A program made the translations under genes and the position numbers. From Actinobacteria bacterium HGW-Actinobacteria-2 (lineage in GTDB: Bacteria; Actinomycetota; Actinomycetes; Propionibacteriales; Propionibacteriaceae): a stretch of 64,000 nt of DNA. This document shows, in pieces, positions 1 to 64,000 of the stretch (positions are counted from its first letter, which is position 1; every line of letters begins with the position of its first letter). Below the pieces are notes generated by a model that saw only the letters and a list, made by a program, of their open reading frames with translations, searched no databases and was not told the DNA's origin. Location: contig PHEY01000001.1 of assembly GCA_002841335.1 (NCBI GenBank), positions 558,964-622,963 of the forward strand, given 5' to 3'.

Positions 1-1264
<1,264 letters not shown>

Positions 1265-1322
1265 GTCGGGCTCAACCTTCCATTTCCGCTGCGCCCTGCC
1301 TCCAGGACGCCGTTTTCACCGG

Positions 1323-1354
1323 ACAGGGCACGGCGTTGGTGTGCCGTGCCCTGT
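1323..1354 (-). promoter_or_regulatory. Intergenic hairpin between rpsG and fusA
   Basis: A perfect 12-bp inverted repeat (ACAGGGCACGGC and GCCGTGCCCTGT, 8-nt loop) fills much of the rpsG-fusA gap. No U-run follows on the minus strand, so it is more likely a partial terminator, RNA-stability or processing element than a full stop. It could set the EF-G to S7/S12 ratio; that is inference. Confidence 0.6.
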
Positions 1355-1377
1355 TGGAGTTCATGAGCTGGTGAGGG

Positions 1378-1848
1378 TCACCAGCGGTAGTGGGCGAACG
1401 CGCGGTTCGCCTCGGCCATTTTGTGAGTGTCCTCACGACGCTTCACCGAAGCACCCAAACCGTTGGAAGCGTCCAGCAGTTCGTTCATCAGACGCTCGGT
1501 CATGGTCTTCTCGCGACGCTGCCGAGAGAAGCTCACCAGCCAACGCAGAGCCAGAGTGTTGGCGCGAGCCGGCTTGACCTCGATCGGCACCTGGTAGGTG
1601 GCGCCACCAACACGGCGGCTCTTCACTTCCAGGGTCGGACGAATGTTGTCCAGCGCCTTCTTGAGCGTCTGCACCGGATCGACACCGGTCTTGGCCCGGG
1701 TACCTTCCAGCGCGTCGTAGACGATGCTCTGCGCGGTGGTCTTCTTGCCGTCGAGCAGGATCTTGCTGACCAGCTGGGAAACCAGCGGCGAGCCGTAGAC
1801 CGGATCAACGACAACCGGACGCTTCGGGGCGGGACCCTTGCGAGGCAT
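1378..1848 (-). CDS. rpsG: 30S ribosomal protein S7
   Basis: Primary 16S rRNA-binding protein that nucleates assembly of the 30S head. It is 156 aa, the normal length, beginning [16 protein letters not shown], with the conserved [11 protein letters not shown] segment and the basic C-terminal half typical of S7. Its ATG overlaps the rpsL stop codon (TAATG), so the two are translationally coupled. Because there is no rpsL-rpsG gap, the S7 repressor site known from the E. coli str mRNA between these genes cannot be present in the same place. Nothing unusual is seen in the protein. Confidence 0.98.
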
Positions 1849-2219
1849 TACTTCTCCTTCTTCGCGCCGTAACGGCTGCGGGCCTGCTTGCGGTTCTTCA
1901 CACCCTGGGTGTCGAGCGAGCCGCGGATGATCTTGTAACGAACACCGGGCAAGTCCTTCACACGACCGCCGCGGACGAGCACCATCGAGTGCTCCTGCAG
2001 GTTGTGGCCGACGCCAGGGATGTAAGCGGTCACCTCAACACCGGAGGAGAGTCGCACACGCGCCACCTTGCGGAGCGCCGAGTTCGGCTTCTTCGGGGTG
2101 GTGGTGTACACGCGGGTGCAAACACCACGGCGCTGGGGAGAGCCCTTGAGCGCAGGGGTCTTGTTTTTGCTGACCTTGTCAGTGCGGCCCTTGCGGACCA
2201 GCTGCTGGATGGTGGGCAC
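1848..2219 (-). CDS. rpsL: 30S ribosomal protein S12
   Basis: Decoding-centre protein of the small subunit, 123 aa, beginning [12 protein letters not shown]. The loop [17 protein letters not shown] and the PGVRY loop are intact, and the lysines where streptomycin-resistance changes occur (near residues 43 and 88) are wild type. It is the first gene of the str operon: a near-consensus promoter lies about 110 nt upstream, with a GC-rich hairpin in the leader. Its stop overlaps the start of rpsG by one base. Confidence 0.98.
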
Positions 2220-2334
2220 CGGCTGCTATCTCTTTCCGTTGGAGTTCGTCGTGGCGCGCGCCGAGCGCCACCAACCACGACTGGTCGGACGCGGCGCACG
2301 CACGCATGGTTCGGTCTCCCGAACACAGCTATTA

Positions 2335-2363
2335 AGGCTAGCCGAAGGCCCGGACAGCGTCAA
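2335..2363 (-). promoter_or_regulatory. Promoter of rpsL-rpsG-fusA
   Basis: On the minus strand, TTGACG (-35), a 17-nt spacer and TAGCCT (-10). This is close to the housekeeping sigma consensus and predicts a transcript starting near 2328, about 110 nt before rpsL. The leader (2220-2328) contains a GTGGCGC/GCGCCAC hairpin and no convincing gene. Confidence 0.75.
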
Positions 2364-2385
2364 AACGATCCGAGCCGGGGAGCCC

Positions 2386-2832
2386 TCAGGACGAGGACCC
2401 TTCAATGTCAGTAATCAATTCAACTCGACGAGCGTGGCGCCCGCCCTCGAACTCTGTGGTGAGCCACTCCCGGGTGATCTGTCGGCCGAGACCGGCTCCG
2501 ACCACCCGTGCCCCCATCGCCAACACGTTGGCGTTGTTGTGGGCCCGTGACATCACCGCGCTGTACGGCTCGGAGCAGACGACCGCACGAATGCCAGGCA
2601 CCTTGTTAGCTGCGATCGAGATACCTACTCCGGTGCCGCACACGAGCAGCCCCCGGTCGAACTGGCCGGCCGCCACCAGGCGGCCGACCTTCTCACCGTT
2701 GACCGGATAGTCGATGGCCTCCCCCGGCTCGGGACCGAGGTCAACGACCTCGTGCCCGAGCTCGGCGGCCTCGGCGGCAATCTCCTTGCGGAGCTCCACT
2801 CCGGCGTGGTCGGAAGCGACGACGATCCGCAT
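2386..2832 (-). CDS. rpiB: Ribose-5-phosphate isomerase B
   Basis: Interconverts ribose 5-phosphate and ribulose 5-phosphate in the pentose phosphate pathway. 148 aa beginning MRIVVASDHAGVELRKE; the DHAG segment and CGTGVGISIAANK with the catalytic cysteine are present, followed by NNANVLAMGARVVG, all typical of the RpiB/LacAB fold. I chose the ATG at 2830-2832 because family homology begins there and a GGAGAG binding site lies in the last codons of rpoC. The start is only 2 nt after the rpoC stop, so it is almost certainly translated from the rpoBC mRNA. That linkage to RNA polymerase is unusual and would tie ribose supply to transcription capacity (inference). Confidence 0.93.
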   Translation of the reverse strand: MRIVVASDHAGVELRKEIAAEAAELGHEVVDLGPEPGEAIDYPVNGEKVGRLVAAGQFDRGLLVCGTGVGISIAANKVPGIRAVVCSEPYSAVMSRAHNNANVLAMGARVVGAGLGRQITREWLTTEFEGGRHARRVELITDIEGSSS

Positions 2833-2834
2833 GC

Positions 2835-5800
2835 TCAGCGAATCTCTCCGGTGTCGTACTCGTCCAATCCCAGCGAGGGGCCACCCACACTGAGGTCGTA
2901 GTCGTACGGGTCGTAGGTGAGGTCGTAGGCCGCTGCACGTGCTTCGGCCGTCGGCTCCACCCGGATGTTGCGGTAGCGATCCAGACCGGTGCCGGCCGGG
3001 ATCAGCTTGCCCAGGATCACGTTCTCCTTCAGACCCACCAGCGAGTCCGACTTGGCGTGGATCGCCGCGTCGGTCAGCACCTTGGTGGTCTCCTGGAACG
3101 ACGCCGCGCTCAGCCACGACTCGGTGGCCAGCGACGCCTTGGTGATCCCCATCAGCACCGGACGACCCTGCGCCGGGGTCTTGCCCTCGGTCACCATCTG
3201 CCGGTTCTCGGTCTCGAAGATCTTCCGATCGACGAGCTCGCCGGGCAGCATCGAGGTGTCGCCGGATTCGATCACGGTGATCCGTCGCAGCATCTGTCGG
3301 ATGATGATCTCGATGTGCTTGTCGTGGATCGGAGCGCCCTGCGTCCGGTACACGGCCTGCACCTCTTCAACCAGGTGCTCTTGGACCTTACGCAGACCCG
3401 AGACCCGCAGGACGTCCTGAGGATCGGGGGTACCGGCGTACAGCTGCTCGCCTGCGGCCACATGCACACCGTCGACGATCTGATGCGCGATCCCGGCCTT
3501 GTCCTCCCACTCCAGGCGAACCCGGCGCGGCAGCGGGTACTCCACATCCGGCTCGCCGTCATCGCGAACGATGACCAGCTTGCGGGTGCGGTCCCCTTCT
3601 TCGATCCGGACTCGACCAGCGGCCTCGGCAATCGGCGCCTTGCCCTTGGGCGAACGCGCCTCGAACAGCTCGACCACACGTGGCAGACCCTGAGTGATGT
3701 CGTCGCCGGCCACACCACCGGTGTGGAAGGTACGCATCGTCAGCTGGGTACCGGGCTCACCGATCGACTGCGCGGCGACGATACCGACCGCCTCGCCGAC
3801 ATCGACGAGCTTGCCGGTGGCCAGCGAGCGGCCGTAGCAGGCGGCGCAGGTGCCGGTCGCAGCCTCACAGGTGAGGACCGAGCGCACCTTGACCTCGGTG
3901 ATGCCGTTCTTCAGCAGCTTCTTGATGTTCACGTCGCCCAGGTCGGAGCCGGCCTCAGCCAACACCTTGCCCTCGGCGGTGACCACGTCGGAAGCCAGCG
4001 TCCGGGCATAGGTCGCGGTCTCGTTGTTGCGAGCAGCGACCAGCTTGCCGTTCTTGCCTTCGACAGCGATGACCTTGGTCAGGCCGCGTTCGGTCTGACA
4101 GTCCTCTTCACGGATGATGACGTCCTGAGAGACGTCCACCAGACGACGAGTCAGGTAACCGGAGTCGGCCGTCCGCAGAGCGGTGTCGGCCTGGCCCTTT
4201 CGACCACCGTGGGTGGAGATGAAGTACTCCAGCACACTCAAGCCTTCACGGAAGTTCGACTTGATCGGGCGCGGGATGATCTCACCCTTCGGGTTGGCCA
4301 CCAGGCCTCGCATGGCCGCGATCTGACGCATCTGGGTCATGTTCCCTCGGGCGCCGGAGTGAACCATCATGAAGATCGGGTTGTTCTTCGTGAAGTTCGC
4401 CTCCATCGCGGCAGTCAGCTCGGCGGTGGCGTCGTTCCACAGCTGGATGAGCTCCTGCGAACGCTCTTCGTCGGTGACCTTGCCACGCTCGTACTGCTTG
4501 GTGATCTTGGCGGCGCGAGCCTCGTAGGAAGCCATGATCTCCGGCTTGGACGGCGGGGTCTGCACATCGGAGATCGACACCGTGACACCAGAACGAGTGG
4601 CCCACTTGAAGCCCAGTGCCTTCAACCGGTCAAGGGTGACGGCAACTTCGACCTTCGGGTACCGCTCGGCCAGGTCGTTGACGATCTGGCTGAGCTTCTT
4701 GCGGTCGACCTCGACGTTGACGTACGGGTAGTCGACCGGCAGCGCCTCGTTGAACAGGGCGCGACCCAGGGTGGTTTCCAGCAGCACGCTGCCGTCCTCA
4801 CGCGGCTCGATCCCCGCCGGTGCCACGACACCGGTCAGTCGGATGCGGCAGACCGCACCGATCGCCAGCTGGCCACGGTCGAAGGCCATGTGAGCCTCGG
4901 CCACCGAGCTGAAGGCCCGACCCTCGCCGATGCCCTTCTGGGCAAGAGTGAGGAAGTAGTGACCGATCACCATGTCCTGCGTAGGCAGGGTCACCGGACG
5001 ACCGTCAGCCGGCTTGAGGATGTTGTTCGTGCTCAGCATGAGGATGCGAGCCTCAGCCTGCGCCTCAGCGCTCAGCGGCAGGTGCACAGCCATCTGGTCG
5101 CCATCGAAGTCGGCGTTGAAGGCGGTACACACCAGCGGGTGCAGCTGAATGGCCTTGCCCTCGATCAGCTGGGGCTCGAACGCCTGGATGCCCAACCGGT
5201 GCAGGGTTGGTGCACGGTTCAGCAGCACCGGATGCTCGGCGATGACCTCTTCCAGCACGTCCCACACGACCGGACGCTGACGCTCGACCATTCGCTTGGC
5301 GCTCTTGATGTTCTGGGCCAGGTTGAGGTCGTCCAGGCGCTTCATCACGAACGGCTTGAACAGTTCCAGAGCCATGTTCTTCGGCAGACCACACTGGTGC
5401 AGCTTCAGCTGCGGGCCGACCACGATGACCGAACGGCCGGAGTAGTCGACGCGCTTGCCCAGCAGGTTCTGACGGAATCGGCCCTGCTTGCCCTTGAGCA
5501 TGTCGGAGATCGACTTCAACGGACGGTTGCCCGGTCCGGTGACCGGACGACCGCGGCGACCGTTGTCGAAGAGGCTGTCGACAGCCTCCTGCAGCATCCG
5601 CTTCTCGTTGTTGACGATGATTTCCGGCGCACCCAGGTCGAGCAGTCGCTTGAGGCGGTTGTTCCGGTTGATCACACGGCGGTACAGGTCGTTGAGGTCG
5701 GAGGTTGCGAAACGGCCACCGTCCAGCTGCACCATCGGGCGCAGATCCGGAGGAATGACCGGAACGGCGTCCAGCACCATGCCCAGCGGGGAGTTGGTGG

Positions 5801-6713
5801 TGTTCAGGAACGCCGAAACCACCTTCAGCCGCTTCAGCGCGCGGGTCTTGCGCTGGCCCTTGCCGGTCTGGATGATCTCGCGCAGGTTCTCCGACTCGGC
5901 CGCCAGGTCGAAGGTGCCCAGACGCTTCTTGATGGCCTCAGCACCCATGTAACCCTCGAAGTACTTGCCGAAGCGAGCCTTCATTTCGCGGTACAGGATC
6001 TCGTCGCCCTCGAGGTCTTGAACCTTCAGGCCCTTGAAGCGGCTCCAGACCGCGTCGAGGCGGTCGAGGTCGCGCTGAGCCTGGGTGCGCAGCTGGCGCA
6101 CCTCACGCTCGCCGGCGTCGCGAACCCGCTTCTTGACGTCGGTCTTGGCGCCTTCGGCCTCCAGCTGAGCGACATCTTCTTCGAGCTTCTGCAGGCGCGC
6201 TTCGGCCTCGGAATCGCGACGATTCTCCAGCTGCTTGCGCTCCACCTCGACCTTGGCCTCCAAGGAGGACAGGTCGCGGTGACGAGCCTCTTCGTCGACC
6301 GCGGTGATCATGTACGCGGCGAAGTAGATGACCTTCTCCAGGTCCTTCGGCGCGATGTCCAGCAGGTAGCCCAGCCGGCTCGGCACACCCTTGAAGTACC
6401 AGATGTGGGTCACCGGGGCAGCCAGCTCGATGTGACCCATCCGCTCGCGACGGACGTTGGAGCGGGTCACCTCGACGCCACAGCGCTCACAGATGATGCC
6501 CTTGAAACGCACCCGCTTGTACTTGCCGCAGTTGCACTCCCAGTCCCGGGTGGGGCCGAAGATCTTCTCGCAGAACAGGCCGTCACGCTCGGGCTTGAGC
6601 GTGCGGTAGTTGATGGTCTCCGGCTTCTTGACCTCGCCATGCGACCACTCGCGGATCTGGTCGGCGGTGGCCAGGCCGATCCGGAGTTCGTCGTAGAAGT
6701 TCACGTCCAGCAC
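2835..6713 (-). CDS. rpoC: DNA-directed RNA polymerase beta' subunit
   Basis: Catalytic subunit of RNA polymerase, 1292 aa, of usual actinobacterial length. The N-terminal zinc ribbon (CNCGKYKR then CERCGVEV), the active-site magnesium loop NADFDGDQM and the later zinc site [13 protein letters not shown] are visible, with the bridge/trigger helix region [19 protein letters not shown] near the C-terminal third. Translation starts at a GTG ([13 protein letters not shown]). It follows rpoB after 74 nt that contain a small perfect hairpin overlapping the rpoB stop, and is followed 2 nt later by rpiB. Confidence 0.99.
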
Positions 6714-6772
6714 GTTGCTTCTCTTTCTCCTGCAGTCAGGAAATCTTGATTGTCTGAGTTGTCTTGGTTGGA

Positions 6773-6791
6773 CTGAGTTGGATCAACTCAG
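6773..6791 (-). promoter_or_regulatory. Hairpin spanning the rpoB stop codon
   Basis: CTGAGTTG and CAACTCAG form a perfect 8-bp inverted repeat with a 3-nt loop. The rpoB stop codon (6788-6790) lies inside one arm. No U-run follows. It may be an RNA processing or stability element between rpoB and rpoC. Confidence 0.5.
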
Positions 6792-9700
6792 ACTTCGTCG
6801 ACGGAACGGAACGAGTCCGCTCCGGGACGGCGGGAAAGGTCGATGCCGAACTCTTCGCTGGCTCGGTAGTCGTCCTCAGAGTCGCGGAGCTCCACCACGG
6901 TGCCGTCACTGGAGAGGACCTCCACGTTCAAGCACAGCGACTTCATTTCCTTGACCAGAACCTTGAACGACTCCGGGATGCCCGGCTCAGGGATGTTCTC
7001 GCCCTTGACGATCGCCTCGTAGACCTTCACGCGGCCGGGGACGTCATCGGACTTGATGGTGAGCAGCTCCTGCAGTGCCCAGGCAGCGCCATAGGCCTCC
7101 AGGGCCCACACCTCCATCTCACCGAAACGCTGGCCACCGAACTGCGCCTTACCGCCCAGCGGCTGCTGGGTGATCATCGAGTACGGACCGGTGGACCGGG
7201 CGTGGATCTTGTCGTCGACCAAGTGGTGCAGCTTCAGCATGTAGATGTAGCCGACGCCGACCGGATCGGGATACGGCTCACCGGAGCGACCATCGAACAG
7301 ACGCGCCTTGCCACCGGAGTTGACCAGCTTCATGCCATCGCGCTGCGGCAGACCGTTCTCCAGCAGGCCGGCGATCTCTTCCTCGTTGGCGCCGTCGAAC
7401 ACCGGCGTCGCCAAGCGGGACTCGCCCGGAACCTTCTCCAGACCGACCGTACGCAGGCGCTCAGCCCACGGCTCATCGACACCCTTGATGTCCCAGCCGG
7501 TCTTGGCGACCCACCCGAGGTGGGTCTCCAGCACCTGGCCGACGTTCATTCGGGAAGGCACACCCAGCGGGTTCAGCACGATGTCGACCGGCGTACCGTC
7601 CTCCATGAACGGCATGTCCTCGACGGGGAGAATCTTGGAGATAACACCCTTGTTGCCGTGACGGCCGGCGAGCTTGTCGCCGTTGGAAATCTTGCGCTTC
7701 TGAGCCACGTAGACCCGAACCAACTGGTTGACGCCCGGAGGCAGCTCGTCGTCCTCTTCGCGGTCGAAGACGCGTACGCCGATCACCGTGCCGGTCTCGC
7801 CGTGAGGAACCTTCATCGAGGTGTCGCGCACCTCGCGGGCCTTCTCACCGAAGATCGCGCGCAGCAGCCGCTCCTCCGGGGTCAGCTCGGTCTCACCCTT
7901 GGGGGTCACCTTGCCGACCAGGATGTCGCCGGTACCGACCTCAGCGCCGATGCGAATGATGCCGCGCTCGTCGAGGTTGGCCAGCATGTCTTCGCCCACG
8001 TTCGGGATGTCACGAGTGATCTCCTCGGCACCCAGCTTGGTGTCGCGGGCATCGATCTCGTGCTCTTCGATGTGGATGCTGGTCAGGATGTCGTCCTGCA
8101 CCAGACGCTGGGACAGGATGATCGCATCCTCGTAGTTGTGACCTTCCCAGGGCATGAACGCGACCAGCAGGTTGCGGCCCAGCGCCATCTCGCCACCGTC
8201 GGTGCAGGCACCGTCGGCCAGCGGCGAGCCGACCTCGACCCGCTGACCCGCTGACACCAGCGGACGCTGGTTGATGCAGGTCGCCTGGTTCGACCGGCGG
8301 AACTTCGCCAGCCGGTAGCTGGAGTAGGTGCCGTCGTCGTTGGTCACGTCGATGATGTCGGCGCTCACCGACGTCACCGCGCCGGCCTTGGCGGCCACCA
8401 GCACGTCACCGGCGTCGACCGCGCCGCGGTACTCCATACCGGTCCCCACGAACGGAGCCTCGTTACGGATCAGCGGCACAGCCTGACGCTGCATGTTGGC
8501 GCCCATCAGGGCTCGCGACGCATCGTCGTGCTCGAGGAACGGAATCAGGGCGGTGGCAACCGACACCATCTGGCGCGGCGACACGTCCATGTACTGCACC
8601 TGATCGGGCGCAACCTCATCGGCGTCACCATGTCGGCGACGCGACAGCACCCGGTCCTCCATGAAGGTGCCGTCCTCGGCCAGCTTCGCGTTGGCCTGAG
8701 CGACGACGTAACGGTCTTCCTCGTCGGCGGTCAGGTAGTCGATCTGATCGGTCACCCGACCGTCGACAACCTTGCGGTACGGGGTCTCGATGAAACCGAA
8801 GGCGTTGACCCGGGCGAAGGACGCCAGCGAGCCGATCAGGCCGATGTTCGGGCCTTCAGGGGTCTCGATCGGGCACATACGGCCGTAGTGGCTGTGGTGA
8901 ACGTCACGGACTTCCATGCCGGCGCGGTCACGGGACAGACCGCCCGGGCCCAGCGCGGACAGACGCCGCTTGTGAGTCAGGCCGGCCACCGGGTTGGTCT
9001 GATCCATGAACTGCGACAGCTGGGAGGTACCGAAGAACTCCTTCAGCGCCGCGGACACCGGACGGATGTTGATCAGGGTCTGCGGTGTGATCGCCTCGAT
9101 GTCCTGGGTGGTCATCCGGTCGCGCACGGTGCGCTCCAGACGTCCCAGACCGATCCGCAGCTGGTTCTGGATCAGCTCGCCGACGGTGCGCAGACGACGA
9201 TTGCCGAAGTGATCGATGTCGTCGGTCTCGACCGGCATGTCGCCGATCTGGGTGCGACCCTCGTGCAGGGACACGATGTAGCGGATCGCCGCGACGATGT
9301 CGTCGATGGTCAGCACCTGGGTGTCGAACGGCAGCCCCGTACCCAGCTTCTTGTTGATCTTGTAGCGACCAACCTTGGCCAGGTCGTACCGCTTCGGGTT
9401 GAAGTAGTAGTTCTCCAGCATCTGCTGGGCGGCCTCACGCGTCGGCGGCTCGCCCGGGCGCAGCTTGCGGTAGATGTCGAGCAGCGCCTCGTCGGTGTTG
9501 GCGGTGTGATCCTTCTCCAGGGTCAGCCGCATCGACTCGAACTCGCCGAACTCGGCCAGGATCTGCTCGTTGGTCCAGCCCAAGGCCTTCAGCAGCACGG
9601 TGACGTTCTGCTTGCGCTTGCGGTCGACGCGGACGCCGACCATGTCGCGCTTGTCGATCTCGAACTCCAGCCAGGCACCACGGCTCGGGATCATCTTGCA

Positions 9701-10261
9701 GGTGAAGATGTCCTTGTCCGAGGTCTTGTCGGCGGTCTGCTCGAAGTACACACCCGGCGAACGCACCAACTGGGACACGACCACGCGCTCGGTGCCGTTG
9801 ATGATGAACGTGCCCTTGTCGGTCATCAGCGGGAAGTCGCCCATGAACACGGTCTGGCTCTTGATCTCGCCGGTCTCGTGGTTCATGAACTCCGCGGTCA
9901 CGAACAACGGCGCCGCGTAGGTGAAGTCCTGATCCTTGCACTCCTCAGTGGTGTGCTTGGGCTCCTCGAACCGATTGTCGCGGAAGGACAGCGACATGGT
10001 CTGCGACAAATCCTCGATCGGGGAGATCTCTTCGAAGATCTCCTCCAGGCCGGATTTGGTGTTGACATCGGTCCTACCCTCGGACTTAGCCGCGGCGACC
10101 CGGTTGGCCCAGGTCTCGTTGCCGATCAGCCAGTCAAAGGACTCGACCTGAAGATCGAGAAGATTCGGTACCTCGAGCGGTTCATGGATCTTCGCGAACG
10201 AGATCCTGCCGCTGGGTGAGACAACATTGGTGTTCTTCGACGCAGTGCGCGAGACGGCCAA
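6788..10261 (-). CDS. rpoB: DNA-directed RNA polymerase beta subunit
   Basis: Catalytic beta subunit, 1157 aa from the chosen start. I chose a TTG at 10259-10261 (protein [19 protein letters not shown]), because GGAAGGA lies exactly 7 nt before it and the conserved [18 protein letters not shown] follows. A longer reading would begin at 10306 but has no such site. The rifampicin-binding region reads [20 protein letters not shown], with the D, H and S hot-spot residues of sensitive enzymes and a T where E. coli has N518. The ring of motifs [19 protein letters not shown] and the C-terminal [16 protein letters not shown] are present. Transcribed with rpoC and rpiB. Confidence 0.98.
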
Positions 10262-10275
10262 GGTGGGGTCCTTCC
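10259..10275 (-). promoter_or_regulatory. Ribosome binding site fixing a TTG start for rpoB
   Basis: On the minus strand GGAAGGA (10269-10275) is followed by 7 nt and TTG (10259-10261). This near-ideal spacing makes the TTG the most likely rpoB start. Confidence 0.8.
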
Positions 10276-10359
10276 AGAAGCCCGGGCGTTGCCGGTTTCG
10301 ATGCACGCAGAACGGCCCGCGTCAAGACACGGGTCGTCGATAGCGATGGGCAAAGCGAT

Positions 10360-10388
10360 AGCCTACCCGACTCCCCGCCTCTCCGCAA
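10360..10388 (-). promoter_or_regulatory. Proximal rpoB promoter
   Basis: Minus strand TTGCGG, 17-nt spacer, TAGGCT. The predicted start near 10353 gives a leader of about 90 nt before the rpoB TTG. Confidence 0.65.
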
Positions 10389-10458
10389 ATGGATGAGACC
10401 CGCTGCTTCACCTTGTCATATCGGCGGCGCTAGCGCTAGCACCCCGCCCTCAGGCAAT

Positions 10459-10506
10459 GGACCGCGTCGGCCAGCAAGACACTCCCCCGGGCCGACGAGC
10501 AGGTCC
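10459..10506 (-). promoter_or_regulatory. Hairpin B in the rpoB upstream region
   Basis: CGTCGGCC/GGCCGACG (8 bp) extended outward by GGACC/GGTCC (5 bp) across a small asymmetric internal loop, with a 17-nt apical loop. It would be part of the leader if rpoB is read from the distal promoter. Confidence 0.5.
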
Positions 10507-10578
10507 CATCTGCCAAGGTTGTGCGGCGGAATCAAGGTAGGCGTCCGGTCCTCCGGCAACTGCCCCCGAACACACCTA

Positions 10579-10633
10579 GGGCCGGTGCCTGTAGGCAGCG
10601 GGAGGGGTTGCCGCACCTTACAGTCACCGGCCC
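10579..10633 (-). promoter_or_regulatory. Hairpin A in the rpoB upstream region (terminator or leader structure)
   Basis: GGGCCGGTG/CACCGGCCC (9 bp), one mismatch, CTGTA/TACAG (5 bp), then an inner arm of about 7 pairs. It follows the regulator gene by about 50 nt, so it may end that transcript, although no U-run follows; otherwise it is a folded leader of rpoB. Confidence 0.55.
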
Positions 10634-10678
10634 AGGCGGTGTACTCATCCGACGCGCTAGGGGGGCGCCGACTGGTAC

Positions 10679-10708
10679 TAGTTAATCAGACTTGACTGAT
10701 GGTGTCAA
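10679..10708 (-). promoter_or_regulatory. Distal rpoB-directed promoter P2, peptide-promoter-like
   Basis: Minus strand TTGACA (10703-10708), 18-nt spacer containing GTCAAGT, then TAACTA (10679-10684). A further TTGACAA lies 11 nt upstream. The element overlaps the last codons and stop of the regulator gene. Its layout nearly repeats that of the peptide-gene promoter at 12005-12034, which suggests control by the same regulator (inference). Confidence 0.55.
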
Positions 10709-11962
10709 GTCCTTGTCAAGAAAATTCTCGGCACCTGCGTAGACACTCATCCGCCACGCGTCCACCGCAGCCCCCATCCGGCCCTCGTTCTCCAGGGAGG
10801 TGGCCGCCGCCCGGTAGGCATCGCGAGCCTCGTCCACACGCCCGAGCGCCGCCAACGCCTCAGCCAGAATCAACTCGGAGTTGCTACGCGAAACCGCCTC
10901 AGCGCCGAGCTCAGGATCAGCAAGTACCTCGCGGGCGATGCGAAGTGCCTCCTCGGCGTCGCCACTGCGCAGCGCGAACTGAGCTTGCACCTGCCGCAGC
11001 TCGGCGAGGTCATAGGAGTTGCCCAGGATCTCCAGGCCGAGCGCCGCAGTCTGAATGAGCTCTGCGACACCGTCGACGATGCCGGCCCCCAGGAGACAGC
11101 TGGCTGCGGAGCGGTGATAGCGGGACCACAGACGGAGGTCCCGGCGTGCATCCAACAGGCCCTTGGCGTTGCGGTGGTGCTCGATCCCGGCCTCGGCATT
11201 GCCGGCCGCGAACTCCGCGGTACCCAGTGCCCACTCGATCATTCCTCGGGAATGATCGGAGGTGAGTTGCGGCTCGAGCTCCTTCAACCGGAGCAGGTAG
11301 CGACGGCTCTCCGTCGGTGAGTGGCCGGCCTCAGACATGGCGCTGACAAGGGCCATCAAGGCCTCGGCCGCAATGATTGGCTGCGCCGAGGCGGATGCCT
11401 CGACCGCGCGAGCCCCAAACGCCACCGCCCAGCCCAAACGGTCAGCCGCCCGGTAGGCGATCGAGGTCAACGACAATGCCTGTGATCGCGCCACCGCGAA
11501 TCGCCTGGCCGTCGGGTGCTCGGTCAGCCGCTCGGCCAACTCCGCAGCACTCTCGAACTCGCCGGCCGAGAACCTCGCCTGAGCGAGCAGGTACAACGCT
11601 TCCCATTCACGCCCCGAGTCACCGGCGGCGTGCGCGGCTTCCGCAGCCTGCTGGGCGTGCCGGGCGGCAGCCTTCCAGTCGTGGTCGGACCAGGCCCGTT
11701 CAGCAACCAACAGGTCCTCGATCGGGTCATGCACCACTTGCAGGGCGTCCGGCTTGGCCGTCGCACCCCACTCCAGCAGCGACAGACCGAGCCGACGGGA
11801 CAGAAACTCGACCACCTCTGGCGTCGCGACGCGGCGACCGCTCTCCAGGTGGGAGATGTAACTGCCTGAGTACTTGTCACCACCCAGTTCCGCCTGGGAT
11901 AGACCCTTACCTCGGCGTGCCTTACGCAGGGCTGCGCCGAACTCGACAGCACGGGTGCTCAC
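10682..11962 (-). CDS. XRE-family regulator with TPR-like sensor domain, RRNPP-like
   Basis: 426-aa putative DNA-binding regulator. Residues about 7-62 form an XRE helix-turn-helix (LRKARRGKGLSQAELG, then SYISHLESGRR). Residues about 85-415 are alanine-rich paired helices (AAARHAQQAAEAAHAAGD, AGEFESAAELAERL, GDAEEALRIAREV, LGRVDEARDAYRAA) typical of tetratricopeptide repeats. This two-part design is that of RRNPP receptors such as PlcR, NprR and Rgg, which bind short peptides in their TPR domain. I chose the GTG at 11960-11962 because AGGAGGA lies just upstream; an in-frame TTG at 12001 lacks a site. A divergent 53-aa secreted-peptide gene starts 111 nt away, with GTCAA half-sites between. 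It sits between rplL and rpoB, where actinobacteria usually have little. A peptide ligand is inference. Confidence 0.85.
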   Translation of the reverse strand: MSTRAVEFGAALRKARRGKGLSQAELGGDKYSGSYISHLESGRRVATPEVVEFLSRRLGLSLLEWGATAKPDALQVVHDPIEDLLVAERAWSDHDWKAAARHAQQAAEAAHAAGDSGREWEALYLLAQARFSAGEFESAAELAERLTEHPTARRFAVARSQALSLTSIAYRAADRLGWAVAFGARAVEASASAQPIIAAEALMALVSAMSEAGHSPTESRRYLLRLKELEPQLTSDHSRGMIEWALGTAEFAAGNAEAGIEHHRNAKGLLDARRDLRLWSRYHRSAASCLLGAGIVDGVAELIQTAALGLEILGNSYDLAELRQVQAQFALRSGDAEEALRIAREVLADPELGAEAVSRSNSELILAEALAALGRVDEARDAYRAAATSLENEGRMGAAVDAWRMSVYAGAENFLDKDLTPSVKSD

Positions 11963-11994
11963 CGGTCCTCCTGTCATCTGTACCGCATTCAAAT

Positions 11995-12022
11995 CTGTCA
12001 AATCTTGACAGACTAGTCAAGT
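11995..12022. promoter_or_regulatory. Operator-like GTCAA/TTGAC cluster between regulator and peptide gene
   Basis: CTGTCAA-ATC-TTGACAG is a 7-bp inverted repeat (11995-12011), directly followed by the palindrome GACTAGTC and a third half-site GTCAAGT (12016-12022). One more GTCAA lies at 12050-12054. The cluster covers the -35 of the peptide promoter and the start region of the regulator, a typical place for an XRE operator. Confidence 0.6.
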
Positions 12023-12034
12023 ATTGGCTAGCTT
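12005..12034 (+). promoter_or_regulatory. Promoter P1 of the secreted-peptide gene
   Basis: TTGACA (12005-12010), 18-nt spacer containing GTCAAGT, TAGCTT (12029-12034). The predicted start near 12041 leaves about 33 nt to the peptide ATG. The consensus -35 is itself a half-site of the operator cluster. Confidence 0.7.
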
Positions 12035-12073
12035 TTCGACATCAGGCCAGTCAAGAGAGAGGCTTCGTCCGAA

Positions 12074-12235
12074 ATGAACATCCGCCGGATTATCGTCACC
12101 GCAACCGTCGCCGGTGCTATCGCTGCTCTTCCGTTCACTCTGATCGCCTCCAGCGCCAACACCGCCGGGTTCGTCGGAACGTCGAAGATCGTCACCATCC
12201 AGGGCGGTCAGGGCAACTGGCCTCTCGCCCGCTGA
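12074..12235 (+). CDS. Short secreted peptide, candidate signalling pheromone precursor
   Basis: A 53-aa gene too short for standard gene-size cut-offs. It has a short basic start (MNIRR), a hydrophobic stretch of about 20 residues (IIVTATVAGAIAALPF then TLIA), a likely signal-peptidase site after SSA (residue 28) and a 25-residue tail ending GGQGNWPLAR. GAGAGAGG lies 11 nt before the ATG, promoter P1 upstream and a 12-bp-stem terminator 55 nt downstream, so it is a complete one-gene transcript. It is divergent from an XRE-TPR regulator, the arrangement known for Shp/Rgg and PapR/PlcR pairs. I know no family for it. Which part would be the active signal is unknown; the C-terminal residues are the usual place. 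A small bacteriocin-like or structural peptide is the alternative. Confidence 0.75.
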   Translation: MNIRRIIVTATVAGAIAALPFTLIASSANTAGFVGTSKIVTIQGGQGNWPLAR

Positions 12236-12289
12236 CCTCGTCAGCACTCCCACCCCCATAGTCAACACTCACACCACCTCCAGAAGAGA

Positions 12290-12323
12290 AGGATGGCGGG
12301 TGTCGCCAGATACCCGCCATCCT
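12290..12323 (+). terminator. Terminator after the peptide gene
   Basis: AGGATGGCGGGT and ACCCGCCATCCT form a perfect 12-bp stem with a 10-nt loop, followed by a pyrimidine-rich run. It closes the peptide transcript before the convergent rplL terminator. Confidence 0.8.
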
Positions 12324-12366
12324 CCTTCCCCTAGTCAGACCTGCAGGGCCGCCACCCTCGGTCACA

Positions 12367-12410
12367 AGCCAACAGGGGCCGCAACCATTCGGTTGCGGCC
12401 CCTGTTGGCT
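12367..12410 (-). terminator. Terminator after rplJL
   Basis: A perfect 20-bp inverted repeat with a 4-nt loop, 13 nt after the rplL stop. The inner arms are CCGCAACC and GGTTGCGG. There is no long U-run, as is common in actinobacteria. It separates rplJL from the regulator cassette and rpoB. Confidence 0.85.
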
Positions 12411-12423
12411 GTGAATCAAGCGG

Positions 12424-12822
12424 TCACTTGACGCTCACCGCAGCGCCGGCGGCCTCGAGGGCCTCCTTGGCCTTGGCAGCAACGTCGCGGGCAACCTTCT
12501 CCAGGATGGCCTTCGGAGCGGCCTCAACCAGAGCCTTGGCCTCGGCCAGACCCAGGTTGGTCAGCGCGCGGACCTCCTTGATGACCTGGATCTTCTTGTC
12601 GCCAACGGAATCCAGGATCACGTCGACCTCGTTGGACTCTTCCTCAGCGGCAGAGTCATCGGCGCCACCGGCGGCCGGGGCGGCAGCGGCGGCCACGGCC
12701 ACCGGAGCAGCGGCGGTCACGCCGAAGGTGTCTTCGAACAGCTTCACGAACTCGGAGAGCTCGATCAGGGTCATCTCCTTGAATGCCTCAAGGAGCTCGT
12801 CAGTGGTGAGCTTCTTCGCCAT
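12424..12822 (-). CDS. rplL: 50S ribosomal protein L7/L12
   Basis: Multi-copy stalk protein that recruits translational GTPases. 132 aa: N-terminal dimer domain ([19 protein letters not shown]), an alanine/proline hinge at about residues 38-55 and the C-terminal domain with the factor-binding helix ([16 protein letters not shown]). I chose the second of two in-frame ATGs (12820-12822), since AAAGGA lies 8 nt before it but only 2 nt before the first. It starts 18 nt after rplJ and ends at a 20-bp hairpin terminator. Confidence 0.97.
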
Positions 12823-12840
12823 ATTCATGGTCCTTTCGGG

Positions 12841-13428
12841 TTACTCGGATGCAGCGTCAGCCGCGTCAGTAGTGGCCTCAGCAGCGGGAGCTGCATCGGT
12901 TGCCGGGGCATCCCCGGCGGGCTTCTGGGACTTCAGCGCCTCGAAGACGCGTGCCGCCTGCGAGAGCGGGGCGGCAAACAAGCCGACCGCCTTGGCGAGG
13001 TTCCCGTTCATGGCGCCGGCCAGCTTGGCCAGCAGCACTTCGCGAGATTCCAGATCGGCAAGCTTCTTGACAGCCTCGGCATCAAGGACGCGACCGTCCA
13101 TGACACCGCCCTTGATCACCAGAAGCGGGTGCGCCTTGGCGAAGTCACGAAGACCCTTCGCCACGGTGGCAACGTCACCGCGGATGAAGGCGATCGCAGT
13201 CGGACCGGTGAGGTTCTCCCCCAGGCCCTCGATACCCGCTTCGCGGGCTGCGATCAGAGTCAGCGTGTTCTTCGTCACGGCGTAGGTGGCGTCCGCACCC
13301 AAGGACCGGCGCAGTTCTTTCAGGTCCTTGACGGTGAGTCCGCGGTACTCGGTCAGCACAGCGGCCGAGGCAGTGTTGAACGCTTCGGTCAACTCTGCGA
13401 CGGTGGCTGCCTTGTCCGGCCTCGCCAT
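12841..13428 (-). CDS. rplJ: 50S ribosomal protein L10
   Basis: Stalk-base protein that anchors L7/L12 dimers to 23S rRNA and is known to repress its own mRNA. 195 aa: N-terminal rRNA-binding domain ([31 protein letters not shown]) and a C-terminal helix for L12 followed by an alanine-rich acidic tail rich in A, T and E. I chose the ATG at 13426-13428 because AAGGAG precedes it at 4 nt; an upstream in-frame ATG at 13443 lies within that site's own leader. The leader carries an attenuator. Confidence 0.96.
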
Positions 13429-13472
13429 GGGTCTCCTTCCCACTTCTCTTCGTAGCGCCGAAGATCACTGGC

Positions 13473-13505
13473 AAAGAAAAAACCCCGGTGCGCAGGCGAC
13501 CGGGG
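13473..13505 (-). terminator. Leader terminator (attenuator) before rplJ
   Basis: On the minus strand CCCCGGT, a 9-nt loop and ACCGGGG are followed by TTTTTTC and TTT, a textbook intrinsic terminator about 45 nt upstream of the rplJ ATG. Its loop (CGCCTGCGC) can instead pair with an upstream segment. Confidence 0.85.
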
Positions 13506-13587
13506 AAATGCTCATTGAGCTTCCATCATCACCTGCGCGGGTTTTATCGGCCCTGACGAATCAGGACCGCACCAGCGGTCTTCGGCA
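13506..13587 (-). promoter_or_regulatory. L10 leader with antiterminator segment
   Basis: Leader RNA between the rplJ promoter and the attenuator. The segment AAAACCCGCGCAGG (13532-13545, minus strand) can pair with the terminator: GCGCAGG with the loop CCTGCGC, and AAAACCC with GGGTTTT of the 3' arm and U-run. This is a mutually exclusive antiterminator. The position matches the known L10 (rplJ) leader in which L10-L12 binds its own mRNA. Confidence 0.7.
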
Positions 13588-13593
13588 GCGCTC

Positions 13594-13623
13594 AGTCTAC
13601 GGGGATCACACGCCGGGGACCAA
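13594..13623 (-). promoter_or_regulatory. Promoter of rplJ-rplL
   Basis: Minus strand TTGGTC, 18-nt spacer, TAGACT. The predicted start near 13587 gives a leader of about 160 nt holding the attenuator. Confidence 0.6.
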
Positions 13624-13666
13624 ATCCGCACTCCGCCACTCCCCCGTCCAGGCCCCGAAAACAGCA

Positions 13667-13693
13667 GTGCCCCGAGCCAACGGCTCGGGGCAC
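13667..13693 (-). terminator. Terminator after rplA
   Basis: GTGCCCCGAGCC and GGCTCGGGGCAC form a perfect 12-bp stem with a 3-nt loop, 14 nt after the rplA stop. It ends the secE-nusG-rplK-rplA transcript before the rplJ promoter. Confidence 0.85.
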
Positions 13694-13707
13694 CTGCCAG
13701 ATTCAGT

Positions 13708-14409
13708 TCACTCAGCGCTGGGCTTGGCGCGCTGTGGGTCGATCGCCACGCCCGGACCCATGGTCGAGGCGGCAGTGATCTTCTTGATGTAGCGACCCTT
13801 GGAGGCGCTCGGCTTGAGCCGCAGCACCTCGTCCATAGCGGCGAAGTAGTTCTCGCTGAGCTGCTGCTCAGTGAAGGACGCCTTGCCGACGATGAAGTGC
13901 AGGTTGGCGTGACGGTCCACGCGGAACTCGATCTTGCCACCCTTGATATCGCTCACCGCCTTGGCGACGTCCATGGTGACCGTGCCGGTCTTCGGGTTCG
14001 GCATCAGACCACGCGGGCCGAGCACGCGACCCAGACGACCGACCTTGCCCATCAGATCCGGGGTGGCCACGACCGCGTCGAAGTCGAGGTAGCCCTTGGC
14101 GACCTTGTCGATCAGTTCGTCGTCGCCGACCTCGTCAGCGCCGGCAGCGGCGGCTTCGGCAGCCTTCTCACCGGTGGCAAAGACCAGGACCCGTGCGGTC
14201 TTGCCCGTTCCGTTGGGAAGGTTGACGGTGCCACGCACCATCTGATCAGCCTTGCGCGGATCAACACCGAGGCGCATGACCACCTCGACGGTCTCGTCAA
14301 ACTTGGCTGAGGCGTTCGACTTCACCAGGCCCAGCGCCGCTTCGGGGCTGTACAGCTGGTCTACGTCGATCTTTTCGGCGGCGGCCCGGTAGGCCTTGCT
14401 TCGCTTCAT
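13708..14409 (-). CDS. rplA: 50S ribosomal protein L1
   Basis: Forms the mobile L1 stalk at the ribosomal E site and represses the L11 operon mRNA in well-studied bacteria. 233 aa, usual length, beginning [15 protein letters not shown], with the signature region [16 protein letters not shown] at about residues 130-145 and [13 protein letters not shown] near the C-terminal domain. It follows rplK by 88 nt and is closed by a 12-bp-stem terminator. Confidence 0.98.
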
Positions 14410-14497
14410 TCTGGTCTCCTTCGTGAATCGGGCCCTCGTGTGAGCCCAGTGCCAGGTGTGGTGCGGGCGCGATGCCCTCCCACAGGGTTTGGGTTGG

Positions 14498-14929
14498 TCA
14501 GCCTTCGACCTTCACGCCCATGGAGCGTGCGGTGCCGGCCACGATCTTCATGGCGGCGTCGACGTCGTTGGCGTTGAGGTCAGGCATCTTGGTTTCGGCG
14601 ATCTCGCGCACCTGCGCAGAGGTGATCGAACCGACGAAGTCCTTATGCGGACGAGCAGAACCACTCTGCAGGCCAGCAGCCTTCTTGATCATCTCCGCAG
14701 CCGGCGGCGTCTTGGTGATGAAGCTGAACGTGCGGTCTTCGTAGATGGTGATCTCGACCGGGATCACGTTGCCACGCATGGCCTCGGTCTCGGCGTTGTA
14801 CCGCTTGCAGAACTCCATGATGTTCACGCCGTGCGGACCGAGGGCGGTACCGACCGGCGGAGCAGGAGTGGCCGCGCCCGCGTTCAGGGCCACCTTGACG
14901 ATCGCGGCTACCTTCTTCTTGGGAGGCAT
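14498..14929 (-). CDS. rplK: 50S ribosomal protein L11
   Basis: Binds the GTPase-associated centre of 23S rRNA and takes part in stringent-response sensing. 143 aa, usual length: the proline-rich N-terminal domain ([20 protein letters not shown], residues about 21-40) and the C-terminal RNA-binding domain with AGTARSMGV at the end. It lies between nusG (66 nt upstream) and rplA in the conserved order. Confidence 0.98.
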
Positions 14930-14995
14930 TCTGTTTGGGTCCTTCTGGTTGATTGGTTCTTGCCGTCCGGCCGGCGGCCGGCGGCGCTGCGATGC

Positions 14996-15820
14996 CTAGA
15001 CTCGCTGGATCTGGCCGAGGGTCAGATCGACCGGGGTCTCCCGGCCGAGGATCTCGACCAGCGCCTTGAGGCGTTGGCTGTTCGCGTTGATCTCGGTGAT
15101 CGTCGCGTGCACCCCGGCAAAGGGACCGGCGACCACCATGACCGAATCTCCGACGTTGAAGTCGGCGATCTCGATCTTCTTGGGGCGGCTCTTGGTACCG
15201 CCGGTGGCGGCAGCCGCAGCCCGAGCCAAAGCGGCCGGGGCAAGCATCTTTTCCACTTCGTCGAGGCTCAGCGGCACCGGCGCGTTCGCGTGGGCCACGA
15301 AGCCGGTGACCGAGGGGGTGTGCCGCACGGCCGCCCAGGAGGCGTCGGTGAGGTCCATCCGGACCAGCACATAACCCGGCAGAACCGTACGAGTCACCGA
15401 CTTGCGGGCTCCGTTGCGGGTCTCGATGACCTCTTCGGTGGGCACGACCGCCTCGAAGATGTAGTCCTCCATGCCGAGGGTCTTCACGCGGTTGTCGAGG
15501 TTCTGCTTCACCCGATTCTCCATGCCGGAGTAGGTGTGAATCACGTACCAGTCGCCGATCTGGCTGCGCAGCTGCTGACGCAGCTCGGCCATCACGGCTT
15601 CCTCGTCGGCGTCCAGCGCGGCCGGCTCTTCCTCAGGCTCCTCGTCGCCCTCGGTCAGCGTGGCCAGCATGTCCGCGTCGGACTGGGTCTGGTCAGCACC
15701 GAAGTCGAGGCCCAGGTCGAGATCATCGGACTCGGCCGACTCGGGCATCCCGAGATCAATCTCGATCGCGTCGGAGTCGAGCTCGTCGAAGCCGCCATCG
15801 ATTGGGGTGTTGTCGCTCAC
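14996..15820 (-). CDS. nusG: Transcription termination/antitermination factor NusG
   Basis: Binds the RNA polymerase clamp to control pausing and couples it to Rho or the ribosome. 274 aa, longer than the roughly 180-aa E. coli protein because of an acidic N-terminal extension (residues 1 to about 90, rich in D, E and S), as is usual in actinobacteria. The NGN domain begins at WYVIHTYSGMENRVKQNL and the KOW domain is at GDSVMVVAGPFAGVHATI. It lies 15 nt after secE and 66 nt before rplK. Confidence 0.97.
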   Translation of the reverse strand: MSDNTPIDGGFDELDSDAIEIDLGMPESAESDDLDLGLDFGADQTQSDADMLATLTEGDEEPEEEPAALDADEEAVMAELRQQLRSQIGDWYVIHTYSGMENRVKQNLDNRVKTLGMEDYIFEAVVPTEEVIETRNGARKSVTRTVLPGYVLVRMDLTDASWAAVRHTPSVTGFVAHANAPVPLSLDEVEKMLAPAALARAAAAATGGTKSRPKKIEIADFNVGDSVMVVAGPFAGVHATITEINANSQRLKALVEILGRETPVDLTLGQIQRV

Positions 15821-15835
15821 AGGTCCTTCGCTTCC

Positions 15836-16273
15836 TTAGTTCTGGCTCGGGCTCTGGCCGAACAGCTGCAGGATCAGCGCACCGAACCCCAGGTCGAGCA
15901 GGGCCACGATGCCGATCATGATCAACACGAACACCAACACCACAATGAAGTACTGCTGGAGCTGAACCCAGGTCGGCCAGACGACCTTCTTCAGCTCACC
16001 GATTGCCTCACGGACGAACTGCACCGGGGTGGTCCGCTTACGGTCCGTCTCGGCGCCACTGGTGCGCTTAGCGGTGGCGTGACCCTTTCCGGCCTCAGCA
16101 GTGACCGGCTTCTTGCGAGTCGGTCGGGCGCCGGCAGCAGCCTTGGCGACCTGTTCGGACTCGGTGAGGTCGGTTTCGTCGATATCGTCCAGACCCATCG
16201 CCTCAAGCTCGGCGTCGCCGATGGGTGCGTCGGCAGGGACGTCAGCCGCAGCCCTGTCCTTCTTCTCCGCCAC
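15836..16273 (-). CDS. secE: Preprotein translocase subunit SecE
   Basis: Small clamp subunit of the SecYEG channel in the inner membrane. 145 aa: a charged N-terminal extension of about 85 residues (acidic, then K/R-rich), the conserved amphipathic helix (FVREAIGELKKVVWPTW) and one membrane span (YFIVVLVFVLIMIGIVALL). I chose the GTG at 16271-16273 because AAGGA lies 8 nt upstream; the longer reading to 16363 runs into tRNA-Trp. A single-span SecE with a long hydrophilic extension is normal for actinobacteria. Confidence 0.95.
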   Translation of the reverse strand: MAEKKDRAAADVPADAPIGDAELEAMGLDDIDETDLTESEQVAKAAAGARPTRKKPVTAEAGKGHATAKRTSGAETDRKRTTPVQFVREAIGELKKVVWPTWVQLQQYFIVVLVFVLIMIGIVALLDLGFGALILQLFGQSPSQN

Positions 16274-16336
16274 TTCGGCAATCCTTCTTTCGCTCGTTCG
16301 ATGGTGCTGGTTGGACGCCTGGTACGTCCGATCCAG

Positions 16337-16409
<73 letters not shown>

Positions 16410-16430
16410 CGGTGCCAAACCCCCGCCGAT

Positions 16431-16448
16431 CCGTGCCTCAGGGCACGG
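16431..16448 (-). terminator. Small hairpin between metG and tRNA-Trp
   Basis: CCGTGCC and GGCACGG with a 4-nt loop. It lies between the tRNA promoter and the tRNA, so it is either a weak end for metG read-through or part of the tRNA leader. Confidence 0.4.
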
Positions 16449-16478
16449 CGCAGCAGGCACTTAGCCGCCAAGAACCAG

Positions 16479-16508
16479 ATTGTACGGGTTAACAGAAGGC
16501 GAGTCGAA
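16479..16508 (-). promoter_or_regulatory. Promoter of tRNA-Trp and secE-nusG-rplK-rplA
   Basis: Minus strand TTCGAC, 18-nt spacer, TACAAT. The -10 is close to perfect and lies about 70 nt before the tRNA. Confidence 0.6.
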
Positions 16509-16519
16509 CCGGCGCACTG

Positions 16520-18574
16520 TCACCGCACTCGCATTCCCGGGGTTGCCCCGGCATCAGGCTCCAACAAGAAGATTCCCGGCTCGACTGCCGCGTCGGCGTG
16601 ACCCGCCGCCAGCACCATTCCCTCACTCACCCCGAACCGCATGGTTCGCGGTGCCAGGTTCGCCACAACCACCGTGAGCCGTCCGACGAGGTCTTCCGGT
16701 CGGTAGGCCGAGGAGATGCCGGAGAAGATCGTGCGCGGGCTCGGCTCGCCGACGTCGACGGTGAGCTGCAACAGCTTGGTGCTGCCGTCCACGGCGGACG
16801 CAGCCACGATCCGGGCCACCCGAAGGTCGACCGCAGCGAAGGAGTCGATGGTGATCTGATCGGCCAACGCCTCGCCACCCGGAGTCACCACCGGTTCTGG
16901 CTCGATCGCCGCGACCGCGGGCTCGAACAACTGCTCGACCAACTCGGCATCCACGCGCTGCATCAGATGGGCGTAGCGACCGATGGTCCGGCCTCCCAAC
17001 GTTGCGGCGGTATCGTCCCAAGTGAACTGCTCGGTACCCAGGAAGTCCGCCACCGCCGAAGCCGTGGCCGGCACCACTGGGGCCAGCAGGATGGTGAGGA
17101 TCCGGAAGGCCTCGATGCCGGTGCTGCAAGCCTGGTGAAGCTCGGTCTCGGCACCTTCGACCTTGGCCAGCTCCCACGGCTTGTGAGCCTCGACGTAGGT
17201 GTTCACCTTGTCGGCGAGCGCCATGATCTCGCGCAGCGCTTTTCCGAACTCCCGGGTCTCGTAGAACTCGGCCACCACCGGCACCTGAGCGCGCAGGTCG
17301 GCCAACAAGACATCACCGTCGGCACCCAGGTCAGTGGCCAGACATCCGTCGAAGCGCTTGCTGAGGAAGCCGGCCACTCGACTGGCGATGTTGACGTACT
17401 TGCCGACCAGGTCGGAGTTCACCCGGGTGACGAAGTCGCTGGGCGTGAAGTCGACATCCTCCACGTGGGAGTTCAGCTTCGCCGCGATGTAGTACCGCAG
17501 CCAGTCGGGGTTGAGTCCCAGCTCCAGATAGCGAAGCGGGCTGATGCCGGTCCCCCGGCTCTTGCTCATCTTCTCTTCGCTCACCGTGATGAAGCCGTGC
17601 ACGTAGACGTTGTCGGGCACCTTGCGGCCGGAGAACTTCAGCATCGCCGGCCAGAACAGCGTGTGGAAGTAGACGATGTCCTTTCCGATGAAGTGAATCT
17701 GCTCCACTTCGGGGTCGGCCAGGAAGGCGTCCACGTCCTTACCCAGCTTGCCGAAGAGGTTCACCAGCGAGGCCAGGTAGCCGATCGGCGCGTCCAGCCA
17801 CACATAGAAGTACTTGCCGTCAGCGTCGGGGATCGGAATGCCGAAGTACGGCGCATCGCGGGAGATGTCCCAGTCGGACAGGCCACCGCTGCCATCGGGG
17901 TTGGTGACGAACCATTCGCGCACCTTGTTGGCCACCCCGGGCTGCAACTTGCCGTCCTGCGTCCAGCCCTGAAGGAACTCCACGCAGCGCGGATCGGACA
18001 GACGGAAGAAGTAATGCTCGCTGCTTCGAAGCTCCGGAGTAGCACCCGACAAGGCCGAATACGGGTTGATCAGGTCGGTGGGTGCGTAGACCGCGCCACA
18101 TACCTCGCAGGAGTCGCCGTACTGATCGGCCGCACCACACTTGGGGCAGGTGCCCTTGATGTAGCGGTCGGGCAGGAACATGCCCTTGACCGGATCGAAG
18201 AACTGTTCGACCTCACGGACGTCGATCAGCCCGGCATCACGCAGGCCGAGGTAGATCGACTGCGCCAGGGCGGTGTTCTCGGGGCTGTCGGTGGAGTGCC
18301 AGTTGTCGAAGGAGATGCTGAACCCGTCCAGGTAGGCCTGGCGGCCCGAGGCGATCCCCGCGACGAACTGCTGCGGGGTCAGGCCCGCCTTCTCCGCCGC
18401 GATCATGATCGGAGCGCCGTGGGCATCGTCGGCGCCAACGAAGTACACCTTGGCCCCGCGCATCCGCTGGTAGCGCACCCAGATGTCAGCCTGGATGTAC
18501 TCCATCATGTGACCGATGTGGAACGGTGCGTTGGCGTACGGCAGGGCTGTCGTGACGAACAGCGTCCGGGTCAT
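16520..18574 (-). CDS. metG: Methionine--tRNA ligase
   Basis: Class I aminoacyl-tRNA synthetase that charges tRNA-Met. 684 aa from the ATG at 18572-18574 ([17 protein letters not shown]), preceded by GAGAGG. The HIGH motif is FHIGHMMEY (about residue 18), a zinc knuckle has CPKC and CEVC, and the KMSKS motif is [11 protein letters not shown]. The last about 110 residues are an EMAP/Arc1p tRNA-binding domain ([15 protein letters not shown]) that E. coli-type MetG uses to dimerise. The tRNA-Met at 22457-22529 is one substrate. It lies 43 nt after the aminotransferase gene, probably co-transcribed. Confidence 0.97.
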
Positions 18575-18617
18575 GATCGAGAACCTCTCTTGGGCCGGGA
18601 CTCCCCCGGCCCCGTTT

Positions 18618-19814
18618 TCACAGGACGGCCGCAATCGCCTGGGCGACCTTGGCCACGTTGGCTTCGTTGAGCGCCGCCACGCAGATCCGTCCGGCATCCG
18701 TGCCGTAGACCCCGTGTTCGGCGCGAAGCCGCTGCATCTGCTCGACGCTCAAGCCGATGTAGCTGAACATCCCGATCTGGTCGGTGATGAAGCTGAAATC
18801 CTGGGTGACTCCCGCGGCGACCAGGGCGTCGACCAGCTTGCGGCGCAGCAGCCGGATCCGATCACGCATGCCGGTCAACTCGCTCTCCCACAGCGCACGC
18901 AGCTGCGGGTCGCCCAGCACGCGCGACACCACGGCAGCCCCGTGCGTGGGCGGGTTGGAGTAGACCGTACGGATGGTGACCTTCAGCTGCGACAGCGTCC
19001 GAGCAGCTTCCTCGGCGTCGGCGGACAGCACGCTGAGCGCGCCGACCCGCTCCCCGTAGAGGCTGAAGCTCTTGGAGAACGAGGACGCCACCAGCACCGG
19101 GATGCCCAGGCCGGCGAACAGCTCCACAGCGGCTCGGTCGGTCTCCAGACCGCCGGCGAAACCCTGGTAGGCCAGGTCGAGGAAGGGCACCAACCCTCCT
19201 GCCACCACGACCTCGGCCACCCGGGCCCACTGGTCGAGGCTGAGGTCGTAGCCGGTCGGGTTGTGGCAGCAGGCGTGCAGCACCACCACGGTGCCTGCCT
19301 CCGCGGCGGCCAGGTCGGCGAGCATGCCGTCGATGTCGATGGCATGGGCGTCCGCGTCGTAGTAGCGGTAGCCGGCAACCTCAAAACCGGCGCGGCTGAA
19401 CAACGCCTGGTGGTTCTCCCACGACGGCGTCGACAGCAGCACCGTGCGCTGAGCGGACGTGGTCTTCAAGAACTCGGCGCCGATCCGTAGACCGCCGGTC
19501 CCACCCAGACCCTGCACGGTCACCACGCGACCCGCGGCGACCGCGGCCGAGTCGGGACCGAACACCAGTTCGCGCACCGCGGCGTTGTAGGTCGGCATGC
19601 CGTCGATGGGCAGATATCCGCGCGCGGCCGGAGCAGCCGCCAGTGCGATCTCGGCCTGCCGGACACAATCCAGCAGCGGCACCTTGCCGTCCTCACCGAG
19701 GTAGACCCCCACCCCGAGATTCGCCTTGTCCGCGCGGGTGTCGGCAACGAATGCCTCGGTCAGACCGAGAATCGGGTCGCGCGGCGCCATCGGGACGTTG
19801 GTCAGAATGCTCAT
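18618..19814 (-). CDS. Aspartate/aromatic aminotransferase (class I, AspC/TyrB type)
   Basis: PLP-dependent transaminase of 398 aa. The N-terminus [14 protein letters not shown] followed by [17 protein letters not shown] is typical of the E. coli AspC/TyrB group (fold type I, subgroup I-alpha), not the more common actinobacterial AspB type. [11 protein letters not shown] supports the cofactor site and [17 protein letters not shown] carries the Schiff-base lysine; the substrate arginine probably lies in the C-terminal region. I chose the ATG at 19812-19814 with AAGGAA 7 nt upstream. Aspartate and aromatic substrates cannot be told apart by eye, so no symbol is given. It precedes metG on the same strand. 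Confidence 0.92.
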
Positions 19815-19878
19815 GGCAGAGTTCCTTTGCCTCAGGGATCGGTGACAAGTGTAGGGCGTGAGCGGCACCGCCCTGAGG

Positions 19879-20943
19879 TCAGCGTCCCGGGGCGGAACCG
19901 GAATCGAGGCTGACCCCGACCAGCACCGGTTCGGGCACCAGCCGGATCCCGAAGGTCTGTTCGACACCGGCACGCACCTCGCGCGCCAGCGCCACCACGT
20001 CCCCCGCCCGTGCCTGGCCCCGGTTGGTCAGCGCCAAAGTGTGTTTGCCGGACAGTTGCGCCGGGCCGTCGCCGTAGCCGCGAGTGAAGCCGGCGTGTTC
20101 GATCAGCCAGGCGGCGCTGGTCTTCACCCGTCCGTCCGCCTGTGGATAGGACGGCGCACCGTCGGGTACCTGAGCGGGATCGTCCAGCACCGGGTTGGTG
20201 AAGAAGCTGCCCGCACTCCAACTGTCGAAGTCGTCCCGGTCATAGACCATGCCTTTGGCGCGGCGCAGGCCCAGGACCGCATCACGCACCTCGGTCATCG
20301 GCGCCCGCTGGCCGACCTCGACCCCGAGCGCCTTGGCCAATTCTGCGTAGCCGATCGGGGCCGACAGATCCCCCAGCCGGAACTGGAAGCTCACCGACAA
20401 CACCACCCAGCGACCCGGCTCGCGCTTGAACAGTGAGTTGCGGTAGCCGAAGCGGCAGTCGATCGCCGAGAACGTCCGCACCGCCGAGCGCTGCCGATCC
20501 CAGGTCCGCACCCGGGCGATCACCTGAGAGACCTCCTGACCGTAGGCGCCGACATTCTGTACCGGGGTGGCTCCGACCAGGCCGGGAATGCCCGACAACG
20601 CCTCGATGCCCACCTGGCGCTGGCCGACCGTGCCGGCGACGAAGTCATCCCACGGTTCGCCGGCGGCGACGGTGAGGAAGGCGCCCGAGCAGGCGGCGAC
20701 GTCATCGACCTGGACGCCGCGCAGTCCCCCGGTGTGCAGCACCAGCCCGTCGAAGCCGTCGTCGCTGATCAGGACGTTCGAGCCGCCCCCCAGGACCAGC
20801 ACCGGTTCACCGGACGCATCGGCGGCGGTGATCGCCTCGATCAGTTCGGTCTCGGTGGACGGCGCCAGCCAGCGTCCGGCCGGTCCGCCGATCCCGAACG
20901 TGGTGTGCGCAGCCAGAGACTCAGGCAACCCGCACCTCGACAC
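19879..20943 (-). CDS. murB: UDP-N-acetylenolpyruvoylglucosamine reductase
   Basis: FAD enzyme that makes UDP-MurNAc, the second committed step of peptidoglycan synthesis. 354 aa: FAD domain with VLGGGSNVLISDDGF, GIPGLVGATPVQNVGAYGQEV region, YRNSLFK (type I MurB loop), the catalytic serine in AGSFFTNPV and a glutamate near PEPVLVG at the end. The start overlaps the MaoC-B stop; GTG at 20943 is taken, but a TTG at 20928 is also possible. It is coupled to the MaoC pair, a linkage also seen in other actinobacteria. Confidence 0.95.
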   Translation of the reverse strand: MSRCGLPESLAAHTTFGIGGPAGRWLAPSTETELIEAITAADASGEPVLVLGGGSNVLISDDGFDGLVLHTGGLRGVQVDDVAACSGAFLTVAAGEPWDDFVAGTVGQRQVGIEALSGIPGLVGATPVQNVGAYGQEVSQVIARVRTWDRQRSAVRTFSAIDCRFGYRNSLFKREPGRWVVLSVSFQFRLGDLSAPIGYAELAKALGVEVGQRAPMTEVRDAVLGLRRAKGMVYDRDDFDSWSAGSFFTNPVLDDPAQVPDGAPSYPQADGRVKTSAAWLIEHAGFTRGYGDGPAQLSGKHTLALTNRGQARAGDVVALAREVRAGVEQTFGIRLVPEPVLVGVSLDSGSAPGR

Positions 20944-21325
20944 TCACCGAGCCGAGCACCTTGATCTGGTCACAGACGGCCTCGATGGTCACCGTGGCCA
21001 CACCGTCGGCCACGGCGGTGACGGTGCCGGCGAAGGTGACCTCCACTGTCCCGGTCGCGGGCACCACAACCGGCTTGGTGAAACGGACGTAGTAGCTGAG
21101 CACCCGCGTCGGGTCGCCGATCCAGTCGGTGACCACCCGCAGTGCAGTGCCCATCGTGAGCATGCCGTGGGCGATCACCCCGGGAAGACCGAGGGCGGCA
21201 GCGGCCGCGTCGTTGTAGTGGATCGGGTTGAAATCGCCGGACGCACCGGCGTACCGCACCAGGTCGGTGCGGGTGAAGGATGTGGTGAAGGCGCCGATCG
21301 CAGTGCCGACCTCGATGCTGCTCAT
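20921..21325 (-). CDS. MaoC-like hydratase subunit, HadB-like
   Basis: Hot-dog-fold (R)-specific enoyl/3-hydroxyacyl dehydratase of 134 aa. The hydratase-2 motif YAGASGDFNPIHYND (about residues 25-40) holds the catalytic Asp and His. The ATG overlaps the preceding MaoC-A stop (ATGA), so the two are made together as the halves of a heterodimer, as known for mycobacterial HadAB. Here it is unlikely to serve mycolic acids, since the window shows no other mycolate gene; a fatty-acid or polyketide-like role is inference. Its 3' end overlaps murB. Confidence 0.88.
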   Translation of the reverse strand: MSSIEVGTAIGAFTTSFTRTDLVRYAGASGDFNPIHYNDAAAAALGLPGVIAHGMLTMGTALRVVTDWIGDPTRVLSYYVRFTKPVVVPATGTVEVTFAGTVTAVADGVATVTIEAVCDQIKVLGSVSVEVRVA

Positions 21326-21750
21326 GCGGCCACCTCCGCGGTGTGCACCAAGGTGGACGTAGCCACGCACAGCGGTTCACCCGCGGTGGTCGACAGCTGC
21401 ACCGAGATGGTGATGAAGGCCGCCGGGCCACGCAATCGCACCTTGTCGATCGTGAGTTGGGCATGCACGACGTCACCGACGCGAAGGTGCCGCGTCCAGG
21501 TGAAGCGCTGATCGGCGTGGACCGTCCGACTCAGGCTGAGTTCGAGTTCCCGATCGCCGAACAACGAATCCCAGGTGGCGGCGGCCAGCACGACGGCGAA
21601 GGTCGGCGGGGCCACAGCACGGTCTCCGGCATAGGCGGGATTGTCGGCATCTCCCACGGCGGCGGCGAACTCGGCGACCTTCACGGCAGTGACTTCGTAC
21701 GGCACGGTCGCCGGATAGGTGCGCCCGACGTGGGCTTCACTGATCGGCAT
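21322..21750 (-). CDS. FAS1-like dehydratase (MaoC-A), HadA/HadC-like
   Basis: 142-aa hot-dog protein (MPISEAHVGRTYPATVPYEV) of the N-terminal MaoC dehydratase type, which lacks a full catalytic motif and pairs with a catalytic partner. It carries NPAYAGDRAVAPPTFAVVL and the FTWTRHLRVGDVV strand typical of the family. Its partner is the next gene, joined by an ATGA overlap. The start is supported by a -10 box TAGCCT exactly 6 nt before the ATG, predicting a leaderless mRNA starting inside the 3' end of the upstream membrane-protein gene. Confidence 0.87.
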   Translation of the reverse strand: MPISEAHVGRTYPATVPYEVTAVKVAEFAAAVGDADNPAYAGDRAVAPPTFAVVLAAATWDSLFGDRELELSLSRTVHADQRFTWTRHLRVGDVVHAQLTIDKVRLRGPAAFITISVQLSTTAGEPLCVATSTLVHTAEVAA

Positions 21751-21754
21751 GTGC

Positions 21755-22192
21755 TCAGGCTAGCGGCACACCGTTCGCCTGCAGGATTTCGCGCACCTGC
21801 GGCAGCGCGCCGGACGGCACCTGCACGGCCAGTTCATGGCGCCCCAGGCGTCCGTACCAGCGGTCGGACGGCTGCCAGCCGATCTCGTCGGTAGTGGTCA
21901 CGATCAGCTGGTTGGTGCCCAGCAAACGCGCGAAGCGGGCCGAGGTGATGTGTTCCCAGGCCACGTGTCGGGTGTGGGTGCCGATCTTCTTGGCGAGGCC
22001 CGCCTCGTCGAGACTGCCCCGCACCTCTCGCGCCATCGCCAGCCGCCATGCCTGGTAGACCAGCATCAGCACCGCAGCCATGAAGATCAGCGAGTTGGAG
22101 CCGCTCATCAATGGCCACATCGCCACCGCGGCGACCACCAGTACGGCGTAGAAGTTGATCCGGGTGATCCGGTCGGTGATCGTCCAGGTCAT
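21755..22192 (-). CDS. Small membrane protein, possibly PH-domain-like
   Basis: 145-aa protein with two adjacent membrane spans near the N-terminus (about residues 13-30 and 34-50: YAVLVVAAVAMWPLM, LIFMAAVLMLVYQAW) and a soluble tail with VAWEHITSARFARLLGTNQLIV and QVPSGALPQVREIL. The tail resembles bacterial PH-like (bPH) domains found in two-span membrane proteins, but I cannot confirm that. No clear ribosome binding site precedes the ATG. It follows the rpmG terminator and its stop overlaps the -10 of maoC-A. Function unknown. Confidence 0.75.
   Translation of the reverse strand: MTWTITDRITRINFYAVLVVAAVAMWPLMSGSNSLIFMAAVLMLVYQAWRLAMAREVRGSLDEAGLAKKIGTHTRHVAWEHITSARFARLLGTNQLIVTTTDEIGWQPSDRWYGRLGRHELAVQVPSGALPQVREILQANGVPLA
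21757..21762 (-). promoter_or_regulatory. -10 box of leaderless maoC-A transcript
   Basis: TAGCCT on the minus strand, 6 nt before the ATG at 21750; it overlaps the stop of the upstream gene. Confidence 0.6.
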
Positions 22193-22209
22193 CGTCGGCC
22201 CATGGACGC

Positions 22210-22238
22210 AACAAAGCCGTCCGCAACAGCGGACGGCT
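22210..22238 (-). terminator. Terminator after rpmG
   Basis: Minus strand AGCCGTCCGC and GCGGACGGCT (10-bp stem, TGTT loop), then TTGTT, 16 nt after the rpmG stop. Confidence 0.85.
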
Positions 22239-22253
22239 CAGTGGCGAACTCGC

Positions 22254-22424
22254 TCAGCGGGTCTCGCGGTGCGCGGTGTGCGTGTGACACTTCGGGCAGA
22301 ACTTCTTCAGTTCCATCCGGTCTGGGTCGTTACGCCGGTTCTTCTTGGTGATGTAGTTCCGCTCTTTGCACTCGGTGCACGCCAAGGTGATCTTGGGCCG
22401 GACATCGGCTGTCTTCTTGGCCAT
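22254..22424 (-). CDS. rpmG: 50S ribosomal protein L33
   Basis: Small large-subunit protein of 56 aa beginning [18 protein letters not shown]. Two CxxC pairs (CTEC at residue 16, CPKC at residue 43) mark the zinc-binding (C+) form, so its expression is not expected to mark zinc limitation, unlike C- paralogues. AGAGGAAG precedes the ATG. It follows tRNA-Thr and tRNA-Met, the normal actinobacterial order, and ends at a clear terminator. Confidence 0.97.
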
Positions 22425-22456
22425 CAGCTTCCTCTTTCCCAAACTGGTGCTACTTG

Positions 22457-22529
22457 TAGCGGGAGCGGGACTTGAACCCGCGACACAGCGATTATGAGCC
22501 GCTTGCTCTACCGCCTGAGCTATCCCGCC
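22457..22529 (-). tRNA. tRNA-Met (CAT anticodon)
   Basis: 73-nt cloverleaf: acceptor GGCGGGA/TCCCGCT with a G-T first pair, anticodon loop CTCATAA (anticodon CAT), T-arm GGGTTCAAGTCCC, discriminator A, no encoded CCA. The paired acceptor end makes it an elongator rather than an initiator tRNA. Confidence 0.95.
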
Positions 22530-22577
22530 CCTGTTCGAGCTGAACGACGGGCGGTAACTCCGCCAACCCGAACACAG

Positions 22578-22650
22578 AGCCCCCATGCGGAATCGAACCG
22601 CAGACCTTCTCCTTACCATGGAGACGCTCTGCCGACTGAGCTATAGGGGC
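22578..22650 (-). tRNA. tRNA-Thr (GGT anticodon)
   Basis: 73-nt cloverleaf: acceptor GCCCCTA/TGGGGGC, anticodon stem TCTCC/GGAGA with loop ATGGTAA (anticodon GGT), T-arm GCGGTTCGATTCCGC, discriminator T. First gene of the tRNA-Thr, tRNA-Met, rpmG unit. Confidence 0.95.
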
Positions 22651-22663
22651 CGGACAGCGGTTG

Positions 22664-22693
22664 ACACTACCTTACGGCGAGGGCCGTTCCCAA
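22664..22693 (-). promoter_or_regulatory. Promoter of tRNA-Thr, tRNA-Met and rpmG
   Basis: Minus strand TTGGGA, 18-nt spacer, TAGTGT; the predicted start is about 7 nt before the tRNA-Thr 5' end. Confidence 0.6.
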
Positions 22694-22715
22694 ATCGGGC
22701 CTCCGGGAGGCCTGA

Positions 22716-23009
22716 TCACTCCAGCTCTGCGCGGTGTTTGGCCAGGTCAACGCGACCTCCCACCACCTCAACTCCCTCGCGTCCCAACCGGGTCGAAGCC
22801 TCGCTCACGAGTTGCTCGGCGATGCTTCCATCCGCCCGGACGACCCGCCACCAACTCGTCGATCCCCCCGAGCCGGCCAAGATCCGAGCGACCAGGCGCG
22901 GACCACACCCGACGACCTTTCCCACATCGCCATAGGTCGCCACTCGGCCGGCGGGGATCGCGGCCGTAGCCATCAAGACGCTGTCGCTGAGTTCAGCCAT
23001 GCTCGCCAT
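22716..23009 (-). CDS. Alkyltransferase-like DNA-binding protein (ATL)
   Basis: 97-aa protein with only the DNA-binding half of O6-alkylguanine transferases: the [14 protein letters not shown] helix-turn-helix with the conserved Tyr and the RLVARIL recognition region with the flipping Arg. Where active transferases have PCHR with the acceptor cysteine, this has TSWWRVV, so it cannot transfer alkyl groups. Known ATL proteins bind O6-alkylguanine and hand the lesion to nucleotide excision repair. A -10 box TAGATT 6 nt before the ATG predicts a leaderless transcript. Divergent from fumC. Confidence 0.9.
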
Positions 23010-23015
23010 ATCGCC

Positions 23016-23021
23016 AATCTA
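23016..23021 (-). promoter_or_regulatory. -10 box of leaderless ATL transcript
   Basis: TAGATT on the minus strand, 6 nt before the ATG at 23009; part of the divergent ATL/fumC promoter region. Confidence 0.6.
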
Positions 23022-23060
23022 GGCCGCGACCCTATGGTGGAACCAACGAAGGAGTCAGCC

Positions 23061-24446
23061 ATGATCGAATTCCGCATCGAGCACGACACCATGGGCGAGG
23101 TCCGGGTGCCCGCCGACGCGCTGTACGCGGCTCAGACCCAGCGGGCGGTAGAGAACTTCCCGATCTCGGGACGAGGGTTGTCCCGCCATCACATCGCCGC
23201 CCTGGCCCAGATCAAGCGCGCCGCCGCCCTGGCCAACGCCGAGCTAGGGGTGCTGCCGTCCGACATCGCAGAGGCCATCGTCACCGCCGCTGATGAGGTG
23301 ATCGAAGGACAACACGACGACCACTTCCCCATCGATGTGTTCCAGACCGGCTCGGGCACGTCGTCGAACATGAACACCAACGAGGTGATCGCCACGCTGG
23401 CCTCGGCCCGCCTCGGCCGCGCGGTGCATCCCAACGATCACGTCAACGCGTCCCAGTCGTCCAACGATGTGTTCCCCTCCTCGATCCACATCGCGGCCGT
23501 CCAGGCCATCGACCGCGTGCTGGTGCCGGGGCTGGAAGCACTGGCCCGCTCGCTGGAGGCCAAGTCGGTCGAGTTCGCCGACGTGGTCAAGGCCGGTCGC
23601 ACGCACCTGATGGACGCCACCCCGATCACTTTGGGTCAGGAGTTCAGCGGCTACGCCACCCAGGTGCGCTACGGCATCGCCCGGGTGCAGGCGAGCGTCC
23701 CCCGGCTCAGCGAACTGCCACTGGGCGGGACTGCTGTGGGCACCGGAATCAACACTCCGCCAGGGTTCCCCGCCCGGGTGATCGCGCTGATCGCCGATCA
23801 CACCGGATTGCGGCTGATCGAGGCGCCCAATCACTTCGAGGCGCAAGCCGCGCAGGACTCGTTGGTGGAAACCTCCGGAGCGCTGCGGACGGTGGCGGTG
23901 TCGCTGGTCAAGATCGCCAACGACTTGCGCTGGATGGGTTCAGGCCCGCGAACCGGAATCGGCGAGATCGCCCTGCCGGACCTGCAACCCGGATCCTCGA
24001 TCATGCCTGGGAAGGTGAATCCGGTCCTTCCTGAGGCCACCGTGATGGTCGCGGCCCAGGTGATCGGCAACGACGCGGCGATCGCGTTCGCCGGCGCTCA
24101 GGGCAACTTCGACCTGTTGGTGATGCTGCCGGTGATGGCCCGCAACCTGCTGGAGTCGATCACCTTGGTGGGCAACGTCTCGGTCCTGTTGGCCACCCGC
24201 TGCGTGGACGGCATCACCGCCGATGTCGAGCGGTGCCGCGAACTCGCCGAGTCCAGCCCGTCGATCGTGACGCCACTGAATCGGCTGATCGGGTACGAGG
24301 CCGCCGCGAAGATAGCCAAGCACGCGGTCGCTCAGGGGCTGACCATTGCTCAGGCCACCCGGGACCTGGGCTACGTCGACCGCGGGGAACTCACCGAGGA
24401 CCAACTCGCCCAGGCTCTGGACGTGACCACGATGACCGGACGGTAG
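23061..24446 (+). CDS. fumC: Fumarate hydratase, class II
   Basis: Interconverts fumarate and malate in the TCA cycle. 461 aa, an iron-independent class II fumarase of the aspartase/fumarase superfamily: [15 protein letters not shown], the [12 protein letters not shown] region, [16 protein letters not shown] and the signature [12 protein letters not shown] with the mobile-loop serine. The ATG at 23061 follows GAAGGAG at a good distance. Its own transcript ends at a hairpin shared with the convergent tRNA-Tyr. A TATGGT -10 lies at about 23033. Confidence 0.97.
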
Positions 24447-24453
24447 CAAACAA

Positions 24454-24491
24454 ACGGCCCCCGACTAGGAGATTTCCCAGTCAGGGGCCGT
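24454..24491. terminator. Bidirectional terminator between fumC and tRNA-Tyr
   Basis: ACGGCCCC-C-GACT and AGTC-A-GGGGCCGT pair over 12 bp with one C-A mismatch and a 12-nt loop. It can end fumC from the left and tRNA-Tyr from the right. Confidence 0.8.
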
Positions 24492-24497
24492 GCTGCG

Positions 24498-24579
24498 TGG
24501 CAGGTGTAGGGTTCGAACCTACGTAGGCTTAGCCGACGGTTTTACAGACCGCTCCCTTTGGCCACTCGGGCAACCTGCC
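24498..24579 (-). tRNA. tRNA-Tyr (GTA anticodon)
   Basis: 82-nt class II tRNA with a long variable arm: acceptor GGCAGGT/ACCTGCC, anticodon loop CTGTAAA (anticodon GTA), T-arm AGGTTCGAACC, discriminator A. A possible -10 TAGAGT lies about 11 nt upstream. The following 207 bases (24580-24787) hold no gene that I can support. Confidence 0.96.
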
Positions 24580-24787
24580 GTGCCGGGACACTCTAGCAAA
24601 GCGTCCGGCTGGGTTTCGAATCGGGGCCACAGACCGTCGCGATGGGCCACCAGTTGCGCGCGATCCGGGTGGCCCGACCGCCCCGCTGTCGATGACGGAT
24701 GCGGGCAACTGACCGACCAGCGGTGGGCGACTTGGGCCAGATCGTCCGCTGCCGCCACAATGGGGGGCACAGACAGGAGGCAGCACC

Positions 24788-25279
24788 ATGGCAGGTGAGA
24801 GTTCGTTCGACATCGTCAGCAAGGTTGATCGACAGGAAGTCGACAACGCGCTCAACATGGCCGCCAAGGAGATCCGCAACCGCTACGACTTCAAGGGCAC
24901 CGAGGCTTCGATCCGCTGGTCGGGTGAGGCGATCGAGATGGAGGCCAGTGGCGAGGAACGGGTCAAGGCGATCCTGGATGTGTTCCAGACCATGTTGGTG
25001 CGGCGCAAGATCGACCTGAAGTCCTTGGACGCCGGCGAGCCGCGGCTGTCGGGGAAGATGTGGAAGATCACCGCCACCACCAAGCAGGGCATCAGCCGGG
25101 AGAACGCAGCCAAGGTGGCCAAGCAGATCCGCGACTCCGGCCTGAAGAACGTGCGCACCCAGGTGCAAGGCGAGGAACTGCGGGTGTTCAGCAAGAGCCG
25201 CGACGACCTGCAGGCGGTCCAGAAGATGGTCCGCGAGGCGGACTACGACTTCGCCGTTCAGTTCGACAACTACCGCTAA
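24788..25279 (+). CDS. YajQ family nucleotide-binding protein
   Basis: 163-aa protein of the YajQ/UPF0234 family, beginning [22 protein letters not shown], with NRYDFKG and the matching second half ([33 protein letters not shown]) that form two ferredoxin-like domains. Family members bind nucleotides, and one in Xanthomonas binds cyclic di-GMP; the role here is unknown. AGGAGG lies at the right distance before the ATG. The next gene starts 10 nt after its stop, so the two with xthA are probably one operon. Confidence 0.92.
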
Positions 25280-25288
25280 GCCCCTCCG

Positions 25289-26317
25289 ATGGGCCAGACC
25301 CCGTATCTGCGGGTGGACGTGGCGGCCATGGAGGCCAACATCGCCGCCATGGCGCGTCAAGCCGCGTCCGCCTCGCTGGCGCTGCGGCCGCACGCCAAGA
25401 CCCACAAGAGCCCGCAGATCGCTGCCCGCCAGCTTGCCGCCGGCGCGGTCGGACTGACCGTGGCCACCATCGGCGAAGCCGAGGTGTTCGCCGAGGTCTG
25501 CAACGACCTGTTCATCGCCTACCCGCTGTGGGTCGACGCCGAAGACGGCAACCGGCTGCGGCGCCTGGCCGATCGCGGGGTGAAACTGCAGGTGGGCTGC
25601 GACTCGTTCGCTGCCGGGTCCAATCTGGTGGGCCTGCCAGTCGAAGTGCTGGTCGAAGTCGACTCCGGTCACCACCGCACCGGCGTGCGTCCGGACCAGG
25701 CCGGGGCGTTGGCGGCAGAGTTGGTCGGCATCGGGCTGTCGGTGGCGGGAGTGTTCACCTTTCCTGGGCACAGCTACTCCCCCACCTCGGCCGGTCAGGC
25801 CGCCGCCGATGAGGCCGCGGCTCTGGCCATGGCTGCCGACTCGTTCCGACCCACCCGGCTGACCTGCAACCGGCTCAGTGGCGGCTCGACCCCCTCGGCC
25901 GGCTTCACCACCGGTGGGGTGCTCACCGAGTTGCGTCCGGGGGTGTACGTGTTCGGGGATGCCCAACAGATCGAACTGGGCACCATCGGCTTTGATCAGG
26001 TCGCTCTCACCGTCATCTCTCGGGTGGTCTCCCACGCCGGCGGACGGGTCGTCTGCGACGCCGGCAGCAAGGCCCTGGGCGCCGACCGCGCCGGCTGGGC
26101 CACCGGGTACGGACGGGTGCTGGACGCGCCCGACGCCCGGATCGTGGCGCTCAGCGAGCACCACGCCACCATCGAGTGGCCCGGACGCCTGCCGCACCTG
26201 GGCAGCACCATCGCGATCATCCCCAACCACGCCTGCAACACCGTCAACCTGGCCGATGAGTACACCCTCAGCACCGGGGGCACCTGGCCGGTGGCCGCCC
26301 GAGGACGTAACCACTGA
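25289..26317 (+). CDS. Alanine-racemase-fold PLP enzyme, D-threonine aldolase or D-serine dehydratase-like
   Basis: 342 aa. The N-terminal TIM barrel carries RPHAKTHKSPQIA with the PLP lysine, and EVDSGHHRTGV. The C-terminal beta domain ends in a metal-binding PNHACNTVNL motif, which is characteristic of the DSD1/D-threonine aldolase group (fold type III). Likely reactions are retro-aldol cleavage of D-threonine-like beta-hydroxy-D-amino acids or dehydration of D-serine; sequence alone does not decide. No ribosome binding site is obvious, so it may depend on coupling to yajQ. Its stop overlaps the xthA start by one base. Confidence 0.87.
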   Translation: MGQTPYLRVDVAAMEANIAAMARQAASASLALRPHAKTHKSPQIAARQLAAGAVGLTVATIGEAEVFAEVCNDLFIAYPLWVDAEDGNRLRRLADRGVKLQVGCDSFAAGSNLVGLPVEVLVEVDSGHHRTGVRPDQAGALAAELVGIGLSVAGVFTFPGHSYSPTSAGQAAADEAAALAMAADSFRPTRLTCNRLSGGSTPSAGFTTGGVLTELRPGVYVFGDAQQIELGTIGFDQVALTVISRVVSHAGGRVVCDAGSKALGADRAGWATGYGRVLDAPDARIVALSEHHATIEWPGRLPHLGSTIAIIPNHACNTVNLADEYTLSTGGTWPVAARGRNH

Positions 26318-27138
26318 TGCGCATTGCCACCGTCAACGTGAACGGCATCCGGGCCGCGGTGCGCCGCGGGTTCGTCGATTGGCTCACCGAACGCGACTGC
26401 GACCTGATCGCGCTGCAGGAGGTGCGCTCGCCGGCCGATCTGGTGCCGATCGAGGCCAGCACCGGCTACCACTTCGCCTACCACCCTGGGAACCGGGCCG
26501 GACGAAACGGTGTCGCGCTGCTGTCGAGGACGGTGCCGTCCGCGGTGCGCGAGGGTTTCGGCAATCGCAGCTTCGATGTCGAGGGTCGCTATCTGGAGGC
26601 TGACTACGACCTGTGCGGTTGGCGGCTGCGGGTGGGGTCGCTCTACCTGCCCAAGGGTGGTCGCGCCGACGACACCCCCGAGGAACTGGAGCGCTACCGT
26701 CGCAAACTGGCCTTCATGCGGAGCTTTCGCCCCTACCTCACCCGCGCCCGGCTGGACGCCAAGGCCGACGGCCGGGAGTTCCTGGTGATGGGCGACTTCA
26801 ACATCGCCCACACCCGCGCCGACGTCCGCAACTGGCGGGGTAACCAGAAGTCGGTCGGCTTCCTGCCCGAGGAACGCGAGTGGCTCGGCACCATCCAGAG
26901 TCCCCGCACGTTGGTGGATGTGGTCCGCAGGCTCCGCCCCGAGGAGGACGGCCCGTACTCGTGGTGGAGCTGGATGGGCAACGCCTTCAACAACGACACC
27001 GGCTGGCGGATCGACTACCACTTCGCCACCGCGGCGCTGGCCGCGGCCGCCCAGTCCGGCGGCACCGACCGAGCCTCGTCCTACGAAGCCCGGCTCAGCG
27101 ATCACGCCCCCGTGGTGGTCGACTACACCGACCGCTGA
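26317..27138 (+). CDS. xthA: Exodeoxyribonuclease III / AP endonuclease
   Basis: 273-aa base-excision repair enzyme that cuts at abasic sites and removes blocked 3' ends. It has the exonuclease-endonuclease-phosphatase motifs: NVNGIRAAVRRG, the metal-binding glutamate in LIALQEVRSP, GDFNIAHT, and the catalytic Asp-His in LSDHAPVVVDY. It ends 4 nt before the convergent acyl-CoA hydrolase gene. The one-base overlap (TGATG) with the upstream PLP enzyme gene suggests co-translation rather than a shared pathway. Confidence 0.95.
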   Translation: MRIATVNVNGIRAAVRRGFVDWLTERDCDLIALQEVRSPADLVPIEASTGYHFAYHPGNRAGRNGVALLSRTVPSAVREGFGNRSFDVEGRYLEADYDLCGWRLRVGSLYLPKGGRADDTPEELERYRRKLAFMRSFRPYLTRARLDAKADGREFLVMGDFNIAHTRADVRNWRGNQKSVGFLPEEREWLGTIQSPRTLVDVVRRLRPEEDGPYSWWSWMGNAFNNDTGWRIDYHFATAALAAAAQSGGTDRASSYEARLSDHAPVVVDYTDR

Positions 27139-27151
27139 GGGCTCACAGCGG
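27132..27151. terminator. Small bidirectional hairpin at convergent xthA and acyl-CoA hydrolase ends
   Basis: CCGCTG and CAGCGG with an 8-nt loop cover both stop codons. Only 6 bp and no U-run, so its strength is doubtful. Confidence 0.4.
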
Positions 27152-28078
27152 CTCGAAGTAGCTCAGCACCTCGGCCCGACTGACATCGGACAGGCTCGAG
27201 TGAGCCCAGCGGGGGTTGCGGTCGCGGTTAACGAGTTGGGCACGGACGCCCTCGGCGAAGTCCGGGCCGGTCACCATCCGCACCGCCACCGCGAGCTCCT
27301 GCTCGTACTGGTCGGTCAGCGTCGGGAACGTCCGCGCCCGCCGCAGCACCTCCAGGGAGATCGCCACCGCCAACGGCGACCGGCGCTCCAACTCCGCGGC
27401 TGCAGCCCGAGCGTTCGGATCGCTGTGGTCGGCCAGCCGAGCAACGATCTCCTCGGCGTTGTCGCTGGCGTAGCACTCCGCGATCCAGTCGGACGCCAGC
27501 ACCGGATCGGGCGCGGGAAGCGGCCCGGTGCAGGTGTCGGCCCAGCCGAGGCGAATGGCGTCCGCGGCGTTGATGCTGGTGCCGGTCAGGCCCAGGTGGG
27601 TGCCGATCTCACCCGGCATGCGGGCCAGCAGCTGACTGACGAACACATCGGGAAAGAACCCGATCTGGGTCTCCGGCATCGCCAGCACGGAGGTGGCGTC
27701 CACCACCCGCTGCGATCCGTGGACGCTGAGGCCCAGCCCGCCGCCCATAGTGACGCCGGTCATGATCGCCCGGTACGGCTTGGGGTAGGCCGCGATCATC
27801 TGGTTGAGCGCGTACTCGACGATGAAGAACTCCGCGACGTCGCCACCCTCCAGCGCGGCTGTGCGGAGCTGGCGGACGTCCGCGCCGGCGCACAGCCCGC
27901 GATCGCCCGCGCCGGTGAGTTCGACCCGGTCGACATCGCCGTCGGCGGCGAACTCGGTCAACGCGGTGGTGATCGTCCGCATCATCGCGGTGTTGATCGC
28001 GTTGATCGCTCGCGGCCGATTCAGCCGGATCCGTCCGATCCCGTCGCTGACCTCCACCAGGATTTCGGGCTCGCTCAC
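27143..28078 (-). CDS. Enoyl-CoA hydratase/isomerase family, 3-hydroxyisobutyryl-CoA hydrolase-like
   Basis: 311-aa crotonase-fold protein. The oxyanion loop AIMTGVTMGGGLGL and AMPETQIGFFPDVFVSQLLA with the catalytic Glu and Asp match 3-hydroxyisobutyryl-CoA hydrolases of valine breakdown better than plain hydratases, and the C-terminal DFAEGVRAQLVNRDRNPRW is typical of that group. The GTG start overlaps the stop of the upstream mannosyltransferase gene (GTGA). No other valine-pathway gene is nearby, so the substrate is inferred from family only. Confidence 0.88.
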   Translation of the reverse strand: MSEPEILVEVSDGIGRIRLNRPRAINAINTAMMRTITTALTEFAADGDVDRVELTGAGDRGLCAGADVRQLRTAALEGGDVAEFFIVEYALNQMIAAYPKPYRAIMTGVTMGGGLGLSVHGSQRVVDATSVLAMPETQIGFFPDVFVSQLLARMPGEIGTHLGLTGTSINAADAIRLGWADTCTGPLPAPDPVLASDWIAECYASDNAEEIVARLADHSDPNARAAAAELERRSPLAVAISLEVLRRARTFPTLTDQYEQELAVAVRMVTGPDFAEGVRAQLVNRDRNPRWAHSSLSDVSRAEVLSYFEPL

Positions 28079-29619
28079 TCTTCCTCCTGCTCAGCCGCCA
28101 CGTGGGCGACGTGTGCTTTGTGTTCCTGACGATGCCGGTAGAGCAGGACCAGCAGTAAGGCTAGAGCCGCGAATCCGAGTGCAAAGGCCTCGTTGCGCCA
28201 AGCCAGGTTTCCGGCGCCGTAGGCCAACAGCACCGTGGTGACGGTCACCGCGGTACCGACGATCCGCCGCGACGGCCGGGTCAGCGGCAGCAGTAACCCA
28301 CCCCAGGTCAGATACCACGAGTTCAAGGCGATGCCGCCGAAGGCGAAAGCCAGATAGGACCAGCTCAGGAAGGCGACCGGCTTGCGGCGTCCCACGGTCA
28401 GCCCCAGCCAACCGATGGTCGCCGCGGTCAGGCCCAATCCGATCCAGCGCAGCACCTGCATCACCACCTCACCGACCACCGGCAGTCCGATGGCCTCGAA
28501 GGCGAATCGCAGACCGGCACCGACCAGGGTGAACGGAGCCAGCGTGACCACCTGACCAGGTACGTCCGCGGCCCAGATCCAGCCGAAGCCGAGCCCGGTG
28601 GCCAGGCTGATCAAGGCGAAGGTGGTCGCCGAGATCACCAGCACCCCCACCAGTCGGCGCATGGCCGGCCAGGTGTCGCGCCAGCGCAGGCTCTGCCACG
28701 GGTGCCCGATCAGCGCGACCGGATAGAAGGCCAGGATGGCCGGCTGTTTGATGCACGCGGCCATCCCGACGGTGATCGCTGCCGGCCACATCTTGCCGTT
28801 GAGGGTCAGCCACAGCGCCCAGACCACCAGCCCCATCATCAGGGAGTCGTTGTGGGCCCCACCCACCAAGTCGATGATCACCAGCGGGTTGATCGCGGAG
28901 AACCACGCGGTGAGCTGAATGTCGGCGCCCATCCGATGGGCGATGCGGGGCAGGTAATAGGTGATCAGCGCCACCCCGATGACAGCCGGGATGCGCATCG
29001 CCAGGGCCGAAAGGTAGGGGTTGTTGCCGGCCAGGATCACCATGCCGTGGAACATCTCCAGGCTCAGCGGCGGATACATCGCGGTGTTGTACCGCCACAT
29101 CCACGAGAACTGGTCCGCAAACGGACCCGGCAGCGCGGCGATCGGTACCTCGTACGGGTTCAACCCCGAGCGCATCAGCCATCCCAGCGCGGCATAGCCG
29201 TAGGCATCGTGGCTGAAGATCGGCGGTGCGAACAGCAGCGGCAAGCTCCACCAGAAGGTGATCGGCCAGTGCTTCACGTCGTGGTAGACACTGGGGCGCA
29301 GCCGGAACCACGCCTCCACCAGCAGCACCACCCCCGAGACGACCAGAGCCGTCCCGACCACGCTCGCGGTGGGGTTGTCCAGGCCCAAGAATCGGATCGG
29401 CTCCCACCACGGGCTGTTCTGTGGGAGGTAGGCCGGCGTGAGCGAGCCCCCGAACAGGAGCAGCGATCCGTAGGTGCCCCGGCGCACCGCCCGATGCCCC
29501 CACGCCCGGCCGAGGTCGTGGCGCACCGAACTCATCCGGCGCACGATCGCCGACCATGCTCCGGCGACCAGCTCCCTGGGCTGGCTGGGGGCGGTCGAAG
29601 TGGGGTCGGCAACAGGCAC
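28075..29619 (-). CDS. Polyprenol-phosphomannose-dependent alpha-1,6-mannosyltransferase family protein
   Basis: 514-aa integral membrane glycosyltransferase (GT-C type, MptA/MptB-like). About a dozen hydrophobic spans; the first extracytoplasmic loop has FSHDAYGYAALGWLMRSGLNPYE with the acidic pair expected for metal and lipid-mannose binding, followed by YPPLSLEMFHG. In mycobacteria and corynebacteria the family extends the lipomannan backbone on the outer face of the membrane. I chose the GTG at 29617-29619 because TAGGCT lies 6 nt before it (leaderless). It is coupled to the hydrolase gene by a GTGA overlap. Confidence 0.87.
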   Translation of the reverse strand: MPVADPTSTAPSQPRELVAGAWSAIVRRMSSVRHDLGRAWGHRAVRRGTYGSLLLFGGSLTPAYLPQNSPWWEPIRFLGLDNPTASVVGTALVVSGVVLLVEAWFRLRPSVYHDVKHWPITFWWSLPLLFAPPIFSHDAYGYAALGWLMRSGLNPYEVPIAALPGPFADQFSWMWRYNTAMYPPLSLEMFHGMVILAGNNPYLSALAMRIPAVIGVALITYYLPRIAHRMGADIQLTAWFSAINPLVIIDLVGGAHNDSLMMGLVVWALWLTLNGKMWPAAITVGMAACIKQPAILAFYPVALIGHPWQSLRWRDTWPAMRRLVGVLVISATTFALISLATGLGFGWIWAADVPGQVVTLAPFTLVGAGLRFAFEAIGLPVVGEVVMQVLRWIGLGLTAATIGWLGLTVGRRKPVAFLSWSYLAFAFGGIALNSWYLTWGGLLLPLTRPSRRIVGTAVTVTTVLLAYGAGNLAWRNEAFALGFAALALLLVLLYRHRQEHKAHVAHVAAEQEEE

Positions 29620-29625
29620 GGCGAC

Positions 29626-29631
29626 AGCCTA
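29626..29631 (-). promoter_or_regulatory. -10 box of leaderless mannosyltransferase transcript
   Basis: TAGGCT on the minus strand, 6 nt before the GTG at 29619. Confidence 0.6.
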
Positions 29632-29704
29632 GCCCCACCGCATATGTACTCTCATTACTACTGCCTGACAAGGGAAGTTACAGCGGGAATCCTGCCGATT
29701 CCTG

Positions 29705-29733
29705 TTCCAAACACCCCACCTGCGCGCTATCCT
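29705..29733 (+). promoter_or_regulatory. Promoter of korAB
   Basis: TTCCAA, 17-nt spacer, TATCCT. The predicted start near 29740 places both hairpins below in a leader of about 175 nt. The rest of the 296-base gap (29620-29915) holds no gene. Confidence 0.55.
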
Positions 29734-29744
29734 CCATAACGCTT

Positions 29745-29786
29745 GGCGCCACAGGTGATGCCCACCGGCACTGACCTGCTGGCGCC
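29745..29786 (+). promoter_or_regulatory. Inverted repeat in the korA leader
   Basis: GGCGCC-a-CAGGT and ACCTG-ct-GGCGCC flank 17 nt. GGCGCCAC occurs twice as a direct repeat (29745 and 29781). It could be an operator or an RNA fold in the korAB leader. Confidence 0.4.
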
Positions 29787-29826
29787 ACTATTTTCGGTCC
29801 CGAACTGGGTACGCCGATACAGGCCA

Positions 29827-29846
29827 TCGACCCTCACACGGGTCGA
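29827..29846 (+). promoter_or_regulatory. Second hairpin in the korA leader
   Basis: TCGACCC and GGGTCGA form a perfect 7-bp stem with a 6-nt loop about 70 nt before the korA start. Confidence 0.4.
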
Positions 29847-29915
29847 GACCAGGTTTCTGTCCATCACTACGGAGCAGGCGCGAGTAGCGCCGCGACCGGG
29901 AGGGCCGCGTCAGAT

Positions 29916-31760
29916 ATGACCCAAGTAAGCACCATCGACCACGTTGTCATCCGCTTCTCCGGCGACTCCGGCGACGGCATGCAGTTGACCGGTGATCGTT
30001 TCACCCAGGACACCGCGATCGCCGGCAACGACTTCGTCACCCTGCCGGACTACCCGGCCGAGATCCGGGCACCAGCAGGAACCGTGGCGGGTGTGTCCAG
30101 CTTCCAAGTGCACTTCGCCGAGTACGACGTCCACACTCCGGGCGATCACCCGGACGTCCTGGTTGCGATGAACCCGGCGGCGCTGAAGGCGAACATCGAC
30201 ACCCTGACGGTCGGTGGCATCGTGATCGTCGATACCGCTGACTTCAATCCGCGTGCATTGACCCGGGTCGGCTATGACGAGAACCCGCTGGAGAACGACT
30301 CCCTGTCGAAATACCAGGTGTACGCCTTCGACCTCACCGCGGCGGCGACCGCGGCCGTCGAGCCGTATGGCCTGAGCCGCAAGGACGCCGCGCGCACGAA
30401 GAACATGTACGCCTTGGGCCTGCTCAACTGGATGTACAGCCGTTCGATCGAGGGCAGCATCGCCTTCCTCAACCGGAAGTTCGCCAAGAGGCCCGAGATC
30501 CGCGACGCCAATATCGCCGCGCTCACGGCCGGTTACAACTTCGGCGAGACCTCCGAAGCGATCGCCGTCCGCTACGAGGTGGCTTCGGCTCCGGCCACGA
30601 CTGGCACCTACCGACAGATCACCGGTAACCGCGCGGCTGCCTACGGTCTGGTCGCCGGCGCTGCCCGCGCCGACCTGCCGCTTTACCTCGGCGCCTACCC
30701 GATCACCCCGGCAACCGAGATCCTGCAGTACTTGGCCAGCGCCAAGAGCGCCGGGGTCATGACCTACCAGGCAGAGGACGAGATCGCTGCCGTCGGAGCC
30801 GCCCTCGGCGCATCCTTCGCCGGCTGCCTCGGCGCCACCAGCACCTCCGGACCCGGTTTGGCGCTGAAGGCTGAGACCCTCGGCTTGGCGGTGATCTCCG
30901 AGCTTCCGCTGGTGGTCATCGACGTGCAGCGCGGTGGCCCGTCCACCGGCCTGCCGACCAAGACCGAGCAGTCCGACCTGAACATCGCGATGTTCGGACG
31001 CCACGGCGAGTCCCCGATGCCGGTGATCGCCGCCCAGTCGCCCTCCGACTGCTTCGCAGCCACCTTCGAGGCGTGCAAGGTGGCCGTGGAGTACCGCACT
31101 CCGGTGCTGGTGCTCACCGACGGCTACCTCGGGAACGGCGCGGAGCCCTGGCGAGTGCCCGAACTCGACGAGTTGCCCAAGATCGAGACCAACCTCACCA
31201 CCGAGGCCGACGGCACCTACCTGCCCTACGCCCGTGACGAGAAGGGTGCCCGTGCGTGGGCGATCCCCGGCACTCCGGGACTCACTCACCGCATCGGCGG
31301 CCTGGAGAAGGCCCCCGACACCGGCGCGGTTTCCTACGATGCCGATCACCATGAGATCCAGGTGCTGGCTCGTGCGGCGAAGGTCGCCGGCATCGTAAGC
31401 GAAGTGCCTGATGTCGTGGTCGACGATCCCAGCGGTGACGCCAAGGTGCTGGTCCTCGGCTGGGGTTCGACCTTCGGTCCGGTCCAGGCTGCTGCCCGCT
31501 ACGTGCGCAACTCCGGCCGCAAGCTGGCCACGGCCCACCTGCGGTGGATCAACCCGCTGCCGGCCAACCTCGGCGAGGTGCTGGCCGCGTACGACCGCGT
31601 GATCGTCCCGGAGATGAATCTGGGCCAGCTGGCCATGCTGCTCCGCTCCACCTACCTGATCAACGTGGAGAGCTACACCAAGGTTCGGGGCATGCCGCTG
31701 CGGCAGTCCGAACTCGCCGACGACCTGAACGCGATCATTGATGAGGAGGCTGCGAAGTGA
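29916..31760 (+). CDS. korA: 2-oxoglutarate:ferredoxin oxidoreductase, alpha subunit (gamma-alpha fusion)
   Basis: 614-aa subunit of the enzyme that converts 2-oxoglutarate to succinyl-CoA with ferredoxin as acceptor. Residues 1 to about 190 are the gamma domain (VIRFSGDSGDGMQLTGDRFT, with PAEIRAPAGTVAGVSSFQ), followed by the alpha pyrimidine-binding domain (GAYPITPATEILQYLA, YQAEDEIAAVGAALGASFAG) and the C-terminal domain (VLVLGWGSTFGPV). GGGAGGG lies about 12 nt before the ATG. The korB GTG overlaps its stop (GTGA), so the two are made in equal amounts. It carries no iron-sulphur motif of its own, as usual for this two-subunit type. Confidence 0.95.
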   Translation: MTQVSTIDHVVIRFSGDSGDGMQLTGDRFTQDTAIAGNDFVTLPDYPAEIRAPAGTVAGVSSFQVHFAEYDVHTPGDHPDVLVAMNPAALKANIDTLTVGGIVIVDTADFNPRALTRVGYDENPLENDSLSKYQVYAFDLTAAATAAVEPYGLSRKDAARTKNMYALGLLNWMYSRSIEGSIAFLNRKFAKRPEIRDANIAALTAGYNFGETSEAIAVRYEVASAPATTGTYRQITGNRAAAYGLVAGAARADLPLYLGAYPITPATEILQYLASAKSAGVMTYQAEDEIAAVGAALGASFAGCLGATSTSGPGLALKAETLGLAVISELPLVVIDVQRGGPSTGLPTKTEQSDLNIAMFGRHGESPMPVIAAQSPSDCFAATFEACKVAVEYRTPVLVLTDGYLGNGAEPWRVPELDELPKIETNLTTEADGTYLPYARDEKGARAWAIPGTPGLTHRIGGLEKAPDTGAVSYDADHHEIQVLARAAKVAGIVSEVPDVVVDDPSGDAKVLVLGWGSTFGPVQAAARYVRNSGRKLATAHLRWINPLPANLGEVLAAYDRVIVPEMNLGQLAMLLRSTYLINVESYTKVRGMPLRQSELADDLNAIIDEEAAK

Positions 31761-32809
31761 CCGCCACTGTTCCCACCGCGCTGGGGGGCCTGTCCGGCGT
31801 CCCGCTGGCGCTGAACCCGCTCACCCGCAAGGACTTCACCTCTCCGGCCGACGTCCGCTGGTGCCCCGGCTGTGGCGACTACCCCGTCCTGGCCGCATTC
31901 CAGGGGGTCATGCCCGATCTCGGGATCCGCAATGAGAATCTCGTCGTGATCTCCGGCATCGGTTGCTCCTCGCGGTTCCCGTACTACGTGGAGTCCTACG
32001 GCTTCCACTCCATCCACGGCCGGGCACCGGCCATCGCCAGTGGCGTGGCGATGTCACGGCCCGACCTGGCCGTGTTCGTGATCACCGGTGACGGCGATGC
32101 CCTCAGCATCGGCGGCAACCATCTGATCCACGCGATCCGCCGCAACATCAACATGACCATCCTGCTGTTCAACAACCGCATCTATGGTCTGACCAAGGGT
32201 CAGTACTCCCCCACCTCCGAGCAGGGCAAGGTCACCAAGTCCTCCCCGATGGGGTCTGTGGACCACCCGTTCAACCCGGTCGCCTTGGCATTGGGCGCCG
32301 GCGGCACCTTCGTGGCGCGCACCCTGGACTCCAACCGCGCGCACTTCACCGAGGTGCTGAAGGCGGCGGCAGCCCACCGCGGCACGTCGCTGGTGGAGAT
32401 CTACCAGAACTGCGTGATCTTCAACGACGGTGCCTACGATCCGCTCAAGGCTGCCGACGGCATGATCAAGCTGGTGCACGGACAACCGATCACCTATGGC
32501 GCCGACAACGCCATGGGCGTGACCCGGCTGGCTGACGGCAGCCTGGCCACCGCTCCGGTGGCCGAGATCGGCGAGGCGAACCTGCTGGTTCACGACGCCC
32601 ACGCCGACAATCCGCAACTGGCCTTCGCGTTGGCTCAGCTGACCGAGTCCAACAGCCTGGAGCGGGCTCCCATCGGCATCTTCCGCGATGTCGAGCGTCC
32701 GGTGTACGACGACATGGCTCGGGCGCAGATCGCCACCTTCGACGATGAGAGCGCCAAGCTCACCGCCGTTTCCAAGCTGCTGAAGGGCGGCGACACCTGG
32801 CAACAGTGA
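31757..32809 (+). CDS. korB: 2-oxoglutarate:ferredoxin oxidoreductase, beta subunit
   Basis: 350-aa thiamine-diphosphate subunit partnering KorA. WCPGCGDYPVLAAF and SGIGCSSRFPYY supply the cysteines of the single [4Fe-4S] cluster, and GDGDALSIGGNHLIHAIRRN with the following NNRIYGLTKGQYSPTS is the ThDP-Mg motif. Pyruvate-using relatives share the fold, but the KorAB size pair and actinobacterial occurrence favour 2-oxoglutarate. No ferredoxin gene is next to it. It ends at a large terminator. Confidence 0.95.
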   Translation: MTATVPTALGGLSGVPLALNPLTRKDFTSPADVRWCPGCGDYPVLAAFQGVMPDLGIRNENLVVISGIGCSSRFPYYVESYGFHSIHGRAPAIASGVAMSRPDLAVFVITGDGDALSIGGNHLIHAIRRNINMTILLFNNRIYGLTKGQYSPTSEQGKVTKSSPMGSVDHPFNPVALALGAGGTFVARTLDSNRAHFTEVLKAAAAHRGTSLVEIYQNCVIFNDGAYDPLKAADGMIKLVHGQPITYGADNAMGVTRLADGSLATAPVAEIGEANLLVHDAHADNPQLAFALAQLTESNSLERAPIGIFRDVERPVYDDMARAQIATFDDESAKLTAVSKLLKGGDTWQQ

Positions 32810-32827
32810 CCAGACCCGGCTGGTAAC

Positions 32828-32870
32828 ACCGGCCCGCGGCCGACGCCCTGGCGTCCAGCTGCGGGCCGGT
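32828..32870 (+). terminator. Terminator after korAB
   Basis: ACCGGCCCGC and GCGGGCCGGT form a perfect 10-bp outer stem that encloses a second hairpin, GACGCC/GGCGTC, followed by TCGGCCTTTA. It separates korAB from the leaderless M13 peptidase transcript. Confidence 0.85.
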
Positions 32871-32918
32871 TCGGCCTTTACGACCCGAGTCCGGCGCCAC
32901 CATCGGCGGCCCACCGGC

Positions 32919-32924
32919 TAGCCT
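32919..32924 (+). promoter_or_regulatory. -10 box of leaderless M13 peptidase-nhaA transcript
   Basis: TAGCCT, 6 nt before the GTG at 32931. Confidence 0.6.
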
Positions 32925-32930
32925 GTCCGG

Positions 32931-34850
32931 GTGACCCATTTCGACCTTGATCCTTCCGTACGCCCCGCCGACGATCTCTTTCGCCATGTGAATGGCAACT
33001 GGTTGGCCGCCACCGAGATCCCTGAGGACAAACAGGCCACGGGTGCGTTCATCGCCCTTCGAGACGCCTCCGAGGAGGCGATCAGGGAGATCGTCACCGG
33101 GCTCGCCGGCAGCCCGACCGGCACCGACGCCTATCGCGTGGAGCACCTCTTCGGCGACTTCATGGACACCGAGCGAGTCACCGCTGCCGGGCTCGACCCG
33201 CTGATCCCGCTACTGGCCGAGATCGACGCGATCAGCTCGGTCGATGACCTGCTGGACTACTTCGGACGCAGCCTGCGTCGCGGCACCGGCGCGCCGATCG
33301 GGCTGGATGTCGACGCCGACCCGGGCGAGCCCAGCCGCTACGCGCTGTTCGTCGTCCAGTCGGGGCTGGGCCTGCCCGACGAGGAGTACTACCGGCTCGA
33401 GCAGCACGCCGCGATCCTGGCCGCTTATCGCGATCACGTCGGCCGGACGCTGGCGCTGGCGGGGGTCACCGCCAGCGGCAGTGCCCCGGTGGTCGATCTG
33501 GAGGTCGACGTCGCCGCCGCTCATTGGGACAAGGTGCGCACCCGGGACCTGCGCCAGATGTACAACCCGACCACGCTGGAGGGCCTGGACGCCATGGGCG
33601 TGGCCTGGTCGCGGATCCTCACCGCCGCCGGCGTGCCGGCCATCGAGCAGGTGATCGTGGCGCAGCCGTCCTTCTTCACCGACATGGCCAAACTGATCAC
33701 CAAGGGCCGCCTCGAGGACTGGAAGGACTGGTGCCGTTGGAGCCTGGTGTCCGCGCTGTCGCCGTATCTTCCCGACGAGCTGGTGCAGGCGCGCTTCGAC
33801 TTCTACGGCACCGTCCTGCAGGGCATCCCGCAGCTGAAGCAGCGCTGGAAGCGGGGCATCGACCTGGTCGAGCGCAGCCTCGGCGAAGCAGTCGGCAAGC
33901 TGTACGTCGAGCGGCACTTCCCGCCGACGTCGAAGCAGCGCATGGACGAGCTGGTGGCCAACCTGCTCAAGGCTTACCACGCGTCCATCTCCGCCCTGGA
34001 CTGGATGGGGCCCGAGACCCGGGAGGAGGCGCTGACCAAGCTGGCCAACTTCACCCCGAAGATCGGCTACCCGGACGTCTGGAAGGACTACGGCACGCTC
34101 ACCATCACCCCCGGTGACCTGGTCGGCAATGTGTTGCGGGCGGCCGCCTTCGCCGCCGACGACGAGATCAGCAAGATCGGCGGACCACTGCGGGCCTGGG
34201 AATGGCTGATGACCCCGCAGACCGTGAACGCCTACTACCACCCGCTGCGCAACGAGATCGTCTTCCCGGCAGCGATCCTGCAGCCGCCGTTCTTCGACCC
34301 CGAGGCCGACGATGCGGTCAACTACGCCGCCATCGGTGGCGTGATCGGCCACGAGATCGGACACGGCTTCGACGATCAGGGTTCCAACTGCGACGGCGAG
34401 GGCCGCTTGCGTGACTGGTGGACCCCGGCCGACCGCGAGGCATTCACCGATCGCACCAAGGCATTGGTCGCTCAGTACGACGCCCTTCGCCCCGCTCAGT
34501 TGCCCGACGTCCACGTCAACGGCGAGCTCACCATCGGCGAGAACATCGGCGACCTCGGCGGCCTAGCGATCGCCTACGACGCCTGGCGTCTGGCCATCGG
34601 CGACGTCGACCCTGAGCCGATCGACGGCGTCGCGGCTCAGCAGCGCTTCTTTTTCTCCTGGGCACGCGCCTGGCAGAGCAAGCGGCGCGACGAAGCCCTG
34701 CGTCAGCAGATCGCCACCGACCCGCACTCCCCCGAGGAGTTCCGGTGCAACCAGGTGGTTCGCAATCTGCCGGCGTTCTACGAGGCTTTCGACGTCACCG
34801 AGGCCGATGCCGCGTGGCTGCCGGAGTCCGAGCGGGTGAAGATCTGGTGA
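32931..34850 (+). CDS. M13 family zinc metallopeptidase (neprilysin/PepO-like)
   Basis: 639-aa oligopeptidase. The zinc motif is HEIGHGFDDQG, with the third ligand in ENIGDLGGLAIAYD, and the substrate-binding NAYYHPLRNEIVFPA lies upstream. It ends in the family's usual tryptophan (ERVKIW). No signal peptide is visible (MTHFDLDPSVRPADDLFRHVNGNW), so it is a cytoplasmic member, as typical of actinobacterial PepO-like enzymes. The GTG start has TAGCCT 6 nt upstream and no binding site, so the mRNA is probably leaderless. Its stop overlaps the nhaA GTG (GTGA); the reason for coupling a peptidase to an antiporter is not evident. Confidence 0.93.
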   Translation: MTHFDLDPSVRPADDLFRHVNGNWLAATEIPEDKQATGAFIALRDASEEAIREIVTGLAGSPTGTDAYRVEHLFGDFMDTERVTAAGLDPLIPLLAEIDAISSVDDLLDYFGRSLRRGTGAPIGLDVDADPGEPSRYALFVVQSGLGLPDEEYYRLEQHAAILAAYRDHVGRTLALAGVTASGSAPVVDLEVDVAAAHWDKVRTRDLRQMYNPTTLEGLDAMGVAWSRILTAAGVPAIEQVIVAQPSFFTDMAKLITKGRLEDWKDWCRWSLVSALSPYLPDELVQARFDFYGTVLQGIPQLKQRWKRGIDLVERSLGEAVGKLYVERHFPPTSKQRMDELVANLLKAYHASISALDWMGPETREEALTKLANFTPKIGYPDVWKDYGTLTITPGDLVGNVLRAAAFAADDEISKIGGPLRAWEWLMTPQTVNAYYHPLRNEIVFPAAILQPPFFDPEADDAVNYAAIGGVIGHEIGHGFDDQGSNCDGEGRLRDWWTPADREAFTDRTKALVAQYDALRPAQLPDVHVNGELTIGENIGDLGGLAIAYDAWRLAIGDVDPEPIDGVAAQQRFFFSWARAWQSKRRDEALRQQIATDPHSPEEFRCNQVVRNLPAFYEAFDVTEADAAWLPESERVKIW

Positions 34851-36151
34851 GCGACTCCCCCACCACCCTCGGCCGCGGTGCGTATCGGGAGTTCCTACAC
34901 GTCCGTGAGGTCCTGCGGCGGGAGTCCGTGGGCGGCATCCTGCTCATCCTGGGCGCTGCTTTGGCGATGGTCACTGCCAACCTGGCTCCGGAGTTCTACC
35001 TGGAACTGCGCCATCTCCATCTCGGCGGTGTCATCGGCCCCATCGATTTGAATCTCTCCTTGGCGCACTGGGCCGCCGACGGACTGCTCGCCATCTTCTT
35101 CTTCCTGGTGGGCTTGGAGCTCAAACACGAGTTCGTGGTCGGCGACCTCCGCGACCCCAAGACCGCCCTGGTTCCGGTGGTGGCCGCAATCGGTGGCGTG
35201 GCGCTGCCGGCGGCGATCTACTTCGCAGCCACCTACAGCAACGCCGAGGCTCGAGTCGGTTGGGCCATCCCCGCTGCGACGGATATCGCCTTTGCCTTGG
35301 CCGTCCTCGCGGTGATCGGGTCCAGCCTCCCGGCAGCCTTGCGGACGTTCCTGCTGACCCTCGCGGTTGCCGACGATCTGATCGCCATCACCATCATCGC
35401 GGTGTTCTACGCGCACGATGTGAAGCCGCTGTTCTTCATCGGCGGCCTCGCTGTCGTGGCGGTGTTCGGCGTGCTTGCCTACCGTGGCCAAGCGTTCTTC
35501 CTGCGACGCCCCTGGGTGAACTGGATCCTGCTCCCGCTCGCACTGATCGCCTGGGCGCTGATCTACTCCTCCGGGGTTCACGCCACGGTGGCCGGCGTGC
35601 TGCTCGGCTTCGCGGTACCGGCTCGCCCGCCGCGTGGCAGCGACTTCACCCGCAGTCTGTCCGACGACCTTGAGCATCGGTTGCGTCCCTTCTCTGCCAG
35701 CATCGCCGTGCCCGTGTTCGCCTTCTTCGCTGCGGGGGTCACCATCAGCGGCTGGGACGGGTTCGTCGCCGCTGTCGCCAGCCCGATCGGGATCGGCGTG
35801 ATCGCCGGCCTGGTGCTCGGCAAAGCGGTAGGCATCAGTGGAGCCACGTGGCTGGTGACTCGGCTCCGGCACGCCAGCCTCGACCCCGATCTGGCGTGGA
35901 TCGACGTGATCGGCCTGGCCATTCTCGGCGGGATCGGCTTCACCGTCTCGCTGCTGGTCTCCGAGCTCAGCTTCGGCCAAGGCTCGGCCGCTGACAACGT
36001 CGGCAAGGTGTCGGTACTGACCGCATCACTGCTGGCCGCCGGTCTGGCGGCACTGGTCCTGGGCCTGCGCAACCGCCACTACCGCGAGGTTGCCGCCGCC
36101 GAGGAAGCCGACAGCGACGCGGACGGAATTCCGGACAAGTTCGATCACTGA
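34847..36151 (+). CDS. nhaA: Na+/H+ antiporter NhaA
   Basis: 434-aa inner-membrane sodium/proton antiporter with about 11-12 spans. The ion-binding aspartate pair sits in LAVADDLIAITII (corresponding to Asp163/164 of E. coli), and the PAATDIAFALAVLAVIG motif precedes it. I chose the GTG at 34847, which overlaps the M13 peptidase stop. The C-terminal tail ends in DSDADGIPDKFDH, which looks like a thrombospondin type 3 or EF-hand-like calcium loop (D-x-D-x-D-G-x-P-D-x-x-D). That is not part of the NhaA family as I know it and may bind a divalent cation (inference). Confidence 0.93.
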   Translation: MSDSPTTLGRGAYREFLHVREVLRRESVGGILLILGAALAMVTANLAPEFYLELRHLHLGGVIGPIDLNLSLAHWAADGLLAIFFFLVGLELKHEFVVGDLRDPKTALVPVVAAIGGVALPAAIYFAATYSNAEARVGWAIPAATDIAFALAVLAVIGSSLPAALRTFLLTLAVADDLIAITIIAVFYAHDVKPLFFIGGLAVVAVFGVLAYRGQAFFLRRPWVNWILLPLALIAWALIYSSGVHATVAGVLLGFAVPARPPRGSDFTRSLSDDLEHRLRPFSASIAVPVFAFFAAGVTISGWDGFVAAVASPIGIGVIAGLVLGKAVGISGATWLVTRLRHASLDPDLAWIDVIGLAILGGIGFTVSLLVSELSFGQGSAADNVGKVSVLTASLLAAGLAALVLGLRNRHYREVAAAEEADSDADGIPDKFDH

Positions 36152-36165
36152 TGCGGGCGTCCGCA
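36152..36165. terminator. Tiny hairpin between convergent nhaA and prenyl synthase genes
   Basis: TGCGG-GCGT-CCGCA fills the whole 15-base gap. A 5-bp stem is weak; it may still mark the transcript ends. Confidence 0.35.
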
Positions 36166-36166
36166 C

Positions 36167-37162
36167 TCAGACCGAGCGGGTCACCACCGCATCACACAAG
36201 GTAGCCAGAGCGTCCTTCGCCGGTCCGTCGGGCAGCGGCGCCAGGTGCGCACGCGCAGCCTCGGAACGCTGCTGGACGACGGCGCGCGCCTCGTCCATCG
36301 CCGGGTGCGCGCGCAGCAGCTCCAGAGCTTCAGCGAGTGCCTCGTCGCTACTCAGGTCGGCATCCAGCAACTCCAGGAGCCGTGCGTCGGCCGGATCGGT
36401 GGATGCGCGCACCAAGAGCGTGGGCAGGGTCGGAACGCCCGCCCGTAGATCGGTACCCGGAGTCTTGCCCGAGGATTCGGAGGCGATGTCGATGATGTCG
36501 TCACTGAGCTGGAACACCACGCCGATCTCTTCGCCATAGGCCGCCAGCGCAGCGCGAGCGCCTTCGTCCAGTCCGGCCACCATGCCGCCGAACACCGTCG
36601 AGGCCGCGATCAGCGAACCGGTCTTGTCGGCCAGGACCTGCAGATAGTGGGTGAGCTGGTCATCTTCGGGATCGGGACCTTGGGTTTCGGCGATCTGTCC
36701 CTGCACCAGGCGCGCGAAGGTCTGTGCCTGCAGAGCGACGTACTCGGTCCCCAGGGTGGCCACGATGCTGGATGCCCGGGAGAACAGGAAGTCGCCCACC
36801 AGGATCGCCACGGTGTTGTTCCAACGCGAATTCGCGCTCGGCGCACCTCGGCGCACCTCGGCCTCATCCATCACGTCGTCGTGGTAGAGACTCGCCACGT
36901 GGGTGAGCTCCATCACCAGCGCCGCCCGAACGATCTCGTCGTCGTCGGCCTGTCCGAGCATGGCCGCCAACACCACCAACAGCGGACGGAATCGCTTCCC
37001 GCCGGCACTGATGATGTGCTGAGCGGCCTCGGTGACGAACGGGGTGTCTGCCTCCGCCGTGACGGCCAGTCGCTGCTCGATCTCCTCCAGCAGCGCGGTG
37101 ACCCGCTCGATCAGAGCCGGATCCACATCACCGACCAGGTCGGAGGTTCGATTCGCGCTCAC
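36167..37162 (-). CDS. Polyprenyl diphosphate synthase (menaquinone side chain)
   Basis: 331-aa long-chain trans-prenyltransferase. The first aspartate motif is YHDDVMDEAEVRRG and the second QLSDDIIDIA, with GGKRFRPLL (substrate Arg/Lys) upstream. The position right after nuoN and near menJ suggests it makes the menaquinone tail, like the Mycobacterium grcC1/hepT-type genes. I chose the GTG at 37160-37162, since TATGCT lies 7 nt before it (leaderless); an ATG at 37174 is the alternative. Chain length cannot be read safely from sequence. Confidence 0.9.
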   Translation of the reverse strand: MSANRTSDLVGDVDPALIERVTALLEEIEQRLAVTAEADTPFVTEAAQHIISAGGKRFRPLLVVLAAMLGQADDDEIVRAALVMELTHVASLYHDDVMDEAEVRRGAPSANSRWNNTVAILVGDFLFSRASSIVATLGTEYVALQAQTFARLVQGQIAETQGPDPEDDQLTHYLQVLADKTGSLIAASTVFGGMVAGLDEGARAALAAYGEEIGVVFQLSDDIIDIASESSGKTPGTDLRAGVPTLPTLLVRASTDPADARLLELLDADLSSDEALAEALELLRAHPAMDEARAVVQQRSEAARAHLAPLPDGPAKDALATLCDAVVTRSV

Positions 37163-37169
37163 GGTCGAC

Positions 37170-37175
37170 AGCATA
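37170..37175 (-). promoter_or_regulatory. -10 box of leaderless prenyl synthase transcript
   Basis: TATGCT on the minus strand, 7 nt before the GTG at 37162, just past the nuoN stop. Confidence 0.5.
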
Positions 37176-37178
37176 TCC

Positions 37179-38732
37179 TCAGCGGAGGAAGATGCTGGCG
37201 CCGGTGACCAAGTCCATCACCGGGCCGGGGAACAAACCGAGGTAGACCGACGCAAGCGCACCGACCGCGATCGGGATCGTGGTGACCAGGCTCCCCTTGG
37301 CGATCGAGACACCTTCCACCGGCGGGGCGAAGAACATCGCCACGATGACCTTCAGGTAGACCCAGGCGGCCACCAGGCTGGCGATCACGCCGGCCACGAC
37401 CAGCCAGGAGTAGCCACCCACCCACGCGGCAGCGAACACGCCCCACTTGCCGATGAAGCCACCGGTCAGCGGGATCCCAGCGAAGCTCAGCATGATGATG
37501 GCGAAGGCCCCGGCCAGCACCGGATTGGACCGGCCCAGACCGGCCCAGTTGGAGATGTCGTTGGCCTCGCCGGCGGCGTTGCGCACCAGGGTCACCATGG
37601 CGAACGCTGCGACCGTGGCGAAGCCGTAGGCCAGCAGGTAGTACATGATCGCCGCCATGCTGGAGGCGGTGTCGGTCGAGACGATGGCGCCGACGACGGC
37701 CACCAGCACGAAGCCGGCATGCGACACCGAGCTGTAGGCGAGCAGGCGCTTGATGTCGGTCTGGCTCAGGGCCAGCACGACGCCCACCACCATGGTGATC
37801 AGCGCGACCGCCGCGATCATGGGCTGCCAGCTCCACCGCTCGGCGCCGACCGCAACGAAGAAGAAGCGGGCCGTCGCGCCGACCGCAGCCAGCTTGGTGC
37901 TGATCGCCATGAAGCCGGTGACCGGAGTGGGGGCGCCCACGTAGACGTCGGGAACCCAGTTGTGGAACGGCACAGCGCCGATCTTGAACAGCAGTCCGAC
38001 GGCCATCAGCACCATCGCGGTCACCAACAGGCCGTGCCCGTAGACCGGGGCAGCCACTGCGGCATCGATCCCGCGATAGTCGAAGGAGCCGGAGAATCCG
38101 TAGGCCAGCGCCATCCCGAACAGGAAGAACGCCGAGGACAGCGAACCCAACAGGAAGTACTTCAACGCGGCTTCCTGGCTGAGCAGGCGACGACGACGCG
38201 CCATGCCGCTGAGCAGGTAGAGCGGCAACGACATGACCTCGAGGGCCACGAACGCGGTCACCAGGTCGCTGGCGGCGCAGAAGACCATCATTCCCGACAG
38301 TGAGAACAGCGCCAGCGGGAACACCTCGGAATGCTCGTGCCGAGCCTCGGAGGCCTCAGCTTCGGCCTGACTTCCCGGCACTGACGCCGCCGAGGCAGCG
38401 AAGGCGCTCATTCCGTTGTCGACTCGCCGCTCAGCGAAGACCAGGATCGACAGCAGACCAAAGACCAACAGCGCCGCCCACATCAGGTAGGTCGGGCCGT
38501 CGAGGGCGATCGCCCCCATGGCCAGGATGCCGATATTGCCGGCGAAGAAGTTCAACACCAGCAGGCCGAGCGCCGCGACGATGCCCACGACGACCAGCAC
38601 GACCTGCAGGCTGAACCGGCGAGCCCGTGGCGCGACAGCCTCCACCACGATTCCGAGACAGGCCGCCACCAGCACGGCCATTACCGGGGCCAGCTGAAGC
38701 CACTCGAAAGTGGGAGTAGGGATGTTGTTCAC
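37179..38732 (-). CDS. nuoN: NADH-quinone oxidoreductase subunit N
   Basis: 517-aa antiporter-like proton-pumping subunit of complex I, about 14 spans. The conserved LLKIGAVPFHNWVPDVYVG carries the key lysine and loop, and DIKRLLAYSSVSHAGF the TM lysine region. Residues about 112-146 are a hydrophilic insert rich in A, S, E and H (AFAASAASVPGSQAEAEASE), longer than I expect for NuoN. Last gene of the nuo operon; its ATG overlaps the nuoM stop (ATGA). Confidence 0.96.
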   Translation of the reverse strand: MNNIPTPTFEWLQLAPVMAVLVAACLGIVVEAVAPRARRFSLQVVLVVVGIVAALGLLVLNFFAGNIGILAMGAIALDGPTYLMWAALLVFGLLSILVFAERRVDNGMSAFAASAASVPGSQAEAEASEARHEHSEVFPLALFSLSGMMVFCAASDLVTAFVALEVMSLPLYLLSGMARRRRLLSQEAALKYFLLGSLSSAFFLFGMALAYGFSGSFDYRGIDAAVAAPVYGHGLLVTAMVLMAVGLLFKIGAVPFHNWVPDVYVGAPTPVTGFMAISTKLAAVGATARFFFVAVGAERWSWQPMIAAVALITMVVGVVLALSQTDIKRLLAYSSVSHAGFVLVAVVGAIVSTDTASSMAAIMYYLLAYGFATVAAFAMVTLVRNAAGEANDISNWAGLGRSNPVLAGAFAIIMLSFAGIPLTGGFIGKWGVFAAAWVGGYSWLVVAGVIASLVAAWVYLKVIVAMFFAPPVEGVSIAKGSLVTTIPIAVGALASVYLGLFPGPVMDLVTGASIFLR

Positions 38733-40240
38733 TTGGCTTCCTCTCCAAGCGGAGCGACCGGATCACTGATCCCGATCTGGGTCATCGTCTGCTGGGTCGT
38801 TGGGGCGATCACGTTCAGCGCCAGGCTCGGCACGAAGCCGAGTACCAGCACCACAGCGATCAGCGGCGCAGCCACCCACTTCTCTCGGAACCCGGCGTCC
38901 ACGGTGAAGTGCTTCGCCGTCGCCTCGGTAACCGGACCGGTCATCGTCCGCTGGAACATCAGCAGGATGTAGACCGCTGCCAGCACCGTGCCCAGCGCGG
39001 AGATGGCAGCCACCACCGGCTGCCGCGACCAGGTCCCGGCCATCACCATGAACTCCGACACGAAGCTCGACAGGCCAGGCAAGGCGAGGCCGGACAGACC
39101 CGCGACCAGGAAGAAGCCCGACAGGACCGGCGTGGCCTTGTCGACTCCACCGAAGTCGGTCACCTTCGATGAACCACGTCGTGCGATCAGCATGCCGACC
39201 ACCAGGAACAGCGCCGCGGTGGAGAAGCCATGGTTGACCATGTAGAAGATCGAGCCGGAGATGCCGGTGGAGGTGAAGGTGTAGATACCCAGCACCATGA
39301 AGCCGAAGTGGCTCACCGAGGTGTACGCGATCAACCGCAACAGGTCGGTGCTGCCGATCGCCGCGATCGCGCCGTAGATGATGCTGATCAACGCCAGCAC
39401 CACCATCACTGGAGCCACCCACGCGCTGGCCTCGGGGAACAATCCGAGGCAGAACTTGATCATCCCGAAGGTGCCGATCTTGTCCAGGATGCCGACCAGC
39501 AACACCGAGGTGCCCGGCGTGGACTGCTCGGTCGCCGTGGGCAACCAGGTGTGCACCGGCACCATCGGCGCTTTGACGATGAAGGCGATCAGGAAGCCGA
39601 GCATCAGCCAGCGACCCACGTCGGTGGGCAGAGCCAGCTTGGCCAGGTCGGCCAGCAGATAGGTGGGGGTGCCGAGGATCCGCAGTGAGTAGGCGTACAG
39701 CCCGATCACGCTGACCAGCATGACCAGACCGCCGGCCAAGCTGAACAGCAGGAACTTGGTGGCCGCGCGAGCCCGCTGCGGGCCCCCGAAGCCGCCGATC
39801 AGGAAGTACATCGGAATCAAGGTGGCTTCGAAGAAGAGGTAGAACAGCAGGACGTCGGCAGCCAGGAAGGTGTACACCGACAGGCTCTCCAACAGCAGCA
39901 CCAACGCCACGAAGGCCTGGGGCGTCCAGCGTCCGACTCCTTCGAGCTTCCATTCGGCCAGGAGCACCACCGGCACCAGGATGACGGTGAGCAGCACCAT
40001 CACCAGGCCCATGCCGTCCAGGTTCAACGCCCACGAGGCGCCGAAAGCCGGAATCCAGGGGGCCTGTTCAGCCAGCGCGACACCTGAGGTGTGCAGCACT
40101 GCGATACCGACACCGACAGCGGCGGTGAGCAGGGCGAAGAACATGCCCAGGTAGCGGGCCAGATCCTTGATCGGCAGTAGCAGCGCGCCGGCGCCGATCA
40201 GCGGCACCAGGCCCAGCAGGGTGAGCCACGGGAATGTCAT
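38729..40240 (-). CDS. nuoM: NADH-quinone oxidoreductase subunit M
   Basis: 503-aa antiporter-like membrane subunit of complex I with about 14 spans. The quinone-antiporter signature is visible in [20 protein letters not shown] and in [20 protein letters not shown], and the conserved glutamate lies in [14 protein letters not shown]. It lies 15 nt after nuoL and overlaps nuoN by 4 nt. Confidence 0.97.
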
Positions 40241-40255
40241 CTAAGAACTCCTCCC

Positions 40256-42157
40256 TCAGCCCAGCTGACTGAGAATCATGACGACACCGACCGCTACAGC
40301 GCCGAGCGCCATCGTCAGTGCGTACGTTCGGACCTGGCCGTTCTGCAGCTTGCGAACCTGGTTGGACAGGCCGTTGAACACGGTCACCAACCCGTTCGCT
40401 CCGCCGTCGAGGCCCTTGGTGTCGGCGACCACCAGGCCGCTGGCGGCCATCATGGTGGGCTGGACGACCAAGACGTCGTTGACGGTGTTGCCGAACAACT
40501 CGTTGCGACCCATCACGGTGAACGGGTTGCGAGTGGCCGGGGCCACATCGGGGATCGTGCGCTTGCCACCGAACACGAACCAGGCGATGGTCACACCGGC
40601 CGCGACCACGGCCATGGTGATCCAACCGATCAGGTTGGGCACCAGACTGATCTCGGTGACGTGGCCACCGGTGGCCGGCTCCAGCCAATCCTGGATCCAG
40701 GCGTTCATCAGCGCACCGCCGATGACGCTGAAGACAGCCAGGATGATCAACGGGACGGTCATCACCTTCGGCGACTCGTGCGGATGGACGCCCTCGCGCC
40801 ACCGCTTCTCACCGAAGAAGGTCATCAGCATCAACCGGGTCATGTAGAAGGCCGTGATGCCCGCACCGATCAGGGCGGCCAGGCCGGCCCACAAGCTGTG
40901 CTCGAAGGCCGCCTCGATGATGTGGTCCTTGGAGAAGTAGCCGGCGAAGAACGGGAACCCGATGATCGCCAGGTAGCCCATGGCGAAGGTGTAGAAGGTC
41001 ACTCGCATCACCTTGGACAGCGCACCGTAGTGACGCATGTCCACGTCGTCGTTCATGGCGTGCATCACCGAACCGGCCCCGAGGAACATGTTGGCCTTGA
41101 AGAAACCGTGGGTGAGCAGGTGGAAGATCGCGAAGGCGTATCCGGCCGGGCCGATGCCCGCGGCCAGCATCATGTAGCCGATCTGGCTCATGGTGGAGCC
41201 GGCCAGCACCTTCTTGATGTCGTCCTTGCTGGTGCCGATCCAGGCACCGGCCAGCAGTGTGACCGCACCGACGATGACCACCGCGGTCGAAGCCGCGGCC
41301 GACATCTCGAAGACCTCGTGGCTTCGCACAACCAGGTAGACACCCGCGGTGACCATGGTCGCCGCGTGGATCAGGGCCGACACCGGAGTCGGGCCCTCCA
41401 TGGCGTCCAACAACCAGCCCTGCAGCGGTACCTGGGCCGACTTACCGGCCGCACCCAACAGCAGGAACAGCCCGATCGCCGTGGCCCAGCCTGGGCTGAG
41501 CTCGGCCGCCCCGGCGTTGACCGCCTCGAACGACGAGCTGCCGAACAGGGCCAGCATGCTCATCACGGCCATGGTTAGACCGAGGTCGCCCACGCGGTTC
41601 ATCACGAAGGCCTTCTTGGCCGCAGCCGCCGCGGACGGCTTGTGCTGCCAGAAGCCGATCAGCAGGTAGGACGCCAGGCCCACGCCCTCCCAGCCCACGA
41701 ACAGGACCAGGTAGTTGTCGGCCAGCACCAGGAGCAGCATCGCGGCCACGAACAGGTTCAGGTAGGCGAAGAATCGGCGGCGGCGCACATCGTGTGCCAT
41801 GTAGCCGACCGAGTAGAGGTGAATCAGGCTGCCTACGCCGGTGATCAGCAAGGCGAACACGATCGACAGCTGGTCGATCTGAAGCCCGGCCGAGACCGAC
41901 CAGGTCCCGGAGTCGATCCAGGTGAACAGCGGCACCGACACGGCCCGATGCTCCGGATCGGCCGTCAGCATCTGGACGAACATCCACGCGGCGAGCAGGA
42001 AGCTGGTCGAAGATGCCGCGACCGCCATCCAGTGCCCGCTGCGATCGAAGAACTTCCCGCTGATCAGCAGCAGACCGGCCATCAGGCCCGGAATCGCGAT
42101 CATCAGCCAGGCCACGCTGAATACTCCGGTGGCGGCGATGGTCTCAAGAGTGATCAT
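40256..42157 (-). CDS. nuoL: NADH-quinone oxidoreductase subunit L
   Basis: 633-aa distal antiporter-like subunit of complex I, with the long lateral helix expected at its C-terminus. [20 protein letters not shown] and [19 protein letters not shown] carry the conserved lysines; [20 protein letters not shown] the glutamate. Normal length. Located between nuoK (13 nt) and nuoM (15 nt). Confidence 0.97.
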
Positions 42158-42170
42158 TACCTCGGTCCCC

Positions 42171-42470
42171 TCACAGCTTCAGCAGACTGGCCGCGTCCAT
42201 CGAAGTGGAGCGCCGAGTGCGGTAGATGACGATGATGATGCTCAGGCCGATCACGACTTCGGCCGCGGCCACCACCATCACGAAGAAGGTGGCCACCTGG
42301 CCGTCCAGCCCGCCGCGAGCCTGCGAGAAGGCCACCATCGCCAGGTTGGCCGCATTGAGCATCAGCTCCACAGACATGAAGGCGACCAGCGCATTGCGCC
42401 GCACCATCACGCCCACTGTGCCCAACGCGAACAGGATGGTGGCCAGGTACACGTAGTACTCCGGGGTCAT
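42171..42470 (-). CDS. nuoK: NADH-quinone oxidoreductase subunit K
   Basis: 99-aa, three-span membrane subunit of complex I. The two membrane glutamates lie in [16 protein letters not shown] and [17 protein letters not shown]. Usual size. Its ATG overlaps the nuoJ stop (ATGA). Confidence 0.97.
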
Positions 42471-43273
42471 TCCTCCCCCTCCTCTGCCATGGTCGACTCG
42501 ATCGAGCCGAAGAGTTCTGCGGTCGCCTTGCTCATTGCCGGAGCATCGACGATCACACCACGCGCAGCCAGGGTCTCCGACACCGACTGCTTGCTGATCG
42601 TGCCGTCAGGCAGCAGACCAGGGGTCGCGATCGAGTTGTGCCGTGCCAGCACGCCGGAGTTCGGCAGCGAACCAGGATGGACGCCCTGCTCGCCGTAGGC
42701 CTTCATGCGGGCCTTGGCCAGATCCTTCTGCGTCGGCTTGCGACGCGTGCGGGCACGCTGGCCCAGGATCATCGCCCCCACCGCGGCCACGATCAGCAGC
42801 GCCGAGGTGAACTCGAAGGCGAACACATATCGGCCGAAGATCAGCGCCGAGAGCCCGTTGATGTTGCCGCCATAGGTGGCGTTCGCGGCTTCCAGGCCGA
42901 CGGGCTTGACGCCGGTGAGCGCGCCGCCGATTCCGAAAACGATCAGACCGGCGATGCCGATGCCGGCCAGGGTCGCCGCGACGCGTTGGCCGCGCAGCGT
43001 TTCGACCAGCGAATCCGGGGTGTCCACGCCGACCAGCATCAGCACGAACAAGAACAGCATCATGATCGCGCCGGTGTAGACGATGATCTGCACGAAGGTG
43101 AGGAACATCGCGTCCAGCGAGGCGTAGAGCACCGCCAGGTTCACCATGGTGAACGCCATGCTGAGGGCCGCGTAGACCGCCTTACGGAAAGCGATCAGTC
43201 CGATGCCGCCCAGGACGGCCAACGGACCGGCGATCCAGAAGGTGATCTCCGCGCCGGTGATCAGCGGAATCAT
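42467..43273 (-). CDS. nuoJ: NADH-quinone oxidoreductase subunit J
   Basis: 268-aa membrane subunit of complex I, five spans in residues 1 to about 170 ([30 protein letters not shown] region with the pi-bulge helix). From about residue 170 a hydrophilic tail of about 100 residues follows ([20 protein letters not shown] to [10 protein letters not shown]), absent from the roughly 180-aa E. coli subunit and common in longer actinobacterial forms. Overlaps nuoI and nuoK by 4 nt each. Confidence 0.96.
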
Positions 43274-43827
43274 CGCTTGCCTCCCTCGTCAGGAACCGGG
43301 GTGCGATTGTCCGGCTTACCGGTTGCCGGCAACCCCAGGAAGTAGGACGTCTCGTCCGGGCCGAGTCGACGCGGATGCGGCGGCTCCTCCATGCCCGGCA
43401 ACAGCGGCGCAAGCAGGCGATCCTTGGTGTAGATCATGTCTGCGCGGGTGAAGTCGGCCAACTTGAAGTCGTTGGTCATGGTCAACGCCCGGGTGGGGCA
43501 TGCCTCGATGCACAATCCGCACAGGATGCAGCGCAGGTAGTTGATCTGGTAGACCCGGCCGTACCGCTCGCCGGGGGAGAACCGTTGATCGTCGCTGTTG
43601 TCGGCGCCCTCGACGTAGATGGCGTCCGCCGGGCAGGCCCAGGCGCACAACTCGCAGCCCACGCACTTCTCCAGACCGTCCGGCCAGCGATTCAACTGGT
43701 GACGACCATGGAATCGCGGCGCGGTGATCTTCTCCTTGCCCTTCTCCGGGTAGCCCTGGGTGAAGGTCTTGCGGAACATCGTCCGGAAGGTGACTCCGAA
43801 CCCGGCCCACGGGTCGAAGATGCCCAT
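43270..43827 (-). CDS. nuoI: NADH-quinone oxidoreductase subunit I
   Basis: 185-aa peripheral subunit holding clusters N6a and N6b. Two [4Fe-4S] motifs are intact: [18 protein letters not shown] and [18 protein letters not shown]. It sits directly after nuoH with no gap and overlaps nuoJ by 4 nt. Confidence 0.98.
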
Positions 43828-45126
43828 CTACTCGCTCCTCTCGGACGCCGGTTCGGCGACTTCTGCGGTCGAGGTCACCACCGAGCTCAGCTCCGGCAGG
43901 ACCTGGCCGGGCAACGGTGGGACCGGGAAACCTCCGGCGAACACGTCCACTTCCCCAGTGGGGATCGGTGGCGGTTCCGGCTCTGGACGATCAGTGAGCA
44001 TCACGATGCCGAACACCAGTAGGGCCATCACGCCGATGGCGATGTAGATGCCCGGACCGGCCAACAGGTTGCTCGTGCGCAGGGACGTGAAGGTGGCGAA
44101 CACGATGATCCACACCAAGGCGATCGGGATCAGACCCTTCCAACCCAGCTTCATGAACTGGTCGTAGCGGAAGCGTGGCAGCGTGCCACGGATCCACACG
44201 AAGAACGAGATGAACAGCTGCACCTTGATCACGAACCAGATCGGACCCAACCACGGGTTGTTCAGCGGTTCGATCAGGTTGAGCGGCCAGATCGGCAGGT
44301 AGCCACCCATGAACAAAGTGGTGGCGATCGCCGACACGGTGGCCATGTTGATGTACTCGGCCAGGAAGTAGATGGCGTACTTGAAGCCGGAGTATTCGGT
44401 GATGTAACCGCTGACCAGCTCGGACTCGGCCTCGGGCAGGTCGAACGGCGCACGGTTGGTCTCACCGACCATCGAGATCACGTAGATCACGAACGCCGGC
44501 AGCATCAGCAGCCAGTTCCAGCTCTGCAGGCCCACCGAGAAGCCCAACGGCGTCAGCGGCAGCCGCTGCGCTTCGACGATGTCGTGGGTGGACATCGAGC
44601 CGGTGGCCAGGAAGACCGACACCAGCGAGAGGCCCATGGCCACTTCGTAGGAGATCATCTGGGCGCTGGAGCGCAGGGCGCCCAACAGCGAGTACGGCGA
44701 GTTGGACGACCAACCGGCCAGCACGAAGCCGTAGATCGCCACCGAAGTCACCGCCAGCAGCACCAGGACGCCGACCGGCAGGTCACTGGCCTGCAGATAG
44801 GTCTTGATGCCGAACATCTCGACCTCGCCGCCCAACGGGATCACCGCCCACGCGGTAAACGCTGCGGTGCCGGCGATCAGCGGCGCCACCACGAACAACA
44901 CCCGGTCGACCATGGAGGGCATGAAGTCCTCCTTGAACAGGCACTTCATGCCATCGGCCAGCGCTTGGCCCAGGCCGAAGGGGCCGTTCATGATCGGACC
45001 GAGGCGGTGCTGCATCTTGCCGACCAGGCGCCGCTCGAACCACACGTTGAAGATCGTCCAGGTGAGCAGCAGCACCACCAGGAAGATCACCTTGATCAGC
45101 ATCAACCACCAGGGATCGTTGATCAC
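43828..45126 (-). CDS. nuoH: NADH-quinone oxidoreductase subunit H
   Basis: 432-aa membrane subunit that forms the quinone cavity with NuoB and NuoD. About eight to nine spans; conserved loops ERRLVGKMQHRLGP, the glutamate-rich EAESELVSGYITEYSG, and RGTLPRFRYDQFMKLGWK. A hydrophilic, proline-rich tail (PEPEPPPIPTGEVDVFAGGF) extends the C-terminus by about 50 residues. Overlaps nuoG by 4 nt. Confidence 0.97.
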   Translation of the reverse strand: MINDPWWLMLIKVIFLVVLLLTWTIFNVWFERRLVGKMQHRLGPIMNGPFGLGQALADGMKCLFKEDFMPSMVDRVLFVVAPLIAGTAAFTAWAVIPLGGEVEMFGIKTYLQASDLPVGVLVLLAVTSVAIYGFVLAGWSSNSPYSLLGALRSSAQMISYEVAMGLSLVSVFLATGSMSTHDIVEAQRLPLTPLGFSVGLQSWNWLLMLPAFVIYVISMVGETNRAPFDLPEAESELVSGYITEYSGFKYAIYFLAEYINMATVSAIATTLFMGGYLPIWPLNLIEPLNNPWLGPIWFVIKVQLFISFFVWIRGTLPRFRYDQFMKLGWKGLIPIALVWIIVFATFTSLRTSNLLAGPGIYIAIGVMALLVFGIVMLTDRPEPEPPPIPTGEVDVFAGGFPVPPLPGQVLPELSSVVTSTAEVAEPASERSE

Positions 45127-47546
45127 TGCGCACCTCCAACGCTCAGCACCACGTCGTCACCATGGACGACGCCGAGTTCGCCGATCGGCGTCCCCGGGGA
45201 GTTCGTCGGCACCCAGACGGCGCCGTCAACCATCGATTCGGTCACTTCCACCGCCAGCTCGTACCACCCGGCCGGACTGGTCACCACCACGGAATCGCCA
45301 GTGTCCACACCGACCGCAGCGGCCTGCGCCGGGCTGAGTCGGGCAACCGTCGGCTTGGCGGTGGCCGCCAGAGCCTCCTCGCCGTCCTGTCCGCGCCCGC
45401 CGTCCAACAGCATCCGCCAGGTGGCCAGCTTCACCGCATCGCCGGCGGCAGCCTTGGCCTTCTTGGGCGCATGCCCGCGGGTCCGCGAGGCGACCTCCGG
45501 CTTGATCGGCTGATCCCAGGTACCCAGTTCAGTGAACTCCGCCAGCGCCTGCGCGGCGGTGCGGAACCCCAGCGGAGTACCCAACGCGTCGGCCAGCGCG
45601 GCCAACACCCGAAGATCGGTCATCGGTGCGTTGACCTGCTTGATCACGGTGTTCACCCGACCTGGACGGTGCTCCCAGTTCCAGAAGGTGCCCGAGTGCT
45701 CTTCGAGCAGCGCCACCGGGAAGACCACGTCGGCGGCCTCGGTGACCTCCGAGCGCCGGGACTCCAGCGACACCACGAAGCCGACCTTCTCCACCGCGGC
45801 GCGGGCCAGTTGAGCATCGGCGAAGTCGGAGAGTTCGACTCCGGCGATCACCAACGCGGCCAGATCACCATCAGCGGCAGCGGCCAGCATGGCCGGGGCC
45901 TCCAACCCCTCCAGCGGAGGCAGCGACTCGATGCCCCAAGCGGTGGCCACATCAACGCGGGCCGCCACGTCGGTCACCGGACGAGCGCCCGGCAGCAGGC
46001 TCGGCAGGCAGCCGGCCTCGATCGCACCGCGATCACCGGCGCGCCGAGGCACCCAGGCGAAGCGGGCACCGGAGCCCTCGGCTGCCTCGACCACCGCGGA
46101 CAACGCACCCGGAGCCAGGGCAGCGCGCTCCCCCACCAGGATCACGTCACCGGCGGCCAGCTTCAGACCGGCCACGGCCTCAGCTTCGGCCCCGGGCAGG
46201 GTCGGCACCAAGGTGGCCTTGAGCTTGGCGTTGCCGGCCGACAGCAGGGGCGCGACGGCGGTCACCGACTGGCCCTTCTTGCGGACGGCCTTGCGCAGGC
46301 GGAGGAAGACGATCGGCGACTCCTCTTCGGGCTCGAAGCCCACCAGGAACACGTTCTTGGCGTTCTCCAGATCGGTGTAGGTCAGCCCCTCGCCCAGCGT
46401 CCGGCCGGCTACCTGGTGGACCAGGAAGGCCGCCTCGCCCTCGGCGACCGGGCGGGCCCGGAAGTCGATGTTGTTGGTGCCCAGCACGGCGCGCGTGAAC
46501 TTGGCGTAGCCGTAGGAGTCCTCGAGGGTCAGCCGGCCACCGGTGAGCACGCCGACCTTCTTGCCCGCCGCAGCCAACCCGGCCACAGCCGCATCGATCG
46601 CTTCCGGCCAGGATGCCGCCCGCAGTTCGCCGTTCTCACGAACCAGCGGCGTGCGCAGTCGGTCCTCGCCACGCCCGGACACGAAAGCGAAGCGACCCTT
46701 GTCGCAGTTCCACTCCTCGTTGATCGCCGGCGCTTCCCCGGCCAGTCGCCGACGGACGACGCCGTGGCGATGGTCGATCCGCAGCTGGCATCCGGCGGCG
46801 CAGTGCTCGCAGGTGGCGTCGGTGCTGACCAGGTCGAAGGGACGGCTCTGGAAGCGGTAGGCGGCCGACGTCAGCGCGCCCACCGGGCAGATCTGGACGA
46901 CATTGCCGGAGAAGTAGGAGTCGTAGGGCTCATCGGCGTAGCGACCCACCTGCTGGAGTGCGCCACGCTCGACCAGCGCGATGAACGGATCGCCGGCGAT
47001 CTGCTCGGAGAACCGGGTGCAGCGCGCACACAACACACACCGCTCGCGGTCGAGCAGAATCTGCGCCGAGATCGGCACCGGCTTGGGGTAGGTGCGCTTG
47101 ACCCCGTTGTAGCGGGATGCGCCGCCACCATTGCTCATCGCCTGGTTCTGCAGTGGGCATTCGCCGCCCTTGTCGCAGATCGGGCAATCCAGCGGGTGGT
47201 TGATCAGCAGCAGCTCGAGCATGCCGCGCTGGGCCTTGGCGGCCACCTCGGACGTCCGCTGGGTCTGGATCTTCATTCCCGGCGCAACCTCGATGGTGCA
47301 GGACGCCTGGGGCTTGGGGAATCCGCGGCCGTTGCCGGCGTCGGGAATCTCCACCATGCACTGACGGCAGGCACCCTGCGGGTCCAGCAACGGGTGGTCG
47401 CAGAACCGCGGGATCGCGATGCCGATGGTCTCGGCGGCCCGGATTGCCAGCGTCCCCTTGGGGACGGTGACCTCGATGCCGTCAATGGTCAAAGTGACGG
47501 TCTCCACCGGCGCCGGCGCCTGGTCGGGCTTGGTCACCACGCTCAT
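45123..47546 (-). CDS. nuoG: NADH-quinone oxidoreductase subunit G
   Basis: 807-aa iron-sulphur and molybdopterin-fold subunit of complex I. The [2Fe-2S] site is CDHPLLDPQGACRQCMVE, followed by the His-ligated CPICDKGGECPLQNQAM, CVLCARCTRFSEQ and the fourth cluster motif CEHCAAGCQLRIDHR. The rest is a degenerate formate-dehydrogenase-like domain. Its ATG overlaps nuoF's stop (ATGA). Confidence 0.97.
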   Translation of the reverse strand: MSVVTKPDQAPAPVETVTLTIDGIEVTVPKGTLAIRAAETIGIAIPRFCDHPLLDPQGACRQCMVEIPDAGNGRGFPKPQASCTIEVAPGMKIQTQRTSEVAAKAQRGMLELLLINHPLDCPICDKGGECPLQNQAMSNGGGASRYNGVKRTYPKPVPISAQILLDRERCVLCARCTRFSEQIAGDPFIALVERGALQQVGRYADEPYDSYFSGNVVQICPVGALTSAAYRFQSRPFDLVSTDATCEHCAAGCQLRIDHRHGVVRRRLAGEAPAINEEWNCDKGRFAFVSGRGEDRLRTPLVRENGELRAASWPEAIDAAVAGLAAAGKKVGVLTGGRLTLEDSYGYAKFTRAVLGTNNIDFRARPVAEGEAAFLVHQVAGRTLGEGLTYTDLENAKNVFLVGFEPEEESPIVFLRLRKAVRKKGQSVTAVAPLLSAGNAKLKATLVPTLPGAEAEAVAGLKLAAGDVILVGERAALAPGALSAVVEAAEGSGARFAWVPRRAGDRGAIEAGCLPSLLPGARPVTDVAARVDVATAWGIESLPPLEGLEAPAMLAAAADGDLAALVIAGVELSDFADAQLARAAVEKVGFVVSLESRRSEVTEAADVVFPVALLEEHSGTFWNWEHRPGRVNTVIKQVNAPMTDLRVLAALADALGTPLGFRTAAQALAEFTELGTWDQPIKPEVASRTRGHAPKKAKAAAGDAVKLATWRMLLDGGRGQDGEEALAATAKPTVARLSPAQAAAVGVDTGDSVVVTSPAGWYELAVEVTESMVDGAVWVPTNSPGTPIGELGVVHGDDVVLSVGGAQ

Positions 47547-48874
47547 GCGTGGACTCCTTCCTTCACGTCCTTGGCGGGCACGGCGAACAGCGCACTGCGC
47601 TCATAGGGGAACAGCTCCCACGCGGGGGTGGTGTAGCCGGCCTCGAACTCGCTGCGGAAGTGCCGGATCGCGCTGGTGACACAGGCCACCGCGCCGTCGG
47701 CCAAGGCACAGAACGACTTGCCGCCCACATTGCTGGCCACGTCCAACAGCTTGTCGACGTCACCGTCGGCGGCCTTTCCGGCCTCGAAGTCGCGCAGCAT
47801 CTGCACCATCCACCAGTTGCCTTCCCGGCAGGGGGTGCACTTGCCACAGGACTCGTGCTTGTAGAACTCGGCCCACCGCAACGTGGTGCGAACCACGGAG
47901 GTGGTCTCGTCGAAGATCTGCAGCGCCTTGGTGCCCAGCATCGTGCCGGCCCCGGCCATGCCCTCGTAGTCGAGCGGAATGTCGAGGTGGTCGGGGGTCA
48001 GGATCGGCGTGGAGGAACCACCCGGCGTCCAGAACTTCAGTTCGTGACCCTCACGGATGCCACCGGCCAACTCCAGCAGCTCCCGCAAGGTGATCCCGAG
48101 CGGAGCCTCGAACTGGCCCGGATTCTTCACATGCCCGCTGAGGGAGTACAAGGTGAATCCGGCCGACTTCTCAGTGCCCATCGAGGTGAACCACGACGGG
48201 CCGTGGTTGATGATGCTCGGCACGCTGGAGATCGACTCCACGTTGTTGATCACCGTCGGAGAGGCGTACAGGCCGGCCACCGCCGGGAACGGCGGACGCA
48301 ACCGCGGCTGACCGCGGCGACCTTCCAGGGAATCCAGCAGCGCGGTTTCCTCGCCACAGATGTAGGCGCCGGCACCGGCGTGGACGATGATGTCGAGGTC
48401 GAAGCCCGAGCCCAGGATGTTCTTGCCCAGGTAGCCGGCCTGATAGGCCTCGGCCACGGCGGCCTGCATCCGGCGATGCACGTGCAGCACTTCGCCACGG
48501 ATGTAGACGAACGCGGTGTGGCAGTTGATCGCGTACGAGGCGATGATCATGCCCTCGATCAAGGTGTGCGGGCTGGCCAGCAGCAGCGGCATGTCCTTGC
48601 AGGTACCCGGCTCGGACTCGTCACCGTTGACCACCAAGTACTTGGGGTTGGGGTTGTCCTTGGGCACGAAGCTCCACTTCATGCCGGTCGGGAAGCCGGC
48701 GCCGCCACGTCCGCGCAGCCCGGAGTCCTTCACCACACCGGTGACCTCGTCCGGGGTCATCTTCAGCGCCTTGGCCAACGCCTTGTAGCCGCCACCCTTC
48801 TTGTAGGGCGCGATCTTCCAGGAGTTCTCAGTGCCCCAGTTGGCGCTGAGAACCGGAGTCAGCTTGTCTGCCAT
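47543..48874 (-). CDS. nuoF: NADH-quinone oxidoreductase subunit F
   Basis: 443-aa NADH-oxidising flavoprotein subunit. GRGGAGFPTGMKWSF binds FMN, and YICGEETALLDSLEGRRGQP and CGKCTPCREGNWW (N3 cluster, with a further cysteine in SFCALADGA) are intact. I chose the ATG at 48872-48874, which overlaps the nuoE stop (TGATG). Confidence 0.97.
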   Translation of the reverse strand: MADKLTPVLSANWGTENSWKIAPYKKGGGYKALAKALKMTPDEVTGVVKDSGLRGRGGAGFPTGMKWSFVPKDNPNPKYLVVNGDESEPGTCKDMPLLLASPHTLIEGMIIASYAINCHTAFVYIRGEVLHVHRRMQAAVAEAYQAGYLGKNILGSGFDLDIIVHAGAGAYICGEETALLDSLEGRRGQPRLRPPFPAVAGLYASPTVINNVESISSVPSIINHGPSWFTSMGTEKSAGFTLYSLSGHVKNPGQFEAPLGITLRELLELAGGIREGHELKFWTPGGSSTPILTPDHLDIPLDYEGMAGAGTMLGTKALQIFDETTSVVRTTLRWAEFYKHESCGKCTPCREGNWWMVQMLRDFEAGKAADGDVDKLLDVASNVGGKSFCALADGAVACVTSAIRHFRSEFEAGYTTPAWELFPYERSALFAVPAKDVKEGVHA

Positions 48875-49590
48875 CAGGCCTTCCCACCCTTCGGTGCTGC
48901 CCAACCCTTTTCGTCGGCGATCTTCTTGCCCAACAGCGAGGCTTCGCCGGCGCTCGGGCCTTCATCGGCGCGCCCGTCGCTGAAACCGGCGAGCACTCGC
49001 TCGGCTTCGCGCCAGCTGGTGATCTTGGCTCCGCGAGTGGAGGAGACTTCCTTGTCAGCAGCCAGATCGTCGATCAGCTGCTGCGCCTTCTCGGGGGTCA
49101 TGTTGTCCATGAACTCCCAGTTGACCATCATCACCGGGGCGAAATCACAGGCCGCGTTGCACTCCAGACGTTCCAGGCTGAACTTGCCGTCGGGAGTGGT
49201 CTCGTCCGGTCCGATGCCGAGCTTCTCGCTGACCTGCTCCAGCAGCGCGTCACCGCCCATCACAGCGCACAGCGCAGTGGTGCAGACCCCGATGTGGTGC
49301 TTTCCGCCGGGACGGCGGCGGTACATCGTGTAGAACGTGGCCACACCCGAAACCTGGGCGGTGGTGATGCCCAGGATGTCGGCGCAGGCCTCGATCCCGG
49401 CCGGCGAAATCCGGCCGTCCACACTCTGCACCAGATGCAGCATCGGCAGCAGGGCCGAACGTGCCTCGGGGTACCGGCTGGCCAGCTGCCGCATCTCGGC
49501 CAAGGTGGTGGCGTCGATGTTGGTGCTGGTGTCGGTCATGTCCACGCCGCCCGAGTCGGGGAAGAAGGACTGGAACTCGTGACCGCTCAT
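48874..49590 (-). CDS. nuoE: NADH-quinone oxidoreductase subunit E
   Basis: 238-aa thioredoxin-fold subunit with the N1a [2Fe-2S] cluster: cysteines in [12 protein letters not shown] and [16 protein letters not shown] hydrophilic tail of about 50 residues ([18 protein letters not shown]) extends the C-terminus. The ATG at 49588-49590 overlaps the nuoD stop (ATGA). Confidence 0.96.
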
Positions 49591-50927
49591 CGGTCCACGC
49601 CTCCCATCACTGGGTCGATGGAACCGACGGCCACCACGATGTCGGCCAGCATGCCGCCCTCGCACTGAATCGGAACCGATTGCAGGTTGTTGAAACTTGG
49701 GTCCCGCATGTGCACGCGGAACGGCTTGGTGCCGCCGTCGGAGACCACGTGGCAGGCGATCTCGCCCTTGGGGCTCTCGATCGGCACGTAGGCCTGGCCG
49801 GCCGGGACCCGGAAGCCCTCGGTGACCAACTTGAAGTGGTGGATCAGCGCCTCCATCGAGGAGCCCATGATCGCCTTGATGTGCTCATGGGAGTTGCCCT
49901 GGCCGTCCGGGCCGACGGCCAGCTTGGCCGGCCAGCCGATCTTCGGATCGTCGACCATCACCGGCTGGCCGGTGGAGGCTTCGAGCCGATCCGCGCACTG
50001 CTTGACGATCTTCAGGCTCTCCCACATCTCGGCCAGGCGCACCCGGAAACGTCCGTAGGCGTCCGCGGTGTCCCAGGTGATCACGTCGAAGTCGTAGTTC
50101 TCATAGCCGCAGTACGGCTGCACCTTGCGCAGGTCCCAGTCGTAACCGGTGGCTCGCAGCATCGGGCCGGTCACGCCGAGGGCCAAGCAGGCGCTGGCGT
50201 CCTGGTAGGCGATGTTGCACATCCGGCCCTTGAAGATCGGGTTCTCGTTGCAGAAGTCGGCGTACTCGCCCAGGTGCTTCTCCAACCAGCTGATCACATC
50301 GCGCAATTGAGCGATGCCGGTCTCCGGCAGATCATTGGCCACACCGCCGGGGCGGATGTAGGCGTGGTTCATCCGCAGGCCGGTGACGGCCTCGATGAAG
50401 TCCAGCACCACTTCGCGCTCACGGAAGCCGATCGTCATCACCGTCAGGGCGCCGATCTCCATGCCACCGGTGCCGATGCAGACCAGGTGGGAGGAGATCC
50501 GGTTGAGCTCCATCATCAGGACGCGGATGTCGTTGGCCCGCTCGGGGATCTGGTCCTCGATGCCCAGCAACCGCTCTACCGCCAGGCAGTAGGCGACCTC
50601 GTTGAACAGCGGGGTCAGGTAGTCCATCCGGGTCACGAAGGTGGTGCCCTGCGTCCAGGACCGGTACTCCATGTTCTTCTCGATACCGGTGTGCAGGAAG
50701 CCGATGCCCGGACGGATGCTGGTCACGGTCTCGCCGTCGCACTCCACCATCAGGCGCAGCACGCCGTGCGTGGAGGGGTGCTGCGGGCCCATGTTGATGA
50801 CCAGAGTCTCGTCATCACTGGCCGCCTGCTCGCGGGTGATCTCGTCCCAGTCGCCACCCATGGCGGTGTATACCGCGCCTTCGGTGACCTCGGACGAACC
50901 GGCGTAAAGGTCGGTGGTCTCCTTCAT
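49587..50927 (-). CDS. nuoD: NADH-quinone oxidoreductase subunit D
   Basis: 446-aa subunit derived from the hydrogenase large subunit, lining the quinone site. [16 protein letters not shown] (quinone-binding His) and the C-terminal DPVMGGVDR are typical. About 40 extra residues precede the conserved start. It overlaps nuoC and nuoE by 4 nt each. Confidence 0.97.
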
Positions 50928-51604
50928 CGGTAGCTCCTCCGCTGATCCACCGGGGGCACCACGGTGCCCTTGTACTCGATCGGAATGCCGCCCAGCGGAT
51001 AGTCCTTCCGCTGCGGGAAGCCGACCCAGTCGTCCGGCATCAGGATCCGGGTCAGGTGTGGGTGGCCGTCGAAGATGATCCCGAACATGTCCCAGGTCTC
51101 ACGCTCGTGCCAGTCCATCGCCGGGTAGGTGGCGACCACGCTGGGCACGTGCGGATCGGTGTCGGGGCAGGTGGTCTCCACCCGCAGCCGACGGTTGTTG
51201 TGGGTCATCGAGGCCAAGTGGTAGACGACGTGAAGCTCAGCGCCCTCGTCACCGGGGTAGTGCACCCCAGACGCCGAGGCGCACAGCTCGAAGCGCAACA
51301 GCGCATCATCGCGCAGGGTCTGCATCACTTCAGTCAGCTTCTCGCGCAGCACGTAGAAGGTCAGCTCGCCGCGATCGACCACCACGTAGTCCACCGCATC
51401 GGGCACCAGCGCGGTCAGACGGTCGTAGATCTCGTCGAAGTAGGAGCCGAAGGGCTGCTGGGAGGGCGCCGTGGCCCACATGGTCCGGACAACCCCGCTG
51501 TAGCCGGAGGTGTCGCCAGTCCCCTGGCTCCACATCCCCTTACGTACCGCGAGCGGCTTGGGTTCGGCGGTCGGTGCGACCTCGACCTCGTTCTGCTCGC
51601 TCAT
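50924..51604 (-). CDS. nuoC: NADH-quinone oxidoreductase subunit C
   Basis: 226-aa peripheral subunit of complex I with the 30-kDa signature [19 protein letters not shown] and [21 protein letters not shown] split over the C-terminal half. Separate from NuoD, unlike the E. coli fusion. The ATG at 51602-51604 overlaps the nuoB stop (ATGA). Confidence 0.96.
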
Positions 51605-52158
51605 CGCATCAACCCCTTCTGCTCGTGGGTGGCCGGCGCGGTGAGCGCGGCCTGCTCGGCCGCCACTTCCAGCGCTTCGGCGTGCGCACCGATGGGACGC
51701 TTGGACACCTTCTGCTCCCGGAGCTTGAAGATCGCGTCGATCAGCATGTCGGGGCGAGGCGGACAACCGGGCACGTAGATGTCGACCGGCACCAGGTGGT
51801 CACCACCCTGGACGATCGCGTAGTTGTTGAACATGCCGCCGGACGAGGCGCACACGCCCATGGCCAGCACCCACTTGGGCTCGGGCATCTGGTCGTAGAC
51901 CTGACGCAGCACCGGCGCCATCTTCTGGCTGATCCGGCCGGCGATGATCATCAGGTCGGCCTGACGCGGTGAAGCGCGGAACACCTCTTGGCCCCAGCGA
52001 CCGGCATCGAAGCGCGGTGCGCCGAAGCTCATCATCTCGATCGAGCAGCAGGCCAGGCCGAACGTGGCCGGCCACAGCGACGCCGACCTCATCCAGCCGA
52101 AGATTCCTTCGACCGTGGTCAGCAGCACGCCCTCGGGGAGCTTGTCCTCAATACCCAT
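51601..52158 (-). CDS. nuoB: NADH-quinone oxidoreductase subunit B
   Basis: 185-aa subunit with the terminal cluster N2, the electron donor to menaquinone. Cysteines are in LACCSIEMM (tandem pair), [11 protein letters not shown] and [10 protein letters not shown]. Lies 16 nt after nuoA. Confidence 0.98.
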
Positions 52159-52174
52159 GCTTGAGCCTTTCTCC

Positions 52175-52534
52175 TCAGTCCCATTCCAGGCCGCCGCGTC
52201 GCCACACGTACGCGTAGGCGATGAAGACGGTGATCATGAACGCCACCATCTCGACCAGGGCGAAGATGCCCAGCTTCGAGAAGGAGCTCGCCCACGGGTA
52301 GAGGAAGATCGTTTCGATGTCGAAGATGATGAACAGCATCGCCACCAGGTAGTACTTCACCGGGAAGCGGCCGCCGCCGGACGGTTGCGGGGTGGGATCG
52401 ATGCCGCACTCGTAGGAGTCGTATTTGCGCCGGTTCCAACGCCGGGGGCCGATGAAGGCGCTCGCGATGACCATCGCGGCCATCAACGCACCTCCCACAG
52501 CCAGGATCACGATGATCGGTAGGTAGGGGCTCAT
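52175..52534 (-). CDS. nuoA: NADH-quinone oxidoreductase subunit A
   Basis: 119-aa, three-span membrane subunit, first of the 14 nuo genes. [13 protein letters not shown] and [20 protein letters not shown] are conserved. It starts 43 nt after the menJ stop on the same strand, so the whole operon may be read from the menJ promoter. Confidence 0.97.
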
Positions 52535-52577
52535 CAGGCCTCACTTCCCTTCTGAAACGCCAGCGTCGGCTTTCTTC

Positions 52578-53876
52578 TCATGCTGAGGGTGCCATCTTTG
52601 TGAGGGTGGTTAGCGCCATGTCCATCCAATCGCCCCTTCGGGTGTCGTACAGATGAGACAGCAACTTCATGGTGAACCGCATCAGCGTAGGCCGCGGCAG
52701 TCCGTATTTCGTGCAGACATGCATCACTTGCGGATGTTCGATGAGCGAGACGAACACCTGCCCAAGACGGAAGTACCCACCCCACTCGTCCTTCAAGCGA
52801 ATGGGGTAGCCACGCAGCGCTTGCTCGGCGCTGGGAGTGCCGAAGCCGCGGAAGTGGGCATCGCTGATCGCGTCGGCGGCCATCGCGGCCGACTCCATGG
52901 CGTACGGGATGCCCTCACCGTTGAACGGCGAGACCATGCCGCCGGCATCGCCGACCAGCATCAAACCGCGGGTGTAGGCCGGCTGCCGGTTGAAACTCAT
53001 CGGCAACGCCGCCCCGAGGGTGGCCCCGACCTGATTCTCCGGACGGTAGCCCCACTCCGACGGAGTACTGGCCAGCCACCGGTGCAGCAGGTCGCGGTAG
53101 TTGACGTCGGCCTTGCCCGGACGCGAGCTCACCGTGCCCAGACCGACATTGACCATTCCGTTACCCAGGGCGAACACCCAGCCGTAGCCGGGCAGCAGAT
53201 TGGATTTGCCCGGTTCGCCGTCCCACAGCTCCAGCCAGGACTCCATGTAGTCGTCGTGGCTGCGCGGTGAGGTGAAGTAGGCCCGAACCGCGACCCCCAT
53301 CGGACGGTCGTCGCGCTTGGCCAGGCCCATGCCCAGCGCCAGCCGGGAGGAGTTGCCGTCGGCGGCCACCACGACCGGCGCGGAGAACCGGCGCCCGTCC
53401 TTGGTGACGACGCCGGTGATCCGATCGGTGCGCGGATTGATGATCGGGCCGGTCACGTTGGTGTTCTCGAACAGCCGGGCGCCCTTGGCGACCGCGTTGT
53501 CGACCAGGATCTTGTCGAAGTCGGCGCGGGGACGGGTCAGACCGTACGGCGGGAACTCGGCGATGTCGGGCCACGGCAGGATGAACGGCTCGGTCCGCCC
53601 GCCGTAGATCCGCAGACCCTTGTTGCGCATCCAGCCGTTCTCAGGGCTGATGTCGATGCCCAGCGAGATCAACTGTTTGACCGCGCGCGGGGTGAGCCCG
53701 TCGCCGCAGACCTTCTCCCGAGGGAAGGAGCTCTTGTCGAGCAGAACCACGTCCAGTCCGCGGGCGGCGAGGTGGGCGGCTGTGCTGGAGCCACCGGGAC
53801 CGGCACCCACCACGATCACGTCCGCGGTCTGCGACTCGGCCCGGGCCGAACCGATCTTCGCTGATCGTTGAGACAA
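52578..53876 (-). CDS. menJ: Geranylgeranyl reductase family FAD enzyme, likely menaquinone reductase MenJ
   Basis: 432-aa flavoenzyme with an N-terminal Rossmann FAD motif (VIVVGAGPGGSSTAAHLA), the family segment SFPREKVCGDGLTPRAV and a second FAD motif GLMLVGDAGGMVSPFNGEGI. In Mycobacterium the orthologue reduces one isoprene of the menaquinone tail; the surrounding prenyl synthase, nuo, menF, menG and menD genes support that role here. The start is taken as TTG at 53876, which is weakly supported. A TAGACT -10 lies at 53913-53918, divergent from menF. Confidence 0.82.
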   Translation of the reverse strand: MSQRSAKIGSARAESQTADVIVVGAGPGGSSTAAHLAARGLDVVLLDKSSFPREKVCGDGLTPRAVKQLISLGIDISPENGWMRNKGLRIYGGRTEPFILPWPDIAEFPPYGLTRPRADFDKILVDNAVAKGARLFENTNVTGPIINPRTDRITGVVTKDGRRFSAPVVVAADGNSSRLALGMGLAKRDDRPMGVAVRAYFTSPRSHDDYMESWLELWDGEPGKSNLLPGYGWVFALGNGMVNVGLGTVSSRPGKADVNYRDLLHRWLASTPSEWGYRPENQVGATLGAALPMSFNRQPAYTRGLMLVGDAGGMVSPFNGEGIPYAMESAAMAADAISDAHFRGFGTPSAEQALRGYPIRLKDEWGGYFRLGQVFVSLIEHPQVMHVCTKYGLPRPTLMRFTMKLLSHLYDTRRGDWMDMALTTLTKMAPSA

Positions 53877-54011
53877 AGAGACAACCCCCGTAATTCACCT
53901 GGACCTCGGGTCAGTCTAAGCAAAGCCGAGGGCAGGAGCCACCACACCGATTTCCTGGTCACGGCCCCGAGGCAGGCTCGGGGCGAGTTATTGCGGATGG
54001 AGACTTGGGGC

Positions 54012-54017
54012 TACCCT
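54012..54017 (+). promoter_or_regulatory. -10 box of leaderless menF transcript
   Basis: TACCCT, 6 nt before the GTG at 54024. Confidence 0.55.
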
Positions 54018-54023
54018 TGCGGG

Positions 54024-55283
54024 GTGATTCAGCAGAAACCGGGATCGCCGCTGCGCGCCCGGACGGTGGAGCTGAGCGAGGCCCCGAACCTGCTGGACCT
54101 GTTCCCTGTTGACGGTGCCGCCTGGATCCGGCGCGGACAAGGCATGATCGGCCTAGGCGAGGTGGCCCGGCTGGAAGGCGCCGACTTCGCCACGGCCGAG
54201 GCCTGGTGGCAGGACCTGTACGCCGGCATCGCCATCGAGACCGAACTGGGCGATCACCCCGCGTCCGGCCCGATCGCGCTGGGTTCCTTCACCTTCGACC
54301 CCACCCACACCCGACTCTCGTCGGTCTTGGTGATCCCACAGGTGATCATCGGCTCCCGCGGCGGACGCTCCTGGTTGACCACGATCACCGCCGACGATCT
54401 CCCGGACGCACCCGCCCCGACCGGCCAGCCGGCACCGGTGCCGCCGTCCGGCACTCGCACGGTCGGCGGCAGCCTCGACCGCGCCGGATGGAGCGGAATC
54501 GTCGCCGAGGCGGTGTCCCGGATCGAGCGGGACGAGGCACTGGAGAAGGTGGTCCTGGCCCGCAGCGAGGTTCTCGCCAGCGACAACCCGATCGACCCGC
54601 GCTGGCTGGTCACCGAACTGGCCCGCGACTATCCCAACTGCTGGACCTTCCACATCGACGGCCTGGTCGGCGCCTCCCCGGAAATGCTGCTGCGACGCGA
54701 AGGCGGCCTGGCGACCTCACGAGTCCTGGCCGGCACCATCCGTCGCCACGGCACCGAGGAACTGGATCTGAAGTTGGCCCAGGCGTTAGCGCGCTCCGGC
54801 AAGAACCTGATCGAGCACGAGCTGGCGGTGGAGTCGGTGGCCCGGGCGCTGGAGCCGTTCTGTTCGGGCATGAACGTTCCCGACGCGCCATACGTCCTGG
54901 AACTGCCCAATGTGATGCATCTGGCCTCCGATGTCACCGCGGTGGCTCACCCGGACGTGTCGGCGTTGCGACTCGCCGGCGAACTCCACCCCTCGGCGGC
55001 AGTCTGCGGCACTCCGACGGCGGCCGCGCGCACGGTGATCGCCGAGCTGGAACATCTCGACCGCGGGCGCTACTCCGGCCCGGTCGGTTGGCTGGACGGG
55101 CGCGGAGACGGCGAATTCGCGATCGCGCTGCGCTGCGGCTGCCTGGATCGCAACGACCCGCATCGGATCACGGTCTATGCCGGCTGCGGCATCGTGGCCG
55201 AGTCCGACCCGGCCGAGGAGTACGCCGAAACCGAAGCCAAGCTGTTGCCGATGCACCACGTGCTCGGTCAGCCGACCGGCTGA
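54024..55283 (+). CDS. menF: Isochorismate synthase
   Basis: 419-aa chorismate-using enzyme that makes isochorismate, first step of menaquinone synthesis. The C-terminal chorismate-binding domain has LEKVVLARSEVLA, SPEMLLRREGGLATSRVLAG, the GTIRR loop, HPSAAVCGTPTAAA and GRYSGPVGWLDGRGDGEFAI, with the metal-binding glutamates. I chose the GTG at 54024 with TACCCT 6 nt upstream; an ATG at 53997 is possible. Salicylate or anthranilate relatives share the fold, but menD and menG in the same window favour MenF. Divergent from menJ. Confidence 0.88.
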   Translation: MIQQKPGSPLRARTVELSEAPNLLDLFPVDGAAWIRRGQGMIGLGEVARLEGADFATAEAWWQDLYAGIAIETELGDHPASGPIALGSFTFDPTHTRLSSVLVIPQVIIGSRGGRSWLTTITADDLPDAPAPTGQPAPVPPSGTRTVGGSLDRAGWSGIVAEAVSRIERDEALEKVVLARSEVLASDNPIDPRWLVTELARDYPNCWTFHIDGLVGASPEMLLRREGGLATSRVLAGTIRRHGTEELDLKLAQALARSGKNLIEHELAVESVARALEPFCSGMNVPDAPYVLELPNVMHLASDVTAVAHPDVSALRLAGELHPSAAVCGTPTAAARTVIAELEHLDRGRYSGPVGWLDGRGDGEFAIALRCGCLDRNDPHRITVYAGCGIVAESDPAEEYAETEAKLLPMHHVLGQPTG

Positions 55284-55284
55284 C

Positions 55285-55671
55285 TCAGGACATCTGCTCC
55301 GACGTCGCCTGGACCAGGCAGAACGGGTGACCGGCCGGGTCGAGGAACACTCGCCACGACTCCCCCGGCTGGACCGGCGCCTTCACCGCACCCAGACCCA
55401 GGACCAGGTACTCGGCGTCAGCGAGGTTGTCGACGGTGAAATCCAGGTGGGCCTGCTGCGGGACGTCCTGACCGGGCCACTGCGGTGCTCGATAGCCATT
55501 CACCCGCTGGAAGCCGATGGTCGAGGTATGGCTGCTGTCGAGTTGCACCCACTCGGAATCCTCCTCGCCGATCACCGGCCAGCCGGTGACAGCGGAGTAG
55601 AACAGCGCAAGGGTGTGCGGATCCGGGCAATCGATCACCATGATCGGCCAACGTCCAATGGCGGTAGACAT
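55285..55671 (-). CDS. VOC family (glyoxalase-like) protein
   Basis: 128-aa vicinal-oxygen-chelate protein with two beta-alpha-beta-beta-beta halves (CPDPHTLALFYSAVTGWPVI, and HLDFTVDNLADAEYLVLGLG then VFLDPAGHPFCLV). It resembles glyoxalase/bleomycin-resistance-like proteins of unknown substrate. TAGGCT lies 6 nt before the ATG (leaderless). Convergent with menF, one base apart. Confidence 0.87.
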   Translation of the reverse strand: MSTAIGRWPIMVIDCPDPHTLALFYSAVTGWPVIGEEDSEWVQLDSSHTSTIGFQRVNGYRAPQWPGQDVPQQAHLDFTVDNLADAEYLVLGLGAVKAPVQPGESWRVFLDPAGHPFCLVQATSEQMS

Positions 55672-55677
55672 AGGGCC

Positions 55678-55683
55678 AGCCTA
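55678..55683 (-). promoter_or_regulatory. -10 box of leaderless VOC transcript
   Basis: TAGGCT on the minus strand, 6 nt before the ATG at 55671. Confidence 0.6.
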
Positions 55684-55715
55684 GGCGGTCAGCCGGGCAT
55701 TGGCTCTGGAACTGG

Positions 55716-56726
55716 CTAGTTCTGCGCTACCGGCGTTTCGGCTGCCGGCGTCTCGGCCACCGGCGCCGCGGCCTGGTCCGACGCCGGACGTCCGATCAAC
55801 CACAACACCAACGCCACCACCGCGACCGACGCGATTCCGACCGCACCCATCGGCGCAGCCAGCAGGCGGTTGGGGTCGGCGAGCACGACCAGGAAGATGC
55901 CGGCGAAGCCATTGATCGCCCCGTGGGTGACTGCCGCGGACAACACGGTCCCGGTCACCTGGCGCATCCGCCACAGCAGGAACGAACCGGCCACACACCA
56001 GCCGATCATGGCGACCACACCGGGCAGGCGGTAGCTGCCGTAGTTGTAACCCAGCAGGATCACCGGCGCATGCCACAGGCCCCACATCACCCCGGTGATC
56101 AGGTTGGCCCACACCGGGCCCAGCGGCGCCAGCTCGTCGGCCAGCCAGCCCCGCCAGCCGTACTCCTCGCCGAAGGCGAACAGCCCGTTGATGGTGAAGC
56201 CGACCACCAGGGCCATGCCGAAGGTGATCGCCAGCAAGCCCCACAGCGACGGCGTTGCAGCGGTGAGTTTGGCCACCGTGGCCGCGTCCATCGACGTCCC
56301 GGTGATCGCGATCACGTTGGCCACCAGGTCGTCAACGCTGAACAACACCTGGCCCGCGCCGGAGATCCCGGCGACAGTGCCGGCCAGCCAGCTCAGACCG
56401 ACCATGGACAGGATCAACGCGGCGATCACCAGCGGGACGGCCACCAGCGTGCGCAGCAGCTGACGGCCCAGCTTGCGGGTGAAGATCCGCCGCATCAGGT
56501 AGCCCTCTCCGACGATCTTCTCGGTGATCAAGGCAGCCACCAACGGAACCGGCATGTACAACACCGCCATCACCGGACCCACCCAAGCCGCGGCACCAGC
56601 CGACAGGTCGCGTTGGCCCAACAGGTAGAAGGCGAGCCCGATCAGCACCGCCCAACCCAAGGCGATGCCGTAGAAGATGGCGATGCGGCGCCAGCGGACC
56701 GAAGACGAGGTCGAGGTGTCGTTCAC
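55716..56726 (-). CDS. CPBP family intramembrane protease-like protein (Abi/CAAX)
   Basis: 336-aa membrane protein, about eight spans. The family motifs are FGEEYGWRGWL (paired glutamates), GLWHAPVILLG and THGAINGF, giving the Glu/His active site of CPBP (Rce1-like) proteases. Some relatives are bacteriocin immunity proteins; the role here is unknown. The tail carries a small AETP repeat (PVAETPAAETPVAQN). I chose the GTG at 56724-56726 because TACGGT lies 6 nt before it. Confidence 0.87.
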   Translation of the reverse strand: MNDTSTSSSVRWRRIAIFYGIALGWAVLIGLAFYLLGQRDLSAGAAAWVGPVMAVLYMPVPLVAALITEKIVGEGYLMRRIFTRKLGRQLLRTLVAVPLVIAALILSMVGLSWLAGTVAGISGAGQVLFSVDDLVANVIAITGTSMDAATVAKLTAATPSLWGLLAITFGMALVVGFTINGLFAFGEEYGWRGWLADELAPLGPVWANLITGVMWGLWHAPVILLGYNYGSYRLPGVVAMIGWCVAGSFLLWRMRQVTGTVLSAAVTHGAINGFAGIFLVVLADPNRLLAAPMGAVGIASVAVVALVLWLIGRPASDQAAAPVAETPAAETPVAQN

Positions 56727-56732
56727 CCCACC

Positions 56733-56738
56733 ACCGTA
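56733..56738 (-). promoter_or_regulatory. -10 box of leaderless CPBP transcript
   Basis: TACGGT on the minus strand, 6 nt before the GTG at 56726. Confidence 0.5.
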
Positions 56739-56780
56739 GCCCGCCGCACCATCAAGGCACGGCAGCCCCACCCGGGTGCC

Positions 56781-58502
56781 TCACCGCTTGGGTGGGGCGA
56801 TCTTGATCCGATCGTTGCGTTCGGTCTTGGCGCGGGCCGCATCACGCTGCATGGCTTCCTGCTCGGCCCTGAGTTCATCAAGGTTGAAGGTGCCACGCAG
56901 GCCGATGAACACGACCACGGCCAGGCCGACCGACCACAGCGGATCGGCGCCCAAGATCAACGGCGCCGTGATCAGAGCCACCATGTCGATCCCACGGAAC
57001 AGGTTGAAGATCAGCGCCGGCGGCAACGCGCCCGAGGCGGTGGCCATCATCGGGGCGGAGTAGTCGGCCTTGCCGGCCGTCACCCAGCGGACGGCTCCGA
57101 AAACGCCGGCCGCGGCGGTGATCGCCGCCGCCATCAGGCCGCTCCAGGCCGTCCGGTCCGCGCCGGTGTCGGTGAAACCGACGAACGCCGGCACGGTCAT
57201 CATCGCCCACAGCACCGCCAGGATCCCCGGCACCACCATGGCAGCGGTGCGGATCTGGGTGGTCTTGAACGGCAGCATCCGGGCCAGCCCACCCGTGCGG
57301 CTGAGCACTCGCAGACTGCCCAGGAACGGCACCAGCGCGGCCGTCAACGCCAGGCCACTGATCAGCGGGTTCAGCTGGCTCATTCGCAATGCGTCGATCG
57401 CGTAGGGCACCAGCAAGCTCAACACCAGTGGGACGAAGGTTCCCGGCGACCGGAACAGGCGTTCGACGTCGCGCCACACCAACGCGGACGGGCCGAGTCC
57501 GCGGCCCTTGGTCGGACGCACGTGGCCCTTCTCGATCGCGCGGCGTTCCACCAGGATGTCGCGGATCAGGCCCATGTCGAGGGCGAACATCGCGCCCTGC
57601 ATGCCCGCGACCAGGGAACCACCGGACAACAGCCGGGCGCGACGAATCAGGTTCAACCGCCGCAGCGCAGCCGCAAGCAGCACCACGAGCACCAGCAGCC
57701 ACACCGCCGAGACCGCGAACAAGCTCATCCGCAGGTTGGCTTCGGTGGACAGTGATGGCGCGGGAATCCAAGCCACGGCCACCGCGATCACGGCCACACC
57801 GGTTGCCAGCGCCAGCAGCGTCCACACCAGCTGCAGACCCTTCAACAGCACTTCGCGTTCGCGGGTCTGCTCCGCAGCCGACATCGCCACCATCGCCGCC
57901 GCGCCCAGTCCGGACGCCAGTGCCCACGCAGCCACCGAGCGCCAGTCCATGCCCGACAGTGCTGCCACCAGCCCGGTGGCCAACAGGGGCACCAGCACTC
58001 CGACCACCACCGGGATCACCAGCCGTCCGGCCAGCAACCGGCGGCGGCTGATCGGGGCGTCCATCAACCAGGAACCTTCTGCGGCCGAGGCCAGCACCGG
58101 GCCGAACAGCCGTGACAGGCCGATCGCCAGCGCGTAGCCGGCGAAGATCATCGCGGTGGGCAGCAGCAGGCGTCCGCTGTTGCAGGAGGCGGTGGTGCAG
58201 GCGGTGGCGCCGTGCTGGGCGTTCAGCACCGTCGAGGTGATCATCGCGCCGACCAGCACCACGCTGAACAACGTCACGTAGCTGTCGGAGATGACCTGGC
58301 CGATCGTGCGCGTCGCCCGGCCGTGGCGCCACTGCTTCATCAAGTCGTGAAGGTCGCGCTCGTCGACATCGACCGGCTCGGCGTCGGGCAGGAAGAAGAA
58401 GGTGCGCTTCGCCACCGGCTCGGTGGCAACCTCGACGGCCTCCGCCGCCGGTTCCGCTGCCGGCACGCCGGAGCGAATCAGCTTGCGGGACTTCTTACTC
58501 AC
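56781..58502 (-). CDS. ABC transporter permease-like membrane protein (DUF6297-type)
   Basis: 573-aa membrane protein with roughly 12 hydrophobic spans (SYVTLFSVVLVGAMITSTVL, IPVVVGVLVPLLATGLVAAL and others) and a cytoplasmic N-terminus. It begins with a GTG at 58500-58502 that overlaps the preceding ATPase stop by 8 bases, so it is the membrane partner of that ATPase. It resembles actinobacterial permeases of the DUF6297 kind; substrate unknown. A long loop between early spans carries ACTTASCNSGR. It is followed by the CPBP gene on the same strand. Confidence 0.82.
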   Translation of the reverse strand: MSKKSRKLIRSGVPAAEPAAEAVEVATEPVAKRTFFFLPDAEPVDVDERDLHDLMKQWRHGRATRTIGQVISDSYVTLFSVVLVGAMITSTVLNAQHGATACTTASCNSGRLLLPTAMIFAGYALAIGLSRLFGPVLASAAEGSWLMDAPISRRRLLAGRLVIPVVVGVLVPLLATGLVAALSGMDWRSVAAWALASGLGAAAMVAMSAAEQTREREVLLKGLQLVWTLLALATGVAVIAVAVAWIPAPSLSTEANLRMSLFAVSAVWLLVLVVLLAAALRRLNLIRRARLLSGGSLVAGMQGAMFALDMGLIRDILVERRAIEKGHVRPTKGRGLGPSALVWRDVERLFRSPGTFVPLVLSLLVPYAIDALRMSQLNPLISGLALTAALVPFLGSLRVLSRTGGLARMLPFKTTQIRTAAMVVPGILAVLWAMMTVPAFVGFTDTGADRTAWSGLMAAAITAAAGVFGAVRWVTAGKADYSAPMMATASGALPPALIFNLFRGIDMVALITAPLILGADPLWSVGLAVVVFIGLRGTFNLDELRAEQEAMQRDAARAKTERNDRIKIAPPKR

Positions 58503-59166
58503 TTCCGCCCTCGTCCACCCGGCCACGATCGCCCAGGCGCACCACCCGGGTGGCGACCTTTTCGGTCAGCACCGGATCGTGGGTAGCCATCACGATGGCC
58601 AGGCCCCGCTCGCGCTCGGCGACCAGGCGCTCGGCCAACCAGGCCACGCCTTCGACGTCGAGTCGCTGTTCGGGCTCGTCGAGCACCAGCAACGTGCGCG
58701 GACGGACGAAGGCCGTCGCGAGTGCCAGTCGCCGACGCTGGCCGGACGACAGCGTGCCCGGTAGCTGGCCCGACTGCGGCACCAACTGCACCTCGTGCAG
58801 CACCTCGTCGACCGCGGCGTCCGGGTCGGGGATGCCGTGAGCGCGGGCCAGCAGGTCGAGATGCTCCACCACGCTCAGGTCGGGGAAGAAGTCCAGATCG
58901 TCGATCACCGTGGCCACGTCCCGGCGGATCACCGGATTGGTCTCACTGGCGCGGACGCCGTTGACCTCGATGGTGCCGTCATCGGGCCGGTCAGCGCCGA
59001 TCAAGCAGCGCAGCACGGTCGACTTGCCCGCTCCGTTGCGTCCAGTGAGCGCGACCGCTTCACCGGCGGCCACCTCCAGATTGAACCCGTCGACGATCAC
59101 CACTGGCCCGAAGGCCTTGCGTAAGCCGGCGATCTTCAACACCGGAGTCTTTCGTGCCATGGCCAC
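58495..59166 (-). CDS. ABC transporter ATP-binding protein
   Basis: 223-aa ATPase of the drug/bacteriocin-export type: Walker [13 protein letters not shown], signature [12 protein letters not shown], Walker [14 protein letters not shown] and the switch His in [11 protein letters not shown] at 59164-59166 (GGGGGA upstream) and ATG at 59160 are both possible starts. Overlaps the permease gene. Divergent from menG. Substrate unknown. Confidence 0.9.
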
Positions 59167-59268
59167 GATTGTCCCCCATCATCCCAACCCCGTAGACCAC
59201 GGCCCGCCACAATGTGGCGACATGGACGGTGGAACCCAGACGCGGGCGGGTCGTGGCAGGCTATGCGC

Positions 59269-59970
59269 GTGAAATCACCAAACCGCCGCGCAAGCCTGTC
59301 AAAGAAGAGGGCTGCCGTGTCGGAGATGTTCGACCAGGTCGCCCCGCGCTACGACCTGACCAATGATCTGCTGTCCTTGGGCATCGACCGACTCTGGCGC
59401 TCGCAGACCGTCGCCGCCGTCGACCCTCAACCCGGTCAGGTGATCCTCGACCTGGCTGCCGGAACCGGAACCTCCACCCACCCGTTCGCCGAAGCCGGAG
59501 CCACCGTGATCCCGGCCGACTTGAGCGAAGGGATGCTCACCGAGGGCAAGAAGCGTCAGCCGGATCTGTCGTTCGTGAATGCCGACGCCCTGGCCCTGCC
59601 GTTCGCCGACGCCACCTTCGACACCGTGACCATCAGCTTCGGGCTGCGCAACGTGGAGAACGTGCCGGTCGCGCTGGCGGAGATGTATCGGGTGACCAAG
59701 CCGGGCGGACGGATCGTCATCTGCGAGTTCTCCACGCCGACGTGGAAGCCGTTCCGAGAGTTCTACCGGAAGTACCTGACTCGTGGTTTTCCGGTGGTGG
59801 CGCTGTTCACCTCAACCAACCCGGATGCCTACAATTACCTTGTTGAATCGATCTTGGCCTGGCCCGACCAACCCAGCCTGGCTCAGGAACTCACCAAGGC
59901 TGGATGGAAGCGAGCCGAGTGGAAGAACCTCTCCGGGGGCGTGGTGGCTCTCCATCGAGCCCGCCGTTGA
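59269..59970 (+). CDS. menG: Demethylmenaquinone methyltransferase
   Basis: SAM-dependent methyltransferase making menaquinone from demethylmenaquinone (UbiE/MenG family). About 233 aa: [19 protein letters not shown], the SAM motif [30 protein letters not shown] and the family signature [19 protein letters not shown], with [14 protein letters not shown] at the end. The start is uncertain: GTG at 59269 (used), ATG at 59263, or a GTG at 59317 with AAGAGG upstream. The nuclease gene overlaps its stop (TTGA). Confidence 0.92.
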
Positions 59971-61601
59971 CCTTCACCCTCGATGCCTACGCGGCCCGCA
60001 GCTGTCCGGTCAAGACACTTCATGCGCTGACTCATCCCAGCGAACGGGCGCCGTCGGGGTTGTCGTTCCCCGGTGCCGCTGAGTTCACCGCGGGCGCCTT
60101 CGCCACCATCACCGCCGCTGAGGGAACCGTCGACCTTCGTGGGCTGTCCCACTCGTCCAGCGAAGCGGAGGAGGCGGCCTGCTTGGCTGCGCTGAACGCA
60201 GGTGCCCCGGTGATCGTGGGCGGCCTGCTCCCCCGCGACTGGGACGGCCATCGACGCAGCCGGGTGGAACTGCTGATTCGCACCACCGACGGCTACCTCC
60301 CCGGCGTGGTGAAGTTTCAACGGGCGCTGGACCCGCGGCGCGATGATCGCGAGTTCGTCTACTCACCGGTGACCGAGCTGGGCGCCCCCCGCACCACCAC
60401 CGGCTGGCGATACCGCTGGAACTGGCGGTGGGCCAACGCCGTCCAGCTGGCTCACCAGTGGGAGCTGCTGCGTGCGACCGGGTTCGCCACTGCCCGTCCT
60501 ACCGGAGTCGTGATCGGCACCGATCTGATCGACCACTGCGGGCTGGTAGCAACGTGGCTCGACCTGACCGAGCCGGCGTTGAGCCCCACGACCGAGGGCG
60601 CCGATCCGTCCGCACTGGTCAGTGCGCTGGAGCGCTACCACCTCCAGTTCGCCGAGCGGGTCGATATCGCCGAGCGTGCACTGACCGGTGCCGAGCCGCC
60701 GGAGGGGCTCCTGCCGCCGATCGTCACCTCTGAGTGCCGTTACTGCGAGTGGTGGTCCACCTGTCGTCCTTTGTTGGACGACGACGACTTGAGCTTGCGG
60801 GTGAGCAAGTCGCCGCTGAGCCGGCTGGAGGTGAGCGGACTGCGGGCTGCCGGAGTGCACACGGTCGCCCAGTTGGCCGACGCCGACATCGACGAACTCC
60901 TCCCCCGCTATCTACCGCTGGTCGCCTACCGGCAGGGCGCCGAGGATCGGCTCCGGCTCACTCAGCGGCGTTCCCGGCTCCTGGTGGACGGCCTGGAGTT
61001 GGCCCGCCTCACCGAGGGCCCGATCCCGCTGCCCACATCGGCGGTGGAGATCGACATCGACATCGAGACCTCGCGCGAGGATCGGGTGTACCTGTGGGGC
61101 TTCTGGGTGCGGGCCGACGGTGCGGAGTACTACCGGCACTTCAGCTCCTTCACCGACCTCGACGATGCCGGCGAGTTGGAGTTGGCGGTCGCAGCCATGA
61201 GCTGGCTGGCCGAGTTGGCCGCGCAGGCCGACATCCGGGTGTACCACTACTCCGACTACGAGCTGGTCCGGATCGCCCGGCTGGCCGCCAGTGGCCATCC
61301 AGGCATGACCTGGGCCTCCGATTTCGCCCGTGATCACTTCGTCGACCTGTTCGAGATCGTCCGTACCCACTACTTCGGCGCCAACGGGCTGGGCCTGAAG
61401 GTGGTCGCCCAGTCGGCGGCCGGTTTCCACTGGCGCGACAATGAGCCGGGCGGGCTGAACAGCATGGGCTGGTTCGACACCGCCGTCCATGCAGACGACC
61501 CCGAGGAACGCTCGGTGGCTCAGCAGCGCGTTCTCTGGTACAACGAGGACGATGTTCGGGCCACGGCTCAGTTGCGGGACTGGCTGCGGCAGCAGAGCTG
61601 A
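59967..61601 (+). CDS. TM0106-family RecB-like putative nuclease
   Basis: 544-aa protein with two parts. The N-terminal region (1 to about 300) is a PD-(D/E)XK nuclease-like domain with an isolated cysteine early ([12 protein letters not shown]) and a cysteine trio later ([10 protein letters not shown]), the pattern of Cas4/AddB-type [4Fe-4S] nucleases. The C-terminal region starts at [20 protein letters not shown], an RNase H-like exonuclease domain (YprB type), with [15 protein letters not shown]. Longer relatives carry a helicase; this one does not. TTG start overlapping menG by 4 nt. Target nucleic acid unknown. Confidence 0.85.
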
Positions 61602-61611
61602 TCAGGACGAG

Positions 61612-61641
61612 TTTGTCAACGGTTTAGACCAAGCTGACAAA
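61612..61641 (+). promoter_or_regulatory. Inverted repeat between the nuclease gene and the GntR regulator
   Basis: TTTGTCA and TGACAAA (7 bp) flank 16 nt that contain a second palindrome, GGTTTAGACC. It may terminate menG-nuclease transcription or be the operator of the next gene, a GntR regulator. Confidence 0.45.
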
Positions 61642-61678
61642 ACTCCGTCCGTGAGCGGAAAATCGGGTGAACATGCGC

Positions 61679-61684
61679 TATCTT
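61679..61684 (+). promoter_or_regulatory. -10 box of leaderless gntR transcript
   Basis: TATCTT, 7 nt before the ATG at 61692. Confidence 0.55.
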
Positions 61685-61691
61685 GCGGGTT

Positions 61692-62432
61692 ATGGCGCAG
61701 CAGCTTCCGGTTCAAATTGACCGCAACAGCCCGGTACCGCTGTACCACCAGGTGGCTGAACAATTGGCCGAGGCCATCGACACCGGCGTCCTCAAGCCGG
61801 GGGACGCGTTCGAGAACGAACTGTCGATGGCTGAGCGGCTCAACTTGTCGCGACCCACGGTACGCAGGGCAATCATCGAATTGGTCTCGCGCGGGCTCTT
61901 GGTCCGTCGCCGCGGCATCGGCACGACCGTTGCCAACGAGGTGGTGCATCGCCGTTACGGCCTGCCCAGCCTCTACGACGACCTCAAACGCGAGGGCCAG
62001 AACCCGCACAGCGAGGTCCTGCAGTTCTCGATCAACTACCACGACGACCGAATCGCCGAACTGCTCGGCCAGCCGGCCGGCACCCCGCTGGTCTACGTCG
62101 AACGGCTCCGTACCGTCGACCTGGGCCCGGTGGCCGTGCTGCGCAACTGGCTCAGCCCGGACTGGTCCGATCTGGAGATCGACGAACTGGCCACCTACGG
62201 TCTGTACACCCTGATCCGCGCCCGAAACATCGTGCCGGCGGTCGGCTACCAGCACATCTCGGCTCGGCATCCCACTGAGATCGAGCAGCAGCTCCTCAAG
62301 ATGGGAGCGACCGATCCGGTGCTGGCGATGTCGCGGCGGGCCTACGACCCGTCCGGCCAACCGGTGGAGTACGGCGACCACTGCTACCGGTGGGACCGCT
62401 ACTCGATCGACATCACCGCCTACTCCAGCTAG
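61692..62432 (+). CDS. GntR family regulator, HutC/UTRA subfamily
   Basis: 246-aa regulator. Residues 5-75 are a GntR winged helix ([50 protein letters not shown]) and the rest a UTRA ligand domain (YVERLRTVDLGPVAVLRNWL, LTSARHPTEIEQQLL-like region, YDPSGQPVEYGDHCYR). The family senses sugars, amino acids or other small molecules. TATCTT lies 7 nt before the ATG. An inverted repeat lies 50-80 nt upstream. No regulated transport operon is adjacent, so the target is unknown. Convergent with menD. Confidence 0.9.
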   Translation: MAQQLPVQIDRNSPVPLYHQVAEQLAEAIDTGVLKPGDAFENELSMAERLNLSRPTVRRAIIELVSRGLLVRRRGIGTTVANEVVHRRYGLPSLYDDLKREGQNPHSEVLQFSINYHDDRIAELLGQPAGTPLVYVERLRTVDLGPVAVLRNWLSPDWSDLEIDELATYGLYTLIRARNIVPAVGYQHISARHPTEIEQQLLKMGATDPVLAMSRRAYDPSGQPVEYGDHCYRWDRYSIDITAYSS

Positions 62433-62441
62433 CCGACGCGG

Positions 62442-64000
62442 TCACACCCGCCGGTCGAGTTCGCGACGGCGGGTGCGATCGACGTCCACGATCATCACTT
62501 CGAGCCCGTTCACCGGCTCGGACAGTGCTGCGCTGACCTCATTGATCGTGCGCAGCCGCCGCACCGGGACGCCGTAGCCGGCGGCCACCTGGGCAAGATC
62601 CAGTCCGGTGGGGGTGGCGAACACTCGCTCGAAGGCATCCCCGAACTCCGCTGCGCCGTACTCCAGCGTGGCGAAGATGCTGCCGCCGGCGTCATCGGCC
62701 ACCACGATTCGCAGTTCCGGACGGGGCTCCCCCGGCCCGATCACCAGCGCGGCCAGATCATGGACGAACGACAGGTCCCCGCACAGCAAAGTGGTCGGGG
62801 TGGCCGCCCCCAAGGCGATCCCGACGGCGGAGGACACGGTGCCGTCGATCCCGGCCAACCCGCGATTGGCGTAGCAGACCGGCGTCTCGACGCCGATCGG
62901 TGCCAGGTCGGCGTCCCGGATCGGATTTGAGTTACCCAAGCAGAGCACCTGATCGGCCGGCACTGCAGCGAGCACGGCAGCGGCCAACTCGACCCCACTG
63001 ATCAGGTCGTCGCCTCGGGTCTGGGCGACCACCTGGGCAAGGCGAGCCGAATCCGCCTCGCGCCACGCGTCCAGCCAGTCCGAGGGACCCGGCTGCGCCC
63101 AAACATCGGCCACTACCCGACCAGCGCGCCATCCCGGATCGGGATAGTCGGGTCCGGCGGTGACCACGATCACCTCGACGCCCGCCCGGCCGAGCAGCGC
63201 GCTCACCGGACGAGACAACGTCGGATGCCCGAACACCACCACCCGCTCGACCTGGGCACCGAGATCGCCGACGAGCAGGAGTCGTCCGGCGGCTACCGCG
63301 TTGGTGCCACAACGAGCATTGCTCGACGGCTCGGCGATCAGCGGCCAGCGGCCTTCCTCGGCCAACCGGACGGCACGCGCGCCGACCTCGGGTGACGCAT
63401 CGCCACAGATCACCACCGTACGCGCCGCAGCGTCCAGGACGACCGGCTCCGGGGCCGCAGTGAACTCGGCCACCACTGGCTCACCGATCAGCGCGGCCCA
63501 CTCGGACTCGTCGGCGATCAGCGGCTCGGGAAGCTCCAGGTTGAGATGCGCCGGTCCGGGACGTCCGCCGGTGGCACCGGTGGCCAGCAGCGTGGCCCGC
63601 GCCGCCTGCGCCCGCCAGGACGCCTCGGGCGCCGCGGCAGCCACCCGTGCGGCGTAGCGGGTGAACCCGTCGAACAACCGGCCCTGGTCGGTGGTCTGAT
63701 TGGCGCCCACGCCGACCAACCAGCTGGGCCGATCAGCCGAGACCACCAGCAGCGGCACATCACTGTGATGGGCCTCCAGCACCGCGGGTAACAGGTTGCC
63801 CACCGCCGTGCCGGACGTGGTCACCACCGCGACCGGACGTCCGCTGCCCTTGGCCAGCCCGAGAGCGAGGAAACCGGCCGAGCGCTCATCCACCCGGACG
63901 TGCAGACGCACTCTGCCGGCACGCGCGGTGGCGTCCAGGCACAGCGCCAGCGGCGCGCTGCGCGAGCCGGGCGCAAGCACCACATCGGCGACGCCTTGGG
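62442..64000 (-). CDS. menD: 2-succinyl-5-enolpyruvyl-6-hydroxy-3-cyclohexene-1-carboxylate synthase (cut by window edge)
   Basis: ThDP enzyme that joins isochorismate and 2-oxoglutarate in menaquinone synthesis. About 518 residues to the stop are present; the N-terminus lies beyond base 64000. VLAPGSRSAPLALCLDA, RVDERSAGFLALGLA (catalytic Glu), SADRPSWLVGVGANQTTDQG and the ThDP-Mg motif LLCGDLSFVHDLAALV are intact. With menF, menG and menJ it supports a local menaquinone group. A plausible product flow is menF to menD. Confidence 0.95.
   Translation of the reverse strand, partial: QGVADVVLAPGSRSAPLALCLDATARAGRVRLHVRVDERSAGFLALGLAKGSGRPVAVVTTSGTAVGNLLPAVLEAHHSDVPLLVVSADRPSWLVGVGANQTTDQGRLFDGFTRYAARVAAAAPEASWRAQAARATLLATGATGGRPGPAHLNLELPEPLIADESEWAALIGEPVVAEFTAAPEPVVLDAAARTVVICGDASPEVGARAVRLAEEGRWPLIAEPSSNARCGTNAVAAGRLLLVGDLGAQVERVVVFGHPTLSRPVSALLGRAGVEVIVVTAGPDYPDPGWRAGRVVADVWAQPGPSDWLDAWREADSARLAQVVAQTRGDDLISGVELAAAVLAAVPADQVLCLGNSNPIRDADLAPIGVETPVCYANRGLAGIDGTVSSAVGIALGAATPTTLLCGDLSFVHDLAALVIGPGEPRPELRIVVADDAGGSIFATLEYGAAEFGDAFERVFATPTGLDLAQVAAGYGVPVRRLRTINEVSAALSEPVNGLEVMIVDVDRTRRRELDRRV

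What the first reader, a model, noticed from the sequence alone, without database searches (positions are those of the whole stretch)
10682..12235. Divergent XRE-TPR regulator and secreted short peptide: a candidate actinobacterial peptide-sensing pair
Seen: a 426-aa XRE helix-turn-helix protein with TPR-like helices faces a 53-aa gene with a signal-peptide-like core and a tail ending GGQGNWPLAR; the peptide gene has its own promoter and a 12-bp terminator. Known: RRNPP systems (PlcR/PapR, Rgg/Shp, NprR) pair a cytoplasmic HTH-TPR receptor with an adjacent secreted peptide, best studied in Firmicutes. Inferred: this is a comparable pair placed next to the RNA polymerase genes. The gene is small enough to be missed by normal gene calling. 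No processing or import gene is adjacent.
Basis: partly seen in the sequence, partly recalled or inferred. Interest (0 to 1): 0.87.

Follow-up and report, generated by a model that had tools for sequence, protein, structure and literature searches.

The report
Peptide-sensing switch beside RNA polymerase genes
An environmental actinobacterium carries, next to its RNA polymerase genes, a regulator that looks like a receptor, a tiny secreted-type peptide conserved with it, and a small structured RNA that it probably controls, pointing to a kind of peptide communication best known from a different bacterial phylum.

Summary
In detail: a 426-aa HTH-TPR regulator (10682-11962, minus) faces a 53-aa secreted-type ORF (12074-12235, plus) between rplL and rpoB, in a genome of the Propionicimonas group. 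Within the genus, regulator and peptide occur in the same 16 of 30 genomes. Of 42 order- and class-level homologues examined, 30 have an adjacent secreted-type ORF with a W-P or CC tail (shuffles 8 of 840). In the family that RNA was found only in regulator-bearing genomes (18 of 35). Best explanation: an RRNPP-like receptor controlling its peptide and a small RNA, possibly also rpoBC. No RRNPP-specific model matches, so membership is unproven; export, import, binding and repression are inferred. Nine literature searches listed no description of such a pair in actinobacteria.

The parts
10682..11962 (-). HTH-TPR regulator CDS, 426 aa, GTG start (putative peptide receptor)
   Evidence: Pfam HTH and TPR hits
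11765..11962 (-). codons 1-66: helix-turn-helix DNA-binding domain
10739..11725 (-). codons 80-408: TPR-type helical array, putative peptide-binding domain
   Evidence: (pLDDT mostly above 95)
11968..11973 (-). Shine-Dalgarno AGGAGG of the regulator
11994..12026 (.). operator 1: TGTCAA-N3-TTGACA-N5-AGTCAAG; inverted repeat core 12005-12020
12005..12034 (+). predicted peptide promoter: -35 TTGACA 12005-12010, -10-like TAGCTT 12029-12034
   Evidence: by comparison with relatives; not found by the strict scan
12056..12062 (+). AGAGAGG ribosome-binding-site-like motif of the peptide gene
12074..12235 (+). 53-aa secreted-type peptide precursor
12203..12232 (+). C-terminal core GGQGNWPLAR, predicted signal
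12287..12326 (.). hairpin downstream of the peptide gene, terminator-like
12367..12410 (.). perfect 20-nt-arm hairpin between peptide gene and convergent rplL, perhaps a two-way terminator
10692..10708 (.). operator 2: TTGAC-N7-GTCAA inverted repeat within the 3' end of the regulator gene; further TTGACA half-site 10714-10719
10680..10708 (-). predicted promoter at operator 2: -35 TTGACA 10703-10708, -10-like TTAACT 10680-10685, directed toward rpoB
   Evidence: by comparison; strict scan negative
10575..10677 (-). conserved structured RNA: two hairpins with C-rich loops
10360..10365 (-). -10-like TAGGCT of the separate rpoB-proximal promoter (context; rpoB probably starts at TTG 10261)
   Evidence: judged by eye

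Best explanation
This is a self-contained peptide-sensing switch of actinobacteria that works like the RRNPP receptors of Firmicutes. The regulator is a cytoplasmic HTH-TPR protein that binds two similar operators, one between itself and the peptide gene and one at its own 3' end. Each operator overlaps the -35 box and spacer of a promoter-like element, so it most likely acts as a repressor. The divergent gene makes a precursor that is exported through its signal sequence and trimmed to a short C-terminal peptide around G-Q-G-N-W-P. The peptide is re-imported by an oligopeptide permease, binds the TPR groove and releases the promoters. This raises the peptide (positive feedback), the regulator, and a roughly 100-nt RNA with two C-rich hairpin loops, which probably pairs with G-rich ribosome-binding sites of target mRNAs. 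Shown here by sequence: both genes, coding selection on the peptide, co-occurrence, repeated cores, operators, promoter geometry in relatives, and an RNA whose second hairpin has compensatory changes. Inferred: export, processing, import, binding, direction of regulation, RNA targets, and that the RNA is a separate small RNA rather than an rpoB leader.
For: Regulator in 35 of 198 family genomes, with a divergent secreted-type ORF carrying the core beside it in all 35, one frame broken. Core repeated five times in L017/L046 and three times in L045, L056 and L057. Within the genus the same 16 of 30 genomes match regulator, peptide and RNA searches. Coding signal. Operator 1 at 31 and operator 2 at 26 of 36 regulator loci; no site in the 6 regulator-less congeners whose rpoB upstream DNA is readable. 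Two exact sites in the window against 0.08 expected; of six exact sites in the genome only these two carry TTGACA. RNA hairpin 2: 10 of 15 pairs with double compensatory changes in 15 sequences. RNA model: 18 of 198 family genomes, all 18 with the regulator and within about 85 bases of its match; G004, G019, G166 and G175 were not in its training set. rpoB keeps its own proximal promoter-like element (by eye). Structure. Adjacent secreted-type ORFs at 30 of 42 order- and class-level homologues against 8 of 840 shuffles and 1 of 42 on the other strands. Five OppA-type matches in the genome.
Against: No RRNPP-specific family was hit; in the 60 rows shown of a PDB profile search, ComR and PlcR are matched in their HTH parts, and Foldseek ranks general TPR proteins first. 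The strict promoter scan found none. The RNA's folding energy is unremarkable (z -1.5); hairpin 1 has no double compensatory change, was not predicted in the wider alignment and is missing from the minimum-energy fold of 5 of 25 sequences. L017 and L045 lack both operators, L048, L054 and L057 lack a strict operator 1, and the RNA was not seen at L017, L045, L048, L054 and L019. The peptide profile missed 16 of the 35 regulator genomes. Absence in the genus is partly weak: only 4 of the 14 regulator-less genomes pass the completeness and contamination limits, and rpoB itself was found in 9. Twelve of 42 distant homologues showed no such ORF, and the tail pattern was not blind. No signal-peptide predictor was available. 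No expression or binding data.
Confidence: 0.72

Rival explanations
1. The operator-2 transcript is the long 5' leader of rpoBC: the peptide switch adjusts RNA polymerase core subunit synthesis, and the hairpins act in the leader.
For: Operator 2 points at rpoB, and rpoB lies downstream in the fetched flank at 30 of 36 regulator loci, including all 16 in the genus. The regulator is on the same strand as rpoBC, and the divergent peptide gene separates rpoBC from rplJL.
Against: rpoB has its own proximal promoter-like element in regulator-plus and regulator-minus genomes (by eye). Conservation stops after hairpin 2 and the remaining distance to rpoB varies widely. Hairpin 2 could serve as a terminator.
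Confidence: 0.25
2. The small gene is an effector, such as a secreted antimicrobial or toxin-like peptide, that the regulator merely represses without sensing it.
For: Divergent XRE-type repressors with small secreted genes also occur in bacteriocin and toxin-antitoxin settings (general knowledge). Peptide binding was not tested.
Against: No immunity, modification or transporter gene was recognised beside the pair: the neighbours read from the translations are ribosomal protein, nusG- and secE-like, and RNA polymerase genes (not scanned by family). A short core is conserved and in four precursors repeated. The regulator has a long TPR array, and pairing recurs in the class.
Confidence: 0.12
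3. The peptide is a ligand but not a cell-cell signal: it acts inside the producing cell or reports on the secretion pathway, with no quorum function.
For: No import or processing gene was recognised in the locus; Opp proteins also serve nutrition (general knowledge).
Against: The precursors have a signal-sequence-like N-terminus, and repeated cores suggest processing after export.
Confidence: 0.13
4. The 53-aa ORF is a chance open frame beside an ordinary XRE regulator.
For: Small ORFs are common in GC-rich DNA; 96 ORFs of 30 aa or more overlap window 8000-17000.
Against: Found with the regulator in 35 of 35 family genomes, with coding-type substitutions, and missing with it in the genus.
Confidence: 0.01

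Closest known systems
RRNPP (RRNPPA) receptor-pheromone systems, such as PlcR-PapR and NprR-NprX
   Same: HTH plus TPR receptor; adjacent small precursor with an export signal and a C-terminal signal; some precursors with repeated signals; oligopeptide permeases available. These features are described for RRNPPA in passages of PMC9765709.
   Different: Different phylum: the two surveys seen (passages of PMC10075063, and PMC9765709) searched Firmicutes, the first also viruses. Tryptophan-containing cores or CC tails; no RRNPP-specific sequence model matches; a structured RNA lies under the second operator.
Rgg-SHP (divergent arrangement)
   Same: Divergent receptor and peptide genes with a shared control region (recalled, not from a call).
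   Different: Longer precursor with a signal-sequence look and a different core; the TPR part matches TPR models, whereas PMC9765709 describes Rgg repeats as degenerate.
Actinobacterial 6C RNA (RF01066)
   Same: Two hairpins with C-rich loops; for 6C RNA the loops are reported to bind mRNAs (passages of PMC9569102; Mai et al. 2019 seen only as a reference there).
   Different: No Rfam match at this site up to E 1; the best RF01066 match in the genome is 25 bits elsewhere, below the cut-off of 47. Location and apparent operator control differ.

Membership tests
RRNPP receptor-pheromone systems | N-terminal HTH plus C-terminal TPR-type receptor | tested here: met
RRNPP receptor-pheromone systems | Adjacent small gene for a precursor with an export signal and C-terminal signal | tested here: met
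   export signal judged by pattern only, signal not isolated
RRNPP receptor-pheromone systems | Recognisable sequence homology to a known RRNPP subfamily | tested here: not met
   only generic HTH and TPR models or sub-threshold unrelated ones; PDB profile search reaches ComR and PlcR through the HTH
RRNPP receptor-pheromone systems | Overall receptor fold | tested here: inconclusive
   PrgX, PlcR and Rap chains at E below 1e-3 but ranks 39, 41 and 45, TM-scores by query 0.24, 0.35 and 0.46; general TPR proteins rank higher
RRNPP receptor-pheromone systems | Peptide import by Opp and direct binding to the TPR groove | not testable with these tools
   five OppA-type matches exist in the genome
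6C RNA (RF01066) | Covariance-model match above the gathering score | tested here: not met
6C RNA (RF01066) | Two hairpins with C-rich loops | tested here: inconclusive
   hairpin 2 well supported; hairpin 1 conserved in sequence without double compensatory changes and missing from 5 of 25 minimum-energy folds

The most novel reading that the evidence does not exclude
Actinomycetes have their own large, undescribed superfamily of cytoplasmic HTH-TPR receptors with cognate secreted peptides (W-P-type cores in Propionibacteriaceae and some others, CC-terminal in further families). In the Propionicimonas-Micropruina branch the peptide switches a C-rich-loop small RNA placed beside rpoBC, so that cell-cell signalling feeds directly into RNA-based regulation.
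Probability: 0.55. Interest if true: 0.95.

Novelty: new variant of a known kind. Interest (0 to 1): 0.9.

Why it matters
The two RRNPP surveys seen here covered Firmicutes (one also viruses), and PMC10075063 says that actinobacterial signals typically are small molecules made by enzymes (passages). A conserved receptor-peptide pair spread through the class would open this kind of peptide signalling in a phylum known for its antibiotics (general knowledge). The conserved cores give synthetic peptides that can be tested at once. The RNA output would be an unusual link between a peptide signal and small-RNA control.

Tried and rejected
Chance ORF: rejected by conservation and coding signal. Regulator controlling rpoBC through a leader: demoted, not excluded, after the rpoB-proximal element was seen. 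RNA as 6C RNA proper: not supported. Phage origin: no match in the phage collection; the PHROGs hits are transcription regulators, matched in or near the HTH. A regulon elsewhere in the genome: the four further exact operator matches lack TTGACA and the reversed control gives 9 per strand, so none is claimed. The named-genome scan with the single protein found no relative; with the alignment it gave 23 loci with record titles. The peptide hit in G184 has no regulator and lies in a 319-aa frame; treated as a false positive. Plasmid hits, mostly Streptomyces, were listed and two opened, not followed. ORFs were picked with a tail pattern and with a signal-sequence-like pattern only; where one search gave several (L048) the one with the core was taken, and L043 was read by eye. 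The tail pattern was written after seeing the peptides. The 42 loci are those handed out: 13 of 46 out-of-family places and 29 of 50 places outside the own genome. The peptide profile A1 and RNA model R1 match their own training rows by construction.

Full report
What is there. Between rplL and rpoB (both on the minus strand) lie a minus-strand HTH-TPR gene (10682-11962, 426 aa from a GTG with an AGGAGG ribosome-binding site) and a divergent 53-aa ORF (12074-12235) with a positively charged, hydrophobic N-terminus and the tail GGQGNWPLAR. The window is 558964-622963 of contig 2 of a 2.92-Mb genome. Record titles of relatives found by an alignment-based scan include Propionicimonas MAGs, Micropruina, Desertihabitans, Auraticoccus, Brooklawnia and unnamed Propionibacteriaceae; contigs with the same lengths tie several of them to the unnamed handles, for example the first Propionicimonas MAG to G008, which is of the own genus.

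Conservation of the pair. One regulator match lies in the own genome. It was found in 21 of 60 relatives at E 1e-5 and in 35 of 198 family genomes at E 1e-12. Beside it in all 35 there is a divergent secreted-type small ORF; in G166 its frame is broken. In the genus the tail is G-Q-G-[N/S/G]-[W/Y]-P followed by one to three residues. In other genera the core recurs in looser form: GGEGWWP, GGFGDWP, GQGDWPF, GDHGVWP, SEGMWP, LGPWP, GDGNWKP, GEGHWKP, at the C-terminus or followed by a short tail. Four precursors are repeated: AGGGIWPK-type five times in L017/L046, GEGIWY three times in L045, GGGIWYK three times in L056, DRGIWY three times in L057. L045 and L057 are two regulators of one genome, G125, with different peptides; the L057 regulator is cut by the contig end.

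Coding and co-occurrence. Over 13 hand-chosen pairs, which share sequences, differences by codon position are 127, 112 and 227, and dN/dS ranges from 0.04 to 0.96, below 0.71 in 12. A peptide profile found 20 of 198 family genomes: 19 have the regulator, the twentieth (G184) looks like a false positive, and 16 regulator genomes, whose peptides are more divergent, were missed. G175, whose peptide was not in the profile, was found beside its regulator. In the genus the same 16 of 30 genomes match regulator and peptide. Of the other 14, only 4 pass the completeness and contamination limits, and rpoB was found in 9.

Operators. The gap between the genes holds TGTCAA-N3-TTGACA-N5-AGTCAAG, and the regulator's 3' end a second TTGACA-led inverted repeat. 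Exact pattern TTGAC-N5..8-GTCAA: two in the window against 0.08 expected, none of 100 shuffles reaching two; six in the genome, of which only these two carry TTGACA, with nine for the reversed control pattern. With N4..9, operator 1 was found at 31 and operator 2 at 26 of all 36 regulator loci; the regulators of L056 and L057 are truncated, so operator 2 could not be seen there. In the genus both are present at 16 of 16. The six regulator-less congeners with readable rpoB upstream DNA have no site. In relatives TTGACA is followed at about 17 bases by a -10-like hexamer, for example CATACT at operator 2 of L052 and L055. An operator over -35 and spacer suggests repression. The strict promoter scan of the window found nothing.

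The RNA. Downstream of operator 2 a block of about 100 nt is conserved and then conservation stops. It folds into hairpin 1, whose loop holds a run of C, and a long hairpin 2, whose loop holds CCUCCC in Propionicimonas and Micropruina. In 15 sequences of both genera only hairpin 2 was predicted, and 10 of its 15 pairs have compensatory double changes. In 14 congeneric sequences both hairpins were predicted; 11 of 24 pairs have double changes, all in hairpin 2, none in the seven pairs of hairpin 1. Folding energy alone is weak evidence (z -1.5), and hairpin 1 is missing from the minimum-energy fold of 5 of 25 sequences. A covariance model found the RNA in 18 of 198 family genomes, all with the regulator and just downstream of its match; four of these (G004, G019, G166, G175) were not in the model. 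Three genomes also give a weak opposite-strand match over the same stretch. Rfam has no match at the site up to E 1 on the RNA's strand (one low-scoring match, HgcF, lies on the opposite strand, far below its cut-off), and RF01066 does not reach its cut-off in the genome. The RNA was not seen at L048, L054 and L019, which have no rpoB in the fetched flank, nor at L017 and L045. By eye, rpoB has its own promoter-like element and start context, shared with regulator-less congeners. I therefore favour a separate small RNA over an rpoB leader, without excluding the latter.

The receptor. AlphaFold2 on 31 sequences gives pLDDT 92.8, an HTH (1-66) and a TPR array (80-408). The 45 Foldseek hits at E up to 1e-3 include LGN complexes, MalT domain III and, near the end of the list, PrgX, PlcR with PapR7 and DNA, and Rap with its peptide. 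Pfam and NCBIfam give no RRNPP-specific family. By sequence profile, ComR and PlcR are reached through the HTH. Invariant residues of the TPR part include W120, R171, W244, W279, R281 and D318.

Beyond the family. Order and class searches with a profile found weaker homologues. Of the 42 loci handed out, 30 have an adjacent secreted-type ORF: 20 divergent and 10 convergent. Of these, 26 end in CC or CC plus one residue; four have WP cores, L126 and L127 with repeated GNWPDPM and L135 with IGWP twice. Shuffled flanks gave 8 of 840 and the other strands 1 of 42; twelve of 42 had none. The tail pattern was chosen after inspection.

Mechanism and status. Shown: anatomy, coding selection, co-occurrence, repeated cores, operators, compensatory pairs in hairpin 2. 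Inferred: export, trimming, Opp import (five OppA-type matches), binding, derepression, RNA targets. In print: passages of PMC10075063 and PMC9765709 show surveys of Firmicutes, the first also of viruses; passages of the actinobacterial review PMC4748050 mention cyclic or modified peptides and butyrolactones; the passages seen of PMC12849477 and PMC12445099 do not describe such a pair. Nine searches on peptide signalling listed nothing that was seen to describe it.

Noticed in passing
L115, L116, L118-L122, L124, L125, L154 (convergent ORF downstream of the regulator): Homologues, nine in one other family of the order and one elsewhere in the class, have a tail-to-tail secreted-type ORF ending in CC or CCL, so gene order and tail differ while the pairing persists.
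   Followed up: partly
L136, L137, L140-L153 (divergent ORF): About 40-aa secreted-type ORFs ending in CC, 7 of 16 with W-P before it, beside HTH-TPR regulators; 14 of the 16 are from one unnamed family (f21).
   Followed up: partly
L126, L127 (divergent ORF): Precursors with three and two copies of GNWPDPM, the last one at the very C-terminus.
   Followed up: partly
   Followed up: no
window 10262-10366 and L064-L069: A promoter-like element and short leader directly upstream of rpoB look conserved in genomes with and without the regulator (by eye).
   Followed up: partly
L048, L054, L019, downstream of the regulator: At these loci, with no rpoB in the fetched flank, a lipoprotein-like gene follows the regulator instead of the C-rich RNA; L019 keeps strict operator sites upstream, L048 and L054 only related half-site pairs.
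   Followed up: partly
L015 and L022 (genome G004): The regulator is split over two frames in this assembly while peptide, operators and RNA match remain.
   Followed up: no
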